Source of the DNA: Anaerolineales bacterium
Lineage (GTDB): Bacteria > Chloroflexota > Anaerolineae > Anaerolineales > UBA11579
Assembly (NCBI GenBank): GCA_019637755.1
Contig: JAHBVC010000001.1
Span: 496,001 to 560,000 of the forward strand
Direction of reading: 5' to 3'
DNA length: 64,000 nucleotides
Position numbers and translations under genes: made by a program. Below are positions 1 to 64,000 of this stretch, piece after piece. The notes beneath the pieces were generated by a model, which made no database searches, had not been told where the DNA came from, and was given only the letters and a program-made list of their open reading frames with translations. Numbering within the stretch: position 1 is the stretch's first letter; each line of letters opens with the position of its first letter.

Positions 1-2
1 CC

Positions 3-815
3 TCCACGCCAGAGGCCACCTACACGCCGCTGTCGTACACGGTACAGCAGTTGGATACCTGTGGTGGCATTGGCTTTGCCTTCAACGTCAGCGCCGCTTC
101 GATCATTCTGCAAAATGCGCTGGATGCTAACTGCAGCCTGTTTATCGGCCAATCCTTGCTGATCCCGCAGCCCACTTTTACCGCCACCCCGCAGGCCACC
201 GCTACCCTGGGCGAGATGGAATCGACGGTGGCCGCTTGCGAAGTGGACCGTTACGTCGTGCAATCCGGCGAAACGCTGAGCCTGATCTCGCTCACCTACG
301 GCGTGCCGATGGAAGCGATCATGAGCTGGAACGGCATGACCTCGGATAGCACCTTTGAGGGCCAACGCCTCAACATCCCGCTGTGCATGCGCACCTATGT
401 GGGCCAGGCGACGGTGACCCCCACCGTGGCCCCGCCTTACCCGGCGCCGGAGCTGCTGCTGCCGGCGGATGGCGACGCCTTCACTTCGAGCAGCGATACG
501 ATTGCGCTGCAATGGGCCTCAGTGGGCACGCTGCGCAGCAATGAGTACTACCAGGTCACCATTGTGGATGTGACCAGCGGGCGCAACCTGCAGATCACCG
601 ATGAGGTCAAAGACACCACGTTCTCGGTGCCCACCTCGTTCCGCCCCACGGATGGGCGCCCGCACATCTTCCGTTGGTCAGTGGTGACGGTGGCGCAGAT
701 CGGCGTGGATGCCGACGGCCTGCCAGTCTACATTCAGGGTGGCCCAGCCAGCCTGATGCGCACCTTCACCTGGAACGGCAGCGGCGCTGCCGCAGCCGGT
801 ACCCCCAGCCCCTAG
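3..815 (+). CDS. LysM-repeat protein, C-terminal part
   Basis: The reading frame is open to the left edge, so the N-terminus lies outside the window. Two LysM-like segments are visible: one from about position 36 (starting YTVQQLDTCGGIGFAF) and one near positions 255-395 (VVQSGETLSLISLTYGV...LNIPLC). LysM modules bind peptidoglycan or related glycans, so an exported, wall-associated protein is likely. A Thr/Pro-rich linker separates the modules, and the last 130 residues form a beta-rich domain of unknown type, possibly Ig-like. A TTG at 51 is inside the first LysM module and is not the true start. The gene ends just before a bidirectional terminator. Confidence 0.8.
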   Translation, partial: STPEATYTPLSYTVQQLDTCGGIGFAFNVSAASIILQNALDANCSLFIGQSLLIPQPTFTATPQATATLGEMESTVAACEVDRYVVQSGETLSLISLTYGVPMEAIMSWNGMTSDSTFEGQRLNIPLCMRTYVGQATVTPTVAPPYPAPELLLPADGDAFTSSSDTIALQWASVGTLRSNEYYQVTIVDVTSGRNLQITDEVKDTTFSVPTSFRPTDGRPHIFRWSVVTVAQIGVDADGLPVYIQGGPASLMRTFTWNGSGAAAAGTPSP

Positions 816-840
816 AAACAAACGAGCCAGCTTGCAATCA

Positions 841-873
841 AAAAAGCCCTCTCCAAATGGAGAGGGCTTTTTT
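841..873. terminator. Bidirectional rho-independent terminator
   Basis: A GC-rich stem (agccctctcc / ggagagggct) with an AAAT loop is flanked by A-run on the left and T-run on the right. It can end transcripts of the LysM gene on the + strand and of gltA on the - strand. Confidence 0.85.
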
Positions 874-894
874 ATATGTGAGTGAGCAAGGTCC

Positions 895-2184
895 TTACTT
901 ACGCTTGTCCATCGGCACAAAATCGCGCTTGTCTTCGCCCATATAAACCTGGCGCGGGCGGGCGATCTTCTGCTCTTCGTCCAGCAACATCTCTTGCCAC
1001 TGGGCCAGCCAGCCCACCGTGCGCGGGATGGCGAACATCACCGGGAAGAAGGCTACCGGCAGGCCCATGGCCTGGTAGATGATGCCGGAGTAGAAATCGA
1101 CATTGGGGTACAGCTTGCGCTCGATGAAGTATGGATCCTTCAGTGCGATCTGCTCCAACTCCACGGCAATATCCAGCAGGGCGTTGCGCCCAGTGACCTT
1201 GAAGACGTCTTCGGCTACCTGCTTAATGATCTTGGCGCGCGGATCGTAATTCTTGTAGACGCGGTGGCCGAAGCCCATCAAACGGCCCTCGCCCTGCTTG
1301 ACCTTCTCAACAAAGCTGGGGATGTTCTTGACATCGCCGATCTGGCTGAGCATGCGCAGCACGGCTTCGTTGGCGCCGCCATGTAGCGGGCCGTAGAGCG
1401 CGGCGGCCGCGCCGGCCATCGCGGAGTACGGGTCCACCTTGCTGGAGCCGATCGAGCGCATGGCGCTGGTGCTGCAGTTCTGCTCATGGTCAGCGTGCAA
1501 GATGAAGAGCACGTCCAGCGCACGCTCCAGCACCGGGTTGGGCTCGTAGTTCTGCTCCATCATCTTGAACATCATGCTCAAGAAATTGCCCGGGTAGCTC
1601 AGGTTGTTATCCGGGTAAATGAAGGGCAGGCCACGGCTGTGGCGGTACGAGAAGGCTGCGATCGTGGGCACCTTGGCGATCAAGCGCTGGATCTGAATGG
1701 TGCGCACGGTGGTGTCGTTGATCTGATTGGCTTCGGGGTAGAAGGTGGAAAGCGCCGCTACCGTGGCGATGAACATGCCCATCGGGTGGGCATCGTAGCG
1801 GAAGGTCTGCATGAACTGTTTGATGTTCTCGTGGATGATGGTGTGATGGGTAATGTCATACACCCACTGGTCCAACTGGCTCTGGGTAGGCAGCTCGCCG
1901 TACAGGATCAGGTAGGCCACTTCAAGATAGGTGCACTTCTCGGCCAGTTGTTCGATGGGATAGCCGCGATAGCGCAGAATGCCTTTTTCGCCGTCAAGGT
2001 AAGTGATGGCGCTCTTGGTGCTGGCCGTATTCATGTAGGCCGGGTCATAGGTCATCAGCCCAAAGTCTTCGGTGCCGGTCTTGATCTGGCGCAGGTCGGT
2101 AGCCTTCACCGTGCCGTTCCAAATCGGCACCTCGTATTCCTGCCCGGTGCGATTGTCTTTGATGGTCAGTGTGTCTTTTGCCAT
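895..2184 (-). CDS. gltA: Citrate synthase
   Basis: Condenses acetyl-CoA and oxaloacetate to citrate, first step of the TCA cycle, in the cytoplasm. The 429-aa length fits the hexameric bacterial type. Catalytic residues are visible: His268 in PLHGGAN, His307 in GFGHRVYKNYDPRA and Asp364 in NVDFYSG. A GGAG ribosome-binding site lies 5 nt before the ATG. The gene is 21 bp downstream of mdh on the same strand, so the two enzymes that make and use oxaloacetate are probably co-transcribed. Confidence 0.96.
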   Translation of the reverse strand: MAKDTLTIKDNRTGQEYEVPIWNGTVKATDLRQIKTGTEDFGLMTYDPAYMNTASTKSAITYLDGEKGILRYRGYPIEQLAEKCTYLEVAYLILYGELPTQSQLDQWVYDITHHTIIHENIKQFMQTFRYDAHPMGMFIATVAALSTFYPEANQINDTTVRTIQIQRLIAKVPTIAAFSYRHSRGLPFIYPDNNLSYPGNFLSMMFKMMEQNYEPNPVLERALDVLFILHADHEQNCSTSAMRSIGSSKVDPYSAMAGAAAALYGPLHGGANEAVLRMLSQIGDVKNIPSFVEKVKQGEGRLMGFGHRVYKNYDPRAKIIKQVAEDVFKVTGRNALLDIAVELEQIALKDPYFIERKLYPNVDFYSGIIYQAMGLPVAFFPVMFAIPRTVGWLAQWQEMLLDEEQKIARPRQVYMGEDKRDFVPMDKRK

Positions 2185-2205
2185 ACCTGGCTCCTATTGC
2201 GAGGC

Positions 2206-3132
2206 TTAGAACTTCAGCGCTGCAGTGAGCTCGCGCACTTCGGCGGCCGAGCTCTCCAGCATTGCGGTTTCTTGCTCATTGAGCTTGTATTCGATCACCT
2301 TCTCGAGGCCGTTGCGGCCTAGTTGGGCCGGCACGCCGAAGAAGATATCTTTCAAGCCGTATTCCCCGTTCATGTACACGGCGCATGGGGCGATCAGCTG
2401 CTTATCCTTGAGGATCGCCTCGGCCATCTGGGCGATGGCCGCCGAAGGGGCATAGAAGGCACTGCCCTGCTTGAGCAGCGCCACGATCTCGCCGCCGCCC
2501 TTGCGGGTGCGCTCGACGATGGCTTCCAGCTTATCGGCGGGCATGGTTTCGTTGAGCGGCACGCCAGCCACGTTGGAATGGCGGGTGAGCGGCACCATGC
2601 TGTCACCGTGGCCACCGAGCACGTAGCAGAAGATGTTCTCCACGCTCACGCCCAGCTCCATCGCTACGAAGGCACGCATGCGGGCCGAATCGAGGATGCC
2701 GGCCTGGCCGATGACGCGCTCGCGCGGCAGGCCACCGGTCTTCATCGCCACGTAGCCCATTGCATCCAGCGGGTTGGTGAGGATGATGTAGATGGCGTTC
2801 GGGGAGCGCTTCAGGGTCTCTTCAGTGGCCTTCTTGACAATATCGGCATTGACGGCCAGCAGATCATCGCGGCTCATGCCAGGCTTGCGTGGCAGGCCGG
2901 CGGTGATCACGACGATGTCGGAGCCTTCGCTGGCGGCGTAATCATTGCTGCCGGCCACTTTTACATCTTTGCCAATGATCGGCATGGCCTCTAATAAATC
3001 GAGGGCTTTACCCTGCGGCATGCCCTCGACAACGTCAATCAGTGCAATTTCAGCCAACTCGCGCTCAGCGAGCCAGTGGGCGGCGGTGGCCCCGGTCATG
3101 CCGGCGCCGACAATCGTGATCTTGTGCGACAT
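2206..3132 (-). CDS. mdh: Malate dehydrogenase (NAD)
   Basis: Oxidises malate to oxaloacetate. The 308-aa protein belongs to the LDH-like MDH group: nucleotide loop GAGMTG at residues 9-14, Asp33 at the end of beta-2 (prefers NAD over NADP), active-site arginines in LPRKPGMSR (residues 80-88), Asn120 and catalytic His175 in GGHGDSMVPL. A GGAGAAGTAA leader precedes the ATG. First gene of an mdh-gltA operon that would supply oxaloacetate directly to citrate synthase. Confidence 0.96.
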   Translation of the reverse strand: MSHKITIVGAGMTGATAAHWLAERELAEIALIDVVEGMPQGKALDLLEAMPIIGKDVKVAGSNDYAASEGSDIVVITAGLPRKPGMSRDDLLAVNADIVKKATEETLKRSPNAIYIILTNPLDAMGYVAMKTGGLPRERVIGQAGILDSARMRAFVAMELGVSVENIFCYVLGGHGDSMVPLTRHSNVAGVPLNETMPADKLEAIVERTRKGGGEIVALLKQGSAFYAPSAAIAQMAEAILKDKQLIAPCAVYMNGEYGLKDIFFGVPAQLGRNGLEKVIEYKLNEQETAMLESSAAEVRELTAALKF

Positions 3133-3225
3133 TTACTTCTCCGCTTGATTTGGGAATGGTTTATTGTGCCAAACGCCACGATTATATCACCGCCGATACT
3201 TTGGGCCGTGCGGCGCGCTTAACGG

Positions 3226-3252
3226 AAGCGTCCTCCAAAAGGGAGGACGCTT
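3226..3252. terminator. Hairpin between trxB and mdh
   Basis: An inverted repeat (aagcgtcctcc / ggaggacgctt) lies in the 163-bp gap after trxB on the - strand. No long T-run follows, so termination would be weak or factor-assisted. Confidence 0.45.
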
Positions 3253-3295
3253 GTACCTTGCCGATTCATCGTGGCCGCGTTAGCAGCTGCGGCCC

Positions 3296-4249
3296 CTATT
3301 CGTTGGCTTCCAGGAAGCGCGTGGCCTGGATGCCGGCTGCCGCGCCCATGCCCGCCGAGGTGATCACCTGGCGAAAATGCGGGTCGGCCACCTCGCCAGC
3401 GGCGAAGACGCCCGGCACGCTGGTTTCCATGTAGCGATTGGCCACCAGATAGCCGCCCTCCTCCATGGCCAACTGGCCCTGGAAGAGCTGGGTATTGGGG
3501 GTATGGCCAATGAAGATGAACACGCCATCGGTGGTGAAAGGCTGCTTTTCACCGGTGCGCACGTCTTCCAATTCCACGGTTTGCACGGTGCCATTGCCGT
3601 CGATCTTATTCACCACGGTATTGGTGATGAACTTCATTTTCGGATTGTCTTTGGCGCGCTGCAGCAGCAGCTCCCCGGCACGGAAATCCTCGCGGCGGTG
3701 AATCACGGTTACGTTGTTGGCGAAGCGGGTGAGGAAGGTGCCTTCTTCCATGGCACTATCGCCGCCGCCGACCACAACGATGTCTTTATCCTTGAAAAAG
3801 AAGCCATCACAGGTGCCGCAGTACGAAACCCCGCGGCCGGTGAATTCGGTTTCGCCGGGCACTTCCAAATGGCGCGGTGTGGCGCCGGTGGCAATGATGA
3901 GTGCATCGGCGGTGTATTCGGTAGCGAAGCTGGTGACCTTGAAGGGGCGCTGGCTCAGGTCAACCGCCACGGCGGTATCGAAGACCGTCTTGGCGCCAAA
4001 ATGCTCAGCCTGCTTGCGAAACAGCTCGGTCAGCTCCGGGCCACCCACGGCATCCGGGAAGCCGGGATAGTTTTCCACCGTGGCCGTCAGCGAAACCTGG
4101 CCGCCGTATTCCTGGCCGGCCAGCACCACCGGTTGCAGTTGGGCGCGGGCGGTGTACAGCGCGGCGGCCAAGCCAGCCGGGCCCGAACCGAGGATGAGCA
4201 CTTTGACGTGCTCGTGAGCAAGAGGTGTATTCGATGACGTGGCTTGCAT
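3296..4249 (-). CDS. trxB: Thioredoxin reductase
   Basis: NADPH-dependent flavoenzyme that reduces thioredoxin. From the chosen ATG (4249, preceded by GAGAG) the protein has 317 aa: FAD loop GSGPAG at 21-26, redox-active CGTC at 144-147, NADPH loop GGGDSA at 161-166 and the C-terminal FAD contact AGEVADPHFRQVITSAGMG. An upstream in-frame ATG at 4330 would add 27 residues unlike the family, so it was not used. A minus-strand TATAAT at 4327-4322 could start a leader of about 65 nt. Divergent from the YgfZ-like gene. The active site is CGTC where many homologues have CATC. Confidence 0.94.
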   Translation of the reverse strand: MQATSSNTPLAHEHVKVLILGSGPAGLAAALYTARAQLQPVVLAGQEYGGQVSLTATVENYPGFPDAVGGPELTELFRKQAEHFGAKTVFDTAVAVDLSQRPFKVTSFATEYTADALIIATGATPRHLEVPGETEFTGRGVSYCGTCDGFFFKDKDIVVVGGGDSAMEEGTFLTRFANNVTVIHRREDFRAGELLLQRAKDNPKMKFITNTVVNKIDGNGTVQTVELEDVRTGEKQPFTTDGVFIFIGHTPNTQLFQGQLAMEEGGYLVANRYMETSVPGVFAAGEVADPHFRQVITSAGMGAAAGIQATRFLEANE

Positions 4250-4374
4250 ATCTACTCTCTTTGTTTGCAAAAGTGGCTTTCTACTTATCAGACGCCGCAC
4301 TGGGCGCAACCTTACGGCGTGATTATACAAGCCGCGCAGGTAAGAAGGGCGCCCGCCAGCGCGTCCGAGCGAGT

Positions 4375-5322
4375 ATGGACCTTGTGCCCGCGCCCGCCAG
4401 CCAGGCGTACCACGCCGCCCAGCACGCCGTGGCGTACTACCGCGTGGCGCAGCCTGGCGCCCTTCGGCTGGGCGGCGCCACCCGCGCCGAGTACGTGCAG
4501 CGCCAGACCACTAATGACGTCGGCCTGCTCAGCCCGCAGCGCGCCGTGCCCAGCGTGCTCACCAACCCCAGCGCGCGCATTCTCGAAGTCTTCACCCTAC
4601 TGGCGCACGGCGACCATTTTCTATTGCTGACTCAGCCGGGCCACGCGCCGGGGCTGGAAGCCTATTTCAAACGCCACCTATTCTTTAATGACCAGGTGAC
4701 GATCGAAGATACCAGTGCGGCCTGGGCCCAATATGAGCTGTATGGGCCACAGATCAGCAAGGCCCTGGCCGCGGTTGGCCTGGCCGCAGTGCCAGCGCTG
4801 GATGAAGTGCTGGCCGGCAGCATCGACCACCAACCGGTATATGCGCTAGGCGACGCAGGCAGAACCTGCCTGCTGGTTCCCGCGGCCCTGGCCGACGCGC
4901 TCGCCGCGCAATGGGCTACCGAAGCGCTTCCTTCGCTCTCCTTCGATGAGCGCGAAACCCTGCGCATCGAAGCCGGGCAGGCCGGGGCGCCTGAGTTCAC
5001 CGCGGCCAATACCCCCTTCGAAGTCGGCTTGGGCCGCTATGTATCCGCCAGCAAGGGCTGCTACACCGGCCAGGAAGTGCTGGCGCGCCAGGTCACTTAC
5101 GACAAGGTGGCGCGCGGCCTGGTGCGGTTGCACGCCGCGCAGCCCTTGGTGAGCGGTGGCACGGTGGAGCTGGATGGGCGCAACGCCGGCACGTTGAGCT
5201 CGGTGGCGCACTCGCCGCAGCACGGCTGGATCGGGCTGGCCGTCTTGCGCAAGCCCTTCGCGACCGGGCAGAGCGCCCAGGTGCGCACGCCTGGCGGCCT
5301 GGTGAGCGCCAGCATCCAATAA
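4375..5322 (+). CDS. ygfZ: Folate-binding YgfZ/GcvT-like protein
   Basis: The YgfZ family binds tetrahydrofolate and helps maturation or repair of Fe-S proteins. The signature KGCYTGQE is at residues 227-234 of a 315-aa protein. The ATG at 4375 was chosen because the 50 codons upstream overlap the trxB leader and look non-coding in composition; the start is not certain because no strong ribosome-binding site is visible. It ends with a good terminator. A role in Fe-S protein upkeep would fit the Fe-S-rich Nuo and Kor enzymes in this window (inference). Confidence 0.85.
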   Translation: MDLVPAPASQAYHAAQHAVAYYRVAQPGALRLGGATRAEYVQRQTTNDVGLLSPQRAVPSVLTNPSARILEVFTLLAHGDHFLLLTQPGHAPGLEAYFKRHLFFNDQVTIEDTSAAWAQYELYGPQISKALAAVGLAAVPALDEVLAGSIDHQPVYALGDAGRTCLLVPAALADALAAQWATEALPSLSFDERETLRIEAGQAGAPEFTAANTPFEVGLGRYVSASKGCYTGQEVLARQVTYDKVARGLVRLHAAQPLVSGGTVELDGRNAGTLSSVAHSPQHGWIGLAVLRKPFATGQSAQVRTPGGLVSASIQ

Positions 5323-5353
5323 CCGCTTCCTAAGCGCCTGTTTTTCCTGTAGC

Positions 5354-5376
5354 AGCGGCCTTTTGGCCGCTTTTTT
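5354..5376 (+). terminator. Rho-independent terminator after ygfZ
   Basis: Stem agcggcc / ggccgct with a TTTT loop followed directly by six T residues. Confidence 0.88.
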
Positions 5377-5439
5377 GTTAAAACTCAAGCCAGACTTAGG
5401 ATATTCTTATATAACTATTGATATTTACAAGATTAGGCA

Positions 5440-5468
5440 TTGACATTAGTCAATAAATATGCAATAAT
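5440..5468 (+). promoter_or_regulatory. Sigma-70-type promoter with palindromic operator
   Basis: TTGACA at 5440-5445, a 17-bp spacer, and AATAAT at 5463-5468, in a 140-bp AT-rich gap. The -35 box is embedded in the palindrome TTGAC-atta-GTCAA (5440-5453), a plausible repressor site. The promoter serves the five-gene operon that begins at 5529. Confidence 0.75.
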
Positions 5469-5528
5469 ATGCAGGAATTCGAAAAGCACTATAAGATAAA
5501 TTGAGGTTTGTTTTAGAAGGAGTTAGCC

Positions 5529-5735
5529 ATGAACCAAATGAACGATTACTACATGCTCAGCCAGCGCCTGCAGGATCTGCGCAAGCAGGCCGATGAACCC
5601 CAACTGCCCAGCCCCCATTGGGACGAGCAGCTGCGCGCCGCCGCCGGTAGCGGGCTGATCCGCCTGGGCCAGTGGATCAAGCCCAAGCACACCAACGCCT
5701 ACCCCGGCGTTGGCCGCCCGGGGCTGGCAGGCTGA
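5529..5735 (+). CDS. Small protein of unknown function, first in operon
   Basis: A 68-aa, mostly polar protein with no membrane segment. It has a strong AAGGAG site 6 nt before the ATG and is the first gene after the 5440 promoter. It ends 1 bp before the start of the DUF2089 gene, so translation of the two is probably coupled. No family is recognised. The C-terminal half is rich in Gly, Pro and aromatic residues (GQWIKPKHTNAYPGVGRP), suggesting a short flexible tail. Confidence 0.72.
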   Translation: MNQMNDYYMLSQRLQDLRKQADEPQLPSPHWDEQLRAAAGSGLIRLGQWIKPKHTNAYPGVGRPGLAG

Positions 5736-5736
5736 G

Positions 5737-6120
5737 ATGCACAGCGCGCCGACCCATTGCCCGGTGTGCCAGGGGGAGCTGGTGGTGACCAGCCTGCGCT
5801 GCCGCGAGTGTGATACCAGCCTGCAGGGCCGCTTCAGCAACAGTGCCTTCAGCCAACTCAACGCCGAACAGCTCGCCTTTGTGGAGCTGTTTGTGCGCAA
5901 CGAGGGCAAGATCACCCGTATGGAGGCGGACCTGCAGCTCTCCTACCCCACCATCCGCAATCGCCTGCTGGACGTCATCCGTGCCCTGGGCTATGAACCG
6001 GGCGAGGATGAGTTTGCCGGGCTGAGCGACGCCGAGCGCAAAGACATTGTGAATGCGCTGGAGCGCGGCGAAATCAGCTACGATGAAGCTATGCAGCGCA
6101 TTCAACAAAACGAAGGATAA
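5737..6120 (+). CDS. DUF2089 family zinc-ribbon/HTH protein
   Basis: A 127-aa probable regulator. A zinc ribbon is formed by Cys8, Cys11, Cys22 and Cys25 (CPVC...CREC); residues 56-85 look like a helix-turn-helix (RMEADLQLSYPTIRNRL); the C-terminus (101-123) carries the short helical RGEIS module also found in the next three genes. An upstream TTG at 5710 would overlap the preceding gene, so the ATG at 5737 was used. It is a good candidate for the protein that binds the palindrome at 5440, making the operon self-regulated (inference). Confidence 0.85.
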   Translation: MHSAPTHCPVCQGELVVTSLRCRECDTSLQGRFSNSAFSQLNAEQLAFVELFVRNEGKITRMEADLQLSYPTIRNRLLDVIRALGYEPGEDEFAGLSDAERKDIVNALERGEISYDEAMQRIQQNEG

Positions 6121-6125
6121 ATACG

Positions 6126-7427
6126 ATGGCACGCATTGAATTCCCGATCGACGATGAACCAGAAATTCGCATTGACGATGTGCGCGGCTCGCTGCAAGTG
6201 CGCGGCTGGAACGAGGAGCGCATTCGTATCGAGGCACGCAATGAGCAAGACCTGCACTTCACCAACACCGCCGGCCGCCTGACCCTGCGCGCCGATAATG
6301 ACTGCACGCTACGCGTGCCGGTCGGCAGCACACTCAGCGTGCAACAGGTTGGCCGCGATGCGTACATTCAAAGCATCGAAGGCACCGTACAGGTGCAGCA
6401 GGTGGCCGGCTCGCTGACCCTGCGCAGCACAGGCGAAGCCACGCTGCAGGCAGTAGCCGGCAGCGTGGCGGCACGCGCCATCGAAGGCGATCTGACCATT
6501 CGCGCGGTTTCCGGCAATGCCAGCCTGCGCGACATCGAAGGCGATCTGACCATTGATGCGGTGGATGCGAACTTGGCGCTGCGCAATATCCAAGGCGACA
6601 TTCGCGTCACCGCCGGCGGCAATGCCGACCTGCGCCTGGATGCCGAGGGCGGTGATGTGCATGTGCAAGCCAGTGGCAACTTGTTCTGCAATCTGGCCGA
6701 TCCCAGCGATGCGCATGTGCGCCTGGAGAGCGGCGCCGAGAGCATCCACATTCGCACGCAAGACACCAAGAATTTCATCCAGTCCCCCAGCCATGAATTC
6801 ACCTTGGGGGATGGCGGCCGCGATGTTTTGCTGCAGGCCGATGGCCTGATCGATTTCCGTAGCCGGGCCTACAAAGGCAGCGATATGGAGGACCTGGATT
6901 TTGACCTGGATCTGGACCTGGACCTGCTGGAAGCCAATGCCGGCCTGGCGGGTGAGATTACCGAGCAAGTCAGTGCCCAACTGGATGCCCAGTTGGAAAG
7001 CGTGAACGAGCAACTCAAAGAACTCCACGAGCGCCTGCGCCACACCAGTGAACGCAATGCCCAGCGTGCCCAACGCCGCATCGAAGCCGCCCAACGCCAG
7101 TTGCAGAGCAAATTACAATCGCGCAATGCCCGCGCCCATTCGCTGCAGACGCCGAAACAGGCAGCCCCAGTCAGCGAGCAGGAACGTATGATGATCTTGC
7201 AAATGGTGCAGGATAAAAAGATCAGCGTGAGCCAGGCCGAGATGTTGCTCAATGCGATCGAAGGCCGCCCTGTTTCTGTGCCTACACCGCCCACGCCGCC
7301 TCCGCCTACACCGCCCACGCCGCCTCCGCCTACACCGCCCACGCCGTCTACCCCTCGCACACCGCCTGCCCCGCCCGCCCCGCCGCATACGGTTGCTGAT
7401 GAGCCCCAAGGAACAGACAATGCCTAA
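6126..7427 (+). CDS. DUF4097-like beta-repeat protein with SHOCT-like module
   Basis: 433 aa in four parts. Residues 1-240 are short beta repeats (IEGDLTI, VSGNASL, IQGDIRV) typical of DUF4097/YvlB-like beta-solenoids. Residues about 280-335 are charged and coiled-coil-like. Residues about 350-380 hold the helical module (MMILQMVQDKKISVSQAEMLL). Residues 385-425 are almost pure Pro/Thr. No signal peptide or membrane segment is visible. Related Firmicutes proteins such as LiaX and YvlB act in cell-envelope stress; a similar role is inferred. The stop overlaps the next start. Confidence 0.8.
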   Translation: MARIEFPIDDEPEIRIDDVRGSLQVRGWNEERIRIEARNEQDLHFTNTAGRLTLRADNDCTLRVPVGSTLSVQQVGRDAYIQSIEGTVQVQQVAGSLTLRSTGEATLQAVAGSVAARAIEGDLTIRAVSGNASLRDIEGDLTIDAVDANLALRNIQGDIRVTAGGNADLRLDAEGGDVHVQASGNLFCNLADPSDAHVRLESGAESIHIRTQDTKNFIQSPSHEFTLGDGGRDVLLQADGLIDFRSRAYKGSDMEDLDFDLDLDLDLLEANAGLAGEITEQVSAQLDAQLESVNEQLKELHERLRHTSERNAQRAQRRIEAAQRQLQSKLQSRNARAHSLQTPKQAAPVSEQERMMILQMVQDKKISVSQAEMLLNAIEGRPVSVPTPPTPPPPTPPTPPPPTPPTPSTPRTPPAPPAPPHTVADEPQGTDNA

Positions 7428-8013
7428 TGCCCAACAACGCATGGATATCCTGCTGCGCCTGGAGCGCGGCGAGATCAGCCCGGCCGAAGCGGAGCGCCTG
7501 TTGAACGCGGCTAACGCGCCCGCCCCTGCCAGCACGCCGCGCATGGGCCTGCTGGAGCAGGTAGAGCGCGGTGAGCTGAGCGCCGATGAGGCCATCGAGC
7601 ATTTGCTATCTACGCCCCCGGCGGCCCAGCCCCCCGCCGAGGAAGCACTGGAGCTTGCACCACAGCCGGCGCCGCGGCGAGCCGGTTGGGCGCTGCTGGG
7701 CTTTGGCCTGCTACTCATCATCGCCAGCGCATGGTGGATGCGCAGCAGCCTGCTGCTGCATGGCGGGCTGAGCCTGGGCTTCTTCTGCCTTTGGCTGCCA
7801 TTTGCCGCCGGCCTGGGGCTGCTTGGCCTGGGCGTGGCCGCCCGCAAGCCACGCGGGGCGCAGCTCACCCTGCGTTCACGCAAAGCGGGCCAACGGCGCG
7901 ATCTTTCGCGGCCGCTGCCGGAAGCCGTGTTGCGCGGCAAGCCGGCCACTTCACCCCCCACCCCGCCCGAGGCCAAGCCCGCTTCGGCCGGCTCAGGAGA
8001 ACAGCATGGCTAG
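7420..8013 (+). CDS. Membrane protein with two SHOCT-like modules
   Basis: A 197-aa protein with two copies of the helical module at the N-terminus (MDILLRLERGEISPAEAERL and, 30 residues later, LLEQVERGELSADEAIEHLL), then two membrane helices (about residues 90-112 and 118-145) and a basic, Pro-rich tail. The start at 7420 follows an AAGGA site and overlaps the preceding stop by 8 bp. An upstream ATG at 7399 would lengthen the overlap. The membrane anchor plus modules suggests it tethers the module-bearing partners to the membrane (inference). Confidence 0.75.
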   Translation: MPNAQQRMDILLRLERGEISPAEAERLLNAANAPAPASTPRMGLLEQVERGELSADEAIEHLLSTPPAAQPPAEEALELAPQPAPRRAGWALLGFGLLLIIASAWWMRSSLLLHGGLSLGFFCLWLPFAAGLGLLGLGVAARKPRGAQLTLRSRKAGQRRDLSRPLPEAVLRGKPATSPPTPPEAKPASAGSGEQHG

Positions 8014-8383
8014 CAACGAAGAACGCATCAAGATCCTGCAAATGATCCAGGACGGCAAGATCAGCCCTGAAGACGGCACCAAACTGCTCGAGGCGCTGAA
8101 CCGCAGTGCGGGGCTGCGCCCCACCCCGCCGCGGGTGCCCAGCCCCGCCGATGAGGGCCGCTACCTGCGCGTGCGCGTGACTGACGTGGTCACGGGCAAA
8201 GCCAAGGTGAGCGTCAACCTGCCGCTGACGCTGGTGGATGCGGGCATGAGCATCGCCTCCAACTTTGCGCCGCAAATTGCCCACGCCGACATCATGAGCG
8301 CCATCCGCAGCGGGCTGAGCGGAAAGATAGTAGATGTCGTTGATGAAGAAGACGGCGAGCACGTAGAAATCTTCCTCGAATAG
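8006..8383 (+). CDS. SHOCT-like module protein of unknown function
   Basis: A 125-aa protein that opens with the helical module (IKILQMIQDGKISPEDGTKL) and continues with a domain of about 75 residues often paired with it (YLRVRVTDVVTGKAKVSVNL, then VDVVDEEDGEHVEIFLE). The ATG at 8006 has a CAGGAGA site and overlaps the previous gene by 8 bp. Last gene of the operon, followed by a terminator. The C-terminal domain resembles the YvlB-type conserved region of envelope-stress proteins; function unproven. Confidence 0.78.
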   Translation: MASNEERIKILQMIQDGKISPEDGTKLLEALNRSAGLRPTPPRVPSPADEGRYLRVRVTDVVTGKAKVSVNLPLTLVDAGMSIASNFAPQIAHADIMSAIRSGLSGKIVDVVDEEDGEHVEIFLE

Positions 8384-8406
8384 CCGCAGCTAGCCTAGCA
8401 ACAGCC

Positions 8407-8435
8407 AACGGCTACCCATCCGGGTAGCCGTTTTT
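8407..8435 (+). terminator. Rho-independent terminator of the envelope operon
   Basis: An 11-bp perfect stem (aacggctaccc / gggtagccgtt) with a 4-nt loop and a T-run. Confidence 0.9.
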
Positions 8436-8449
8436 GTTCTCCGCCACGC

Positions 8450-8455
8450 TATACT
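8450..8455 (+). promoter_or_regulatory. -10 box predicting a leaderless mRNA
   Basis: TATACT ends exactly 6 nt before the ATG at 8462, and no ribosome-binding site precedes that ATG. Transcription should start at or next to the A of the start codon. Confidence 0.55.
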
Positions 8456-8461
8456 GCCTGC

Positions 8462-8893
8462 ATGGCCGTGCGCGATCCCGATGAGATTTTTGTCACTCCC
8501 GAGCAACTGCCCAGCGCCTGCAGCGGCGCGCTGCACCCCGAGGCGCAGCGCGGCATCGCCCTGTTCAACGCCGGCCAGTACTGGGAGGCGCACGAGGCGC
8601 TGGAAAGCGCCTGGCGCGATGAAAGCGGCCCGGCGCGCCATCTGTATAAGGGGATCTTGCAAGCTGGCGTGATGTATTTGCAGATCCAGCGCGGCAACTA
8701 TGTGGGCATGGCCAAGATGTATGAGCGCTGCAAGAAGTGGCTGCGCCCCTGGCCGCCGGTGTGCCGCGGCGTAGATGTTGAACAGTTGCGCGCCGATGTG
8801 GAAGCCGTTATGGCTGCGGCACAAAGGTTAGGGCCGCAGCAGCTAGGGAAATTTGATATGGGGTTGCTAAAGCCAGTTAGGGTACAAGCGTAG
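8462..8893 (+). CDS. DUF309 family protein
   Basis: A 143-aa protein with the DUF309 core: HPEAQRGIALFNAGQYWEAHEALE followed by a Trp, then YKGILQAGVMYLQIQRGNYVG. The family is all-helical; its biochemical role is unknown. It has its own -10 box and no leader, and converges with the cyclase-family gene, with stop codons 1 bp apart. Confidence 0.88.
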   Translation: MAVRDPDEIFVTPEQLPSACSGALHPEAQRGIALFNAGQYWEAHEALESAWRDESGPARHLYKGILQAGVMYLQIQRGNYVGMAKMYERCKKWLRPWPPVCRGVDVEQLRADVEAVMAAAQRLGPQQLGKFDMGLLKPVRVQA

Positions 8894-8894
8894 G

Positions 8895-9533
8895 CTAGAC
8901 GCCCACCAAAACGGCACGCGCCGGCGCACCGTCGGTCTTATCCAGCTTCAGCGGCAGACACCAGAAGTTATACCGCCCCTGCGCCACCTGCGAGAGATTC
9001 AGCCCTTCGACGATCACCACCCCCGCTTTGAGCAGGGCCACATGCGTGGGCTGCGGCTCGGGGAAAGGCGCCACGGAGAGGTAATCCACCCCCACCAGCT
9101 TTACGCCGCGCTTCACCAGGTATTCCGCCGCGCTGACGTCAATGCCGACATAGTTCTCATCGAAGGGTTTGTAATCGCCCTTGGCCCATTGCTTCGAATT
9201 GCGCGTACGCACCAGCACGCGCTGCGTGCGCGGCGGAATGCCCGCCGCTTCAAGATGGCTGGGCAGCACGCGCTCGACACTATCTTCCAGATGCACCACA
9301 TAGGCGCGGCCAATCAGCGTCTTCAGCGAGAGCCGCTCTACCGTGCTGCCATCTTTGATGAAGTGATAGGGGGCATCTACATGCGTGCCGGTATGCACGC
9401 CCATCTCAATGCGCGAGACGTTAGCCAGGGAGCCTTCTTCGATTTTTTGCACGCGTTGCAGGCTCACGCCGGGGTCACCCGGCCATACCGGCATGGAAGG
9501 ATGGATTGTGAGGGTTACGTCGTAGGTTCGCAT
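8895..9533 (-). CDS. Cyclase family / kynurenine-formamidase-like hydrolase
   Basis: A 212-aa protein of the metal-dependent cyclase family. The metal-binding signature HTGTHVDAPYHF is at residues 47-58, and a GVDYLSV...HVALL segment follows near residue 150. Relatives include KynB and isatin hydrolase; the substrate cannot be told from sequence. On the minus strand a TATACT ends 8 nt before the ATG and no ribosome-binding site is visible, so the mRNA is probably leaderless or nearly so. Confidence 0.87.
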   Translation of the reverse strand: MRTYDVTLTIHPSMPVWPGDPGVSLQRVQKIEEGSLANVSRIEMGVHTGTHVDAPYHFIKDGSTVERLSLKTLIGRAYVVHLEDSVERVLPSHLEAAGIPPRTQRVLVRTRNSKQWAKGDYKPFDENYVGIDVSAAEYLVKRGVKLVGVDYLSVAPFPEPQPTHVALLKAGVVIVEGLNLSQVAQGRYNFWCLPLKLDKTDGAPARAVLVGV

Positions 9534-9595
9534 CTCTGGCGAGTATATAAGAGCGGGCCAATCGCGCGCCAGCGGAATCGGCGGCGGCTATCGGC

Positions 9596-10513
9596 TTACT
9601 CGGCGGCCGCGATCTTCCAATCCACGCCCTGCAAGTATTCCAAACGTTGTGAGAAGCGCGCCGGCATGAAATGAAAGCTGCGCGGCACGGTCTCCAGCTC
9701 ACAGATGCGGTCAGCCGCCAGGTAATCCAGCCAATAGCTGGAGACCGGCAATTGCGGCGCCATGGTGTGCAGCAGCACATTCAGCAGCCGCAAATAGGAT
9801 GGGCGCACCGCCAGCAAGCGGCGCGCGTGGCCGCTGCGTTCCATCACCAATTCCACAATGCGGCGGTAGGGAATGTGCTCCGGCCCGCCAATCTCATAGG
9901 TCTGCCCGATGGTGGTGGCGTCTTGCAGGCACCAGGCCAGGCAGGTCACCAGGTCCTCTACCCAGAGCGGCTGCACCAGTGCGCCGCCATCACCCGGAAT
10001 GGGGAAGACGCGTGGCACGCGCGCCAGCAACTGCGCCAGGCGCACGGTGAAGTGATCGCCCGGGCCATAGACCAACCCACTGCGCAGAATGGTTGCCTGC
10101 AGCGAGCTCTGGCGGATGAATTCCTCGGCGATGCCTTTGGTTTTTAGCACCGGGTAAGCCGCGGCGCGATCCGCGTCCAGATGGCTGAGGTATACCAGCC
10201 GCGTCACGCCGGCATCGGCGGCGGTTTGCAGCAAGGTGCGCGTGCCGTCGATATCGGTGGCGCGCAAATCGTCCTCCGGGTCAGCCCAGTCAATGCCCGC
10301 CAGGTGGAACACGGTATCCACGCCCACCAGCGCGGCGCGCAGCCCGCGTGCATCCGCCAGGCTGCTCAGCGCCGCCTGCACGGCCACGCCGCGCGGCAAC
10401 TGCGGGGTATGGCGTGAGGGGCGGATCAGCGTGCGCACCTGATGGCCTTCGGCCACCAAGCGCTGGATCAAGCGTTGGCCGATGAATCCGGGGCCGCCGG
10501 TGACCAAGATCAT
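9596..10513 (-). CDS. NAD(P)-dependent epimerase/NmrA-like protein
   Basis: A 305-aa Rossmann-fold protein with the loop TGGPGFIG at residues 5-12, VFHLAGIDW near residue 70 and YLSHLDAD at about 117, where classic SDR enzymes carry the catalytic Ser. The expected YxxxK appears only as YPVLKTKG, so it belongs to the atypical/extended SDR group (complex I NDUFA9-like or NmrA-like). Such proteins can be oxidoreductases or only bind nucleotide; the substrate is unknown. It lies 62 bp upstream of the cyclase gene on the same strand. Confidence 0.82.
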   Translation of the reverse strand: MILVTGGPGFIGQRLIQRLVAEGHQVRTLIRPSRHTPQLPRGVAVQAALSSLADARGLRAALVGVDTVFHLAGIDWADPEDDLRATDIDGTRTLLQTAADAGVTRLVYLSHLDADRAAAYPVLKTKGIAEEFIRQSSLQATILRSGLVYGPGDHFTVRLAQLLARVPRVFPIPGDGGALVQPLWVEDLVTCLAWCLQDATTIGQTYEIGGPEHIPYRRIVELVMERSGHARRLLAVRPSYLRLLNVLLHTMAPQLPVSSYWLDYLAADRICELETVPRSFHFMPARFSQRLEYLQGVDWKIAAAE

Positions 10514-10613
10514 GCAGCGTTTTTACCATATTGGTGCAACCAAGAGCGGTTAAACTTGTTAACAATACATTGCCTGTTGCTTTAACTCCTTTTAAAGGCC
10601 AAGACGTACGCTT

Positions 10614-11267
10614 ATGCCGAAGATGCAAACCGCCACCACCATTGACCGAGCTTCTGGCAACCCGCTATGGGTCCTGGCCAAAGTGATCTCCGTAGTGACC
10701 AGCCCGGCTGTGCTCAGCTTTGCCAGCATGTACCTGATGGGCGCCCAGATCAACGATGCGCGCTTCTGGCCCTGGGCGATCGCCTATGCCAGCTTTGGTT
10801 TCGTGCTGCCGCTGTTGTATCTGATCTATCTGATGCGCAAGGGTGAGGTCAGCGATTTCCACATGAAGGAACGCCGTGAACGCATCAAGCCGATGGCGTT
10901 TATCTTCATCGTGTTCAGCCTGGCCAGCCTGGTCTTCTACCTGCTGGATGTGCCGTATGTGATGCAAGTCTTCACCTACGTCGGCGCGCTGCAAGGGTTG
11001 CTGATGTTGCTGATCACGCTGAAGTGGAAGATCAGCGGCCACGGCGCCGGCATTGCGGCCTTCACCCTGTTGCTGTGGGGCTTGTTCGGCCCGGCCGCCG
11101 CGCCCTTCTTCCTGCTGATCCCGCTGGTGCTGTGGGCACGCGTCTACACCGACCGGCATGATCTGCCGCAGACGATCATCGGCGCATTGGCCGGCTTTGC
11201 CTTCATGGCTACCGCCCTGGCGCTCATCGCCGCCCGCTGCCCGGGGGCCGGCCTGGCCTGCTTCTAG
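10614..11267 (+). CDS. PAP2-like membrane phosphatase
   Basis: A 217-aa protein with about six membrane helices. The three PAP2 motifs can be picked out: KERRERIKP at 85-93, SGHG at 141-144 and RVYTDRH at 176-182 (catalytic His143 and His182 expected). PAP2 proteins dephosphorylate lipid phosphates such as phosphatidate or undecaprenyl pyrophosphate in the membrane; which one is not clear. Motif 1 is a loose match to the family pattern KxxxxxxRP. The gene stands alone. Confidence 0.72.
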   Translation: MPKMQTATTIDRASGNPLWVLAKVISVVTSPAVLSFASMYLMGAQINDARFWPWAIAYASFGFVLPLLYLIYLMRKGEVSDFHMKERRERIKPMAFIFIVFSLASLVFYLLDVPYVMQVFTYVGALQGLLMLLITLKWKISGHGAGIAAFTLLLWGLFGPAAAPFFLLIPLVLWARVYTDRHDLPQTIIGALAGFAFMATALALIAARCPGAGLACF

Positions 11268-11344
11268 GCCACCTAACGCGAGGTTCACCCACTTCGTCTT
11301 GCTAACCCAAGCCGAATTGGCACATCTCTTGCATCTATGCCAGC

Positions 11345-12682
11345 ATGATGCTGGACATAACGGTGCAAGAGAACTCTTTTAAAGGCGCAGGCGTATTGAG
11401 CCGCCTGGGGGTGCATTACTTCCCCGATGGCGAGCACTATCACCTGGCCGATACGCTGACCTGGCTGCCCAAGCTGCAAGCCATGGGCGCCCATTGGGTG
11501 ATACTGCAGGCCAACGCCGAACGTGCCATCCCCGAAGACTTCATTCGCAGCCTGACCGCCACAGGCATCCAACCCATCCTGCATTTTCAGCTAGCGCTCA
11601 CCGACGACACCTCCGCCGAAACACTGCAGGGACTGTTTGATGCCTACGCCAAATGGGGCGTGCGCTATGTGGTGCTGTTTGATAAGCCCAATCTGCGCAG
11701 CCAGTGGCCCGCCAGCGGCTGGACCCAGCGCGGTTTGGTGCCGCGCTTCATGGAGCTGTTTACGCCGCTGGCCAAGGCGGCCATCGAAGCCGGATTAACC
11801 CCGGTGTTTCCGCCGCTGGAACCCGGCGGGGATTATTGGGATACCGCCTTCCTGCGCGGCGCACTGGAAACATTGGATCAGGCCGGCGAGGAAGTCTTGC
11901 TCGATCATCTGGCGCTGGGCGCGTATGCCTGGCTGGGCGACAAAGCGCTCACCTGGGGCGAGGGCGGCCCGGAACGCTGGCCCGCCACCTTGCCCTACTC
12001 CACCCCCGAAAACAGCCAGGATCAACGCGGCTTTCGTATCTTCGATTGGTACAACGCGGTCAGCCTGGCGGCCATCGGCCGCAGCCTGCCCACCATCCTG
12101 GTGGCCACCGGCTGCGCCGCCACGGGTGAAGGCGATACCGCGCGCATGCAAGAGCTACTCGTGACCCTGAAGCAGGCCGAGCTGCCCAGCAACGTGCTGG
12201 CCGCCGGCCTGTGGCTGCTGGCGGCTGAGGATGAGCATCCCGCCGCGGGCCAGGCCTGGTTCAGCGCCGAAGGCACGCCGCGCCCCCTGGCCGAGCAATT
12301 ACTGGAGCCCGGGCGCCTGGCGGCGCACAGCTTCGCCCGCCCGGCAGATCCTGGCGAGGCGCAGGAAGACCTGCAAGGGGCAGCCCGCGCCCACAGCCTG
12401 CCTGAGGCCGCCGTGTGGTCGCCCAGCGAATTTGCCCCAAGCGCAAATGGCAAAGCCATTCGCCATTACCTCTTGTTGCCCGATGCCCATTGGCCGCTGC
12501 AAGCGGCCGCGAGCTTCGTGGCCGCGCACCAACCCACCATCGGCTATGTGTTGGCCGAGGCCGTACTGGCACAGCGTGTCACGCTGGCCGGCGGGCTGGA
12601 AGCCTTTGCCGATAGCACCTTACGCCAATTGATCCAAGCTGGCTGCCAGGTAGATCACCTGGCCAACGTAAGCCAGGAATAG
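11345..12682 (+). CDS. Unknown protein, TIM-barrel-like, upstream of ftsZ
   Basis: A 445-aa soluble protein. Alternating segments such as LQAMGAHWVILQANAE, GIQPILHFQLALTD, KWGVRYVVLFDKPN and AGLTPVFPPLEPGGDYWD resemble the strands and helices of a glycosidase-type TIM barrel (residues about 15-320). The last 110 residues form a separate domain. No clear pair of catalytic acids is evident. It ends 8 bp before ftsZ, so the two are probably co-transcribed. ATG 11345 or ATG 11348 may be the start. Confidence 0.6.
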   Translation: MMLDITVQENSFKGAGVLSRLGVHYFPDGEHYHLADTLTWLPKLQAMGAHWVILQANAERAIPEDFIRSLTATGIQPILHFQLALTDDTSAETLQGLFDAYAKWGVRYVVLFDKPNLRSQWPASGWTQRGLVPRFMELFTPLAKAAIEAGLTPVFPPLEPGGDYWDTAFLRGALETLDQAGEEVLLDHLALGAYAWLGDKALTWGEGGPERWPATLPYSTPENSQDQRGFRIFDWYNAVSLAAIGRSLPTILVATGCAATGEGDTARMQELLVTLKQAELPSNVLAAGLWLLAAEDEHPAAGQAWFSAEGTPRPLAEQLLEPGRLAAHSFARPADPGEAQEDLQGAARAHSLPEAAVWSPSEFAPSANGKAIRHYLLLPDAHWPLQAAASFVAAHQPTIGYVLAEAVLAQRVTLAGGLEAFADSTLRQLIQAGCQVDHLANVSQE

Positions 12683-12690
12683 GAGCCACC

Positions 12691-14049
12691 ATGCAAGCAA
12701 TCTTCACCCAGGAAACCCAACCAACCCCGCGGCCAGATGCAGCGATGCACGCTGAACAGCCACAGACCGAACGCTCGCAAAGCGAACGCACGGCCAGCGT
12801 GCATGGCCCCGTCATCAAGGTGCTTGGCCTGGGTGGCGGTGGCGGCAACGCAGTTGACCGCATGATCGAGCTGGGCCTGGAGAACATTGAGTTCATTGCC
12901 GCCAACACCGATTACCAGGTGCTGCAAAACAGCCTGGCCCCCACCAAGGTGCAGCTCGGCCCGCAGCTCACCCGCGGCCTGGGCGCCGGCGGCGATCCTG
13001 AGGTTGGCCGCCAGGCCGCCCTCGAGAGCCGCAAAGAGTTGCAGGCCGCGCTGGAAGGCGCCGATATGGTCTTCCTCACCGCGGGCATGGGCGGCGGCAC
13101 CGGTACCGGCTCAATTGGCATTGCCGGTGAGGTGGCGCGCGAACTGGGCGCGGTAACCATTGCGGTGGTAACCATGCCGTTTAGCTTTGAAATGGGCCGC
13201 CGGCTCAAGAACGCTCAGGAAGGGCTGGGCTGGCTGCAACCGAATACAGATACGCTGATCGCGATCCCCAACGACCGCCTGCTGTACATCGCGCCCCAAG
13301 ACATCCCCTTGGAGATGGCGTTCCGCATGGCTGATGATGTGTTGCACCAATCGGTGCAGGGCATTGCCGAGCTGGTGACCCAGCCCGGGCTGATCAACGT
13401 AGATTTTGCCCACGTGCGCAACATGATGTTGAAAGGCGGTGGCGCGTTGATGGCCATCGGCCACGGCAACGGTGAGGGCAAGGCGGTTAGCGCCGTGCAA
13501 CAGGCCCTCAACCATCCCCTGTTGGAGAGCATCTCGCTCAAAGACGCTTCAGGCGTGATCGCTAACTTCAGCGGCGGAGATGATCTGAGCCTGTTTGAAG
13601 TCGGTGAGGCGCTAGGCTACCTGCGCGAGCTGGTGAACGAAGATGTGGAAGTGGTCATGGGCGTCTCGCATGACGAACGCCTGAACGAGCGCACCCAGGT
13701 GATCCTGGTGGTGACCGGTATCGGTGCCAAGAGCCTGGCCGACGTGCTGCCCGGCGCCGAACGCCTGCAGCCGTTGGCGCTGGGCGCCACGGCCGCACAG
13801 CGCGCCCCAGCCGTGGTGGCCGCCCCCGCGCTGGCCATGGCCGCAGCAGGCACCCCGGCCGGCGCGGAGATGCCCGTCGAGAACGAGCCGAGTGAAACCG
13901 CCTTCCAGGCTGGCTTGCAAATGCAGCCAGTGCAGGCGGAGATGGTGGCCGAGAGCATGCCCGCCATGCCGGTGGATGTGCTCAATGATCTTGACGTGCC
14001 GGCCTTCATGCGCAAGCGTGCCCGTTTCAACCTGCGCGTAGGCGAATAA
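12691..14049 (+). CDS. ftsZ: Cell-division GTPase FtsZ
   Basis: Bacterial tubulin that forms the division ring. 452 aa, longer than typical because of a 40-residue polar N-terminal extension. The GTP signature GGGTGTG is at 134-140. The catalytic T7 loop reads GLINVDFAHV (residues 233-242): Asn236 and Asp238 are kept, but position 241, normally Asp (E. coli Asp212), is His. A variable linker (about 365-430) leads to the C-terminal peptide DVPAFMRKR, the docking site for membrane anchors. It has an AGGAG site and lies outside any dcw cluster here. Confidence 0.93.
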   Translation: MQAIFTQETQPTPRPDAAMHAEQPQTERSQSERTASVHGPVIKVLGLGGGGGNAVDRMIELGLENIEFIAANTDYQVLQNSLAPTKVQLGPQLTRGLGAGGDPEVGRQAALESRKELQAALEGADMVFLTAGMGGGTGTGSIGIAGEVARELGAVTIAVVTMPFSFEMGRRLKNAQEGLGWLQPNTDTLIAIPNDRLLYIAPQDIPLEMAFRMADDVLHQSVQGIAELVTQPGLINVDFAHVRNMMLKGGGALMAIGHGNGEGKAVSAVQQALNHPLLESISLKDASGVIANFSGGDDLSLFEVGEALGYLRELVNEDVEVVMGVSHDERLNERTQVILVVTGIGAKSLADVLPGAERLQPLALGATAAQRAPAVVAAPALAMAAAGTPAGAEMPVENEPSETAFQAGLQMQPVQAEMVAESMPAMPVDVLNDLDVPAFMRKRARFNLRVGE

Positions 14050-14059
14050 GGAGCCCGCT

Positions 14060-14293
14060 ATGGATGCTCGCATCGTTGGCGTGATTGCCAAGCAAATCCA
14101 CCACCAGTTCCCTGAACTGGCGGGTGAACCCCCCAGTGTGCGCGCCCAGGCAGGTGCCAAAGGCCCTGCCGGCGCGACCTACTTGCTGACCTTTAAAGGG
14201 CGGCCGGTAGCGCAGGGGCCCAACCTGGCGCCTACGGTTCGCGTGGTGGCGGATTCCCAGGGCCACATCCTCAAGGTTACGACTTCACGGTAG
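14060..14293 (+). CDS. Small unknown protein after ftsZ
   Basis: A 77-aa soluble protein with an AAGGAG site 10 bp after the ftsZ stop. The second half looks like a small beta sheet (TYLLTFKGRP...TVRVVADSQGHILKVTTSR). No family is recognised. Tight linkage suggests co-expression with FtsZ. Confidence 0.68.
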   Translation: MDARIVGVIAKQIHHQFPELAGEPPSVRAQAGAKGPAGATYLLTFKGRPVAQGPNLAPTVRVVADSQGHILKVTTSR

Positions 14294-14298
14294 CGCAG

Positions 14299-14586
14299 AT
14301 GGCAACCCAAGTCGCTGATTGGTTGGCTCTCAAAGCATGGCAATTTGCGGTGCGCGCGCTTAGCCTGGTACGCCCCTTGGGCGCCAGCACACGGCGTGCT
14401 GCCCAACGGCTGCGCAGTCAGCCACTGCACGCTGCCCACAGCAGTGAGGCGGCCACTGCCGGCCCAGTACCCGTGAGCAGCCGCCAACCGGCGTGGCAGC
14501 GCGTGCTAGACAATTGGACGCTGGTAGCGGGCTGCGGCTGGCTACTGGGTCTGTGGTTGGGCATGTGGATCGCAGGTGTGTGGTGA
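14299..14586 (+). CDS. Small single-pass membrane protein after ftsZ
   Basis: A 95-aa protein with a basic, Arg-rich N-terminal 50 residues and one C-terminal membrane helix (about residues 73-94, LVAGCGWLLGLWLGMWIAGVW). It starts 5 bp after the previous gene and overlaps the next gene by 4 bp (GTGA), so it lies inside the ftsZ operon. Function unknown; a tail-anchored cytoplasmic protein near FtsZ could tether division proteins to the membrane (inference). Confidence 0.62.
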   Translation: MATQVADWLALKAWQFAVRALSLVRPLGASTRRAAQRLRSQPLHAAHSSEAATAGPVPVSSRQPAWQRVLDNWTLVAGCGWLLGLWLGMWIAGVW

Positions 14587-15248
14587 GTACCCCAGGGCGC
14601 ATTTCCACCCGCATGGTGTTTAGCGCCTTCCTGGTGCTGGGCGCGCTTTCGGGCTTCTTTCTGGGCAATCTGCGCAGTGTGCGCGCGGCTGAAGTGTTGA
14701 GCGCCAAAACCCCGGCTCAGACCACTAGCCTGATCGTAGTAGTCGATGACTTGAGCGCGGTCGCTCCGATTGTGCAAGCTGCCTGGCTGCTAAAACACAG
14801 CCCCCAAGGTGAGGCGGCCTGGCAACCAGTGTATCCGGCGCCATTGGCCAGCCAAAGCGCTTACGCCCTGCCCCACGAGGCGATTTACTGGGATGCCAAT
14901 CAACACAGCAGCTTGGGCGGGCTGGCCACCTTGGCGCCGCTGCAACAGGCCGCACTGGCGTTTGATGAAAGCCTGGTGATCGACGAAATAGGCCTGGGCA
15001 CGCTATTGGGCACCGCGCTGGCGCTGCCTAGCACGGCCGCCGAGCCCCAGGCCGCCCTGCAAGCCCAGGTGCAAGTGCTGCAAAGCCTGTGCGCCGCCAG
15101 CTGGCACAACGAACAGTTGGATCAATTTGTGGGCTTGATGCCCGAACACCTGCGCAGCTCGCTGAATGTCTTCGCCTGGATCACGCGCTGGGACCGTTGG
15201 GTGGCCGATGGCCAACCCATCCAATGCCGCCACCCCTGGGCCAGCTAG
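14583..15248 (+). CDS. Exported protein of unknown function, ftsZ operon
   Basis: A 221-aa protein read from the GTG inside the GTGA overlap. Residues about 10-35 form a membrane/signal segment (MVFSAFLVLGALSGFFLGNL, cut possible after VRA). The mature part begins with LIVVVDDLSAVAPIVQAAWLL, reminiscent of the first strand of LytR-CpsA-Psr proteins, but the Arg and Asp residues of that family are not evident, so this is only a weak resemblance. Last gene of the ftsZ operon, converging on the 74-aa gene. Confidence 0.6.
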   Translation: MSTPGRISTRMVFSAFLVLGALSGFFLGNLRSVRAAEVLSAKTPAQTTSLIVVVDDLSAVAPIVQAAWLLKHSPQGEAAWQPVYPAPLASQSAYALPHEAIYWDANQHSSLGGLATLAPLQQAALAFDESLVIDEIGLGTLLGTALALPSTAAEPQAALQAQVQVLQSLCAASWHNEQLDQFVGLMPEHLRSSLNVFAWITRWDRWVADGQPIQCRHPWAS

Positions 15249-15249
15249 C

Positions 15250-15474
15250 TTAGGCCGCCTCGGTGGAGGCGGCGCCCCCGAGGGCACTCAAACGCATATA
15301 GTCACGATAAGCCTGCAGCGCCTGGTTCACCAGGCTACTGCGCTGGGCGCGCTGGCGATAATCGCCCCGCGGGCCGCGTGCATCCGCCAGGCGCACCACC
15401 GCGGTGGCCAGGCTTTGCGTGGTTTGCTGCACCGCGGCATCCAATAACTCCTGAGAGTGCAAATGTGTGTCCAT
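15250..15474 (-). CDS. 74-aa protein under a palindrome-controlled promoter
   Basis: Small soluble, probably all-helical protein (SQELLDAAVQQTTQSLATAV, then SLVNQALQAYRDYMRL). No known family is recognised and no membrane helix is present. It has a strong GAGGTGA site 4 nt before the ATG and its own consensus promoter in a 45-bp gap after the MBL-rhodanese gene. The stop lies next to the end of the ftsZ operon on the other strand. The operator suggests damage-induced or ligand-induced expression. Confidence 0.65.
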   Translation of the reverse strand: MDTHLHSQELLDAAVQQTTQSLATAVVRLADARGPRGDYRQRAQRSSLVNQALQAYRDYMRLSALGGAASTEAA

Positions 15475-15494
15475 ACGGTCACCTCACTGCACCC

Positions 15495-15523
15495 AGTATA
15501 TAGAACGTGCGTTCTAGTGTCAA
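15495..15523 (-). promoter_or_regulatory. Consensus promoter with SOS-box/TetR-like operator in spacer
   Basis: On the minus strand TTGACA (15523-15518) and TATACT (15500-15495) are 17 bp apart. The spacer is almost entirely the palindrome TAGAACG-CA-CGTTCTA (15516-15501), with perfect 7-bp arms. It matches the Gram-positive LexA core GAACRNNYGTTC and also the style of TetR-family operators. A protein bound here would block RNA polymerase. The -35 box includes the stop codon of the upstream gene. Confidence 0.75.
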
Positions 15524-16950
15524 GCACCTGAACGCAGCGAATCCTGCTCCAGGCTATAGCCGGCCAGCAACCAGGCCTCAATGCCCTCGTCAAGGGCGAG
15601 CAAGTTAGTGAAGCCCTTGCGTTCCAACAGAGAAATGGCGATGGTGGAGCGCGTGCCGGCCTTGCAATGCACCAGCAAGGCCTCCTGCGGTGCGCCTACC
15701 TGCTCCGCCTGCGTATCTGGCAGCAAGCCTGCTTCCACTAGTTTGGCGCCAGGCAGGCGGCCGCCCGCCCATTCGTGCGACTGGCGAACATCCAGGATCG
15801 GCGGCGATTGCTTGGCGTCGATCCACTCTTTCAGCGTGCGCGCCGAGACCGTCTCCACCTTGCTGAGCGCCAAGCCCGCCTCGTCCCAGGCGCGCATGCC
15901 GCCTTCCAGGTAGCCGGCAATCTGGTCATAGCCCACTCGGATCAATTGCAGCACCGCCTCGTTGAGCTCGGCGGGCGCGTCGGCCACCAAGACGATGGGC
16001 GCATCCGGCGGCACCACCCAGCCCGCCCAGGTGCTGAGCGGCGCGAACACAGGGATGCCGAACGCCTGGGGGATATGCCCGGAGAGGAAGCGCTCCGCAT
16101 CGCGCACATCCAGCACGATCGCCCCGGCCTCCACGGCGGCTTGCAGGGCCGCCGGGCTGAGGCCGGGCGGCTGCGGAATACTGGGCAACACGGGCGGCCC
16201 CTGGCGGTTCACCGCCGGCAGGCGCTTATAGTACTCAGGAAAGCCCAGGCCCGCGGTGGCGGCGCGTACGAATTCTTCTTCATCCTTGATCTGGAAGAAG
16301 GGATTGGTCTGGCGCTCTTTGCCTATGGTGGAGCTCCGCTCGCCGCCGGCAGCGGTATTGCAGAAGGAGCCCGCGCCGTGCGTGGGATATACCGGCAACT
16401 CATCCGGCAGCGTGGCAAATTTTTGCATGGTAGCAAACAAGGCGCGCGCCAGCGGCACGGTGTTTTCGTCGCCATGCAGATCCGTGCGGCCGGTGCCGCC
16501 TACGATCAGCGAACCGTCGCTGAACAGGGCCAGCGGCGTGCTATCGCCTTGGGCACGGGCAATAAAGCTGATGTGTTCGCGGCTGTGGCCCGGGCTGCTG
16601 ACGACGTGCAGCTCCAGCTGGCCTAGGGCGAGCACATCACCATCCTGCAGGGTACGATGCGGGAATTGGCTGTTGCCGGCGGCGCTGGCGCCAATCTGGT
16701 ACCCGCTGGCCGGGTCGGCGGCGCGCAGTGCCGCGCCGAGCTGGTGCACGCCGGAGATGAAATCGGCGTGCAAGTGGGTTTCCAGGCCATAGACAATGCG
16801 GTAGCCATGTTCTTGCGCGGCGCGCACAAACTTTTCAACGTCTCGCTCCGGGTCAATCACCACCGCCTGTTTGCTGGCCGGGTCGGCCACCAGGTACATG
16901 GAGTTGCCCAGGGTTTGATTGACAAAGGGGATGATGTGGATTTGGCTCAT
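15520..16950 (-). CDS. MBL-fold persulfide dioxygenase-like protein with two rhodanese domains
   Basis: 476 aa. The N-terminal metallo-beta-lactamase domain has the metal motif THLHAD (His59, His61, Asp63) and PGHSREH, as in ETHE1-like persulfide dioxygenases. Two rhodanese-like domains follow. The first, around residues 275-365, has no cysteine at its loop (VLVADAPAE); the second has the active-site loop CKAGTRS with Cys429. A role in oxidising or transferring sulfane sulfur is likely. A weak TATAGG box lies 7 nt before the ATG; no clear ribosome-binding site. Confidence 0.87.
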   Translation of the reverse strand: MSQIHIIPFVNQTLGNSMYLVADPASKQAVVIDPERDVEKFVRAAQEHGYRIVYGLETHLHADFISGVHQLGAALRAADPASGYQIGASAAGNSQFPHRTLQDGDVLALGQLELHVVSSPGHSREHISFIARAQGDSTPLALFSDGSLIVGGTGRTDLHGDENTVPLARALFATMQKFATLPDELPVYPTHGAGSFCNTAAGGERSSTIGKERQTNPFFQIKDEEEFVRAATAGLGFPEYYKRLPAVNRQGPPVLPSIPQPPGLSPAALQAAVEAGAIVLDVRDAERFLSGHIPQAFGIPVFAPLSTWAGWVVPPDAPIVLVADAPAELNEAVLQLIRVGYDQIAGYLEGGMRAWDEAGLALSKVETVSARTLKEWIDAKQSPPILDVRQSHEWAGGRLPGAKLVEAGLLPDTQAEQVGAPQEALLVHCKAGTRSTIAISLLERKGFTNLLALDEGIEAWLLAGYSLEQDSLRSGA

Positions 16951-17041
16951 TGCAGTCCCTATATTGGCGTTCGGAATGCCCTAAGGGTACAGGAAAGTGC
17001 GGCGATTTGGCTTATCAATTTTTAGAACAAAGCCAGCCTAC

Positions 17042-17094
17042 TTGACTCAACCATTGATACGGGCTATACTAAATTCATCATAATAATCTGATTA
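17042..17094 (+). promoter_or_regulatory. Promoter and possible operator of the GntR-korAB operon
   Basis: TTGACT (17042-17047), a 17-bp spacer and TATACT (17065-17070) form a near-consensus promoter. About 14 bp downstream lies the inverted repeat TAAT-ctg-ATTA (17084-17094), where a bound repressor would sit in the early transcribed region. Confidence 0.65.
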
Positions 17095-17123
17095 ATACGC
17101 CTTTTTACTTGATCAGAGGCTTT

Positions 17124-17783
17124 ATGCTAAAAGACGCCGCCCCCTTCGACTTTATTAAATACCTTGCCAACGGCAATGGCAGTGATCGCCTGCCGTCACT
17201 GCAAGAATTGAGCGCGGAACACGGCGTAAGTATCTCCGTTTTACGTGAACAACTGCAAGTGGCGCGTGCCCTCGGCTTCGTGGAGGTGCGCCCGCGCACC
17301 GGTATCAAGCGCCTGCCCTACACCTTTGCCCCGGCGGTGCGCGAGAGCCTGTTCTATGCCATGGAGCGCGACGAGGCCGCCTTTGACCGCTTCTCGGATG
17401 TGCGCCGCCACCTGGAACGCGTGTACTGGTTTGAAGCCGTGCAGCGCTTGACGGCGGATGACATCCAGCACCTGCGTACCCTGGTGGCGCGCGCCGAAGA
17501 GATGCTCAAAGGCCAACCGATCCGCGTGCCGCACAACGAGCACCGCGAACTACACCTGGTGATTTACCAACACTTGCAGAACCCCTTTGTGATCGGCTTG
17601 CTGGAAGCCTACTGGGAAGCCTACGAGCAGGTTGGCCTGAGTTTGTACACCGGCCTGGCCTACCAGCGCAAAGTGTGGGATTCACATCACCAAATCGTGG
17701 AAGCAATTGCGGAGAAAGATTTTGTGCGCGGCCACCAGCTTCTGGTCAGCCACTTTGATCTGATCGACAAGCGTAACGAGTAA
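17124..17783 (+). CDS. GntR/FadR-family transcriptional regulator
   Basis: 219 aa. N-terminal winged helix (LPSLQELSAEHGVSISVLRE, residues about 25-45) and an FCD-type helical ligand domain (HRELHLVIYQHLQNPFVIGLLEAYWE and WDSHHQIVEAI), whose histidines usually bind a metal and a carboxylic acid. The ATG at 17124 has an AGAGG site; a TTG at 17109 is less likely. It lies 39 bp upstream of korA, so it probably controls its own operon in response to an organic acid (inference). Confidence 0.85.
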   Translation: MLKDAAPFDFIKYLANGNGSDRLPSLQELSAEHGVSISVLREQLQVARALGFVEVRPRTGIKRLPYTFAPAVRESLFYAMERDEAAFDRFSDVRRHLERVYWFEAVQRLTADDIQHLRTLVARAEEMLKGQPIRVPHNEHRELHLVIYQHLQNPFVIGLLEAYWEAYEQVGLSLYTGLAYQRKVWDSHHQIVEAIAEKDFVRGHQLLVSHFDLIDKRNE

Positions 17784-17822
17784 CGCCCAAACCCGGCGTC
17801 TCTAGTCAACCAAGGAGAAGTA

Positions 17823-19652
17823 ATGGCAACACCGCAGGTGCAAGAAACTCAACAACAAGGAACCGGAGGCAAAGCCGTAGTCAACGACTTTTCAATGACT
17901 GTGGCCACGAAGAACGGCTCCGGCAGCCAGACTTCGAATCTGACGCTGCTGCGGGCGCTGTTCAAGATGGGCATTCCCGTCTCGGGCAAGAACCTGTTCC
18001 CCTCCAACATTCAGGGCCTGCCCACCTGGTACACCATTCGCCTGAGCAAGCAGGGCTACCTGGCCCGCCGCGCCACGCACGAAATTGTGGTGGCGATGAA
18101 CGAGGACACCTTTGTTGATGACCTGGCGAGTGTCGCCCCGGGTGGCGCGTTCTACTACGGCGACCACTTGAAGTTTGAGATCAATCGCAGCGATATTTCG
18201 GTGTACTCCTTCCCGGCCAAGAAGTTTGCCAAGGAATCGAGCGCGCCGGCAACCCTGCGTGATTACGTTGCCAACATGGCCTACGTCGGTGTGCTGGTGC
18301 ACATGCTGGATATTGACATGGGCAAGATCCGCGAGGCCCTGGAGTATCACTTCGACGGCAAAGAGAAGCCGATCGCCATCAACATGGGCGTGATCGAAGC
18401 TGCCTACGAATGGGCCAAGACCAACTTGACCAAGACCGACCCCTACCGCGTAGAAGCGATGGACAAGACCGCGGGCTTCATCATGGCGGATGGCAACACC
18501 GCCGGCGCGCTGGGCGCCATCTTCGGTGGCGTGCAGTTCATGGCCTGGTATCCGATCACGCCGGCCTCCAGCGTGGCCGAAGGCGTCAGCCAGAACATCG
18601 ATAAGTTCCGCACCAAGGAAGGCCAGCAGGGCAAGACCTATGGCATCGTGCAGGCCGAAGACGAGCTGGCCGCCATCGGTATGGCGGTCGGCGCCGGCTG
18701 GTCAGGCTTGCGCGCCATGACCTCCACCTCAGGCCCGGGCATCAGCTTGATGACCGAATTCGTCGGCCTGGCTTACTACGCCGAGATCCCTGTGGTGATC
18801 TGGGATGTGCAGCGCGTTGGCCCCAGCACGGGCTTGCCCACGCGCACCTCGCAGGGCGACATTCTCTCCACCTACCTGCTCGGCCACGGCGACACGCAGC
18901 ACATCCTGCTGCTGCCCGGTTCGGCCAGCGAGTGCTTCGAGTTCGGCTGGAAATCCTTTGATATCGCCGAGCGTATGCAGACCCCGGTGTTCGTGATGAG
19001 TGACCTCGATCTGGGGATGAACACCTGGATGACCAAGCCCTTCGAATACCCCAACACGCCGATGGACCGCGGCAAGATCCTCTGGGAAGAGGACCTGGAG
19101 CAGTTGAAGGACTGGCAACGCTACAAAGACATCGACGGTGACGGTATCCCTTACCGCACCGCCCCGGGCAACAAGCATCCGCGCAGCGCCTGGTTCGCCC
19201 GCGGCACCGGCCACAACGATGCCGCCAAGTACAGCGAACGCAGCGAGGACTGGGAGCGCAACATGCAGCGTCTGCGCCGCAAGTTCATCACCGCCGCCAG
19301 CTATGTGCCCAAGCCGGAAGTGCTCGGCGATGGCAAAGCCAAGGTGGGCATCCTTTCCTACGGCTCGGCCGACCCGGCCATCCTGGAAGCACGCGACTAC
19401 CTGGCCGAGGGTGGCATCGCCACCGATTATCTGCGCCTGCGCGCGGTGCCCTTCACCGATGAAGTCAAAACCTTCATCGAGAACCACGAGCACATCTATG
19501 TGATCGAAATGAACCGCGACGGCCAGATGCACAAGATTTTGCGCCTGGAATACCCCGAGCAGACGATGAAACTGATCTCATTGGCCAAGCATGACGGCAT
19601 GCCGCTGACGGCCAAATGGGTGCAAGAAGCCATTGAGCTTCAGGAGAAGTAG
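17823..19652 (+). CDS. korA: 2-oxoacid:ferredoxin oxidoreductase, fused gamma-alpha subunit
   Basis: 609 aa. The N-terminal 190 residues are the gamma domain (PVSGKNLFPSNIQGLPTWY), fused to the alpha domain (MAWYPITPASSVAE, then EDELAAIGMAVGAGWSGLRAMTSTSGPG). With KorB it oxidises a 2-oxoacid, most likely 2-oxoglutarate, to acyl-CoA and CO2 with ferredoxin as acceptor, or runs in reverse. It has a clear AGGAG site and is followed by korB after 2 bp. Confidence 0.92.
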   Translation: MATPQVQETQQQGTGGKAVVNDFSMTVATKNGSGSQTSNLTLLRALFKMGIPVSGKNLFPSNIQGLPTWYTIRLSKQGYLARRATHEIVVAMNEDTFVDDLASVAPGGAFYYGDHLKFEINRSDISVYSFPAKKFAKESSAPATLRDYVANMAYVGVLVHMLDIDMGKIREALEYHFDGKEKPIAINMGVIEAAYEWAKTNLTKTDPYRVEAMDKTAGFIMADGNTAGALGAIFGGVQFMAWYPITPASSVAEGVSQNIDKFRTKEGQQGKTYGIVQAEDELAAIGMAVGAGWSGLRAMTSTSGPGISLMTEFVGLAYYAEIPVVIWDVQRVGPSTGLPTRTSQGDILSTYLLGHGDTQHILLLPGSASECFEFGWKSFDIAERMQTPVFVMSDLDLGMNTWMTKPFEYPNTPMDRGKILWEEDLEQLKDWQRYKDIDGDGIPYRTAPGNKHPRSAWFARGTGHNDAAKYSERSEDWERNMQRLRRKFITAASYVPKPEVLGDGKAKVGILSYGSADPAILEARDYLAEGGIATDYLRLRAVPFTDEVKTFIENHEHIYVIEMNRDGQMHKILRLEYPEQTMKLISLAKHDGMPLTAKWVQEAIELQEK

Positions 19653-19654
19653 CC

Positions 19655-20704
19655 ATGACGGATACCGTACAAATGCCCAACGTACAGCTCAACCTGGTCG
19701 GGCTGTCCAAGAACGATTACCGCGGCGCCCCCACGACCCTGTGCGCCGGCTGCGGGCACAACTCGATCTCCAACCAGATCATCGCCGCAGCCTATGAGCT
19801 GAACGTGGTGCCTGAGGAAATGATCAAGCTGAGCGGCATCGGCTGCTCCAGCAAGAGCCCGGCCTACTTCCTCAATCGCAGCTTCGGGTTCAACAGCCTG
19901 CATGGCCGCATGCCCTCGGTGGCCACCGGCGCCATGTTTGGCGATCACCGCATGCGCGCCCTGGCGGTAAGCGGTGACGGTGACACCACCAATATCGGCA
20001 TGGGCCAGTTCAAGCACATCATGCGCCGCAATGTGCCCATGGTCTACATTGTCGAGAACAACGGCGTCTACGGCCTGACCAAGGGCCAGTTCTCCGCCAC
20101 GGCGGAAAAGGGCCTGCGCCTGAAGTACCAGGGCCTCAACCCGTTCACCCCGGTGGACGTGGTGGAAGAGGCGATGGCGTCCGGCGCCACCTTCGTCGCA
20201 CGCTCGTTTGCGGGCGACGCCAACCAGGTCAAGGCGCTGATCAAGGCTGCGCTGAGCCACAATGGCCTGGCGGTGCTCGACATCATCAGCCCGTGTGTCA
20301 CCTTCAATAACGAAGATGACTCGCGCCACTCCTACGGCTGGGGCCGCGAGCACCAAGAGCCGCTGCACGACTTCACCTTCGTGCCGCGCGAGCAGGAGAT
20401 CCAGCTCGACGAGTTCCCCGAAGGCACCACCAAGACCGTAACGATGCACGACGGCGCCACCATCGTGCTCAAGAAGATCGACCGTGATTACGATCCCACC
20501 AATCGCTCCGCCGCCATGCGCCTAATGGAAGATGCGCGCAACGAAGCCGTTTTGCTGACCGGCTTGGTGTATGTAGAGCCTAACCAGCCTTCGCTGACCG
20601 ATGTGGCTGACCTGCCCAGTGACCGCGCGCTCAACCGCATGACCGAGGCCGACCTGCGCCCGGATAAGCAACTGATCGATGTTGCCAACGCGATGATGTT
20701 CTAA
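19655..20704 (+). CDS. korB: 2-oxoacid:ferredoxin oxidoreductase, beta subunit
   Basis: 349-aa thiamine-diphosphate subunit. LCAGCGH (Cys30, Cys33) belongs to the single 4Fe-4S cluster site of this subunit type; GDGDTTNIG (about 107-115) through ENNGVYGLTKGQ is the ThDP/Mg binding motif. No separate ferredoxin-like delta subunit is next to it, typical of the two-subunit KorAB form. Followed by a strong terminator. Confidence 0.93.
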   Translation: MTDTVQMPNVQLNLVGLSKNDYRGAPTTLCAGCGHNSISNQIIAAAYELNVVPEEMIKLSGIGCSSKSPAYFLNRSFGFNSLHGRMPSVATGAMFGDHRMRALAVSGDGDTTNIGMGQFKHIMRRNVPMVYIVENNGVYGLTKGQFSATAEKGLRLKYQGLNPFTPVDVVEEAMASGATFVARSFAGDANQVKALIKAALSHNGLAVLDIISPCVTFNNEDDSRHSYGWGREHQEPLHDFTFVPREQEIQLDEFPEGTTKTVTMHDGATIVLKKIDRDYDPTNRSAAMRLMEDARNEAVLLTGLVYVEPNQPSLTDVADLPSDRALNRMTEADLRPDKQLIDVANAMMF

Positions 20705-20724
20705 GCGGCAAGCGCACAAAAAAC

Positions 20725-20753
20725 AAAAAGGGCCTCGTTCGAGGCCTTTTTTT
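20725..20753. terminator. Bidirectional terminator between korB and the usp gene
   Basis: Stem ggcctcg / cgaggcc with a 2-nt loop, A-run before and T-run after; works for both converging genes. Confidence 0.88.
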
Positions 20754-20756
20754 ATC

Positions 20757-21599
20757 CTATCTTTCGCCTACTGGCAGCGGCACCACCAGCACCGGCACGC
20801 GTGCCTGGTGCGTGACCGCCTTGGCCACATTATCGATCAGAAAATCCTGCCAGCTGCCGCTGCCGTGGCGGCCAAGTACGATCAGGTCGTACTCACCCTC
20901 GTGCGCCTCGGCCAGAATCTCATCCACCACCAGGCCGTGGCGCACCTTGGGCACGACGTTCAATGGGGCTTGCGCCAGCAGTGCTACGCGCGCCGCCTGC
21001 AGCCACTGGCCTTCCTCGCTGCCCTGCTCGATCAACTGCTCAGCACTGGCGGCCAGCTCCCAGCCGCTGACTTGGTAGCTGGCACCCATTTGCGACATCA
21101 CATGCAATAAAGTGACCTCGCTCTCGGCGGTGAGCAGGCCGCCGGCTTGCTGTAGGAACACAGGCAGGGTGCGCAAAGTCTGCGGCCCGCTGTGCAAGAG
21201 CAGGATGCGCCGCGGCGGGCGCAGCGCCCCGCGCGCCAGCAACACGGCGCAGGGCGCATTGGCCAGCACGCGTTCGCTGGGCGTAGCCAGCAACTGCCCG
21301 AAGAAGGCTTCGGGCTTGCTGGGCGCGATCACCACCAGGTCCGCCGCATTCTCATGAGCGAAATGCACAACCTGTTCCGCCGCGCCGCCCAGGCTGAGCT
21401 GTAGGTTCGGTTGCAGCCCAAGAGCCTGCGCCTGCTGCCGTTGTGCTTGCAACGCATCCCGGGCGCTGGCACGCTCTTCCGGGCGCGCGATCACTTGCAG
21501 CAAGCTGCACGAGGCGCCTGTCGCGGCCACCACCCTTAGCCCATAGTGCAACAGTGCCTCATCGGCAGGAAGCTGGACGTTCGCGATGACAATATGCAT
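20757..21599 (-). CDS. Universal stress protein, two UspA domains
   Basis: 280 aa made of two tandem Usp domains. The second ends with the ATP-binding type signature GRHGSGSWQDFLIDNVAKAVTH; in the first the equivalent segment (APSKPEAFFGQLLATPSERVL) lacks the glycine-rich motif, so probably only one site binds nucleotide. It starts 8 bp after the transporter gene, with AGAGGG before the ATG, so the pair is one operon. Confidence 0.88.
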   Translation of the reverse strand: MHIVIANVQLPADEALLHYGLRVVAATGASCSLLQVIARPEERASARDALQAQRQQAQALGLQPNLQLSLGGAAEQVVHFAHENAADLVVIAPSKPEAFFGQLLATPSERVLANAPCAVLLARGALRPPRRILLLHSGPQTLRTLPVFLQQAGGLLTAESEVTLLHVMSQMGASYQVSGWELAASAEQLIEQGSEEGQWLQAARVALLAQAPLNVVPKVRHGLVVDEILAEAHEGEYDLIVLGRHGSGSWQDFLIDNVAKAVTHQARVPVLVVPLPVGER

Positions 21600-21607
21600 A
21601 AACCCTC

Positions 21608-22627
21608 TTACACCACCAGTAGAATCAAGGGGACCAAAAAAATCAGGGCAACAAAGGCGGCCAGGTTACGGTTGTGGCTGACCAACCACTGCACGAAGCG
21701 CAGCACAGCCTGCTCATAGCGAGCGTAGATCAAGCTCAATAGAAGAGCAGAAACCAACGAGATGCTGATCATCTCCACCAGCACCACGGTGAACGCGGCG
21801 GGGTTGCCCAGCAAGACCGCCGCCAGCAAGGTATCGACAAAGGTGGTGATGTTGGCGCCCATGATATAGGGGATCACATTCTCGCGGCGCACGAATCCGC
21901 GCTGGCTGAGCGGCACCAGGATCGAGATCGAGACGCTGACCGACATGGATACCAGCGTGATCAGCGCACCCAGCGCAAACATCACGAAGGGCCGATAGGC
22001 CAGGCGCGAGAGCTTGCCGAAGCGGCTATTCTTGAGCGCCTCGGTGGGCAGCAACTCATCGAACAGATGGAAGCTGAGCAAGATAACGCCCATGCCGACC
22101 ACAAACAGCATCCAGCCAGGCAGCCAAGCATCCAACCGGCTGACCACCGGGTCAAACAAGCCATCGATCAACGAAGTCAGCAGCGCCCCGCTCTGCAGTT
22201 GTACGCCATCCAACACGCCACTGGTGAGCAGCAGATAGCCCGGCAGCAAGGCGATCAAATAGGTGCTGCCAGTAACACACAAGGAGACCAGCCCCATGCC
22301 CAAGCTATCGGCACGGTTGCGGCCGCGCACCACATACACGAAGCCGATCAACAGCACCACCAGGCTGGCGCCCAGACGGCTACCGGTGATCATGGCAAAG
22401 GCATCCACGGCGCGCACCACCCCGGCATCGAGGAAGGTCAGCGCGGCGGCGGCCACCGGCGAGCCGCTCATCACGCCATAGGCAAAGAGCCAACCAAAGC
22501 CGAGGCTATTGGCAAAATTCTCGAGGGAGAAGGTACGTTGGATAAAGGGGCCCAGCTCACGCGCGCCGGCCTTCATCAAGCTGATGGCGAGGATGAACAG
22601 CCACAAGCTGAACAGGAACAGCAGCAC
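21608..22627 (-). CDS. PNaS-family (Na/phosphate cotransporter-like) membrane protein
   Basis: About 339 aa, eight or more membrane helices. Inverted-repeat motifs typical of the family are present: SGSPVAAAALTFLDAG in the first half and GANITTFVDTL in the second. The cargo is probably phosphate or another anion. Start uncertain: GTG 22627 is the only usable start codon, but the frame stays open upstream to a stop near 22711, beside a minus-strand TATAAT at 22716-22711. Confidence 0.8.
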   Translation of the reverse strand: MLLFLFSLWLFILAISLMKAGARELGPFIQRTFSLENFANSLGFGWLFAYGVMSGSPVAAAALTFLDAGVVRAVDAFAMITGSRLGASLVVLLIGFVYVVRGRNRADSLGMGLVSLCVTGSTYLIALLPGYLLLTSGVLDGVQLQSGALLTSLIDGLFDPVVSRLDAWLPGWMLFVVGMGVILLSFHLFDELLPTEALKNSRFGKLSRLAYRPFVMFALGALITLVSMSVSVSISILVPLSQRGFVRRENVIPYIMGANITTFVDTLLAAVLLGNPAAFTVVLVEMISISLVSALLLSLIYARYEQAVLRFVQWLVSHNRNLAAFVALIFLVPLILLVV

Positions 22628-22727
22628 CCGGCTGGCGGCGGCGATAGCCCGCGGCCAGCGGGCGGCAGACGCTGGCGGTGAAGGAGCATGCTTTGGGGAA
22701 GCGATGCCGAATTATACCGAGGCCCTT

Positions 22728-22855
22728 GCGCAGCCACGATGCGCAGCTACGCTGCGCGGGAGAAGGCTGCGCCTTCTCCATACGGGTACTGTGCGCAGCC
22801 ACGATGCGCAGCTACGCTGCGCGAGAGAAGGCTGCGCCTTCTCCATGCGGTTACT
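22728..22855 (+). repeat. Two 63-bp REP-like hairpin repeats (period 65 bp)
   Basis: Two near-identical copies (22728-22790 and 22793-22855). Each contains two stem-loops: GCGCAGC-tac-GCTGCGC and GAGAAGG-ctgcg-CCTTCTC. They sit directly upstream of the tRNA-Gly promoter. Confidence 0.85.
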
Positions 22856-22873
22856 CCCACCCCGCGCTAGCGG

Positions 22874-22879
22874 TATAAT
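22874..22879 (+). promoter_or_regulatory. -10 box of the original tRNA-Gly promoter
   Basis: TATAAT, 11 bp before the 5' end of the truncated tRNA-Gly copy. In the present arrangement this promoter reads into the integrase gene rather than into a complete tRNA. Confidence 0.55.
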
Positions 22880-22889
22880 CTAGGCTCCT

Positions 22890-22932
22890 CGCGGGTGTCG
22901 CCAAGTGGTAAGGCACTTGCTTCCCAAGCAAG
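22890..22932 (+). repeat. Left attachment site (attL), 43-bp direct repeat
   Basis: Identical to 30598-30640. It covers the acceptor 5' strand, D-arm and whole anticodon arm of tRNA-Gly; identity stops just after the anticodon stem. Confidence 0.88.
22891..22932 (+). pseudogene. 5' half of tRNA-Gly, cut by integration
   Basis: Matches the first 42 nt of the complete tRNA-Gly at 30599. The variable loop, T-arm and 3' acceptor strand are missing and are replaced by AT-rich element DNA. Confidence 0.88.
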
Positions 22933-22996
22933 CATTCGCTTTCTACCTCTTTCAAATCCCAAAATCAAACAAAACCACCGTAAAACAAGGTGGTTT

Positions 22997-23899
22997 ATGC
23001 TTTCAAACAAGAAAACGCGTGAAGAATGGGCACTTGCTTCAGCAGGTTTACAGGATGCTTATACGGACTTCATACTATCTCGTCAAGCAATTCTGTGCTC
23101 AGAGCAAACAATCAAATGGTACGGGTACACAGCTGGGAACTTCATAGGGTGGCTTAAGGAGAATAACGTAGGCCACCCAGCAGAGATACAGGCTAGGCAT
23201 GTAAGGCTGTTCTTAGCTGAACTGGTTGGCAAGGGGTTGAAAGACAGCTCTGTAAACGGCTATGCAAGATCTATAAAAACGCTTCTGAAATTCCTTCATG
23301 CGGAAGGCTACACACCTATAGAAACCAAGTTTTCAATGCCAGCGGTAGCAAAGAAGCGACTGCCAATCATTACTGCAGAAGAACTAAGGCACATTCTGGC
23401 CTCTACTGGCCTTCGCGATACGGCCCTAATCATGCTATTGGTTGATTCAGGACTAAGAAGAGCCGAACTGTGTGCATTGAATTGGGAAGATATAGATCTA
23501 GAGAATGGTGCAATTCAAGTTCATAGAGGCAAGGGCGGAAAGGCCCGAATTGTGGTAATTGGGGCAAAAACCCGCCGAGCATTGCTACGCTACCGAAGAA
23601 CGATTGAAGCCAAGCACAATTCCCCTGTAATACAAACAAGAGATGGCTTTCGCGTTACATTTGGTGGCCTGCGCTCAATTCTATTAAGAATCAGTAAACG
23701 CACTGGCATTCATATCACTCCCCATGCCCTAAGAAGAACTTTTGCCACCCTTTCACTTCGGGCTGGAATGAACCCCTTGCATTTACAGGGTCTATTAGGC
23801 CACTCATCTCTAGAGATGACCAATCACTATGTTCAGATGCTGGACGATGATCTGCAAGTAGCACATAGAACATTTGGGCCGATAGACAACCACCTGTGA
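22997..23899 (+). CDS. Tyrosine recombinase/integrase
   Basis: 300 aa. N-terminal SAM-like core-binding domain (about 20-105) and catalytic domain with Arg154 (SGLRRAEL), Lys in RGKGGKAR, His243-x-x-Arg246 (PHALRRTF), His269 (LLGHSS) and nucleophile Tyr278 (TNHYVQM): a complete active set. The ATG at 22997 follows an AAGG site; the frame is open further upstream, through attL to a GTG at 22895. It should catalyse integration into tRNA-Gly and excision. Confidence 0.93.
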   Translation: MLSNKKTREEWALASAGLQDAYTDFILSRQAILCSEQTIKWYGYTAGNFIGWLKENNVGHPAEIQARHVRLFLAELVGKGLKDSSVNGYARSIKTLLKFLHAEGYTPIETKFSMPAVAKKRLPIITAEELRHILASTGLRDTALIMLLVDSGLRRAELCALNWEDIDLENGAIQVHRGKGGKARIVVIGAKTRRALLRYRRTIEAKHNSPVIQTRDGFRVTFGGLRSILLRISKRTGIHITPHALRRTFATLSLRAGMNPLHLQGLLGHSSLEMTNHYVQMLDDDLQVAHRTFGPIDNHL

Positions 23900-24503
23900 C
23901 CCCCCCATTGCTACAGAAAATCTGAACTTCAGATTATGGTATCTGCTTGGTTGTGTAGACCGGGGGGCCTCTAGCATTTTCATTACCGCTTCTCGAGGCC
24001 AAATGGTGCATTTGAGGAGCAGAAGATGGATATTGCTCCTATCAAATTGCGCTGGCGATAGGTTGTATTGGAAGCATACAGGCCAAGTTCGCCTGCAATG
24101 GTTATCGGTGGTTTCTCGGTGTGGTTTTCGGGCCTATTTCGGGGTCGATTCGGGCTGTTTCGGAGCCGAAAATGCCAGATCCTTAGTGTTTTGCACCCAA
24201 TTTTATTGTGAAAATGCAATAAAGCCAAGCTTCCCGGGCACAAAAAGTAAGATTTTAGTGGCCTATAGCGTCTATATATAGCTAAAATAGGCACACAAAT
24301 TATTAAAATGGGTCATTTTCTCGAACTTTCAGTATAATTAATATAGAAGATTAAAGTTTAGCTTTTTAGGTTCGCCACCAATAACCACAGCGTAACTGTA
24401 TCCCAACGAGAAATTTAAAATAATAGCTTTTGCTGGGCAAGGCAGCTTATCAGCTGTATTTTGCGTTTAACTTACTTTTATTCAGGAGAATTATGACAAC
24501 ACA
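23900..24503 (+). other. AT-rich non-coding stretch with a possible HNH promoter
   Basis: 604 bp with no convincing gene; short frames at 23983-24294 (-) and 24003-24281 (+) oppose each other and look like chance. TATAAT at 24333-24338 could start a leader of about 160 nt before the HNH gene. In that leader AGGAG (24484-24488) stands before a five-codon frame, ATG to TGA (24493-24507), which overlaps the HNH start as ATGA. Confidence 0.5.
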
Positions 24504-24989
24504 ATGAATACTTTTATTACAAACAAAAATCTAGAAAGGAGATTTTGGTCAAAGGTAGACAAGGGAGCAATTGAAGAGTGCTGGAATTGGACAGGGGCAA
24601 AACAGACAAAGGGTTATGGATCCTTCGGAGTTGGTCCTGGAAAGACTCAATTAGCACATCGAGTGGCATACATGTTAAAGGAGGGGCCAATACCGCGTGG
24701 GCTAGTGATTATGCACATCTGTGATAACAGGCTGTGTTGTAATCCCAGACACCTTAAAGTTGGAACAATTGCGGACAATAATCATGATGCGATCTCAAAG
24801 GGGCGAAATGCAATAGGGGAAAGAAACGGAAATTCAAAACTTACAGAAGAACAAGTGAAGGATATTAGAAAGTTATACGGGACTGGGGATTATACGAACC
24901 GCCAACTGGCACAAATGTATAAAATGAGCGACAGTGCCATTTACTCCATTACTAAAAACAAATACTGGAAACTACCTCTTGCAGGGTAG
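24504..24989 (+). CDS. HNH endonuclease with C-terminal HTH
   Basis: 161 aa. The nuclease core runs AHRVAY (51-56), MHICDNRLCCNPRHLKVGT (70-88) and DNNHDAISKGR (91-101), the HNH pattern of phage and intron-type nucleases. Residues 113-158 resemble a helix-turn-helix (LTEEQVKDIRKLY...NRQLAQMYKMSDSAIYSI), as in homing endonucleases of this class. The ribosome-binding site is 15 nt away, better placed for a mini-frame that overlaps the start. Role in the element unknown: homing, packaging or defence are possible. Confidence 0.85.
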   Translation: MNTFITNKNLERRFWSKVDKGAIEECWNWTGAKQTKGYGSFGVGPGKTQLAHRVAYMLKEGPIPRGLVIMHICDNRLCCNPRHLKVGTIADNNHDAISKGRNAIGERNGNSKLTEEQVKDIRKLYGTGDYTNRQLAQMYKMSDSAIYSITKNKYWKLPLAG

Positions 24990-25550
24990 CCCACAACTAC
25001 AAATTTTCTGGCTAAACTAATACAATGCAATGCCTAGGCTGGAAATGACATATTAAGGGGATAGTAGATACTAGGACTACTCAACAAAGCTAGATGGGAT
25101 TGCACACTCCGTTGGAGGCGGTGGAACTCCGCTGTACCATAAGAGCCAAAACTATTCCAAGTAACCAAAGACACCACCATTCGCTGTAGCGATAGCTAGT
25201 GGACGTAGCGAATTCTGATGAAAAGTCAGAAGCCTTGTTAAGCAGCAATTGGAGAGGCATTTTATAAGCTATGGGGATGATCTCCCTTCTGGGTTTCCTC
25301 AGTTTCTCCCCTCTTTTAGTTCTTAAAGAGTAAGTCAAACGAGGCCATGAGCCAGGAATCCATCCTTCGTTTGCAAGGGTGGATTCCGTCTCCTACCATG
25401 AAGCCTGTTTACCGTTACTATCCCAAGGTTTGATAACAACAATATTTAAGATAGCTAAATTAGACGCACAATAGAGCAGAAAAATCACCATCAGATCTCA
25501 AGTTTAGTGGTTTTGTTGCTAGGTGGGCATAAAGCAAGTTCTACCTCAAC
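24990..25550. other. Non-coding stretch between HNH and RM genes
   Basis: 561 bp, AT-rich. It holds an imperfect inverted repeat ggaatccatcc / gggtggattcc (25355-25387), possibly a terminator, and the left copy of a repeat that flanks the RM gene (25493-25523). An 82-aa frame at 25090-25338 (-) has no visible ribosome-binding site or family match and was not called. Confidence 0.45.
25493..25523 (+). repeat. Short direct repeat left of the RM gene
   Basis: AGATCTCAAGTT (25493-25504) and, a few bases on, TGGTTTTGttgCTAGG. The same two blocks recur in the same order at 30498-30548 on the other side of the RM gene, there separated by about 26 bp. Confidence 0.5.
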
Positions 25551-28500
25551 TCATTCAAACTTTACATCTGGCAGACTGTTTACTATATCTACGGTCTGCA
25601 CACTGACGTTTATAACACTCAGCAACAAATCTAAAATGTAGCTGGGTTTGCCAGCTTCTTTCGCCCAGTCATTGGGATCGTTGGTAATACCGCTTTCCTT
25701 GTGCGTGGTGATCTGGTAACGCTCCATCACCCATTCAATAGCTGATTTGCCATTGACGACGTATTCATAGGCCTTGGCTGGGATGTTAGTGATCTTGATG
25801 TCCTTGTTATAGATGATGGTGTCTTTCTTGTCTTTGGCAGGAAAGCGCATCTTGACTACACGGTAGTAGCCATCCGGCATACCTTGTTTTGTAATCTCAG
25901 GCTGGTGCACTACAGCGCCGTCATAGGGTGGCACCTGCTCATAATCAATGTGCAAATCTGCTAGCTGCCGCCCAGCCCTACTGAATGCCCAGAAGGCAGC
26001 TACATCATCAACCAGTGGAAGCCTGGGCAACTGCATCTTCAGGTCATCTGCAAATGCAGAGCGATAAGTTGGGCTGTGCAGTAATCCGTAGGCATAATAG
26101 AAAACATCCTCTTTGGCTACTAACTTCCCATACTGGCTTTGAGCACGTTTCAGAATGAAATCGGAAATACCGTCCTTCCGGACATAATCACTATTTGCAG
26201 AATCGAAGAGAGTTGGAGATTGCTTGTCTGCTTCTTCATAATAGAACAGCGGAAAGCACTGACCATTTGCCAGAAGTTGCACATCCGGTATTACATTAGA
26301 AATGATAGCCGAAAAATCTTTGTTCCCTCCAACACCAGAAACATAAATCACCAGATTCTCTGAAGTAGAGAGTGGAAACAGTTTTGGAAGTTGGTATGGC
26401 CTGTGGTTGAGCGTATCGTCCCGATATACAAATTGCTTGAAGAAGGGCCGGTATAAGGACTCGCGAATTGCCTGATTGTCAAACTTTAGCTGCACTCCCG
26501 CCTCAAATTTTGCTACCAAGCTACTTGACCACTTGATGGTTCTTTCTTCTGAGCCAATTACGAGCTGATTACCCTTCGCCTCCTTCAAAAATTTCTGATA
26601 CTTCTTGATGAAGTCAGACATAACTTGCGATACTCTTGCAGATGAGGAGCTGTAAACCCAAGCATCTCTATTCGTTTGCAGACCATTGGAAGAGGTGAGG
26701 AAGAACGATCTCTCACTTGAAGAAAATTTCTTCTCTGGCGAAAGTGGAATAAATGTCTCGAATGTGCCGCTGCGCTGTCTCAGCCAATCACCATGCTCAT
26801 TGGGATTAATCTCCTGCCAAGCAATTTGCGGATTAGCTACAGAGCCAAATTTGGCAATGGTGTTTAGTTTTTCTTCTCTTGAAAGATAGTCCCCAATGTC
26901 ATGATAATGAATGCTGGCTTTGTCTAATTGGCTTTTCGGATTTTTTACCAGCAAGGTGACTGCCACAGGTGCACGCGATCCTGCGCCAAAAATCTTGCCA
27001 CCTTCTTTTTTGCTCAATTCCCCACTGGTTCGCTGATTCCCTCTCAAATTGAAGACCCAAATGCTCGAAAACTCAGTCTCGACAGTTTTGCGAAAGCCGT
27101 CAGCACTATTGCTATCCAGCCATGAGCCGTTGGAAACAAAAGCGATTACCCCGCCATGCTCTGGATCCAAGCGATCACTGGCCCAACGGAATGCGCGAAT
27201 ATATGAGTCATAGAGAGAATTCTTGTTGGTTGCTTTGGTTGCCTTGGCATATGTCTCAGCAATGCGAGCATCCAGATTTGAGTATTTTTGATTTTGCGCA
27301 TTGTCGTTGGCTGACCGCTGCCCAACTGAATATGGAGGATTGCCAACAATTACCCGAATAGGCGTGGATTTTTGCTTGGCCACCCTCTCTGAATTGCGAG
27401 GGAAGACGGACATATCCATCACTCCGCCCTCGCCAGCGGCAATCTCACTCAGTTGAAAACTGTCTGTAAGAACAATACCTTCAAAGGGCACATAAGAGGC
27501 TTCAGTCCCTAGCAAGTCATGGTAGACATTCTCGATATTGACAGCCGCGATGTAATATGCAAGCAAGACAATCTCGTTGGCATGTATCTCATATTGATAC
27601 TTGCGAGCAAGGTCCTTTTTGTCTATCAGGCCGCTTTGGAGCAAGCGAGCAACGAATGTTCCTGTACCCGTAAACGGGTCCAGAACATGGACATTTTCGT
27701 CCGAAAGGCTACGACCAAATTCCTGCTTCAAAACATCTTGCACGGAACGAACAATGAAATCAACAACTTCTGGCGGTGTGTACACAATGCCCAGCTGCTC
27801 TACCATGCGTGGAAATGCCGTTTTGAAGAACTTCTCATATAACTCAACGATCACCTGCTGTTTACCTTCTGCGTTGTCAATTCCAGCGACGCGCTGTTTC
27901 ACCGATTCATAGAACCGTTGAAGAGAATCAGATTCCTCAGCGACCGCCTGGCCATGCAGGACATCTAGCATGGATTGCATAGATTGGGAAACAGCATTGT
28001 TCTTGACAAAAGAATAGTTATCAAACAGTGCCTCAAATATTGGCTGGGTGATCATGTGCTGAGCCAGCATTTCTACAGCCTGAGCATCATCAATACTGGG
28101 ATTGATATTGGCCTGCAAGCCTTTCAAAAAAGCATCAAAGGCAGAACGCTGTTCTTTGCGCTCAGTAATCAGGAATTTAATCCTCTCAATTTGCTGCTCG
28201 GCAATTTTGGCAACATCCTTGGCCCACTGTTCCCAATAGAGACGATCCCCTACCTTCTCCACCATGCGGGCAAATACAATGCTTTGTAATTCCTCAAACT
28301 GCATTCGCAGTTGGTGAGCAACATTACCAACTTGATATTCGGCAGTAGTTTCACTAATTTGGTGTGGCCGCCCATCGTCTTGGTCAAAAATGGTTTCGGG
28401 TCTGCCTACCAATATCTGGTTAGGACGAGTTTTATTGAGGTCAATCTTATTGATCGTGGCATTAAAGCGGTCATCGTGCGCTCTCAAGGCATTGAGCACT

Positions 28501-30413
28501 GTCCAGACCACTTTGTACCGTTCGTTATCATCCAAGGCTTGGGCAGCGTCTACATCTGGGGGCACCACCACTGGGATAATAATGTAGCCATATTTCTTGC
28601 CAGGTGATTTGCGCATCACTCGTCCTACGGATTGCACAACATCCACCTGTGAATTGCGGGCAGACAAGAACATCACGGCATCCAAAGAAGGCACATCTAC
28701 GCCCTCGCTCAGTACACGCACATTGGTCAGGATACGGCATTCATTGGCATCACCGGTTTCCTGAAGCCAAGCGAGCATTTCGTCCCTTTCAGGAGCGGCC
28801 ATCGTTCCATCAATGTGCTTCGCCGCGATACTGACCATCTCTTCTTTTTTGTCAGCAGGTAAAGCATTCAAGTACACATCAGTTACATCATTATAGGTAT
28901 TGGTGATTTTTCTGGAAATCTTGATACTTTGGGTGAAGGCGACTGCCCTACGCATTGGTTCTGGGTCAGCATCCTTGGTAATCCCTTGATCCCCTAAGAA
29001 TTGCTTAGAAAGGGCATTTATCGTTCCAATTAGCTTTGAGGCATCATCGGCATTGATCTCTGATTTTTCATCAGTAATCATTTGCCAAATCGCTGGAGGC
29101 ACATCTTTATTGTCTACGGTCAGGATCAGGACTTTGTAATCCGTCAGCAAGTCTTTTTCAACGGCTTCACCAAAGCCAATACGGTAAATCTCTTCGCCAT
29201 ATACCTTAGCATCATCCATAGACCACAATAACGCAGCCACTTGAGAAGCTCTACTCTTGCTGTCATCACTATACAAGCGAGGAGTGGCGGTCATATACAA
29301 CCGCTTTGTAGCCTTAATGAACTTGCTGTCATGCACCTTTACAAAAGCAGATTCATCCTCATCGGCCAGTTTGACACCTGTAGTGCGATGAGCTTCATCA
29401 CAGATAATGAGGTCAAATTCCCCAAAACCATCACGGAGAAGAACCTTCTGAGCCTTGGAAACCACTTCAATGGAGTGGTAGGTAGAGAACACCACTGTCA
29501 TCCCGGGCAGCTTCCTGTCCCTGATTTGCTGAAACTGAAGCAGGATGTCCTTGGTGTCTGTAGAAGCAGGGAAGGCCAGATCTATGACGCTGGAGGCATC
29601 AACATCTTCATTTCTGCCTTTTTGCTTAGTAACCTTAGGGTCTGAGCAAATTGCAATTGCGTTGATTGGTTGATTGGCATCTGCCATCCATGCCCGCAGG
29701 GTTTGCCCCAACAATGCAATACTGGGCACAAGAAAGAGGATTGTTCCTTGACCCTTGGTTTCATGCTCAGCAATACGGAGGGAGGTGAGGGTTTTGCCCG
29801 TCCCACAAGCCATAATCAGCTTGCCACGATCGGCTGTTTTGTAATACTCGTGAGCCTTCTCTAGTGCTGTTTGCTGATGTTTGAATAGCGTCTTTGGTGC
29901 AGTGCGAGAGAGCTCACCATGCACACCTTGGTCAAGCTTCTGCCAGTCAACAGGAGCCTGGCTTAGGTCGCTAAGGTTTAGGCGGCTGACAGGGGGTTTC
30001 TGGTTCCTGATAGCCTCTGTAGCATTCCTGCTCCACTTGTTTGTTGTAGAAATCCACAATCTGTGAGCAAAGGATCTGGTTAGTAGATTGTCATCCTTGA
30101 ATTCACGGCTGGATGTAGAAAGAAAGGTATCAACAGATGCCTTATCAATGCCAGTGGTCTCATCAAAGAACTTGCATTGAATTGCCCAGTATTCCCCCTC
30201 AACAGTCAGGGCAACAAGGTCAATGCCTGCATCAATGCCCCCAAGATCAGCTCGGTAAGGGAATTCGGACCATAACCACACCTTGCTAAAGCGGTCAGCA
30301 TATGTGCGGTCAGTGAGCAGGTAAGCCTGCATCAACCGCTCAAAGCGATCCCCCTTGTCACGCTTGCTAAAGGCTAGCTTTTGGTATTTATCAAGGATGG
30401 ATTTGAATGACAA
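25551..30413 (-). CDS. Single-chain type ISP-like restriction-modification enzyme
   Basis: 1620 aa with all functions in one chain, as in LlaGI/LlaBIII. N-terminal Mrr-like nuclease: Asp65 and Gln79-x-Lys81 (YWAIQCK). SF2 helicase/translocase: ACGTGKT at 202-208, DEAH at 339-342, QSVGRVMRK at 594-602. Central helical coupler (about 700-870). N6-adenine methyltransferase: LDPFTGTGTF at 911-920 and NPPY at 1025-1028. The C-terminal 400 residues should hold target recognition. Such enzymes methylate one strand of an asymmetric site, translocate and cut. TTG start preceded by GAGGG. All catalytic motifs look intact, so it is probably active. Confidence 0.93.
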   Translation of the reverse strand: MSFKSILDKYQKLAFSKRDKGDRFERLMQAYLLTDRTYADRFSKVWLWSEFPYRADLGGIDAGIDLVALTVEGEYWAIQCKFFDETTGIDKASVDTFLSTSSREFKDDNLLTRSFAHRLWISTTNKWSRNATEAIRNQKPPVSRLNLSDLSQAPVDWQKLDQGVHGELSRTAPKTLFKHQQTALEKAHEYYKTADRGKLIMACGTGKTLTSLRIAEHETKGQGTILFLVPSIALLGQTLRAWMADANQPINAIAICSDPKVTKQKGRNEDVDASSVIDLAFPASTDTKDILLQFQQIRDRKLPGMTVVFSTYHSIEVVSKAQKVLLRDGFGEFDLIICDEAHRTTGVKLADEDESAFVKVHDSKFIKATKRLYMTATPRLYSDDSKSRASQVAALLWSMDDAKVYGEEIYRIGFGEAVEKDLLTDYKVLILTVDNKDVPPAIWQMITDEKSEINADDASKLIGTINALSKQFLGDQGITKDADPEPMRRAVAFTQSIKISRKITNTYNDVTDVYLNALPADKKEEMVSIAAKHIDGTMAAPERDEMLAWLQETGDANECRILTNVRVLSEGVDVPSLDAVMFLSARNSQVDVVQSVGRVMRKSPGKKYGYIIIPVVVPPDVDAAQALDDNERYKVVWTVLNALRAHDDRFNATINKIDLNKTRPNQILVGRPETIFDQDDGRPHQISETTAEYQVGNVAHQLRMQFEELQSIVFARMVEKVGDRLYWEQWAKDVAKIAEQQIERIKFLITERKEQRSAFDAFLKGLQANINPSIDDAQAVEMLAQHMITQPIFEALFDNYSFVKNNAVSQSMQSMLDVLHGQAVAEESDSLQRFYESVKQRVAGIDNAEGKQQVIVELYEKFFKTAFPRMVEQLGIVYTPPEVVDFIVRSVQDVLKQEFGRSLSDENVHVLDPFTGTGTFVARLLQSGLIDKKDLARKYQYEIHANEIVLLAYYIAAVNIENVYHDLLGTEASYVPFEGIVLTDSFQLSEIAAGEGGVMDMSVFPRNSERVAKQKSTPIRVIVGNPPYSVGQRSANDNAQNQKYSNLDARIAETYAKATKATNKNSLYDSYIRAFRWASDRLDPEHGGVIAFVSNGSWLDSNSADGFRKTVETEFSSIWVFNLRGNQRTSGELSKKEGGKIFGAGSRAPVAVTLLVKNPKSQLDKASIHYHDIGDYLSREEKLNTIAKFGSVANPQIAWQEINPNEHGDWLRQRSGTFETFIPLSPEKKFSSSERSFFLTSSNGLQTNRDAWVYSSSSARVSQVMSDFIKKYQKFLKEAKGNQLVIGSEERTIKWSSSLVAKFEAGVQLKFDNQAIRESLYRPFFKQFVYRDDTLNHRPYQLPKLFPLSTSENLVIYVSGVGGNKDFSAIISNVIPDVQLLANGQCFPLFYYEEADKQSPTLFDSANSDYVRKDGISDFILKRAQSQYGKLVAKEDVFYYAYGLLHSPTYRSAFADDLKMQLPRLPLVDDVAAFWAFSRAGRQLADLHIDYEQVPPYDGAVVHQPEITKQGMPDGYYRVVKMRFPAKDKKDTIIYNKDIKITNIPAKAYEYVVNGKSAIEWVMERYQITTHKESGITNDPNDWAKEAGKPSYILDLLLSVINVSVQTVDIVNSLPDVKFE

Positions 30414-30497
30414 TGGATTCCCTCAGAACTGGATGTATTCGAAGGATTATACATTGGGGAAGAATTCTCGCCTTTCTTGTATGCTGATACATATCAA

Positions 30498-30548
30498 AGA
30501 TCTCAAGTTAGTTATAATTAAGGCACTAGCTTAGGTGGTTTTGCTAGG
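30498..30548 (+). repeat. Short direct repeat right of the RM gene
   Basis: Right-hand copy of the 25493 repeat: AGATCTCAAGTT (30498-30509) and TGGTTTTGCTAGG (30536-30548). The pair encloses the RM gene and its promoter region. Confidence 0.5.
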
Positions 30549-30597
30549 GATTTAGGTACTCATTGCAACAAAAGTACCTGTGAAAATTGAGTAGATA

Positions 30598-30640
30598 CGC
30601 GGGTGTCGCCAAGTGGTAAGGCACTTGCTTCCCAAGCAAG
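30598..30640 (+). repeat. Right attachment site (attR), 43-bp direct repeat
   Basis: Identical to 22890-22932. It supplies the 5' half of the rebuilt tRNA-Gly gene. The 30555-30578 region just outside has the inverted repeat GGTACT / AGTACC, a possible recombinase arm site. Confidence 0.88.
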
Positions 30641-30670
30641 TATGCGTGGGTTCGAATCCCATCACCCGCT
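30599..30670 (+). tRNA. tRNA-Gly (anticodon CCC)
   Basis: 72 nt. Acceptor GCGGGTG / CACCCGC with T discriminator; D-arm GCC...GGC; anticodon stem CTTGC / GCAAG with loop TTCCCAA, reading CCC; T-arm GTGGG-TTCGAAT-CCCAT. Its 5' half comes from the integrated element and its 3' half from the original gene. No strong promoter is seen immediately upstream; TATAAT at 30513-30518 is the nearest. Confidence 0.95.
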
Positions 30671-30965
30671 CTGAAATCAGCGAGCGTAATGTGAAGTCAG
30701 CGTAGTGCTGCCGAAGCGTAGCTTCGGCCTAAACGAGCGCAGCGAGCGTAGCACCCACTCTGAAGTCAGTGCGGCCCTGCCGAAGCGTAGCTTCGGCATA
30801 AGCGAGCGCAGCGAGCGTAGCACCCACTCTGAAGTCAGTGCGGCCCTGCCGAAGCGTAGCTTCGGCATAAGCGAGCGCAGCGAGCGTAGCACCCACTCTG
30901 AAGTCAGTGCGGCCCTGCCGAAGCGTAGCTTCGGCATAAGCGAGCGCAGCGAGCGTAGCAACCAC
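30671..30965 (+). repeat. 69-bp tandem hairpin repeats between tRNA-Gly and pyk
   Basis: Four copies with a 69-bp period; the first is diverged, the last three are nearly identical. Each holds the perfect stem-loop GCCGAAGC-gta-GCTTCGGC and a GAGCGCAGCGAGCG segment. Each unit also contains CACCCACTCTGAAGTCAG, which matches the tRNA 3' end and flank (30663-30680) at 16 of 18 bases. The period is a multiple of three, so frames stay open on both strands without coding. Confidence 0.88.
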
Positions 30966-30991
30966 TTGCCTTGTAGCGGGTTATAAACTCA

Positions 30992-32473
30992 ATGCTAAAA
31001 GAACGACGTGCAAAAATCGTGGCCACCCTTGGCCCCTCCAGCCAGGACAGTGCGACCCTGGAACGGATGATCGCGGCGGGCATGAGCGTCGCCCGCCTCA
31101 ACTTCTCGCACGGCACGCATGCCGAGTACGCCGAGTTGATCCAACGCGTGCGTGCCGCAGCCGAAAAGCTGGATACCCCGGTAGCCATCCTGCAAGACTT
31201 GCAAGGCCCCAAGATCCGCGTGGGTGACCTGGCCAACGGCAGCGTAGTGCTGACCCGCGGCGATTGGATCACGTTAACCACGCTGGAAGACGGCAGCGGC
31301 CCGGCCAACAGCATCCCGGTGGACTTTGCCGAATTGCCCCGTTTCGTCTCCAAAGGCGGGCGCATCCTGCTGGACGATGGCCGCCTGGAGCTGCGCGCCG
31401 GCGAGGTGACCGAGACCACCATTCAGGCCGAAGTAATCATCGGCGGCACATTGAAATCCAACAAGGGGATCAACCTGCCCGGCGCCTACATTGACGTGCC
31501 CGGGCTGACCGCCAAAGACGAGCTGGACCTGGCCAAGGGCCTGGACCTGGGCGTAGACATGGTGGCGATCTCTTTCGTGCGCACTGCCGAGGATGTCCAG
31601 CGTGTGCGCGCCTTCATCAACCAACACGCCCCCGCGCCCGATCGCATGGACGTGCCGATCATCGCCAAACTGGAGCGCAGCGAAGCGCTCGAGAACCTGG
31701 TGGAAATCGTCGAAGCCGCCAACGGCGTGATGGTGGCACGTGGTGACCTGGGCGTGGAGCTACCGCCTGAATACGTGCCCATTGCCCAGAAGCAGATCAT
31801 CGATGCCGCCAACCAGGCCGGCAAGATCGTGATCACGGCCACGCAAATGCTCGAATCGATGATCCTGAACCCGCGCCCCACCCGCGCCGAAGCCTCTGAC
31901 GTGGCCAACGCCATCTTTGATGGCACGGACGCCGTGATGCTCTCCGGCGAAACCGCGATGGGCAGCTACCCGGTGGAAACCGTGCGCATGATGGAAGCCA
32001 TCATCCACGAGTCGGAGCTGCACCTGAGCAAATGGGGCCACTGGAAGGGCCACGAGCCTTCGCTGGAGCGTGAGGATGCCATCTCGATCACACGTGCGGC
32101 GCGCGAACTGGCCGAAGATGTGAACGTGGCGGCGATCACCGTCTTCACCGAATCGGGCCGTACCGCCCTGCTGATGTCCAAGTCGTTCCCGCGCGTGCCG
32201 ATCCTTGCGCTCACGCCCGAGCGCAAGACCTACCAGCGCATGGCAGTGTACGCCGGCGTGCTGCCCATCATGGTGGCACTCTCCCACAGTATTGACGAGA
32301 TGCTGGAGAGCATCGAAAGCACCACCCTGGGGCTGCACGACCTCAAGCCCGGGCAGAAAGTAGTGGTCATCTCTGGCTACCCCATCGGCGATATGCGCCC
32401 GCCCAATTTGGTCATGCTGCACACGCTGGGGCAAGATCGTAATAAGCTCTACAAGCGTGACGCGCTGCAATAG
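30992..32473 (+). CDS. pyk: Pyruvate kinase
   Basis: Last step of glycolysis: phosphoenolpyruvate and ADP to pyruvate and ATP. 493 aa with KIVATLGPSSQ (8-18), LNFSHG, LQDLQGPKIRVG, the catalytic IIAKLERSEAL, MVARGDLGVELP and TATQMLESMI...PTRAEASDVANAI signatures; the C-terminal regulatory domain is present and no extra PEP-utiliser domain is fused. Stands alone between the tandem repeats and a terminator. Confidence 0.96.
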   Translation: MLKERRAKIVATLGPSSQDSATLERMIAAGMSVARLNFSHGTHAEYAELIQRVRAAAEKLDTPVAILQDLQGPKIRVGDLANGSVVLTRGDWITLTTLEDGSGPANSIPVDFAELPRFVSKGGRILLDDGRLELRAGEVTETTIQAEVIIGGTLKSNKGINLPGAYIDVPGLTAKDELDLAKGLDLGVDMVAISFVRTAEDVQRVRAFINQHAPAPDRMDVPIIAKLERSEALENLVEIVEAANGVMVARGDLGVELPPEYVPIAQKQIIDAANQAGKIVITATQMLESMILNPRPTRAEASDVANAIFDGTDAVMLSGETAMGSYPVETVRMMEAIIHESELHLSKWGHWKGHEPSLEREDAISITRAARELAEDVNVAAITVFTESGRTALLMSKSFPRVPILALTPERKTYQRMAVYAGVLPIMVALSHSIDEMLESIESTTLGLHDLKPGQKVVVISGYPIGDMRPPNLVMLHTLGQDRNKLYKRDALQ

Positions 32474-32480
32474 CAAAATA

Positions 32481-32508
32481 AAAAAGACGGGCAAGCCCGT
32501 CTTTTTTT
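32481..32508. terminator. Bidirectional terminator after pyk
   Basis: Stem aaaaagacgggc / gcccgtcttttt with a 2-nt loop, continuing into a T-run. Shared with the converging gene on the - strand. Confidence 0.92.
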
Positions 32509-32512
32509 CTAG

Positions 32513-33628
32513 TTACCAGCCAATACGCTTACGATTCAAGGGGATGCCGGGCGAAGCCTGGCGCCGGGCCAGCACGTAGCTGCCATACAAGGCCGCGGCG
32601 GCCACCAGGCTGAGTAAAAATCCCTGCAACATCAGCGGGCCACTGACGTAATCCAGCGCGCCACTGGCCAAGGCCCCGCCCACGGCTGCGGCCGCGCCGC
32701 CCATGCGCAGAAAAGGCCCCGCCAACAGCGCATCCACAAAGTGCAGCGAGAAAAATTCCAAGCCCAGGCCAAACACAAAGGTGAGCCCGCCGGCCAGCAG
32801 CAGCGGCAAGCCAGCCCAGCGCAGCGCCTGCGGCAGGCTGCGCGCCGCCAGCAGCACGCCCAGCAGGCCCAGCGCGGCGATGGCCAGCCAGCCCCACTGC
32901 AGGCCACGGCGCAACTGCACGATGCCGGCTTTGAGCTGAGCCAATTCTTCGGGTGCGCCGGCCAACTGCCCCAGCGCACCAATATCCACCGAATCGGGGG
33001 CGTGCTCCAGGCTGGCCTGCAAAAGCGTGCTGGCATTCTCCACCACCGCCGAATACACCGGCTCCGGCGGGCGGCAGCCGCTCACCTGGCTCAGGGCTGC
33101 CTCCATAGATTGCAGGGCGCCCAGTACCAGGCTGGTTACCTGGGCGGTGCTGCATTCAGGCAGCGCGTCCAGCACCACGGTCAGCACCGCGGCAGCATTT
33201 TGCTGGGCATTGGCCTTCCAGCCGCTTAGCTCCACATGGATCGCCGGCAGAGCGGCATCGCCATCCAGCCAGGCGGTATATCCGTCCACCACCTCCTCAA
33301 CTGTATCTTCGATCAGGTTGGTGGGCACCGTCAGCGCGGTGATCGCGCGCCAGTCGTCTTCTTCAAGCTCCGCCAAGGTGTTGCGCACAAACGCGGCGGT
33401 CACGGAGGGCTGTTCACCCTCGGGGCTGAGGAAGAGTTGGCGGGTGAGTTGATTGGCCAAGGCCGCGGCGAGCTGGCCATCCTGCAGGTTCTGGCGCACC
33501 ATCGCCGCGGTTGACTCGGCGTCAAAGATCACTCGACTGAGCTCACGAAATGCCAGGCCAAACGGCAACAATGCGATCATCAGCACCATCGCCACGATCG
33601 CCAGCGGACGAAAGATGTATTGCTGCAC
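32513..33628 (-). CDS. Membrane protein of unknown function
   Basis: 371 aa. One N-terminal membrane helix (about 8-30), a large region of about 210 residues predicted outside the membrane (contains Cys pair CSTAQ...SGCRPP), then four C-terminal helices (about 240-355) and a basic tail. GTG start with a strong GGAGGTG site. First of a run of minus-strand genes; no family recognised. The topology resembles sensor or scaffold proteins of the envelope. Confidence 0.72.
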   Translation of the reverse strand: MQQYIFRPLAIVAMVLMIALLPFGLAFRELSRVIFDAESTAAMVRQNLQDGQLAAALANQLTRQLFLSPEGEQPSVTAAFVRNTLAELEEDDWRAITALTVPTNLIEDTVEEVVDGYTAWLDGDAALPAIHVELSGWKANAQQNAAAVLTVVLDALPECSTAQVTSLVLGALQSMEAALSQVSGCRPPEPVYSAVVENASTLLQASLEHAPDSVDIGALGQLAGAPEELAQLKAGIVQLRRGLQWGWLAIAALGLLGVLLAARSLPQALRWAGLPLLLAGGLTFVFGLGLEFFSLHFVDALLAGPFLRMGGAAAAVGGALASGALDYVSGPLMLQGFLLSLVAAAALYGSYVLARRQASPGIPLNRKRIGW

Positions 33629-33643
33629 AACACCTCCAGGAAA

Positions 33644-34546
33644 CTAGGCGATTCTATCGCCCTGGGCAGCCAGCCACAAGCAGGCCAGGATCAGCGCCCC
33701 GCCGGCGGCAAAATGCAAGCTGAACGGCTCACCCAGCAGGCCGATGCCCAACCCCGCCCCCACCAGCGGCTGCGCGAAGAAGGTCAGCCCGGCGATGCCG
33801 GCTGGCAACATGGCAAAAGCGCGGTTCCATAGATACGCAGCCAGGGCAGTCGATACTACGCCCAAGTACAAAATGCCCGCCAGCAGGCCGGCGTTCATCG
33901 CAGCCATCGGCTGCCGCTGCAGCTCCAGGCTGGCGGCGGGCAGCACCACCAGCAGGCCACCGATGAAAGCTCCCAGGGTGAGCACTAACGGGTCGAGTAG
34001 TTGTGGGCCACGCGCGCTAAGCCAGCGCACCAATACCGAATACAAAGCCCAGGTGAGCGCCGCGCCCACCAGCAGTAGATTGCCACGCCATAGGGGTGCC
34101 TCCAGGCCGGCTTGCCAGGGATTGACGATCAGCAAGACGCCCAGCGTGGAGAGCAGCAACGCCCCCCATTGGCGCGGCCGGATGGCTTCGCCCAGCAGCC
34201 CACGCGCAAACAGGAACACCAGCGCCGGCGTGGCGGCCGTGATCACGGCGCCATTGGCGGCGGTGGAGAGCTGCGTGCCACTGAATTGGAAGCCCAGGGA
34301 AATTCCATAGCCCAGCACCCCGAGGGCCAGCAGGTGCAGCCATTGGCGCCGCGCCAGCCGCGGCCAGCTGCCACGCCAGCGCATCCACACTAGCAGGCTG
34401 GCGATACCCAGCAGCAGGCGCAAGGCCAACAGGGTGAAGGGTGGCACATAGGCCAACACCCATTTGCTGACCACATACATGCCGCCCCAGATCGCCGCGG
34501 CGAGCAGACCGAACAGAATCCCCTTACGCAGTGGGCCGGCGGACAT
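33644..34546 (-). CDS. DMT-superfamily EamA transporter
   Basis: 300 aa with ten membrane helices in two EamA halves (AAIWGGMYVVSKWVL at the start of the first; AALTWALYSVLVRWL at the start of the second). EamA proteins export or import small metabolites; the substrate is unknown. It lies 15 bp downstream of the methyltransferase gene on the same strand. Confidence 0.88.
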   Translation of the reverse strand: MSAGPLRKGILFGLLAAAIWGGMYVVSKWVLAYVPPFTLLALRLLLGIASLLVWMRWRGSWPRLARRQWLHLLALGVLGYGISLGFQFSGTQLSTAANGAVITAATPALVFLFARGLLGEAIRPRQWGALLLSTLGVLLIVNPWQAGLEAPLWRGNLLLVGAALTWALYSVLVRWLSARGPQLLDPLVLTLGAFIGGLLVVLPAASLELQRQPMAAMNAGLLAGILYLGVVSTALAAYLWNRAFAMLPAGIAGLTFFAQPLVGAGLGIGLLGEPFSLHFAAGGALILACLWLAAQGDRIA

Positions 34547-34561
34547 AGTGAGCCGGGCGCG

Positions 34562-35944
34562 CTATTTGCGTTTCAACAGGAACAGGGTGCGTTCCGATTC
34601 GGCGATTGCTTCTTCTGCCTCAATGCGGTAGCTATGCCCAAAGGCTTGCCTGAACCCATCCAGGGTGTACTCATCAAAGATGTCTTTGCGTGCCGCCAGC
34701 AGACGCTGCGTCTGCGAATCGTTTTTGGGCACAAACTCAATGATCAGCCAGGGGGCCAGGCTGGCAAAGAATTCGGCAATCTGGCGCAGGGCCAGGTTGT
34801 TGCCGATGGCCAGGTGGTGCACCAGCGCCAGGGCCATTAAGGCATCCGGCGTACCGCGCCCGGCCAAGGTGTGGCGCTCGCCGTTGGCCCACCCGGAGGC
34901 CGGGCTGGGATTCACCAGGTCAATCTGCAGCGGCAGCAAATTTTGCTCCTGCTGCGCCCTGACCTGCAAATAGTTCTGTTCCACCGCGGCGGGGTCGTAA
35001 TCCTGCGAGACGGTGAAGATGCCTTGGCGGCTGGCAATGCGGCTATAGAGGCCGTTGTTGGCGCCCATATCCCACACGGTCTTGGGGGCAATCTTTTGCA
35101 GGTACTTCTCCACCAGCTCTGCCTTGTGGCGCTCGGCGGCGTTGCTATAGTTGGTTTCTTCGTAGTAGTTGCCCCAGGCGCTGCCAGCCGGCTTCCACTT
35201 CAGCCCCTTGATCGTGGTGCGCAGGTGATCGATCAGGCCGAGCAAGGCGGTCTTGGTGAGCCCGGGCTTGCCTGCCCCGGCTTGTGGCTGGGCCGCGCCG
35301 GCATAGCGGCGCTGGGCGCCCGCATGAGCGTGGATGTGCAGCAGCAGGCCGCTGTTTAAACGCGTATGCCAGGGCAGCAATTCGGACGCCAAGCCGAGAT
35401 CGACCCCATCCAACCAGTTGCGCAGCAACTGGTTGAGGCGCACGTCCACATGCGCCATCAGCGCCAGCGGGGCCAGGAAGTGCTGGCAGAACTGGCGATA
35501 GGCCGTCCACGGTTGGCCCTCGGGGTAGATCTCAAAAGAGAGGCTATCCATCAAGACCGGGCGGCCATTGTGGAATTGAATGTTGCTGTTGTTGGCATCC
35601 TTCATCCACATGCCGTGGCGCAGGGCGCGTTTTTGCAGGCTCAGGGTAAGTAGCGCGGCATCCTTGAGCTGGCTAAAGCTCCACTCGTAGGCGTAAGAAA
35701 TAAAGGGGATGCGTTCGGGCTGCAGAACCTTGTAGGCCAGTTGCGGCTCCGCCGGGGTGATCTCCACCTCACGGTGGGGGATCATCATCTGGCGTCCAAC
35801 CAGCTCATCGTAGAGGCCTGAGCCGTGGAGCAGCTCATAATCTGCCTGGTAGCTGTTGTTTACCTGGCGATACAGCTCCCCGGCGCGCGTAAAAACAAAA
35901 CCGCTGGGATCGCGGAAGACGGGGGTAAGTTTAGTATCCGCCAT
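34562..35944 (-). CDS. Class I SAM-dependent methyltransferase (NoeA-like)
   Basis: 460 aa. An N-terminal region (1-230) of the type found in NoeA-like methyltransferases precedes a Rossmann methyltransferase domain with TVWDMGANNGLYSRIA (about residues 298-313), SQDYDPAAVEQNY (acidic motif II) and ALALVHHLAIGNNL (motif IV region). The methyl acceptor is unknown; the family is linked to envelope or surface glycoconjugates. It follows a small membrane protein gene by 6 bp, a pairing worth noting. Confidence 0.8.
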   Translation of the reverse strand: MADTKLTPVFRDPSGFVFTRAGELYRQVNNSYQADYELLHGSGLYDELVGRQMMIPHREVEITPAEPQLAYKVLQPERIPFISYAYEWSFSQLKDAALLTLSLQKRALRHGMWMKDANNSNIQFHNGRPVLMDSLSFEIYPEGQPWTAYRQFCQHFLAPLALMAHVDVRLNQLLRNWLDGVDLGLASELLPWHTRLNSGLLLHIHAHAGAQRRYAGAAQPQAGAGKPGLTKTALLGLIDHLRTTIKGLKWKPAGSAWGNYYEETNYSNAAERHKAELVEKYLQKIAPKTVWDMGANNGLYSRIASRQGIFTVSQDYDPAAVEQNYLQVRAQQEQNLLPLQIDLVNPSPASGWANGERHTLAGRGTPDALMALALVHHLAIGNNLALRQIAEFFASLAPWLIIEFVPKNDSQTQRLLAARKDIFDEYTLDGFRQAFGHSYRIEAEEAIAESERTLFLLKRK

Positions 35945-35950
35945 GCACGC

Positions 35951-36169
35951 TTATTCGTCGTTGTCGTCGTCTTCTTCGGTCTGGCCACCGCGCAGCTTCT
36001 TAAAAAAGCTGCCGATCGAGTGGCGGAAAAAGTAACTGATCGCAGCCGCACCGGCGATCAACAATTGAATGATCAGCGAGCCGGAACCCGGGTCAAGATA
36101 GCGAGCGTCGGAAGCGGCGGGGATAAAAAGAATGCCGGCCAGCAACCATTTTGAAACATCGTTCTTCAT
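35951..36169 (-). CDS. Small YLDPGSGS membrane protein
   Basis: 72 aa. A signal-like segment (LLAGILFIPAASDA) is followed by the motif RYLDPGSGSLIIQLLIAG leading into a membrane helix, and an acidic C-terminus. Proteins with this YLDPG-S/T-GS motif are common in bacteria next to surface polysaccharide or methyltransferase genes; their function is not known. AAAGGATG ribosome-binding site; upstream partner of the methyltransferase. Confidence 0.8.
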   Translation of the reverse strand: MKNDVSKWLLAGILFIPAASDARYLDPGSGSLIIQLLIAGAAAISYFFRHSIGSFFKKLRGGQTEEDDDNDE

Positions 36170-36226
36170 GTGTACATCCTTTGAGGTATGCAGCGATTTA
36201 CGAAGGCTAACTATATCATTTTTGGC

Positions 36227-37054
36227 TTAGCCCAGGCGTTGGCGGGCAATGTGAAGCACGGCCAGCGCTTGGCGCAGGCGCGTGCCCGGCCAGGTGAGAT
36301 AGCTGCCATCCAGGGTGAGGATCTGGGATGCTGGGAGCCGGCCGCCCAAGGTGGCATACAAACGGGCGGCATTGGCAGCGCCGAAGGCATACGGCTCCGA
36401 GGGTAGCAAGGCGGCCTGTGGCGCCGCGGCGGCCAGCTCGGCGGCGGTTACCCGCGGGTAGCGGGTATCTCGCCCCTCGGCCGGCTGAGCTGGCCCCTGC
36501 CCCAGGTCAGCCGCCAGCGGGTAACGCCGCTCACGCGCGGCGAAAACGTTGTGGAAGCCGCACAGGGCCAGCAGATCATGGGTGAAGGTGTGCTGGTTGA
36601 GCGTCATCCACCACTCGGGTGGGCCAGCCTGGTACCAGACGGGCACAAAGACTGGCAGCGGCTGCGGCTGGCGCTGGCGGGCGGCCGCCACTTCGCTGGC
36701 TAGCGCTTCGACCCGGGCGATGGCTGTGGCGCTGTTGTAAAGCTGTGCAATGCTCATCAGATCGGCCACGGCTTGCGCCACCGTGCGTGGAAAGTGCAGC
36801 GCTACATGCAGCCCCGCCGCCCGCAAGCCCTCGACGGCGGCCTGAGTATTCTCTTCCTGGTTGGCGAAGATCACATCCGGCTTGAGGGCGATAATCTCAG
36901 CGAGGCGTGGATTCTTGGTGCCGCGGATGCGCGGCAGGCGCTCAAGCGGCTCCGCCGGGTAGATGCAATAATCCGTGATGCCGACGAGCGAAGCGCCCAG
37001 CCCGAGATCAAACAAGCTCTCGGTGATCGACGGGACAAGCGAAACGGCGCGCAT
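36227..37054 (-). CDS. Helical-backbone metal/cobalamin receptor (BtuF-like), no signal peptide
   Basis: 275 aa. RAVSLVPSITESLFDLGLGASLVGITDYC at the start and LKPDVIFANQEEN are typical of the vitamin B12/iron-siderophore binding fold. No signal peptide or lipobox is present and no ABC-transporter genes are adjacent, so it may be cytoplasmic or a stand-alone binder. ATG 37054 was chosen over 37069 because a minus-strand TATACT (37066-37061) ends exactly 6 nt before it, predicting a leaderless mRNA. Confidence 0.82.
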   Translation of the reverse strand: MRAVSLVPSITESLFDLGLGASLVGITDYCIYPAEPLERLPRIRGTKNPRLAEIIALKPDVIFANQEENTQAAVEGLRAAGLHVALHFPRTVAQAVADLMSIAQLYNSATAIARVEALASEVAAARQRQPQPLPVFVPVWYQAGPPEWWMTLNQHTFTHDLLALCGFHNVFAARERRYPLAADLGQGPAQPAEGRDTRYPRVTAAELAAAAPQAALLPSEPYAFGAANAARLYATLGGRLPASQILTLDGSYLTWPGTRLRQALAVLHIARQRLG

Positions 37055-37060
37055 CCGTTG

Positions 37061-37066
37061 AGTATA
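37061..37066 (-). promoter_or_regulatory. -10 box predicting a leaderless mRNA
   Basis: TATACT on the minus strand, then caacgg, then the ATG at 37054. No ribosome-binding site. Confidence 0.55.
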
Positions 37067-37102
37067 CAATTGCGCAGGCCTTCATAGTAAGTAGGTGGGT
37101 AC

Positions 37103-37549
37103 ATGAAGACTGCCGAACGCATAATTCTGGGAATATGGCTGGCTAATTTATTTCTCCTGGTGTTACTGGCCGGGTATTTTGCACTGTCTCCCTCGCTTCA
37201 CCCAGGTACAGCCAAAGCCGCCACAGTCACCCCCACCCCTTTCCAAGTCCCCACCTTTACAGCCACTGACACTGCTACCGCAACTGATACCAGTACCCCT
37301 ACGCAAACATTCACTATCACGGCATCCGCTACCCTAACGGCCACCCTGACCACAACACCGCTCCCTACCTCGACGGCCAGCCTAACTAGTACAGCAAATG
37401 CTACAGCCACTCAAACCCAGGATGCTTTCATCTTTCGCATTCAGAGCAGTGGAGCTACGGCAATCTGCCGAGACGGAACATTGAGTTATTCGCGCAATCG
37501 CAGAGGCACTTGCTCACATCACGGTGGAGTGAGAACTTGGCTGCGCTAG
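37103..37549 (+). CDS. Membrane-anchored or exported DUF3761 protein
   Basis: 148 aa. N-terminal hydrophobic segment (about 8-30, signal or anchor), a Thr-rich linker of about 70 residues, and a C-terminal DUF3761 motif (AICRDGTLSYSRNRRGTCSHHGG) with two cysteines and two histidines. The linker points to an outside location. GGTGGG ribosome-binding site. Function unknown. Confidence 0.82.
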   Translation: MKTAERIILGIWLANLFLLVLLAGYFALSPSLHPGTAKAATVTPTPFQVPTFTATDTATATDTSTPTQTFTITASATLTATLTTTPLPTSTASLTSTANATATQTQDAFIFRIQSSGATAICRDGTLSYSRNRRGTCSHHGGVRTWLR

Positions 37550-37553
37550 TTAA

Positions 37554-37595
37554 ACTAACAAAAAAACGCCCGCAATTGCGGGCGTTTTTGTTAGT
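37554..37595. terminator. Bidirectional terminator overlapping the ricT stop
   Basis: Core stem acgcccgc / gcgggcgt with AATT loop, extended by A/T arms and an actaac / gttagt outer match. The stop codon of the minus-strand gene lies within the right arm. Confidence 0.88.
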
Positions 37596-38556
37596 CATCG
37601 GTTTTCTTTTGCTTATCGCCGTAGTTGGCTTTGCCGCAGTCGCAGCCGCCGTTTTCATGGCGGTCACACGGAGCTTCGCTCTTGCGGCGCAGCGCCTCGA
37701 GCTCATCCCAGGGCTCAATCTCGTGCTTGAGGAACTCGGCGCGCTTGCCTTCGGGCAGCGAGACCAGCACCGCTTGCTTGAGCGGCACCACATCCACCAC
37801 CTTGCCGCGGCCGAGGGGCGTTTGCACTTCTTTGCCACGCTTGGGCAGCGTCTTGCGCGCCTCCACATACTGCTCGTATTCGTAGATCAGGCAGCAGCGC
37901 AAACGGCCGCACATGCCGGTGATCTCGCCCGGATCAAGCGAGATTCCCTGCGCCTTGGCCATCTTGATCGAGATCGGGCTGAAATCAGTGAGGAAGGTGG
38001 AGCAGCAGCGGCTCTCCAGCCCACAGGCGCCCATGCCGCCGAGGATCTTGGCAACATCACGCGGGCCAATGCGGCGCATCTCGATATTGGTATTTTTGTA
38101 GACCTTGAGCATCTCTTTACGCAGACGGCCCAGGTCCATATCTTTGTCTTCTTCGGTGTTGTAGAGGAAGGTGAGCATTTTGCCGTCAAAGCTGAATTCC
38201 GCCTTGACGATCTTGACGCCCTTGTAATTCAGCTTGGACGCCGCGGCGCGCGCCTCGATCATCGCTTCCACTTCTTTCTTTTGCAGCCCCTTGTGGGTCT
38301 CCAGATCGCTGGGCGATGCCTTGCGCTCGATCGACTTCCAGGTGCCCTGTTGAGGTGGCGCGGGCGGCTCCTCGAGGCGCTGTACTACCTGGCCGATCTG
38401 CACCCCGCGGCTGGTCTCCACGATGGCATAGTCACCCGGCTTGAGTTCAGGCGCTTTACTGGCGTCAAAATGATATAGCTTGCCAATCTTCTGAAAACGG
38501 ATGCCGACGATCAGCGGGCCGGTGGCCTGCTCTAGCGGCTGTGGCGAATCAGTCAT
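37591..38556 (-). CDS. ricT: PSP1-domain protein, RicT/YaaT-like
   Basis: 321 aa. The PSP1 domain has GDYAIVETSRGVQIGQVV near the start, then GGMGACGLESRCCSTFL and GMCGRLRCCLIYEYEQY, the conserved cysteines that bind Fe-S in the RicAFT complex (in Bacillus, RNase Y accessory factors and sporulation/competence regulation). The C-terminal tail has four more cysteines (CDRHENGGCDCG). No RicA or RicF partner is adjacent. ATG 38556 chosen at the start of conserved sequence; no clear ribosome-binding site. Confidence 0.85.
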   Translation of the reverse strand: MTDSPQPLEQATGPLIVGIRFQKIGKLYHFDASKAPELKPGDYAIVETSRGVQIGQVVQRLEEPPAPPQQGTWKSIERKASPSDLETHKGLQKKEVEAMIEARAAASKLNYKGVKIVKAEFSFDGKMLTFLYNTEEDKDMDLGRLRKEMLKVYKNTNIEMRRIGPRDVAKILGGMGACGLESRCCSTFLTDFSPISIKMAKAQGISLDPGEITGMCGRLRCCLIYEYEQYVEARKTLPKRGKEVQTPLGRGKVVDVVPLKQAVLVSLPEGKRAEFLKHEIEPWDELEALRRKSEAPCDRHENGGCDCGKANYGDKQKKTDD

Positions 38557-38606
38557 GTCGTTATCGTTGGGATGCAAGGCATCCACAACGCACCTTTCTA
38601 CGGTTA

Positions 38607-38678
38607 GTGAATAGTGAGCAGTGATGAGCAATCAGGGAAAACCTGTTTGGCACAGGCTATTCACTGTTCACTATTCAC
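38607..38678. repeat. Long inverted repeat of AGTGAATAGTGA type between mrp and ricT
   Basis: GTGAATAGTGAGCAGTGA (38607-38624) pairs with TCACTGTTCACTATTCAC (38661-38678) with one mismatch. Heptamer-like AGTGAAT repeats make both arms. It could fold in the mRNA between the two minus-strand genes. Confidence 0.7.
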
Positions 38679-38681
38679 TGA

Positions 38682-39764
38682 TCACTCAATTTTAATGGAA
38701 AATGCCTGACTCTGCGCAGCCAAGGCAGCTACCGATGTACGCAGCGCGATGTCTGCGGCAATTTCTGTCAGCGCCTTAGCCGCGGCCGAATCGGGGTGCC
38801 CCACCACGATGGGCTTGCCGCCATCGCCCCCGGCGCGCACTTCCGGCTCCATCGGGATGGCGCCAATGAAGGCGACGCCAAACTCCGCCGCCAGATCCTT
38901 GCCGCCCCCCTTGCCAAATACTTCCATACGCTTGCCGTCGGGCAGCTCGAGGTAACTCATATTCTCGACCACACCCATGAGCGGCACGCGCAACTGGCGG
39001 AACATCTCGGCGCCACGGCGAGCATCATCGATCGAAACCTTCTGCGGCAGGGTGACGATCACGCCCCCGCTGAGCGGCGTGGTTTGCGCCAGGCTCAGCT
39101 GCACATCGCCGGTGCCGGGGGGCATATCCACGATGAGATAATCGATCTCGCCCCACTCGACATCATTGATGAATTGGCGGATGGCATTGTGCAACATGGG
39201 GCCACGCCACACCATCGCCTGCTCGGGCTTGACCAGGAAGCCGATCGACATCATTTTGACGCCGTAGGCTTCTGCAGGCAGCAGATGGCCGCTGCTGTCT
39301 GGCGGGGCCGGCAGGTGTTTGACGCCCATCATGGTGGGTACATTGGGGCCATACACGTCTGAGTCCAGCAGGCCAACCTTGGCGCCAGCCTTAGCCAGCG
39401 CAGTGGCCACGTTGACCGAGACGGTGCTCTTGCCTACGCCGCCCTTGCCGGAGGCGATGGCAACGACGTTCTTGACGCCAGAGGCGTAGCCAGCCCGCGG
39501 GCGCCCGTCCCCGGGAACCTGGAGGGCAAAGTCGAGCTCGATATGCCGGGCGCCGGCTTTCTCCAGCGCCTTGCGCACGTCTTTCTCGATCTCGGCCTGG
39601 AAGGGATGCTGGGGGCTGATCAGCGCCAGGGTCAGCGCCACGCGCTCGCCGCTGACCTCGAGTTTCTGCACTGCATTCAAAAGTACAAAGTCTTTCTGAA
39701 CGGCAGGCTCTTTTACTTTGGCAAGAGCAGCCAATACAGTTTCGTTGGTGAGTTCTTTGGACAT
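38682..39764 (-). CDS. mrp: Mrp/NBP35-type P-loop ATPase
   Basis: 360 aa. N-terminal DUF59/MIP18 domain (1-85), then deviant Walker A SGKGGVGKS (105-113), LLDSDVYGPNVP and DYLIVDMPPGTGD. The family carries and inserts Fe-S clusters. The usual CxxC after ENMSY is absent (LELPDGKRMEVFG), so it cannot bridge a cluster through those cysteines. ATG 39764 lies 6 nt after TATAAT on the minus strand, with no ribosome-binding site; an upstream in-frame start at 39845 was rejected. Confidence 0.9.
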   Translation of the reverse strand: MSKELTNETVLAALAKVKEPAVQKDFVLLNAVQKLEVSGERVALTLALISPQHPFQAEIEKDVRKALEKAGARHIELDFALQVPGDGRPRAGYASGVKNVVAIASGKGGVGKSTVSVNVATALAKAGAKVGLLDSDVYGPNVPTMMGVKHLPAPPDSSGHLLPAEAYGVKMMSIGFLVKPEQAMVWRGPMLHNAIRQFINDVEWGEIDYLIVDMPPGTGDVQLSLAQTTPLSGGVIVTLPQKVSIDDARRGAEMFRQLRVPLMGVVENMSYLELPDGKRMEVFGKGGGKDLAAEFGVAFIGAIPMEPEVRAGGDGGKPIVVGHPDSAAAKALTEIAADIALRTSVAALAAQSQAFSIKIE

Positions 39765-39770
39765 GAGCCT

Positions 39771-39791
39771 ATTATAAAGCTGCTGTATACT
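39771..39791. promoter_or_regulatory. Back-to-back -10 boxes of two leaderless genes
   Basis: Minus strand: TATAAT (39776-39771), 6 nt before the mrp ATG. Plus strand: TATACT (39786-39791), 6 nt before GTG 39798. The boxes are 9 bp apart and face away from each other, so the two polymerases would compete for the same DNA. Confidence 0.55.
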
Positions 39792-39794
39792 CGC

Positions 39795-40052
39795 ATGGTG
39801 GCCAGCTACTATCCCGACACACATCCCGAAGTCGAGGCTTTGCAAGCACGCACCCTGCGCGAAATGCCGCCTTGGCGCAAAGCGGAGCTGCTGACCGCAC
39901 TCGTACGCTGCTCACACCAGCTTGCCGTAGCTGGGCTGCGGCAGCGTTACCCAGAAGCTGCGCCTGCCGAAATCAAGCGCCGGCTAGCGGGGCTGTTGCT
40001 TGGCGAAGAAACAGCCAGCAAATTCTATGGAAAATTACACCCCAAGCCCTGA
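39795..40052 (+). CDS. Small partner protein of a nucleotidyltransferase module
   Basis: 85 aa (YPDTHPEVEALQ...MPPWRKAELLTALVR...AVAGLRQRYPEAAPAEIKRRLAGLLLGEE). This DTHP-start helical protein is typically encoded just before a stand-alone nucleotidyltransferase gene in Chloroflexota and Cyanobacteria, possibly as a toxin-antitoxin-like pair (recognised from memory). Position of the -10 box suggests the leaderless start is GTG 39798 rather than ATG 39795. Its partner gene here is decayed. Confidence 0.7.
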   Translation: MVASYYPDTHPEVEALQARTLREMPPWRKAELLTALVRCSHQLAVAGLRQRYPEAAPAEIKRRLAGLLLGEETASKFYGKLHPKP

Positions 40053-40225
40053 TCCCATCTTCATTACGGTACGCGTAACAAAATCTTAGAAGCACTCAGC
40101 AATCAAGTGATATTCGCGGGTAAATTAGCGTGCAAAGCGAGCTGCTAGATATCAGCTACTTAAAACAAACAGCAGCGCAATTAGGGCTCACTGCGCTGCT
40201 GCAAAAAGCTTTGGATCGTCAGTAA
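40053..40225 (+). pseudogene. Remnant of a nucleotidyltransferase gene
   Basis: Right after the 85-aa gene, pieces of a typical nucleotidyltransferase can be read in different frames: DPIFITVRVTK, then LEALSNQ...FAGKLA, and finally a C-terminus ISYLKQTAAQLGLTALLQKALDRQ ending at the TAA at 40223. The central part, including the catalytic region, is missing. The remaining 170 bp would be about a quarter to a third of an intact gene. Confidence 0.6.
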
Positions 40226-40239
40226 ACAATCCGTCTGGT

Positions 40240-40554
40240 TTACCGCTCCAACTCCTCTAGCTCCTTATGCGCCTTTTCCACCTGCTTTAGCAGTGCCTTC
40301 TCACCACCCTTATAGCGGCGCACGTTGTCTTGCGCGCAGGCGGTGCAGCCTTTCATGGCGCGGAACGAGTCGGCGTTGCAGTTATGGCAGCCGTTGACGC
40401 GCACCATCGCCAGCACGAAGGCCACCGCCTCCGGCCCTTCTGGGCCGGCCTTGTAGGCGGCCTGCGCGGCGTCACGCCAGGCCTCACCGTGCAGATCGCG
40501 GATGGCCGGGGTGACGCGCAGGGGATAGAGCAGTTCGGTATCTTCGTTGTACAT
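40240..40554 (-). CDS. Small Cys-rich protein of unknown function
   Basis: 104 aa with two CxxC pairs, CHNC and CTAC, 13 residues apart (NGCHNCNADSFRAMKGCTACAQD), likely binding Zn or an Fe-S cluster, and a charged helical C-terminus. A GGTGG site precedes the ATG. No family recognised. Confidence 0.72.
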   Translation of the reverse strand: MYNEDTELLYPLRVTPAIRDLHGEAWRDAAQAAYKAGPEGPEAVAFVLAMVRVNGCHNCNADSFRAMKGCTACAQDNVRRYKGGEKALLKQVEKAHKELEELER

Positions 40555-40584
40555 ATCTGACCACCGTTATTGTGAGGAGTATTG

Positions 40585-40613
40585 CAGAAGGTTGCATAAA
40601 ATGCAACCTTCTG
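40585..40613. terminator. Perfect 13-bp hairpin downstream of nuoI
   Basis: CAGAAGGTTGCAT-aaa-ATGCAACCTTCTG. It lies at the end of the minus-strand nuo operon; no strong T-run follows, so it may be a terminator or part of the neighbouring repeat. Confidence 0.55.
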
Positions 40614-40620
40614 GAAACGG

Positions 40621-40692
40621 ACGAAGCAATCTCCGCGCCACTTGCATGCTGGCTTGGGGATTGCTTCGCTCGTTACTGCTCGCTCGCAATGA
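40621..40692. repeat. Dispersed GAAGCAATC / GATTGCTTC repeat, copy 1
   Basis: ACGAAGCAATCTCC and, 21 bp on, GGGGATTGCTTCGCTCGT form inverted arms, followed by CTCGCTCGCAATGAC. A related copy lies near 62080-62200. This type of non-coding repeat is widespread in Chloroflexota genomes. Confidence 0.7.
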
Positions 40693-40705
40693 CAAATTCT
40701 GTTGT

Positions 40706-41380
40706 TTACCCAGCCGTGGGCGCAGCGGGCGGCGGGCTGCTAGCGGCCGGAGCCGCAGTTGCAGCCGCAGCCTTGGCCGCGGCGGCTGCCGCCTTCTTGG
40801 CCGCTTCTTCGGCCTTGATCGCCTCTTCGCGGGCATAGTTGGTGGGGCGAATGCTGGCGTAGTACTCTGCCGGCTTGGAGAGCTTCTCCTTGTTGAAGAT
40901 GTGCTCCGCATGGCGATCGTACGAGGCCATCTCGTAGTTGTGATCCATCTTGATCGCATCAAACGGGCAGTATTCGGCGCAGTAGCCACAGTTCATGCAG
41001 ATGTCCACATCCACAAAGAAATCCACCGGCTCCGGCACGGGGCGCTTGGTCACCGGGTCTTCGGTGCGCACGATCCAGATGCACTGCGGCGGGCACACCT
41101 TGGCACAGATGCCGCACGAGGTGCAGCGATCGTGCTTGTTACCCTCTTCGTCTACATCGTAGACCAGGAAGGGAGTAAAGCGAAATTCTTCGGGCACCGG
41201 CAGCTTCTCTTCCGGATACTGCACGGTAAAGATGCCTTTGGTTTCGGTGCTGCGGCGGCTCTGCACACCTTCTTCACTGAAGTAGCGCTTGCGCCCCAGC
41301 CATTTAATGTCTTCGACATAGGTGTCGATGAAGTGGGTCAGGGTCACCCACATGCCTTTGAGAATACCGAGTCCGTACAT
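40706..41380 (-). CDS. nuoI: NADH-quinone oxidoreductase subunit I
   Basis: 224 aa. Carries clusters N6a and N6b: Cys86-89-92-96 (CTSCGICAKVCP) and Cys128-131-134-138 (CMNCGYCAEYCP). It passes electrons from the peripheral arm towards NuoB. The last 35 residues are an Ala/Lys/Pro-rich tail not usual for the subunit. Last gene of iscX-nuoB-nuoCD-nuoI. Confidence 0.94.
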   Translation of the reverse strand: MYGLGILKGMWVTLTHFIDTYVEDIKWLGRKRYFSEEGVQSRRSTETKGIFTVQYPEEKLPVPEEFRFTPFLVYDVDEEGNKHDRCTSCGICAKVCPPQCIWIVRTEDPVTKRPVPEPVDFFVDVDICMNCGYCAEYCPFDAIKMDHNYEMASYDRHAEHIFNKEKLSKPAEYYASIRPTNYAREEAIKAEEAAKKAAAAAAKAAAATAAPAASSPPPAAPTAG

Positions 41381-41402
41381 ATCTTTTCTCCAGCCTCGCC
41401 GT

Positions 41403-43184
41403 CTAGCGGTCCACTTCGCCCAGCACGATGTCGATGGAACCGAGGTTGACGACGACGTCAGCCACCTTCTGGCCCAGGCACATCTTTTCCAGCACGGTCA
41501 AGTTAATGAAGCTTGGAGCGCGCACGTGATAGCGCGCCGGGTTGCCCTTGCCGTTGGACACAATGTAGTAGCCCAACTCCCCTTTGGGGCCTTCCACACG
41601 GCCGTAGGATTCGCCGGCCGGCACGCGCACCTGGTAGGGGTTCTTGCCGTTCATCACTTCGCCACCAGGCAGGTCTTTGAGCGCCTGCTTGAGAATATCC
41701 AGGCTGTAGCGCATTTCATCGATGCGGATCATGTAGCGATCGTACACATCACCGTGGTTGCGCACCGCCACCTTGAAATCAAAGCGGTCGTAGATGCCGT
41801 AGGGATCAGCACGGCGGATGTCGTAGGGTACGCCGGAGGCACGCAGCACCGGGCCGGCGGTGGAGAAGGCGATCGCCTCTTCGGGCGTGATCACCCCCAC
41901 CCCTTCGGAACGGCTGCGCACCAGTTCATTTTCGGAGAGGTAGATATCCAGCTCGTCGATCTTGCGCTCCAGGCGGTTGAAGACCAGGTCCTTGATCTTC
42001 TCGAGCACGCCTTCGGGCAAATCGCGCGCCACGCCGCCGAAGCGGAAGTAGTTGCACATCATGCGCGAGCCGGTGGTGGCTTCAAAAACGTCCAGGATCA
42101 ATTCGCGTTCGACGATGGCGTACAGCGCCGGGGTGAAGAAGGCGCCGAGGTCATTCAGCAGGAAGCCCACGGCCCACAAGTGATTGCTGATGCGAGTGAG
42201 CTCAGCCATGATGACACGCAGGTACTGCGCACGCTCAGGGGGAGCGCCCTTATCGCCCATCAGTTTCTCAACCGCCAGGGCATATCCAAAGTTGTTGCTC
42301 ATTGACGAGAGGTAATCGAGGCGGTCGGTGAACGGCATGTTCATCGTCCAGGTGTTGCGCTCGCCAATCTTCTCGTGGTTGCGGTGCAGGTAGCCCATCA
42401 CCGGCTTGAGCGCCACGATGGTCTCACCGTCCAGGCGCACCGCCATGCGGAACACACCGTGGGTGGAGGGATGCTGCGGGCCGAGGTTGACCACGACCTG
42501 CTCGGTGTCAATGTCTTCGCTGTAGGCGCGCCCGGCCTTCTCCAATACTTCGTAGAGCTTGGGGTCATCGCTTTCTTTGAACGTCGTGGGGTCGAACCCT
42601 TGCGGGTACTGGTTGTTCTTGTTGAAGGGATTGCGGTCTTCGGCGCGGTAGACCTGGCCTTCGGGCCAGCGGTTCTTGAAGGGCTTGGCCTCCTCTTCGT
42701 AGAAGGCTTCTTTCCAGTCTTTGCGCATGGGGTAGCCGGCGAAGCCTTCCCACATCAGGATGCGGCGCAGGTCTGGGTGGCCGGTGAAGGTTACGCCATA
42801 CAGGTCGTAGGCTTCGCGCTCTTGGAAATCTGCCCCGGGGTACAGGTCAACCAGGGAGGGGATGACCGAGTTATCGCGCGGGGTCTGTACCTTGAGCTCG
42901 AGTGCGCCGCCGCCGGTGGATTTGTAGAAGTGGTAGACCACTTCGATGAAGTTCTCGGCGTTGGGGGCATCGCTGTAGTAATCCACCGCGGTGACGGAGG
43001 AGAGATAGTCGTAGCCCATCTCGTCACGCAGGGCACGCGCCACTTCCACCAAGTGGTCAGCGCCTACCAGGTAGCCTTCGTACCCAGGGCGCGCATCGGG
43101 CGTGACGGCCTCAGGGAAGCGCTGCTCCAGCGCGCTCTTTTCGATCGGGGCGGCCGGGGCCGCAGCAGGTGTAGCTTCGCTCAT
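41403..43184 (-). CDS. nuoCD: NADH-quinone oxidoreductase, fused subunits C and D
   Basis: 593 aa. NuoC part about 20-200 ([21 protein letters not shown]); NuoD part from about 215 ([14 protein letters not shown]) to the end, including the quinone-site region. The two are separate genes in many bacteria and fused in E. coli and here. The N-terminus starts with a short Ala/Pro-rich stretch. Lies 9 bp after nuoB. Confidence 0.95.
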
Positions 43185-43193
43185 GCTTGCCTC

Positions 43194-43880
43194 TTAGCTA
43201 GCCGCTTCGGCGGCCGGGGTTGCCGGTGACGGGGCGGCAGCAGCAGGCGCGGCCGCGGGTTTCTTGCTGGTTTCTTGCTTGATCAATTCGTAATCGCGCG
43301 GGTCAACAATGTCTGGCCCAAGCATCGGCACCGGAATGGCATCGATGTCTTCTTTGCCATACCAGCGCACGGTGGTGATGGATTCGGAGTCGATCTTCTC
43401 TTGCAGCTTCATCAAGCCATGCAGCAAGGCCTGCGGGGTCGGCGGGCAGCCGGGCACATATACATCCACGGGGATGTATTGGTCAACGCCCGAGACTACG
43501 TTGTAGCCTTCTTTGAAGGGGCCGCCGCCGGAGGCGCAGGCGCCCATGGCGAGCACGTATTTGGGTTCAGGCATCTGGTTATACAGACGCACGATCTGCG
43601 GGATCATCTTCTTGGTGACGGTGCCGGAGACGATCATCAGATCCGATTGGCGCGGGCTGGGGCGCATCACTTCCATACCGAAGCGCGCCAAGTCGTAGCG
43701 ACTGGCGGCGGTACAAATCATCTCAATGGCGCAGCAGGCCAAGCCGAACATCATCGGCCACACGGAGTAACGGCGGCCCATGTTCCAGATCTTGTCCAGC
43801 GTGGTCACGGCGACGCTTTGGCGCAGCTCGGGCGGCACCTCGTAGCCGGCGCTGTTGACGGTGGGGGTTGTGTCAGTCAT
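43194..43880 (-). CDS. nuoB: NADH-quinone oxidoreductase subunit B
   Basis: 228 aa. Ligands for the terminal cluster N2 are present: tandem Cys49-Cys50 (GLACCAIEM), Cys115 (GACASGGG) and Cys145 ([10 protein letters not shown]). The last 28 residues are an Ala/Pro-rich tail absent from typical NuoB. nuoA, nuoH and the other subunits are not in the window. Confidence 0.95.
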
Positions 43881-43929
43881 CTACGTTCATCTCCACGATC
43901 GGTTGTGGGCCATACGGCCCGCCCGGCGC

Positions 43930-44142
43930 TCACACCGGGTTGATCTCTTCGAACCATTCCTGGTAGATAGCCGCCAGGATCTCATCGTTGGCCAGCTCAG
44001 GGTCATCTGCAAAACCCGGCAGCGCCACCACCCGTTGAAACAACTCCCCCAGCGACAACGCATCCAGCGTTTCGTGGGGATAGTGGGCTTTCAACGCCAA
44101 AACCACCTCATAGATGGCGTCCCAATACAGTGCCTGGGCCAT
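43930..44142 (-). CDS. iscX: IscX-like Fe-S assembly protein
   Basis: 70 aa, close to the 66 aa of E. coli IscX. The C-terminal half (LPGFADDPELANDEILAAIYQEWFEE) follows the IscX pattern of acidic patch and NExIL-AI motif. IscX binds IscS and iron and tunes Fe-S cluster synthesis. It is first in the transcript, 49 bp before nuoB. Own TTGACT-16-TATAAT promoter; no strong ribosome-binding site. Confidence 0.78.
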   Translation of the reverse strand: MAQALYWDAIYEVVLALKAHYPHETLDALSLGELFQRVVALPGFADDPELANDEILAAIYQEWFEEINPV

Positions 44143-44167
44143 AGCTTACGATTGTTCTTTCGTTCAC

Positions 44168-44223
44168 ATTATACATGGTTGAACATTTGAGTCAACGCCT
44201 GTGAATAAAGTAAATAATTATTT
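44168..44223. promoter_or_regulatory. Intergenic control region between iscX and the SufR-like gene
   Basis: Minus strand: TTGACT (44195-44190), 16-bp spacer, TATAAT (44173-44168) for iscX-nuo. The promoter spacer carries the inverted repeat GTTGA...TCAAC. On the plus-strand side the perfect 12-bp palindrome AAATAATTATTT (44212-44223) lies just before TAAAAT (44226-44231). Both are candidate sites for the SufR-like regulator. Confidence 0.65.
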
Positions 44224-44274
44224 GGTAAAATTCCGGGGCCGGGAGCACTGAGTACTGCCCGCCGGTCACTTGCC

Positions 44275-44889
44275 ATGCAAGCCACGCGCCAACGCATCCT
44301 CGATTTCCTGTCTGCCCGCGGCAGCGCCACCGCCAAGCAAATGGCGCTGGCCTTCGGCATGAGCAGCCAGAACCTGCGCCACCATCTGGAGATCCTCGAA
44401 CAGCGCCAGCTGATCAGCGCCAGCCAGCCCGCCGGGCGGCGCGGGCGCGGCCGCCCCCAGCGGCTGTATGCGCTGGCCCCCCAGGCCCAGCCAGACGGGC
44501 TGGCGGGGTTGAGCCGCGCCCTGCTGCACGGGCTGCCAGTGGGCGGCAAGGCGGCGGCACGCAGCTTGCGCGCCCTGGCGCAACGCCTGCTCGGCCCCCG
44601 CCGCCCCAGCGGCCACGGTAGCCAGCGCCTGCTGGCGGCGATGCGCCAGTTGGAGCCGCTGGGCTACCGGCCGCGCTGGGAAGCGCGGCCCGAAGGCCCG
44701 CAGGTGGTGCTGGGGCATTGCCCGTTCAGCGCCATCATTGCGCAGCACCCCGAGTTATGCCAGATGGATGCGTACTTGTTGGAAGAATTACTAGATACTC
44801 CACTGGAACAGATCAGCAAACTGCAAACTGGCCCGCAGGGGACGCCGCAGTGTATCTTTCACACGCCAGGTTCGCGTAGCGCCCGTTAA
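44275..44889 (+). CDS. SufR-like Fe-S-sensing transcriptional regulator
   Basis: 204 aa. N-terminal winged helix (about 15-66, KQMALAFGMSSQNLRHHLEILEQRQLI). The C-terminus has Cys149 and Cys162 (GHCPFSAIIAQHPELCQMD) and Cys193 (PQCIFHT). The spacing closely follows the three cysteines that hold the 4Fe-4S cluster in cyanobacterial SufR. It should sense Fe-S status and repress target genes, plausibly the divergent iscX-nuo operon and itself. Confidence 0.82.
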   Translation: MQATRQRILDFLSARGSATAKQMALAFGMSSQNLRHHLEILEQRQLISASQPAGRRGRGRPQRLYALAPQAQPDGLAGLSRALLHGLPVGGKAAARSLRALAQRLLGPRRPSGHGSQRLLAAMRQLEPLGYRPRWEARPEGPQVVLGHCPFSAIIAQHPELCQMDAYLLEELLDTPLEQISKLQTGPQGTPQCIFHTPGSRSAR

Positions 44890-44917
44890 GGTGAACGGCG
44901 CACCAGGTAACACAAAA

Positions 44918-44953
44918 GGGTTCACACAACCACTAAAGTGGTTGTGTGAACCC
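44918..44953. terminator. 16-bp hairpin terminator
   Basis: GGGTTCACACAACCAC-taaa-GTGGTTGTGTGAACCC, perfect. On the minus strand it is followed by TTTT, so it mainly serves the 44978 gene; it also faces the end of the SufR-like gene. Confidence 0.75.
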
Positions 44954-44977
44954 TAAAGGTGCTGCGATCACGCGCGG

Positions 44978-45745
44978 TTACGGGAACAGTTTGAGATTGA
45001 TCCCTACGCCGCTGCTACCGCCACCCACGCCCACTTCCACCAGATTGAGCAGGTTGAGGTTGGCCGGTTCACTGGTGGGCAAGACCACCGGCAGAGTCAC
45101 ATCCAATTGCACCCCTTGCTGGCTGCCGACGCCCACTTGCACGCCGGTATCCAGCGGAGGGACTTGCACATCCAGGCCGAGCAGGTCCTCACTGGCCGGG
45201 CTGCCCTGCAACACGCCCAGGTCTACGCAGGCAGCGCTGGTGCACTCGCCTGCCCCGGTCTGCCCGGGCGCACTGGTGGGTTGCGGAGTGCCGCCCAGAT
45301 TCAGGTCTAGGCCCAGCAGCCCGTTGAGGCTGTCGGTAGTGCTCTGGCCCAGTTTGCCCAGGCTCAGGTTCAGCGGAGCAAGCCCGGCGACATTGGATTT
45401 CAGATCCAGGCACAGCAAATTCAACAAACAGGTGCTCGTAGCTCCGGAATCGTTGCCCCCATTCCCGTTGCCGTTCCCATTGCCGTTGCCACTGCCGCCA
45501 TTGTTGTTTGGCGGGGTGTTGGGCGGCACAGGGGGTTCATCCGGCACCACAGGATTGGTGTAGATGATCGAGGTGGGGCCGGATGTGGTGAAGCTGGTGT
45601 TGCCCGCGTTGGGGCCAAAGGAGAGGTCGAAGTAAGGTGAAGTAATGTTCATCCCCAGAGCGTAGGCGCTTCCCAAACACATGGCCGGTATGAGAAGCAG
45701 TGCTACGCCCAAGGCGGCTAAGCGCCCAAAGGTTCCTTGCTGCAT
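44978..45745 (-). CDS. Secreted low-complexity protein
   Basis: 255 aa. Signal peptide (about 1-30, LAALGVALLLIPAMCLGSAYA), a Pro-rich stretch, a Gly-Asn repeat (GNGNGNGNGGN) and a C-terminal half of repeated Leu/Val/Gly phrases (LNLSLGKL, LLGLDLNLGG, VQVGVGSQQGVQLDV). Four cysteines in two pairs. A strong AGGAGG site follows the start choice at 45745. Probably a surface or matrix protein; no family recognised. Confidence 0.72.
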   Translation of the reverse strand: MQQGTFGRLAALGVALLLIPAMCLGSAYALGMNITSPYFDLSFGPNAGNTSFTTSGPTSIIYTNPVVPDEPPVPPNTPPNNNGGSGNGNGNGNGNGGNDSGATSTCLLNLLCLDLKSNVAGLAPLNLSLGKLGQSTTDSLNGLLGLDLNLGGTPQPTSAPGQTGAGECTSAACVDLGVLQGSPASEDLLGLDVQVPPLDTGVQVGVGSQQGVQLDVTLPVVLPTSEPANLNLLNLVEVGVGGGSSGVGINLKLFP

Positions 45746-45938
45746 ATATCCTCCTAACGTGCATTGTCGGCTGCAGCGATGGCCCAATCAGTGTAGCCAA
45801 AAAAGATCCCGGTGTGCTTCACAGCTTTGCAAATAAGCATTTGTAGCGCCTGGGGCGCCGTGCAGCACCCGGTGAATTTAGCCCGCACTCACGCGGGGCA
45901 CGCGGCCCAGGTGGTAGCATGGAGCCTGCATTGCCACT

Positions 45939-47015
45939 ATGCCCACCCTGCTTCGCTGCCTGGCAGCCCTCTCCTTGCTACTGATCAGTGCCGCCCCCGG
46001 GGCCCAACAGGCACCCGCACCCCTGGCCCAAAGCTCCCCCGGGGAAGTGGTGGCCTTGATCAATGCCTACCGTGCCGAATACGGCCTGCCGGCCTATAGT
46101 GAGCACGGATTGCTCTCCCAATTGGCTCAGGGCCAGGCCGATTACCTGGCCTCAACCAGTGGCGCCACCGGCGGCGATATCCACACCGGGCCGGGCGGCA
46201 CACGGCCACGCGATCGTGCCATCGCAGCCGGGTATGGCGGCGGGGCCACCATCTTCGTCTCAGAGATTGCCAAATACGGCATGGGCGAAACGGCCCAAAG
46301 TGCCATCGGCTGGTGGAAGGGTTCGCAGGTGCACAATGACACCATGCTGGCCTCGACCTATGTCGAGATCGGCTGTGGCGTGGCCAACGATGGCACCACG
46401 CGCTATTACTTTGTATGCGTCACTGGCTATAGCGTGGGCGGCAGCAGTGCGGGCACCGGCAGCACGCCAGCCAGCGGGCAAACCAGCCAACAGCCCGCCG
46501 CGCAAGTAATAATCCCGGTGACCAAGGCCGAGCCGCAACCCGACGGCTCGATCCGCCACATTGTGCGCACGGGGCAAACGCTATGGACGCTGGCGGCGGT
46601 GTATGAAGTACCGCTGCAGCAGATCCTCGATTTGAACGGCTTCGCCGAATGGGCGGTGGTGCACCCAGGCGATGAAGTCATCGTGGCGCCGCCAGGCAGC
46701 GCGGCCACTTCGGCCCCCACGCAAGATACCAATAGCACGCCCACGGCCAGCAGCACGCCAGCCGCCACGCGCACGCCGGCGCAAAGCCCCAGCGCGGCCG
46801 CCGATGTAGATGCCACGGTGCAAGCCGCGCTGGCCGAAGCGCAGCAGGTGGTGGCGCAGCAAAACGCGCAAAACCAAAGCAACAGCAGCTTGCAACTGGT
46901 GGTGGGCATCGCGCTGATCTGCATTTTGACAGTCATCGTGGCCAGCTTCTTTATCCAGCGCCCCCCACAAGACAAAGGCCACGACGAGAACGATCCTTTC
47001 GCGCCGCTCAGTTAA
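45939..47015 (+). CDS. CAP-domain protein with LysM and C-terminal membrane anchor
   Basis: 358 aa. Signal peptide (about 1-22), CAP/SCP-like domain (about 34-165; [39 protein letters not shown]), one LysM module (about 205-250; [18 protein letters not shown]), a Ser/Thr/Pro linker and a C-terminal membrane helix (about 318-342). Likely an envelope protein that binds wall glycan with the CAP domain outside. CAP domain function in bacteria is unclear. Confidence 0.88.
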
Positions 47016-47089
47016 TTTGGCAGGCAATTGCGCAATTTTGCCTGGGTAGCGGCCCGATTGAGTGCATACTGATAGAATCCCAGCTTCGT

Positions 47090-47827
47090 ATGCAGCCATC
47101 TGAGGCCACACCCACCACCCGCCGCGCCGCCTTTTGGGCCGGCGCCAAAGACACCTTTCCGCTGCTGGTCGGCGCCCTGCCCTTTGGCCTGATCTACGGC
47201 GCGCTGGGGGTGGCCAGCGGGCTGAGCGCCTGGGCCACCGCGGCGATGTCGCTGATGGTCTTCGCCGGCTCGGCTCAATTTATCGCGGTGAGCCTGGTAG
47301 CCGCGCACACCCCGGTGATCGTGATCGCCCTGACCACCCTGGTGGTCAATGCACGCCACGCGCTGTACGCTGCCACCCTGGCGCCACAGCTCAAAGGGCT
47401 GAGCAGCCGCTGGCTGACCCCGCTAGGCTTCTGGCTTACCGATGAATCCTTCGTGGTGGCGGTAAAAGGGTTTGCCGAACGCCCACAACTAGAAGACCGC
47501 AAGTGGTATCTGCTGGGCAGTGAGCTGGCCATGTACTTGAATTGGTTTGCCGCCACCTGGCTGGGCATCCGCGCTGGCCAGGCGATTGAAGACCCGGCCA
47601 GTTGGGGTATGGATTTTGCCCTGGTGGTGACCTTCATCGGCATGTTGGTGCCGATGCTCAAGGGCAAGCCGGAGTTGCTGGCTGTGCTGGTGGCCGGCAC
47701 CACTGCGGTGCTAGCCAACGGGCTGCCCCACCGCGCCGGGTTGCTGTTGGCGGCGGTGCTGGGTATCCTTACCGGCTTGCTGGCCGAGCAGCACTGGCCG
47801 CGCCCCACGGAGCCGGTGCATGAATGA
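47090..47827 (+). CDS. azlC: AzlC family branched-chain amino acid exporter, large subunit
   Basis: 245 aa with six or so membrane helices and the family motifs [28 protein letters not shown] and [15 protein letters not shown]. With AzlD it exports branched-chain amino acids. Overlaps azlD by 8 bp. A TAGAAT box 11 nt before the ATG leaves room for only a very short leader. Confidence 0.92.
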
Positions 47828-48134
47828 GCTGTGGTTGCTACTGGGCATGGCCGCCGCCACGATGGCCACGCGCATTCCGGTGCTGATCGCGCTCAGCCGC
47901 CGCAACCTGCCGCCCAACGTGGCCCGCGCCTTGCGCTATGTGCCACCCACCGTGCTGGCGGCGATCATCGTTCCGATCGCGGTGCTGCGCGAGGGGCGCC
48001 TGGCGCTGGCAGCGGATAATGCCACCCTGGCCGCCAGCCTGATCGCCGTCGTGATCTCATGGCGCACCAAGAATTTGCTGGTTACTATTCTGCTAGGCAT
48101 GGCCGCCTTTTTGTTGTGGCGCGCATTCATCTAG
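47820..48134 (+). CDS. azlD: AzlD family branched-chain amino acid exporter, small subunit
   Basis: 104 aa, four membrane helices ([49 protein letters not shown]). Partner of AzlC; the overlapping start implies coupled translation. Confidence 0.9.
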
Positions 48135-48204
48135 CAGCACACGCCGCAGCAGAACATAAAGCAAACCCCAACAGATACAAATTTCATACACGTGGAGGTT
48201 GGTG

Positions 48205-48762
48205 ATGTCAGAGCAACCCAAGCCCGAGGATCTGCAGCACATCAAGCGACGTTTGAGCCAACTGGGCAAGAGCGAGCAATATGTGCTGGAACAAGCCGCC
48301 CGGCGTTTGCACGTGAGCCGTAACATCAATCGTGACCTGCAAACCCAGGTGACGCTGGGCCAGCGCGTGGCCGATAAAATTGCCGCGTTTGGCGGTTCGT
48401 GGCCGTTCGTGATCGGCTTCTTCGTTCTGCTGGTGCTATGGATCGCGCTGAATGGCTTCGTGCTGGCCCAGCGCGGCAGCGCCTTCGATCCTTACCCGTT
48501 TATTCTGCTCAACCTGTTCCTCTCGTCCCTGGCTGCCTTTCAAGCTCCGATCATTCTGATGTCGCAGAACCGCCAGGCGGCGCGTGATCGCTTCACCGCC
48601 GAGCATGACTACCAGGTGAATCTGAAAGCCGAGCTGGAGATCCTTGAGCTGCACGAAAAGATCGATCAGCTGCGCAGCGAACAATGGCAGGCGCTAATCC
48701 AGTTTCAGGAAGAGCAGCTAGCGCTGCTACGCCAACTGGCGCAACAGCACTCGGCCAGCTAG
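48205..48762 (+). CDS. DUF1003 membrane protein
   Basis: 185 aa. Two membrane helices (about 65-87 and 100-120) separated by a short loop (FDPYPFILLNLFLSSLAAFQAPIILMSQNRQ is the family core) and a C-terminal coiled coil (about 125-180). GGAGG ribosome-binding site 6 nt before the ATG; upstream TTG and GTG codons were rejected. Function of the family unknown. Confidence 0.86.
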   Translation: MSEQPKPEDLQHIKRRLSQLGKSEQYVLEQAARRLHVSRNINRDLQTQVTLGQRVADKIAAFGGSWPFVIGFFVLLVLWIALNGFVLAQRGSAFDPYPFILLNLFLSSLAAFQAPIILMSQNRQAARDRFTAEHDYQVNLKAELEILELHEKIDQLRSEQWQALIQFQEEQLALLRQLAQQHSAS

Positions 48763-50268
48763 CTATTCGCTAGCTGGCGCGCTGAGGGCGTAGACCACCC
48801 CCAGCGCATCGCTGAACACCGGCGTCAGCCAACCGCGCCCGGCGAATTCATCGGGCGGCACCAGGCCATACTTATAGTCAAGACTGCCCAGGAACCACAC
48901 CATGTACCCTTGGCGGCCCAAGGGCCAATCACTGGGCTGGCCTGCGCGCGGCACACGGCCCACCGGCTGGCGGGTGTAAAACCACAGCACGGCCTCATTG
49001 TTTGAATACAACTCTGCCTCTTGCAGCGCGTGGGTATTTTGCAAATAGCTCACCAGGGCAGATTGCTGCAATGTAGCCGTGTTGGCCAAATTGAAAATAG
49101 GATCGCCCTCTGCGGCGACGATGCGCAGATATTTTTGCGCGCGATAGCCAGTAAAGAGCAATAAGGCTGCCAACACCAAGCGCGCCAGCAGCAGCCCGCC
49201 CCGCCTGGCCAGCTGGGGCAACGGCTGCAGCGCCACGCCGGCCAGGATCAGCAGGCTGGGCAACAAGATGGCGTGAATGCGATTGAAACCCACGACGCGG
49301 AATTCAAAGTAGCTACTGGTGAACGCCAGCACCAACAAATAGGCCAGCACAAAGGCCAGGTGTGGCAACACCGCCGGCGTACGCACAGCGCTGGCAAAAG
49401 CCGCCCGGCCGTTGCGGCCGGCCAGCCACCACCACAGTGCCACAGCCGCCAGCAGCACGGCAGCGGGCGGGATGAAGCGCAGGATCAGATCGGGCACGAA
49501 CCAGGATACGACCTTCTCCACGGAGAGCATGAGATTGAGCCAAGGCGCAACAAAGGCCCGCGGCCCGAAGGCGGATCCGGTCAGCGCAACATTGCGCCCA
49601 TACACCCAGGCGAGCAAAGGCAGGCTGGCCAGCGCACCAAAGGCGGCGGCTCGCCCAGCGCGGCGCAGCCATGTGCCCCGCGCCGCGGCAAACACCAGCG
49701 CGGCGCCCGCCGCCACCAGGCTCACGCCGACGTAGCGCTCCAATGGCGCCAACGCGGCCAGGCAGCCCAGCAACGCCAGCGTGCGGCGGCGCGGCTGGCG
49801 CAGGGTGGCCTCGCCAGCCAATAAGAAACACAACACCAGCGTGAGAAAAAGCGGATCGCTGGCGATCGTGACCGCCGCGGAGAGCAAGCCCAGGCTGGTA
49901 CATACCAAGAGCGGTGCTACATAGGTATACACACGCGGCCCAAACAAACGCCAGAATAGCCAGCCGCTCAACCCGAGGTTAGCGGCGAACAATACGATAT
50001 TGAGCCAGCCCCCCACTACGAACACATCCAGCCCAGTAAGCCAGTGCAGCCCGGCCAGCACCGCGGGGTAACCCGGCGGCCACTGGGTCATCGGTTCGCG
50101 GTTGTACATATACAAGCCACGGCCAACCACCAGATTCTCGGCAGCCGACATGTACTTGGCCGAATCTTCGCTGACCCCCGCGCCCAGCGGCGCAGTGGCC
50201 AGGTACAGTGCTGCCCCGGCCAGCAGGCTGGCTATGGTTAAGTAGAGAAGAAAACGTCGTCTGGGCAT
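48763..50268 (-). CDS. GT-C type membrane glycosyltransferase-like protein
   Basis: 501 aa, about ten membrane helices. The first outer loop has SEDSAKYMSAAENLVVGRGL with the acidic residues typical of GT-C (GT39/GT83-like) polyprenol-sugar-dependent transferases, and QWPPGYPAVLAGL. The sugar and acceptor are unknown. ATG 50268 was chosen because the upstream extension runs into the glmS terminator hairpin. Stops converge with the DUF1003 gene end to end. Confidence 0.78.
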   Translation of the reverse strand: MPRRRFLLYLTIASLLAGAALYLATAPLGAGVSEDSAKYMSAAENLVVGRGLYMYNREPMTQWPPGYPAVLAGLHWLTGLDVFVVGGWLNIVLFAANLGLSGWLFWRLFGPRVYTYVAPLLVCTSLGLLSAAVTIASDPLFLTLVLCFLLAGEATLRQPRRRTLALLGCLAALAPLERYVGVSLVAAGAALVFAAARGTWLRRAGRAAAFGALASLPLLAWVYGRNVALTGSAFGPRAFVAPWLNLMLSVEKVVSWFVPDLILRFIPPAAVLLAAVALWWWLAGRNGRAAFASAVRTPAVLPHLAFVLAYLLVLAFTSSYFEFRVVGFNRIHAILLPSLLILAGVALQPLPQLARRGGLLLARLVLAALLLFTGYRAQKYLRIVAAEGDPIFNLANTATLQQSALVSYLQNTHALQEAELYSNNEAVLWFYTRQPVGRVPRAGQPSDWPLGRQGYMVWFLGSLDYKYGLVPPDEFAGRGWLTPVFSDALGVVYALSAPASE

Positions 50269-50296
50269 CGTGTTCCCGTCGGGTGGATACAGCAAG

Positions 50297-50320
50297 AAGG
50301 GTGGGCCTTGGCCCACCCTT
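50297..50320 (-). terminator. Hairpin after glmS
   Basis: AAGGGTGGGCC-tt-GGCCCACCCTT, 11-bp stem, 26 bp after the glmS stop on the minus strand; only a short T-rich segment follows. Confidence 0.65.
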
Positions 50321-50345
50321 CGGAACGTGCGCTTGGCGTGGGCGG

Positions 50346-52187
50346 CTATTCCACCGTCACGCTCTTGGCCAGATTGCGCGGCTGGTCAACATCCAAGCCG
50401 CGCAGACTGGCGATGTGATAGGCCAGCATCTGCAGCGGGATGACCGTCACCACCGGCGAGAGCAGCGCCGGGGTCTTGGGCACCCAGAGCACATGATCGG
50501 CCAAGGTGGGAATCAGCTCATCGCCTTCGGTGGCAACCGCCACCACTTTGCCGCCGCGCGCCTTGGCCTGCTCAATCTGGCTGATCATTTTTTCGTACAG
50601 CTCATCTTGCGGGGCCACCACGATCACGGGCATATCTTCATCCACCAGGGCGATCGGACCGTGCTTCATCTCACCGGCCGGGTAACCCTCAGCATGGATG
50701 TAGGAAAGCTCCTTGAGCTTGAGGGCACCTTCATAGGCGGTGGAGACGTTGATCCCGCGCCCCAGATACAGGCAATGGGTAATGTCCTTGAGCGCCTTGG
50801 CCACTTCGAGCACTTCGGCTTCGCGCTGCAAGCAGGCAGAGACCCACTCAGGGATGTGGCTGAGCTCGGCCACCAGGGCACGGCGGGTGTTGTCATCCAG
50901 CGTGCCGCGCAGCTCGCCCAGCAGGATCGCCAGCATGTAGAGATTGACCACCGGGGCGGTATAGGCCTTGGTGGAGGCTACGCCGATCTCCGGCCCGGTC
51001 TGCATCGAGATGTAGCCATCCGCCACGCGCATGGCCTGCGAGCCGATCATGTTGATGTTGGCCCACAGGGTTGCGCCGCGCTTGCGCCCTTCGGCCATCG
51101 CCGCCAGGGTGTCGGCGGTTTCGCCGGACTGGCTGATGGCCAGCACGGCCATTTTGTCGCTCACCAGCGGATCGCGATAGCGGAACTCGGAAGCGATGTC
51201 AAACTCCACCGGGATGCGCGCAATACGCTCGATGTATTTGGCGCCAATTTGCCCGGCGTAGCCCGCCGTGCCACAGGCGATGATCCAGATCTTTTCGAGT
51301 TGCTGCACGAAGGCTTCATTGAGCTTAAGGTCGGGCAGCAGGATGCGGCCGGTTTCAAAATCCACCCGGCCGGAGATTGTGTCGGTGAGCGAGCGCACCT
51401 GCTCGTGAATTTCCTTCTGCATGAAGTGGCGATATTCGCCTTTCTCCGCGGATACCGGATCCCAGAAGATCACATCCACGCTGGGCTGCAAGGTTTCGCC
51501 TTGCAGGTTGCTCAGGCTCATGCCCTGCTGGGTCACCACGGCCATCTGCCCCGATTCGAGGAAGACGACTTCACGCGTGTGTTCGAGGATGGCAGGCAGA
51601 TCGGAGGAGACGAACATCTCGCCCTTGCCAAAGCCCACCACCACACCCCCGGCATTGCCCATGCGCGCCGCCACGATGCGATCGGGCTGGCGGGCGCTGA
51701 AGAGCACGATGCCGTGGTGGCCGCGGATCAGGCGCAACACCTGGCGGGCGGCGTCTTCCAGGTTGCCATCCTTGGCCAGGAAGCGATCGACCAACTGGAC
51801 GATGACCTCGGTATCGGTATCCGATTTGAACTCTACGCCTTCGGCTTCAAGCTCTTCGCGCAACTGCAGGTAATTCTCCACGATGCCGTTATGCACCAGC
51901 ACTACATCCCCCGAGGTGCTGATGTGCGGGTGAGCATTACGCACGTTGGGCTCACCGTGGGTGGCCCAACGCGTGTGGCCAATGCCCAACTGGCCGTGCA
52001 CAGGCTGCGCGGCCACGGTGTTGAACAGGCGCTCCAGCTTGCCCGCATCACGGCGAATTTCGATACGCTCATCCTGCAGTACCGCGATGCCGGCTGAATC
52101 GTAGCCGCGATACTCCAGGCGTTTTAATCCGTTCAAAATGATCGGCGTCGCGTCGCGCGGGCCGATGTAGCCAACAATTCCACACAT
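50346..52187 (-). CDS. glmS: Glucosamine-6-phosphate synthase
   Basis: 613 aa. Makes glucosamine-6-phosphate from fructose-6-phosphate and glutamine, the entry to peptidoglycan precursors. The chosen ATG gives MCGIVGYIG with Cys2 as the N-terminal glutaminase nucleophile; upstream in-frame codons are therefore not used. Two SIS sugar isomerase domains follow (ISQSGETADT; then the second to DQPRNLAKSVTVE at the end). Its leader carries a probable self-cleaving glmS ribozyme. Confidence 0.96.
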   Translation of the reverse strand: MCGIVGYIGPRDATPIILNGLKRLEYRGYDSAGIAVLQDERIEIRRDAGKLERLFNTVAAQPVHGQLGIGHTRWATHGEPNVRNAHPHISTSGDVVLVHNGIVENYLQLREELEAEGVEFKSDTDTEVIVQLVDRFLAKDGNLEDAARQVLRLIRGHHGIVLFSARQPDRIVAARMGNAGGVVVGFGKGEMFVSSDLPAILEHTREVVFLESGQMAVVTQQGMSLSNLQGETLQPSVDVIFWDPVSAEKGEYRHFMQKEIHEQVRSLTDTISGRVDFETGRILLPDLKLNEAFVQQLEKIWIIACGTAGYAGQIGAKYIERIARIPVEFDIASEFRYRDPLVSDKMAVLAISQSGETADTLAAMAEGRKRGATLWANINMIGSQAMRVADGYISMQTGPEIGVASTKAYTAPVVNLYMLAILLGELRGTLDDNTRRALVAELSHIPEWVSACLQREAEVLEVAKALKDITHCLYLGRGINVSTAYEGALKLKELSYIHAEGYPAGEMKHGPIALVDEDMPVIVVAPQDELYEKMISQIEQAKARGGKVVAVATEGDELIPTLADHVLWVPKTPALLSPVVTVIPLQMLAYHIASLRGLDVDQPRNLAKSVTVE

Positions 52188-52269
52188 GTAGACAGAATCC
52201 TCCAACGATTTGGCAAGCCGCTGCTGGCGATTTTGTCTGCCCGGTTACCCGGGCAGCCTTGTAGGCCAG

Positions 52270-52575
52270 CTTTATCTTGGAGGGAAATTCGGGGGCGGGT
52301 CTCCCGGAGTGGCATCCGCTGATCTACGCAAGCTGGTGGTCGGCCGCAGGCCGCCCACTGCGCTTGCTAATGCAGTTTTGGCGAAACCAGCCAAAACTGC
52401 ACCTGTATTCGATTTTCGTAGCCCGTTCGGGGCTACTTATCTTTGCCGTGAAGCAAGGCAAATGCGGTCTTTTGCATTCGCCCGCGCGAGCCAGAGAACG
52501 GTGAAACCGTTCGTGGCTTGCGCAAGAACCAACTCAACCTCGTCACCCGGCTAGGCCGGGCCGTGCGCTATTCCC
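52270..52575 (-). ncRNA. glmS ribozyme-riboswitch (large form)
   Basis: Minus-strand leader of glmS. The motif TAGCGC sits at 52570-52565, with the expected cut between A52569 and G52568. It is followed by hairpin CCCGGC-cta-GCCGGG (52560-52546) and the conserved core GTGACGAGG (52546-52538). Near the 3' end GATCAGCGGATGCC...CTCCGGGAG resembles the second conserved core strand. Between them lie about 190 nt of nested hairpins, much more than in known examples. Glucosamine-6-phosphate would trigger cleavage and lower glmS expression. Ends are approximate. Confidence 0.72.
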
Positions 52576-52630
52576 TCGTAGCTTCTTTTATATGTATGCG
52601 CTAGGCAACCTCAATGACTGAATTGGCAGG

Positions 52631-52636
52631 ATTATA
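52631..52636 (-). promoter_or_regulatory. -10 box of glmS
   Basis: TATAAT on the minus strand, about 62 nt before the ribozyme cleavage site. No good -35 at 17 bp; TTAACA lies 19 bp upstream. Confidence 0.5.
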
Positions 52637-52810
52637 CCTAGGCTGGCCGCCAAACTGTTAAAGGCAGGTGAATGCGTTTCCCTATGCTGCATGGTAGAAT
52701 CACTCGGTTTAATCAGAACGTCAGGTCTGCAGTACCTCAAGGCTGCTACTACAAAATGATCACGCTATCTCCCCCGCCAGACGCCGCATTCACTGGGTTC
52801 GCAGGTATGC

Positions 52811-53875
52811 ATGGCCTTTAACCCGATCAACTGGATCCTGGGTTTCTTCTCCCTGGATATTGGCATTGACCTCGGCACCGCCAACACGCTGGTGTTCGTG
52901 CGCGGCAAGGGCATCGTCATCAATGAACCCTCGTGGGTGGCGGTGGAGAAGAAATCGCGCCTGCCGATCATGGTGGGCGATAAAGCTGCCGTGGGCCAAG
53001 TGGCCAAAGAGATGGCTGGCCGCGCCCCCAAGAACGTACTGGTCGTGCGCCCCTTGCGCGATGGCGTCATTTCCGAATTTGAGATCACCGAAGCGATGCT
53101 GGCCCACTTCATCGGCAAGGCGCACGAGCAAAGCATTGTTCCGCTGCCCCGCCCGCGCGTAGTGGTGGGCGTGCCTTCGGGCGTCACCGAAGTCGAGAAG
53201 CGCGCCGTGAATGACGCCGCCCTGCTGGCCGGAGCGCGCGAGGTCTACCTGATCGAGGAGCCCACCGCCTCGGCCCTGGCCGTTGGCCTGCCGATCAACC
53301 AGGTGGGCGGCAATGTAGTGCTGGATATCGGCGGTGGCACCTCTGAGGTGACGGTCTTCTCGCTCGGCTCGGTGGTAGCCAATCGCAGTCTGCGCGTGGC
53401 GGGCGACGAGCTCGACCAATCGATCGTGCAATATATCCGCAACAAGTACAACATTCTCATCGGCGAACGCGCCGCCGAACAGGTCAAGATCAAGGTCGGC
53501 TCGGCCTACCCGCTCAAAGAAGAGCGCACCACCACCGTGCGCGGCCGCAACCTGGTGACCGGTCTGCCCGAAACGCTGGAGATCTCTTCGATCGAGATCC
53601 GCGAGGCGCTCTCCGGCCCGCTGGATCAGATCGTGCAGGCCACCAAGGAAGCGTTGGATGATGTGCCGGCCGAGATGGTGGGCGACGTGATGGATAACGG
53701 CATCGCCATGTGTGGCGGCGGCGCACTGCTGCAAGGGCTGTCGGAGCGCCTGAGCGACGAGCTGCGCCTGCGCTGCTGGGTGGCGGACGATCCGCTCACC
53801 TGCGTGGCGCGCGGGGCCGGCCTGGTGCTCGACGACCTGGAAGCCTACCGCCACTTCCTGCTGCAGGTAGACTGA
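52811..53875 (+). CDS. mreB: Rod-shape actin homologue MreB
   Basis: 354 aa. Actin-fold signatures: LDIGIDLGTANTLVF (phosphate 1), VVGVPSGVTEVEKRAV, VVLDIGGGTSEVTVFSLG (phosphate 2) and CGGGALLQGL (adenosine loop). The start MAFNPINWILGFF is amphipathic and probably binds the membrane. MreB guides lateral wall synthesis and implies a rod or filament shape. First gene of the shape cluster; 180 bp of leader with TAGAAT at 52695-52700. Confidence 0.95.
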   Translation: MAFNPINWILGFFSLDIGIDLGTANTLVFVRGKGIVINEPSWVAVEKKSRLPIMVGDKAAVGQVAKEMAGRAPKNVLVVRPLRDGVISEFEITEAMLAHFIGKAHEQSIVPLPRPRVVVGVPSGVTEVEKRAVNDAALLAGAREVYLIEEPTASALAVGLPINQVGGNVVLDIGGGTSEVTVFSLGSVVANRSLRVAGDELDQSIVQYIRNKYNILIGERAAEQVKIKVGSAYPLKEERTTTVRGRNLVTGLPETLEISSIEIREALSGPLDQIVQATKEALDDVPAEMVGDVMDNGIAMCGGGALLQGLSERLSDELRLRCWVADDPLTCVARGAGLVLDDLEAYRHFLLQVD

Positions 53876-53948
53876 CCTCACCAGGGAGGGCTGCACGGGC
53901 TGCGCTCCTCACCTGGCACTTAATCTCGGCCCGTTATGCTTAGCCTCC

Positions 53949-54791
53949 ATGCGCCCCTCACGCAATAATCCCTACCAGCTCGCCGCCCTGCTCGTGCTCG
54001 CTGCCGGTATCCTGCTGCTGGCGCTGGGTGGCTATCTGACGCCTGTGTTCAACGGGGCGATGAACCCGATCTATGGCGTGCAAAGCTGGCTGTACACACG
54101 CTTCCAGGCCATTCAGGATTTTGTCAACGCGCCGGTGAACATTGCCAGCTTGCGCCAGGAAAATGCCCAACTGCGTGCAGAGAACGCCCAGCTGCAAACT
54201 GAGATCATCACATTGCAACAGCAGGTGCTGGAAAACGAATTGCTCTCCGCCCTGCTGGATTTCGCCCGGGCACGCCCCGAGAACGTCTACCAGGCGGCCG
54301 GCGTGATCGGCCAGGACCCCAGCCCCTTCCTGCATTACATCATCATCAACCGCGGCTCGGATGACGGCATTCGCCGTGGCATGCCCGTGGTATCGCAACA
54401 GGGGCTGGTGGGCCGCATCTCGCAAGTCACCGCCACCGCGGCGCGGGTGGAACTGATCACCGACCCTGGCAGCCAGGTGAGTGTGCGCATCCAACCCAGC
54501 GAGGTGGATGGCTTGCTGAGCGGCAGCGTCACCAGCCAGATCGGCATTGACCTGTTGCCGCTGGATGCCAGCCTGCAACCCGGTGACCTGGTGTTCACTT
54601 CAGGCATCGGTGGTGGCTACCCCAGCAACATCCTCATCGGCCAGGTGAGTAATGTGCGTCGCGAGGCGACTGCACTGTTCCAAACCGCCTCGGTGCAACC
54701 CGCGGTGGACTTTACCCAGTTGGAAATTGTGCTGATCATCGTCAACTTCCAGCCGCTCGATCTCAGCCCACTGACGGGAACCAGCAACTAG
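53949..54791 (+). CDS. mreC: Rod-shape-determining protein MreC
   Basis: 280 aa. One N-terminal membrane helix (about 9-30), a coiled coil (about 65-100, LRQENAQLRAENAQLQTEIITLQQQV) and two beta domains (VIGQDPSPFLHYIIINRGSDDGI; QLSLDLLPLDASLQPGDLVFTSGIGG-like end). Links MreB to PBP2 outside. TATGCT ends 8 nt before the ATG, so it may have its own near-leaderless start in addition to read-through from mreB. Confidence 0.93.
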   Translation: MRPSRNNPYQLAALLVLAAGILLLALGGYLTPVFNGAMNPIYGVQSWLYTRFQAIQDFVNAPVNIASLRQENAQLRAENAQLQTEIITLQQQVLENELLSALLDFARARPENVYQAAGVIGQDPSPFLHYIIINRGSDDGIRRGMPVVSQQGLVGRISQVTATAARVELITDPGSQVSVRIQPSEVDGLLSGSVTSQIGIDLLPLDASLQPGDLVFTSGIGGGYPSNILIGQVSNVRREATALFQTASVQPAVDFTQLEIVLIIVNFQPLDLSPLTGTSN

Positions 54792-54792
54792 C

Positions 54793-55290
54793 ATGCGCAC
54801 TTTTGTAGCGCTGCTGTTGTTGTTGGGGGCCACGCTGCTGCAGGTTACCCTGCTGCCGCGCATTCGCCTGCTGCAAGGCCAGGTGGACCTGGTGCTACTG
54901 GTGCTGCTGACCTGGATGATGCAAGAGGACAACCGCCCCGATTGGCGCCTGGGGCTGGTGGCCGGCTTGATGGTGGGCTACAGCAGCGCCCTGCCCGATC
55001 TGTTGCTGATGGCCGGCTACACGCTGGCGGCCGGGCTGTGCCAATTGCTGCATCGCCGCATCTGGCAGGTGCGCTTGCTAACCCTGGTCACCAGCTTGCT
55101 GGTGGGCACGCTGGCGGTGCACCTGCTCACCCTCGGCTACCTCTGGCTTTCGGATAACCCGATCCGCCTGGGCGACGCGTTTAATCTGGTCACCCTGCCG
55201 ACCCTGCTGCTAAATCTCATCCTTCTCTTACCCATCAATGCTTTAATCACTGAAATCAACAAGATGGTTGCAGCTCCGGCAAACTCATGA
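54793..55290 (+). CDS. mreD: Rod-shape-determining protein MreD
   Basis: 165 aa, five or six membrane helices (LLLLLGATLLQVTLLPRI at the start). Partner of MreC in the elongasome. It begins 1 bp after mreC and overlaps mrdA by the 4 bases ATGA. Confidence 0.88.
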   Translation: MRTFVALLLLLGATLLQVTLLPRIRLLQGQVDLVLLVLLTWMMQEDNRPDWRLGLVAGLMVGYSSALPDLLLMAGYTLAAGLCQLLHRRIWQVRLLTLVTSLLVGTLAVHLLTLGYLWLSDNPIRLGDAFNLVTLPTLLLNLILLLPINALITEINKMVAAPANS

Positions 55291-57380
55291 CCTTTCTCAA
55301 CAACAACCCCACCAAGAGCGGCACCGCACTGGAACAGTGGCGCCTGTATGCTTTTTTTGGCTTCGTAGGCCTGGTCTTTCTGATCTTCGCCCTGCGTTTG
55401 TTTTACCTGCAGGTACTGGAACACGAGAACTGGCTGAGCCAGGCCGAAGAGAACCGCACGGAAGTGATTAGCCTGCCCCCGCAGCGCGGCGTGATCTACG
55501 ATCGCAACGGCGTGGTGTTGGCGCGCAACGAAGCCTCCTACAACATCGTGGTGGTGCCTGCCGAGCTACCCGAAGACGACGGCGAGATCGAAAAGATCCT
55601 ATACGCGCTGGCCGATCTGACCGAACAGCCGATGCACCTGGGCAGCATTGACGACCCGCTGATCCCGTGTGGCACCAACCTGGGCGTGGCCGAAATGGTG
55701 GCGATCCAGACCAGCTTCTCGCCCTATGATCCCGTGTCGATCCAATGTAACGTTTCGCGCGAGCTGGCGCTGGCGGTGATGGAGCATTCGGTGGATTGGC
55801 CGGGGGTAGACGTAGTGATCGAGCCGGTGCGCGAGTACCCTACGGGTTCGATCACCGCCGCGATCATCGGCTATCTGGGCCCGATCCCGGCGGCACAGGA
55901 AGAGGAGCTGCGTGCCCAGGGCTTTGTGCCCAACCGCGACAAGGTGGGCTACGGCGGCCTGGAGCTGTATTTCGATGAGCTGCTGCGCGGCACGCCCGGC
56001 CGCCGTGTGGTGGAAACTGACGCTGGTGGCCAGATCCTGCGTGACATCGAACCGCCGGTGGACGCCGTGGCCGGCCAAAATATCGTGCTAACCATTGATG
56101 CGCGCTTACAGGCCGCCGCCTCGGCGATCATCGAAGAAGAACTACAGTTGTGGAACAATTTCTTTGCGGATAAAGAAGCCAGCAAGATGACCAGCGGCGT
56201 CATCATCGCCATCAATCCCAAAACTGGCGAGCTGCTGGCGATGGTCTCGTGGCCGACATTTGAGAACAACCGCATGACGCGCTTCATCCCGGCGTATTAC
56301 TATGAGCAACTATTGGCTGACTCCACCAAGCCGCTGGTCAACCATGCGGCCGGTGCTGCCCTGCCTGCCGGCTCGGTGTTCAAGATCGTGACCGCGGTGG
56401 GCGGCCTGAATGAAGGCATCGTTACGCCGGAGGAAATCGTTCAAACTCCTGGCTCTATCACCGTGAGCCAACGTTTCTACGAAGGCGAAGCGGGCCAGAA
56501 CCGTGAATTTGTGGACTGGAATCGCGCTGGCTTTGGCCAACTGAACTTCTATGGCGGTATCGCCAACTCCAGCAACGTGTATTTTTATAAAGTGGGTGGT
56601 GGCTACGAAGGCGAGATCGACGAAGGCTTGGGCATCTGCCGTCTGGGCACCTACGCGCGGGCGATGGGGTACGGCGAAGCCCTGGGGGTTGAGCTGCCTT
56701 ACGAAGTCGATGGCTTGGTGCCTGACCCGACCTGGAAGCGCTTGAACCAAGGCGAGAACTGGTCCACCGGCGATACGTACATTTCCAGTGTGGGCCAGGG
56801 CTATGTGCTCGCCTCACCCTTGCAAGTCTTGATCTCCACAGCCACCATCGCCAATGACGGCGCGCAGATGCGCCCCACCCTGCTGCGCCAGATCGTGGAT
56901 GGCGAAGGCAACATCATTCAGGATTTTGAGCCGGACCTGCGCTGGGACATTACCAAAGACCCGATCATTGAACATTACGAGAACCCCTCGGGCATTGGCG
57001 CCTGCCGCCCCACCGGTGAGCTCACCACGGTGGACCCGGCGGTGATCCAAGCGGTACAGCGCGGCATGCGCGAGGCCGTGACCTACGGCACGCTGGCCGA
57101 GCGGTTCCGCAGCCTTACGATCGCCGCCGCCGGCAAGACCGGCACCGCCGAATACTGTGACGAAGTGGCCGCGGCCAACAACCGTTGCCAGTACGGCGCC
57201 TGGCCCAGCCACGCCTGGTCAGTAGCCTACGCGCCGTTCGATGACCCTGAGTTAGCCGCGGTGGCCTTTGTGTACAACGGCAGCGAAGGTTCCTCGGTGG
57301 CCGGGCCGATCCTCAACCGCGTCATCCAAGCTTACTTCGAGCTCAAGTCCATCGACACGCAACTGGGCCGCGCCGAGTAG
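55287..57380 (+). CDS. mrdA: Penicillin-binding protein 2, elongation transpeptidase
   Basis: 697 aa. N-terminal membrane helix (about 22-45), the class B dimerisation domain (PQRGVIYDRNGVVLARN) and a transpeptidase domain with Ser363-x-x-Lys366 (SVFK), Ser428-Ser-Asn430 and Lys617-Thr-Gly619. Cross-links peptidoglycan during elongation, with RodA as its glycan polymerase. Several cysteines (CGTNLG, CRLG, CRPTG, YCDE, CQYG) on the outer side could form disulfides. Confidence 0.95.
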   Translation: MTFLNNNPTKSGTALEQWRLYAFFGFVGLVFLIFALRLFYLQVLEHENWLSQAEENRTEVISLPPQRGVIYDRNGVVLARNEASYNIVVVPAELPEDDGEIEKILYALADLTEQPMHLGSIDDPLIPCGTNLGVAEMVAIQTSFSPYDPVSIQCNVSRELALAVMEHSVDWPGVDVVIEPVREYPTGSITAAIIGYLGPIPAAQEEELRAQGFVPNRDKVGYGGLELYFDELLRGTPGRRVVETDAGGQILRDIEPPVDAVAGQNIVLTIDARLQAAASAIIEEELQLWNNFFADKEASKMTSGVIIAINPKTGELLAMVSWPTFENNRMTRFIPAYYYEQLLADSTKPLVNHAAGAALPAGSVFKIVTAVGGLNEGIVTPEEIVQTPGSITVSQRFYEGEAGQNREFVDWNRAGFGQLNFYGGIANSSNVYFYKVGGGYEGEIDEGLGICRLGTYARAMGYGEALGVELPYEVDGLVPDPTWKRLNQGENWSTGDTYISSVGQGYVLASPLQVLISTATIANDGAQMRPTLLRQIVDGEGNIIQDFEPDLRWDITKDPIIEHYENPSGIGACRPTGELTTVDPAVIQAVQRGMREAVTYGTLAERFRSLTIAAAGKTGTAEYCDEVAAANNRCQYGAWPSHAWSVAYAPFDDPELAAVAFVYNGSEGSSVAGPILNRVIQAYFELKSIDTQLGRAE

Positions 57381-57438
57381 TACAGCTCCCGCAGCATCTC
57401 CAAACACACAAACGCCAGCGCGCCACAAACCGCGATGC

Positions 57439-57444
57439 TATAAT
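57439..57444 (+). promoter_or_regulatory. -10 box predicting a leaderless minC mRNA
   Basis: TATAAT preceded by TGC (extended -10) and followed by exactly 6 nt, then GTG 57451. No ribosome-binding site. Confidence 0.6.
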
Positions 57445-57450
57445 TTTTTG

Positions 57451-58152
57451 GTGAGTGACGTACAAGCCATTCCGATCGAGATCAAAGGCATCCGCGAAGG
57501 GCTGCTGGTTAGCTTGCCTGAGGGCGAGTGGCCGCTGCTCGAGCAAGCCTTAGTAGACGAACTCGCCCGCCGTGGCGATTTCCTCAAAGGCGCCAAGCTG
57601 ATCATCAACGCCGCTGAACACGAGCTCAATGTGGCTGCAGTCAGCCGCCTGCGCGACCGGGTGACCGATAGCGGCCTGGTGCTCTGGGGCATCCTCAGCA
57701 CCGCCGCCCAAACCGAGCGCAGCGCCCAACTGATGGGCCTGGCCACCCGCATCCACGACGGCTCACGTGAGCCTGAGCCGGCCGAAGAGGAATACGCAGA
57801 CCCCGCCCCGCAAGACCTGGGGCCGGATGGCGGCATCCTCGTGCGCCGCACGCTGCGCTCTGGCGCCAGCCTACACTCCCCCGGGCACATCACCATCATC
57901 GGTGACGTCAACCCCGGCGCCGAAGTGGTGGCCGGCGGCAACGTGGTGGTGTGGGGCCGCCTGCGCGGCCTGGTGCACGCCGGCGCCGGCGGCGACGAAG
58001 CCGCCATCGTGTGCGCCATGGATCTGGCGCCTACCCAGCTACGCATCGCCGGGCATATTGCCATTCCGCCCAGCGAGCGCGGCGAGATTTCACCCGAGAT
58101 TGCCCGCATTCACAACGGGCAAGTGACCGCAGAGAATTGGAAATTAGGATAA
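57451..58152 (+). CDS. minC: Septum-site inhibitor MinC
   Basis: 233 aa. N-terminal FtsZ-inhibiting domain (about 1-100) and C-terminal right-handed beta helix (about 120-225; VRRTLRSGASLHSPGHITIIGDVNPGAEVVAGGNVVVWGRLRG is the MinC core). Blocks FtsZ polymerisation at the poles together with MinD. The GTG start is set by the -10 spacing and by the start of conserved sequence. Confidence 0.92.
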   Translation: MSDVQAIPIEIKGIREGLLVSLPEGEWPLLEQALVDELARRGDFLKGAKLIINAAEHELNVAAVSRLRDRVTDSGLVLWGILSTAAQTERSAQLMGLATRIHDGSREPEPAEEEYADPAPQDLGPDGGILVRRTLRSGASLHSPGHITIIGDVNPGAEVVAGGNVVVWGRLRGLVHAGAGGDEAAIVCAMDLAPTQLRIAGHIAIPPSERGEISPEIARIHNGQVTAENWKLG

Positions 58153-58154
58153 CT

Positions 58155-58967
58155 ATGACCGCACGCGTAATTACCATCACTTCAGGCAAGGGCGGCGTCG
58201 GCAAGACCACCGCCACGGCCAACATCAGCGCCGCCCTGGCCGAAATGGGCCACAAGGTGGTCTGCATGGATGCCGACATCGGCCTGCGCAACCTCGACGT
58301 TGTGCTCGGCCTGGAGAATCGCATCGTCTACGATCTGGTGGATGTAGTGGAAGGCCGCTGTAAGGTGCGCCAGGCCATGATCCGCGACAAGCGCCTGGAA
58401 GAGCTGTACCTGATCCCAGCGGCGCAAACCCGCGACAAAAACGCCATCGCCCCCAAGGATATGCAGCGTATTTGCGATGAGCTGCGCCCGGATTTTGATT
58501 ACATCGTGATCGACTCGCCGGCGGGGATCGAGCGCGGCTTCAAGAACGCCATCGCCCCTGCTGATGATGTGATCATCATCACCAACCCCGAAGTTTCAGC
58601 GGTGCGCGATGCCGACCGCATCATCGGCCTGGTGGAAGCGGAGCAAAAAGGCCCGGCCAAGCTGGTGGTCAACCGCATCAATACCGAGATGGTCGAACGC
58701 GGTGACATGCTGGCAGTGGCCGATGTGCTCGAGCTGCTGGCGGTGGAGCTGATCGGCATTGTGCCCGACGACAGCGCCGTGCTGGTGAGCACCAACAAGG
58801 GTGCGCCGATCGCACTGGAGCCCAAGAGCAAGACCGGCCAGGCCTTTCGTGACATTGCCCGCCGCCTGACCGGCGAGCAGGTGCCCTTCAGCGCCAGTAA
58901 CGGCAACGAAGGTTTCCTCGGCCGGCTCTCCAAGCTGATCGGCACCAAAGAAGGGCGCAATGCCTAG
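58155..58967 (+). CDS. minD: Septum-site ATPase MinD
   Basis: 270 aa. Deviant Walker A SGKGGVGKT (10-18), DADIGLRNLDVVLGLENRIVYDLVDV, and DSPAGIERGFKNAI. The C-terminus (GFLGRLSKLIG) is the amphipathic membrane-targeting helix. Recruits MinC to the membrane. Starts 2 bp after minC and overlaps minE by 8 bp. Confidence 0.95.
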   Translation: MTARVITITSGKGGVGKTTATANISAALAEMGHKVVCMDADIGLRNLDVVLGLENRIVYDLVDVVEGRCKVRQAMIRDKRLEELYLIPAAQTRDKNAIAPKDMQRICDELRPDFDYIVIDSPAGIERGFKNAIAPADDVIIITNPEVSAVRDADRIIGLVEAEQKGPAKLVVNRINTEMVERGDMLAVADVLELLAVELIGIVPDDSAVLVSTNKGAPIALEPKSKTGQAFRDIARRLTGEQVPFSASNGNEGFLGRLSKLIGTKEGRNA

Positions 58968-59226
58968 CCTCAGCGACCTGATCGGGCGCAGCCGCAGCGC
59001 CAGCACCGCCAAAGATCGCCTGCGCGTCGTGCTGATCCACGATCGTAGTGCGCTGCCGCCCGGCGTGATGGATGCGCTGCGCCAGGAGCTGATCGAAGTG
59101 GTAGCGCGCCATATTGACGTAGACCAGCATGCCGTGCGCGTCGAGATGGTACAGGAAGGCCGCAGTGCTACGCTGCAGGCTGAGATTCCGATTAAAGGCG
59201 CCCCCAAGCAGCACACCACTGAGTAA
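58960..59226 (+). CDS. minE: Cell-division topological factor MinE
   Basis: 88 aa. TAKDRLRVVLIHDRSAL is the MinD-contact helix/strand; the C-terminal half (EVVARHIDVDQHAVRVEM) forms the dimer domain. Drives MinCD off the membrane; presence of MinE predicts pole-to-pole Min dynamics in a rod-shaped cell. Confidence 0.93.
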   Translation: MPSLSDLIGRSRSASTAKDRLRVVLIHDRSALPPGVMDALRQELIEVVARHIDVDQHAVRVEMVQEGRSATLQAEIPIKGAPKQHTTE

Positions 59227-59419
59227 TATAGTTGATAGTCTACAGTTGACAGTACACAGTTGACAGTACACAGAAAATCAGTTGACAGCTTAGGCTGTAG
59301 GCTGCTAGCTGTAAACTGTCGGCTGTAGACTGATGCAAGCCCATCTGTAGACTGCAAACTGTCAACCATAAACTGGGCAGTTGCCATCTGTAGACTGCAA
59401 ACTGTCAACCGTAAACTAC
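59227..59419 (+). repeat. Short direct and inverted repeats upstream of rodA
   Basis: Two 34-bp copies (59341-59374 and 59384-59417, one mismatch) with a 43-bp period, plus a 15-bp period repeat of AGTTGACAGTACAC near 59243-59272. GTTGACAG on the left is complementary to CTGTCAAC on the right, so the RNA can fold. The block ends 2 bp before the rodA ATG, and no ribosome-binding site is visible. Confidence 0.8.
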
Positions 59420-60526
59420 ATGCGAACTGCGATCTGGCGACACTTTGATTTCTGGCTGCTCGGCGCCGTGGTGGTCTTACTCACCTTCGGCGTCGCCATG
59501 ATTCGCTCTACGATTGCCGGCAACGCCGAACTGATCGAGCTCAACGTGCTCGGGCGCCAGATCACCTTTGCCCTGGCCGGCCTGGTGGTGATCGTCGTGT
59601 GCACCGTGCTGGATTATCGCCTGTGGATCTCGGCCAGCCGTGTGTTGTATGTGCTGCTGGCCATCCTGCTGCTGTTCACCATCGTGGCCGGTCAAACCAG
59701 CTTCGGTGCACAGCGCTGGCTTAACATCGGCCTGGTGGTGCTGCAACCTTCGGAGTTGGCCAAGATCACCATGATCTTCATCCTGGCCGATTTCTTCGCC
59801 CGCAATCGTGACAAGATCGGCGATCTGCGTTGGGTGGCGCGCAGCGTGCTGCTCACCGCTGGGCTGGTGGTGCTGATCCTGCTGCAGCCTAATCTGAGCA
59901 CCTCGATCGTACTGATGACGGTATGGTTCTCACTGCTCTGGGCCAGCGGGCTCAAGCTCAAACATCTCGCCTTGTTCATCATCGGCGGCCTGTTGGCTGC
60001 AGTGATCGCCTTCCCACTTTTGCAAGACTATCAGCGCGATCGTATCATTCGTTTCATCGCCCCCGAAGAGGATGCGCGCTACGGCAGCAGCTACAACGTC
60101 AACCAGGCGATGATCAGCATTGGCTCCGGCGGCCTGCTCGGCCAGGGGTACGGCCAGGCCACCCAGGTGCAATTGCGCTTCCTCAAAGTGCGCCACAACG
60201 ATTTTATTTTCTCGGCCATCTCCGCCGAATTCGGCTTGGTAGGTGCCGTCGCCGTGCTGGGCATGGAGCTGTTCATCATCTGGCGCTGTGTGCGCGCCGC
60301 GCGCCTGGCGCAGGATCCCTTTGGGTCGCTGGTGGCCTATGGAATTGGCGTTATTATTGCGCTGCACACCATCGTAAATGTGGGCATGAACATTCAGTTG
60401 CTACCGGTGACCGGTTTACCGCTACCTTTTGTGAGCGCCGGTGGCAGCTCGTTGCTGACGTTTATGTTTGGCATCGGCATGGTGGAGAGCGTGATTGCTC
60501 GCCACCGCGCCCTCAATTTCTCATAG
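59420..60526 (+). CDS. rodA: Peptidoglycan polymerase RodA (SEDS family)
   Basis: 368 aa, about ten membrane helices. SEDS signatures: AQRWLNIGLVVLQPSELAKI, LQPNLSTSIVL (with the catalytic Asp position replaced within the usual LxQPDxG motif by Asn: QPNLS), NVNQAMISIGSGGLLGQGYG, and TGLPLPFVSAGGSSLL. Polymerises glycan strands with PBP2. ATG 59420 was chosen because upstream codons lie in repeats. Confidence 0.92.
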   Translation: MRTAIWRHFDFWLLGAVVVLLTFGVAMIRSTIAGNAELIELNVLGRQITFALAGLVVIVVCTVLDYRLWISASRVLYVLLAILLLFTIVAGQTSFGAQRWLNIGLVVLQPSELAKITMIFILADFFARNRDKIGDLRWVARSVLLTAGLVVLILLQPNLSTSIVLMTVWFSLLWASGLKLKHLALFIIGGLLAAVIAFPLLQDYQRDRIIRFIAPEEDARYGSSYNVNQAMISIGSGGLLGQGYGQATQVQLRFLKVRHNDFIFSAISAEFGLVGAVAVLGMELFIIWRCVRAARLAQDPFGSLVAYGIGVIIALHTIVNVGMNIQLLPVTGLPLPFVSAGGSSLLTFMFGIGMVESVIARHRALNFS

Positions 60527-60544
60527 TAAAGGCTTTCGCAGTCC

Positions 60545-62035
60545 ATGACGCAACCCCACGCAGCCCGGGTGCGCTTTGCGCCCTCCCCCACGGGCCTTAC
60601 CCACCTGGGTAGTGGCCGCACCGCCCTCTACAATTATTTGCTGGCACAGCAAAGCGGCGGCAAGTTTCTTCTGCGTATCGAAGATACTGACCAGAAACGT
60701 TTCAATCCAGATGCCGAAGGCGACCTGACCAGCAGCCTGCACTGGTTGGGCTTGCAATGGGACGAAGGCCCCGAAGTTGGCGGCCCGCACGCGCCCTATT
60801 ACCAATCGCAGCGCATGGCGATCTACCGCCAGCACGCCGAAGAGTTGATCGAGCGTGGCCACGCTTTCTATTGCTTCTGCACCCCGGCCGAGCTGGACGC
60901 GGTGCGCAAGGCGCAACAGGAAGCCAAGCAGGCGCCGCATTACTCCGGCGCCTGCCGGGAGCTGCCGCTGGCTGAGGCCAAACAACGCGTGGCGGACGGC
61001 GAGACGCACGTTATCCGCTTCAAGGTCCCTAAGGACGGCAGCATCACCGTGCATGACGAGCTGCGCGGCGACATCACCGTGCAGAATCACACGATTGATG
61101 ATCGTGTGCTGCTCAAGAGCGATGGCCACGCCCTGTATCACCTGGCCGCCATGGTGGATGACCATCTGATGGGCATCACCCATGTACTGCGCGGCGAGGA
61201 ATGGCTGCCCAGCCTGCCGCTGCATGTGCACATCTACGAAAGCTTCGGCTGGCAGCAACCCAAATGGATCCACCTCTCGGTGTTCCTCAAGCCCAGCGGC
61301 AAGGGCAAGATGAGCAAGCGCGAGACCGAAGAAATGAAGCTCACCGGCCAATCGATCTTCATTCAAGACCTGGCGCGCATGGGCTACCTGCCTGAAGGCG
61401 TGATCAACTGGATCGCGCTGATGGGCTGGAGCTATGACGACAAAACCGAATTCTTCACCCTGCCAGACTTGATCGAGAAGTTTGAGATTGCCAAGCTCAA
61501 TCCCTCACCGGCGGCGATCGACTTCAAGAAGCTGGATCATTTCAACGGGCTGCACATTCGCGCCCTGCCGGCCGAAGAGTTGGCCCGCCGCCTGCAGCCC
61601 TTCTTCGAGAAGGCCGGCTACCCGGCCGACCCAGCCCTGCTGGCGCGCATCACGCCGCTGATCCAGGAGCGCATCACCACTCTGGATGATGCACCTGAGA
61701 TCGCCGGCTTCTTTTTCCGCCCCAGTATAGACGTGCCGGCTGAGAAGCTGCTCATCAAAGACAAGTCTGCCGCCGAGTCCGCTGCCGCCCTGACTAAGGC
61801 ACTGGGCATCCTCGAAGCATTGCCGGAGCTGACCGCCGCCGCCGCCGAGGCGCCGATGCGCGCCGCCGCCGACGAACTGGGCATCAAAGCCGGCGCCCTA
61901 TTCACCCAGCTACGTAACGCCACTACCGGCCAGGAGATCAGCCCGCCGCTCTTCGAGAGTATGGAGCTCATCGGCCGCGAGACGGTGCTGGCCCGCCTGC
62001 GGGCCGGGCTGGACGCGCTCAGCAAGCTCAACTAA
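60545..62035 (+). CDS. gltX: Glutamyl-tRNA synthetase
   Basis: 496 aa. Charges tRNA-Glu. Class I signatures: FAPSPTGLTHLGSGRTALYN (HIGH-type motif HLGSG) and GKMSKRET (KMSKS-type). The C-terminal anticodon-binding domain is complete. Starts 18 bp after rodA and ends in a strong terminator. Confidence 0.95.
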   Translation: MTQPHAARVRFAPSPTGLTHLGSGRTALYNYLLAQQSGGKFLLRIEDTDQKRFNPDAEGDLTSSLHWLGLQWDEGPEVGGPHAPYYQSQRMAIYRQHAEELIERGHAFYCFCTPAELDAVRKAQQEAKQAPHYSGACRELPLAEAKQRVADGETHVIRFKVPKDGSITVHDELRGDITVQNHTIDDRVLLKSDGHALYHLAAMVDDHLMGITHVLRGEEWLPSLPLHVHIYESFGWQQPKWIHLSVFLKPSGKGKMSKRETEEMKLTGQSIFIQDLARMGYLPEGVINWIALMGWSYDDKTEFFTLPDLIEKFEIAKLNPSPAAIDFKKLDHFNGLHIRALPAEELARRLQPFFEKAGYPADPALLARITPLIQERITTLDDAPEIAGFFFRPSIDVPAEKLLIKDKSAAESAAALTKALGILEALPELTAAAAEAPMRAAADELGIKAGALFTQLRNATTGQEISPPLFESMELIGRETVLARLRAGLDALSKLN

Positions 62036-62064
62036 AAGAGCCCGGCAATGCCGGGCTCTTTTTT
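62034..62064 (+). terminator. Rho-independent terminator after gltX
   Basis: Stem aaaagagcccggc / gccgggctctttt with an AAT loop and a T-run; its left arm overlaps the gltX stop codon. Confidence 0.92.
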
Positions 62065-62069
62065 ACTCC

Positions 62070-62250
62070 GCTGTCATTCCGAACGAGCAGCAAAGCGGCG
62101 CCGACAAAGCAATCCCCAAACCTATTTGCAGTCTCGCTTGGGGATTGCTTGCTCACGCTGCATAACAGCGTATCGCTCGCAAAGACAGTCTTGTCTTATC
62201 TGTCATCTTGAGCGGGCACTTGCGCCCACAGCAGGACGCAGAAGCGAGCA
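62070..62250. repeat. Dispersed AAGCAATCC / GGATTGCTT repeat, copy 2
   Basis: AAAGCAATCCCC and GGGGATTGCTT form inverted arms 25 bp apart, followed by GTATCGCTCGCAAAGAC, related to the copy at 40621-40692. A second stretch (TGTCATCTTGAGCGGGCACT...GCGAGCAAAGC) continues to the boundary of the truncated cupin gene. Confidence 0.65.
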
Positions 62251-62259
62251 AAGCTATCC

Positions 62260-62823
62260 ATGCGGGACGTTCTCTGTACAAAAATCGCCGCCGCGCTGGG
62301 GGTTGTCATGGATTATTTCTTCCCGCCGCAAGACAACGAGAACCCAGGCGATGCCCCGCAAGAGAGCGTGCCCAGCACGGCGCTGACCGCCAGCCAGCTG
62401 CGTGAAGCGCTGCTGACCAAGGACCCGGCGACGGATGTGGAGCACTTCCCCAGCACGCACAAGGCCCCCATCGTGCCGGCACGCGCCCGCCCCACCCTGG
62501 AACTCAACAGCGGTATCACCTGGGCGCGGCTAACTGCGATTGCCGAGCCCGACACTGAATTTCTCGAGATCCAGTATGCCCCCGGCGCCGAATCCGGCAA
62601 GAACATGTCCAGCCACAGCGGGCGCGAATTCGGCCTGGTGCTGCAGGGCGAGCTAATGGTCGAACTGGGCTTCGAGACCTATACGCTGCAAACTGGCGAC
62701 AGCATTATTTTTGACTCCACTACCCCCCCACCGCCTCACCAACAATGGCGATACACCGATGCGCGCGCTGTGGGTGGTGCTCACCCCGCAACAATCCTAG
62801 ACATGCCCAGCAAGGCATGTTAA
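62260..62823 (+). CDS. Cupin-domain regulator lacking its HTH (5'-truncated)
   Basis: 187 aa as read. The first residues TKIAAALGVVMDYFFPP match the last helix of an XRE-type HTH domain, which in intact XRE-cupin regulators follows about 55 more residues. Here that part is missing and replaced by repeat DNA. The C-terminal cupin is complete (FLEIQYAPGAESGKNMSSHSGREFGLVLQGELMVELG...LQTGDSIIFDS). Probably a broken regulator, or a cupin-only protein starting at ATG 62308. Confidence 0.68.
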   Translation: MRDVLCTKIAAALGVVMDYFFPPQDNENPGDAPQESVPSTALTASQLREALLTKDPATDVEHFPSTHKAPIVPARARPTLELNSGITWARLTAIAEPDTEFLEIQYAPGAESGKNMSSHSGREFGLVLQGELMVELGFETYTLQTGDSIIFDSTTPPPPHQQWRYTDARAVGGAHPATILDMPSKAC

Positions 62824-62837
62824 AATAGCTTCTCTGT

Positions 62838-62908
62838 TGCGGATTCGTCTAGCGGTAGGACGTCTGACTCTGACTCAGAAAGCCCTGGTTCGAACCCAGG
62901 ATCCGCAT
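62838..62908 (+). tRNA. tRNA-Gln (anticodon CTG)
   Basis: 71 nt. Acceptor TGCGGAT / ATCCGCA; D-arm GTCT...AGGAC; anticodon stem TCTGA / TCAGA with loop CTCTGAC reading CTG; T-arm CCTGG-TTCGAAC-CCAGG. TAAAAT at 62821-62826 is a likely -10 box and overlaps the stop codon of the cupin gene. Confidence 0.93.
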
Positions 62909-62911
62909 TCC

Positions 62912-62946
62912 AAAAAAAAACAGCCAGTTCACTGGCTGTTTTTTTT
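62912..62946. terminator. Bidirectional terminator after tRNA-Gln
   Basis: Stem acagccagt / actggctgt with a 2-nt loop, flanked by A9 and T8 runs; serves the tRNA and the converging membrane protein gene. Confidence 0.92.
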
Positions 62947-62959
62947 CATAGCCTGCGCG

Positions 62960-64000
62960 CTAGCTGCTGACGAACAACATGGCGCTAAACAGTATATAGA
63001 TCAGCCCATAGGCCAGCGGGCGGCGCAATTGGTGCCGTCCGGCAAACACAAACAGCGCCAGATACAAGCCTACGGCAAAGCGCAGGCTGCCGTGCGGCTC
63101 AATGTAAATGGAGAGCGGCAGAAACACGCACACCAACGCATGCAGCCCAAGCGCCAGCGCGGTGAAGTCACCAGGCTGGCGGCGAACGGCGCGCAGGCTG
63201 GCCCACAGCCCCCACAGGATTGGCAGGAAGAGCAGCGGCAGATACAGCAGGCCAAGTTGCCAGCGCCAGGCGGGGTCATATGCGCCGATGCGCCACCACC
63301 CCATAAACGGCACCCATTCGAACCCCGTGGCATAGTTGCCGCCCGAGCCAAAGCCCAGGCTGCCGAACTGGGCCAGCAGCCACAAGCGGAAGGCGAGCTG
63401 CGGCAAGCCCACACTGGCCGCCAGGCCAATCGCCGCCCGCCCGCGCCGCGCCAGCAGATCACTCAGGCCCTGCGCAGCTACAAACAGCAGCGCGGTCTCC
63501 TTTGCAAACACCGCCAGCGCAAAGAACAACCAGGCCCAGGCTGAGCGCCCGCGGGTTTCGCACCACACGGCAGCGATCACCAAGCTGAAAGCCAGCGTCT
63601 CGGGTAAGGCCAGGCGAATGGAGAGCAAACAGCCAAACAACAGGCCATAGCCCAAGGCAAACCACGCACTCATGCGCCAGTGCTGGAGCAGCCGTGCCAG
63701 CAGGTACACACCGCACACATGCGCCAGCAAGGCGATCGCCGGGAGCGCCCACATCAGCGCGGCAGCATCACCCAGGGTCAGGGCGCGTGCCAGCAACGGC
63801 AACAGAATGCGCTGGTAGCGATACGCGGGCACATCCAGCAAGGGCGCCACGCGCCCGGGGTCAGGGTCACGCGCAATGTAATAGAAGAACTGGCCGTCGT
63901 AGCCCTCCGTGCCAGCCGGGTCGCCCTGGCTGAAGCGCGTGCCGGTGCGCACCAGCTCGTTCGCATCCCAGCCGGCATGTGCCACGGCTACGCCGAGCAG
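62960..64000 (-). CDS. Polytopic membrane protein, 5' end outside the window
   Basis: At least 347 aa; the frame is open to the right edge (LLGVAVAHAGWDAN), so the N-terminus is missing. About eight membrane helices. An outer-loop segment GTEGYDGQFFYYIARDP and YRYQRILLPLLARAL are typical of a family of putative GT-C-like glycosyltransferases. Substrate unknown. Confidence 0.72.
   Translation of the reverse strand: MLGVAVAHAGWDANELVRTGTRFSQGDPAGTEGYDGQFFYYIARDPDPGRVAPLLDVPAYRYQRILLPLLARALTLGDAAALMWALPAIALLAHVCGVYLLARLLQHWRMSAWFALGYGLLFGCLLSIRLALPETLAFSLVIAAVWCETRGRSAWAWLFFALAVFAKETALLFVAAQGLSDLLARRGRAAIGLAASVGLPQLAFRLWLLAQFGSLGFGSGGNYATGFEWVPFMGWWRIGAYDPAWRWQLGLLYLPLLFLPILWGLWASLRAVRRQPGDFTALALGLHALVCVFLPLSIYIEPHGSLRFAVGLYLALFVFAGRHQLRRPLAYGLIYILFSAMLFVSS

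Follow-up and report, generated by a model that had tools for sequence, protein, structure and literature searches.

The tRNA-Gly(CCC) gene of the window (the whole 64,000-nt stretch that was analysed, from a 2.26-Mb, two-contig Anaerolineales assembly) was split by a segment that is best explained, with a probability of roughly 0.8, as a small integrative element belonging to an Anaerolineales clade of arm-less, XerC-like integrases, which would cross over within an anticodon core and accept the missing part of the tRNA from either side. The boundaries, the empty site, the polarity of insertions and the integrase tree were all read from sequence; on this basis the tRNA half that is rebuilt appears to have switched repeatedly within a single integrase clade, with close relatives doing either. 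This switching of polarity is of more interest than restoration of the 5' half itself.

The segment was bounded by perfect 43-bp direct repeats with a spacing of 7,708 bp, which covered the 5' half of tRNA-Gly as the initial annotation had claimed; coordinates (Table 1), Rfam and ARAGORN agreed on this point, and chance would hardly produce a perfect repeat of this length that stops at the anticodon stem. The left copy, which consisted of the 5' half only and was broken after the anticodon stem, was not called by ARAGORN, and scored 32.9 bits against the Rfam tRNA model compared to 68.1 bits for the intact tRNA-Gly. A search of the element with Rfam returned only these two tRNA copies and no other known RNA, and no clear repeats were seen when the spacers were searched for iterons or an origin. 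The segment was indeed AT-rich: G-C content fell from about 0.61–0.64 outside to 0.41–0.50 inside. The arrangement corresponds to an island as defined for Islander (PMC4383910), with an end fragment oriented like the intact tDNA, the 5' fragment upstream, an integrase gene inside (22997–23899), a length within the range of 2–200 kb, and an element-free state in the congener G004.

Table 1. Features of the element and att repeats of the ten bounded insertions. Features are in window coordinates; att repeats are in tRNA numbering, where 0 is the base preceding the tRNA.
Feature	Position	Strand	Remarks
-10 box TATAAT of native tRNA-Gly promoter, now before 5' half and int	22874..22879	+	Matches G004 and left end of G001
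Left att copy, native-side 5' half of tRNA-Gly(CCC)	22890..22932	+	43-bp perfect repeat; partial tRNA match in Rfam
CATTCG, element-borne remnant of tRNA variable loop	22933..22938	+	Equals congeners' tRNA-Gly; differs from native TATGCG
Hairpin, 8 bp, ending at int start codon; 3' arm holds GGTGG	22972..22996	+	z = -3.6
int, XerC-like tyrosine integrase, 300 aa	22997..23899	+	PF00589, 4e-31; catalytic residues intact
HNH endonuclease with C-terminal helix-turn-helix-like part, 161 aa	24504..24989	+	PF13392; PHROG HNH and HTH families
Type ISP restriction-modification enzyme, LlaBIII/LlaGI-like, 1,620 aa	25551..30413	-	
Right tip, TATAAT (30513-30518) then TAAGGCACTAGCT	30513..30531	+	12/13 matches to tRNA-Gly(CCC) nt 19-31
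Right att copy, element-borne 5' half	30598..30640	+	43-bp perfect repeat
Intact rebuilt tRNA-Gly(CCC), element 5' half and native 3' half	30599..30671	+	
att repeat, window, tRNA-Gly(CCC)	0 to 42		Bounded, 5'-restoring
att repeat, G001-CCC	0 to 45		Bounded, 5'-restoring
att repeat, G001-TCC	-3 to 48		Bounded, 5'-restoring
att repeat, CFX6 (Gly CCC)	-1 to 59		Bounded, 5'-restoring
att repeat, G634 (Arg)	-14 to 58		Bounded, 5'-restoring
att repeat, G660 (Pro)	-22 to 43		Bounded, 5'-restoring
att repeat, G279 (Gly CCC)	29 to 128		Bounded, 3'-restoring
att repeat, G727 (Pro)	28 to 79		Bounded, 3'-restoring
att repeat, G655, Anaerolinea thermolimosa (Val)	28 to 75		Bounded, 3'-restoring
att repeat, G038 (Gly CCC)	17 to 76		Bounded, 3'-restoring

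The gene content first described for the element, that is, an intact tyrosine recombinase, an HNH-HTH nuclease and one giant restriction-modification (R-M) gene, was recovered in full. The integrase, whose similarity to site-specific recombinases had been proposed as a check, proved to be a tyrosine recombinase that retained the catalytic R-K-H-R-H-Y residues; it comprised a SAM-like core-binding domain and a catalytic domain, while domain and profile models found no arm-binding domain. A housekeeping role as XerC, XerD or XerA was rejected, its scores of 167, 138 and 127 bits falling below the equivalog cut-offs of 220, 335 and 330 respectively. Close viral relatives were likewise rejected, the best being only about 30% identical over most of the protein. 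The R-M protein combined nuclease, translocase, coupler, methylase and specificity domains in one chain (Mrr_cat_2, ResIII, Helicase_C, N6_Mtase, ISP_coupler and Type_ISP_C), and was similar over nearly its full length to LlaBIII (4xqk; 1,259 bits against the structure) and LlaGI (5ffj). Judged by its domains, it is a plain member of Type ISP; unlike LlaBIII and LlaGI, however, it resides on an integrative element in the chromosome. No replication, capsid or transfer genes were recognisable among the ORFs of the element, as had been stated, and no excisionase among its three genes. An integrative and conjugative element was rejected because int, HNH and R-M were unaccompanied by recognisable relaxase or type IV secretion genes, and a phage satellite or prophage because capsid, packaging and phage-interference genes were lacking and the viral relatives of int were so distant.

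The initial annotation had recommended searching other tRNA-Gly loci for the same set of genes, which recurred in G001 (CCC) and G010 (TCC). In the congener G001 (public MAG Anaerolineales bacterium TGS_CHL6, JAHCIJ010000001.1), the same tRNA-Gly(CCC) gene carried a related element of 13,214 bp with a 46-bp repeat and the same 5' duplication; identity to the window was 66% for int, 53% for HNH and 87% for R-M. A second G001 element, of 11,870 bp with a 52-bp repeat, occupied tRNA-Gly(TCC). At tRNA-Gly(TCC) in G010, two such 5'-type elements stood in tandem, the first with an R-M gene 81% identical to that of the window. Copies of HNH, 52–60% identical, adjoined int in every element of the window's genus. 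Comparison of these gene contents indicates that int and HNH are constant in the genus and that the defence genes are exchangeable; the cargo would thus be exchangeable anti-phage defence. The R-M genes were 81–87% identical between elements whose integrases were 57–66% identical, which argues that cargo and integrase have been shuffled and suggests recent exchange.

That suggestion bears on the alternative that survives best, namely that the element had the origin proposed here but is now immobile in the window genome. Such an outcome is unlikely, though it deserves serious consideration: the element has only three genes and no recognisable excisionase or transfer gene, while its int is complete with all catalytic residues, its repeats are perfect, and the apparent recency of cargo exchange speaks for mobility.

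Several features of these cargoes were seen in passing. The G001-CCC element and the first G010 element added, beside R-M, a PD-(D/E)xK nuclease, a UvrD helicase matching GajB models and a protein of 679–681 aa (679 aa in G001), a three-gene set (locus L084, 607–5654 in G001) that is possibly another defence system. In the TCC element of G001, a 2,117-aa Avs3a-like protein and an Avs3b-like partner (L220, 6278–13280) were found instead of the R-M gene. The integrases of the tandem G010 elements (L221, 1676 onward) were 92% identical, and the second element reached the contig end.

Integration of an element into the tRNA gene, the preferred reading, predicts an empty site, and the search among related genomes that had been advised located one in the same genus: G004 had a single uninterrupted tRNA-Gly, directly preceded by TATAAT, whose neighbours were homologous to the window's left flank (up to 22603) on one side and to pyruvate kinase (from 30992) on the other. 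Since TATAAT stands in the same position on the window's left, the left promoter and 5' half are evidently chromosomal; and, as the 3' half beside pyk is chromosomal, the 5' half of the intact right-hand tRNA must have come with the element. The variable loop was TATGCG in the right-hand tRNA but CATTCG after the left core, and comparison of the two agreed with a native 3' half beside pyk; the latter type of loop (CATTC) was found in the tRNA-Gly of G004, G006, G007, G008, G009 and G010. A conventional 3'-restoring element, whose int-side tRNA has decayed and whose right-hand tRNA is an extra cargo gene, is improbable given these observations. Relatives with whole tRNAs beside int do restore the 3' half, and CATTCG at the left end resembles the start of a lost 3' half; yet the right-hand 3' half is immediately followed by pyk, an arrangement shared with congeners, its variable loop differs from the element-side bases, and a whole right and a broken left copy were present in six independent bounded elements. 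Least credible is the view that no mobile element is involved and that tRNA-Gly was partly duplicated long ago, with unrelated genes now separating the copies. Ordinary duplication can yield partial tRNA copies, but this view is opposed by the intact int at the repeat, by the low G-C content of the segment and by related elements that form the same junctions in two distinct tRNA genes, and it is refuted by the empty site in G004 taken together with the recurring int-bounded elements. Tandem tRNA duplication was rejected on the empty site.

Two further genomes, G007 and G008 (L067, L068, L085, L086), had about 13 kb of extra DNA between the left-flank genes and tRNA-Gly(CCC), in which neither a tRNA fragment nor a relative of the window int was found. 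Genes for tRNA-Gly(TCC) and tRNA-Gly(GCC) are present elsewhere in the window's host genome, so that the host may tolerate a temporary lack of the CCC tRNA.

The inserted element of the window belongs to a wider pattern. Genes for Anaerolineales integrases 44–66% identical to the window int lay directly downstream of a tRNA or its 5' part, on the same strand; the exception was a partial relative beside tRNA-Leu on the opposite strand (L105, 9870–10237), which was left unclassified. Ten insertions were bounded and possessed an intact tRNA (Table 1). Six rebuilt the 5' half and four the 3' half, and int was always downstream of the tRNA 5' part on the same strand. Their att repeats overlapped only at nt 29–42, i.e., the anticodon loop and some flanking stem. 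Because all ten share this interval alone, one common crossover there would fit every case, which supports the original placement of the crossover in the anticodon arm. When mapped on the integrase tree, the bounded cases alone gave at least three changes of polarity; this rose to eight when cases were added whose polarity was deduced from the state, whole or broken, of the tRNA beside int. Several polarity calls concern contigs that end before the far att site. The proportion of 5'-type insertions (6/10) differed from that in Islander (159/3,919; Fisher p = 9e-7), the elements here being related and not a random sample. The repeat of G660 included a -10 box, and this element therefore seems to have brought a piece of promoter along with its 5' half.

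Opposite polarities were also observed at one orthologous gene. CFX6 (= G761) and G279 belong to one genus; their integrases were sisters on the tree (support 100/100) and 70% identical, and their tRNA-Gly genes were orthologous, both flanks aligning at 76–78%. Nevertheless, CFX6 restored the 5' half and G279 the 3' half. In G003, from the window's genus, an intact tRNA-Gly(CCC) preceded a 48-bp fragment of the 3' part, which began at the anticodon stem (repeat spacing, 125 bp); this structure resembles a scar left at the same tRNA-Gly(CCC) gene by an insertion of the 3' type. A second tyrosine recombinase followed int in CFX6 (L104, 11326–12261), G279 and G727, and these were 74–80% identical among themselves.

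A mechanism can be proposed in which Int recombines attP with the tRNA anticodon loop and int lands downstream of the tRNA 5' part. In the window lineage, the int-distal arm of attP would carry a copy of the tRNA 5' half; after integration, int would adjoin the native promoter with its 5' half, and the intact tRNA would be rebuilt at the far end, behind element DNA. In the sister lineages, the int-proximal arm would carry the 3' half instead. Int probably needs only the short anticodon core, which would free both attP arms, either of which may then carry the tRNA piece; with a working tRNA suppliable from either side, polarity would switch easily. The switch perhaps occurred through capture of a near-complete tRNA copy in attP and subsequent loss of one half, a route that fits the several repeats that are longer than needed. 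We lean slightly towards the stronger view that the integrase does not determine which half is supplied, and that this half flips repeatedly between sister elements while the orientation of the element is kept; in 5'-type elements, int would then receive the host promoter and the host tRNA one from the element. A more distant integrase element in G225 (L078, 2895–2977 and 9906–9988) had a complete tRNA-Arg(TCT) at both ends, in an 83-bp perfect repeat, and offers a possible model for a whole-tRNA intermediate.

Right tips of both polarities showed a -10-like box followed by a half-site (nt 19–31), mostly about 75 nt before the att repeat. In the window's genus, the half-site was matched to the element's own target in both CCC and TCC elements. 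Strong matches were seen in the window, G001, G010 and G038; CFX6 (at -45) and G279 had weaker ones, and those of G727, G655, G634 and G660 did not reach significance. The right tip had no consensus sigma-70 promoter, and no consensus -35 accompanied its TATAAT. We infer that the -10 box and half-site constitute an int promoter of the circular form with a predicted Int-binding site, which would probably serve int while the element is circular and the tRNA once it has integrated; in 5'-type elements this promoter would end up before the rebuilt tRNA. The predicted attP junction of the circle comprises the right tip (to 30597), the 43-bp core and CATTCGCTTTC. At the other end, the GGTGG in the 3' arm of the hairpin is likely the ribosome-binding site of int. 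In relatives, a hairpin occupied the corresponding position, four of the eight pairs having changed in both arms, and nearly all clade members had a hairpin that ended at or beside the int start codon. Such a hairpin may terminate transcription of the tRNA and mask the ribosome-binding site of int.

Most such elements restore the 3' half, and the common explanation is that the host tRNA then retains its own promoter. Since the present clade adopts both polarities, even at the same gene in one genus, this explanation can be tested with matched pairs such as G279 and CFX6. The repeated part in the window was confirmed to be the 5' half, as initially contrasted with the usual 3' end, and this is already known as a minority state: it applies to 159 of 3,919 Islander islands (PMC4383910), to pTN3-type archaeal elements (PMC5495485, PMC8371274) and to one thaumarchaeal element (PMC6563490). 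The Islander 5'-fragment islands (PMC4383910) resemble the window in having an intact tRNA and a same-orientation 5' fragment with an integrase between, and an anticodon-type crossover; the window clade differs in that polarity varies between sister integrases and that most bounded cases are 5'-type. In pTN3-type elements, as here, the rebuilt tRNA is severed from its original promoter (PMC5495485, PMC8371274). However, pTN3 is archaeal and its integration disrupts its integrase gene, whereas the window element has a bacterial host and a XerC-like integrase whose gene remains whole within the att boundaries. In open papers we found no description of sister integrases that differ in polarity while the element keeps its orientation, and the phenomenon is likely, though not proven, to be new. 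Zhao and Williams 2002 (J Bacteriol 184:859; cited in PMC6563490) reportedly described a bacterial element that recombines with the 5' part of its target gene, with a title said to refer to reversed target orientation; in contrast, the orientation of int relative to the tRNA is the usual one here, and what varies is solely which half is restored. Small defence-carrying elements of this kind would escape searches for 3' tRNA fragments alone. Finally, tandem 69-bp and 65-bp repeats with short palindromes were seen in the chromosome on either side of the element (window 30692–30966 and 22727–22855).
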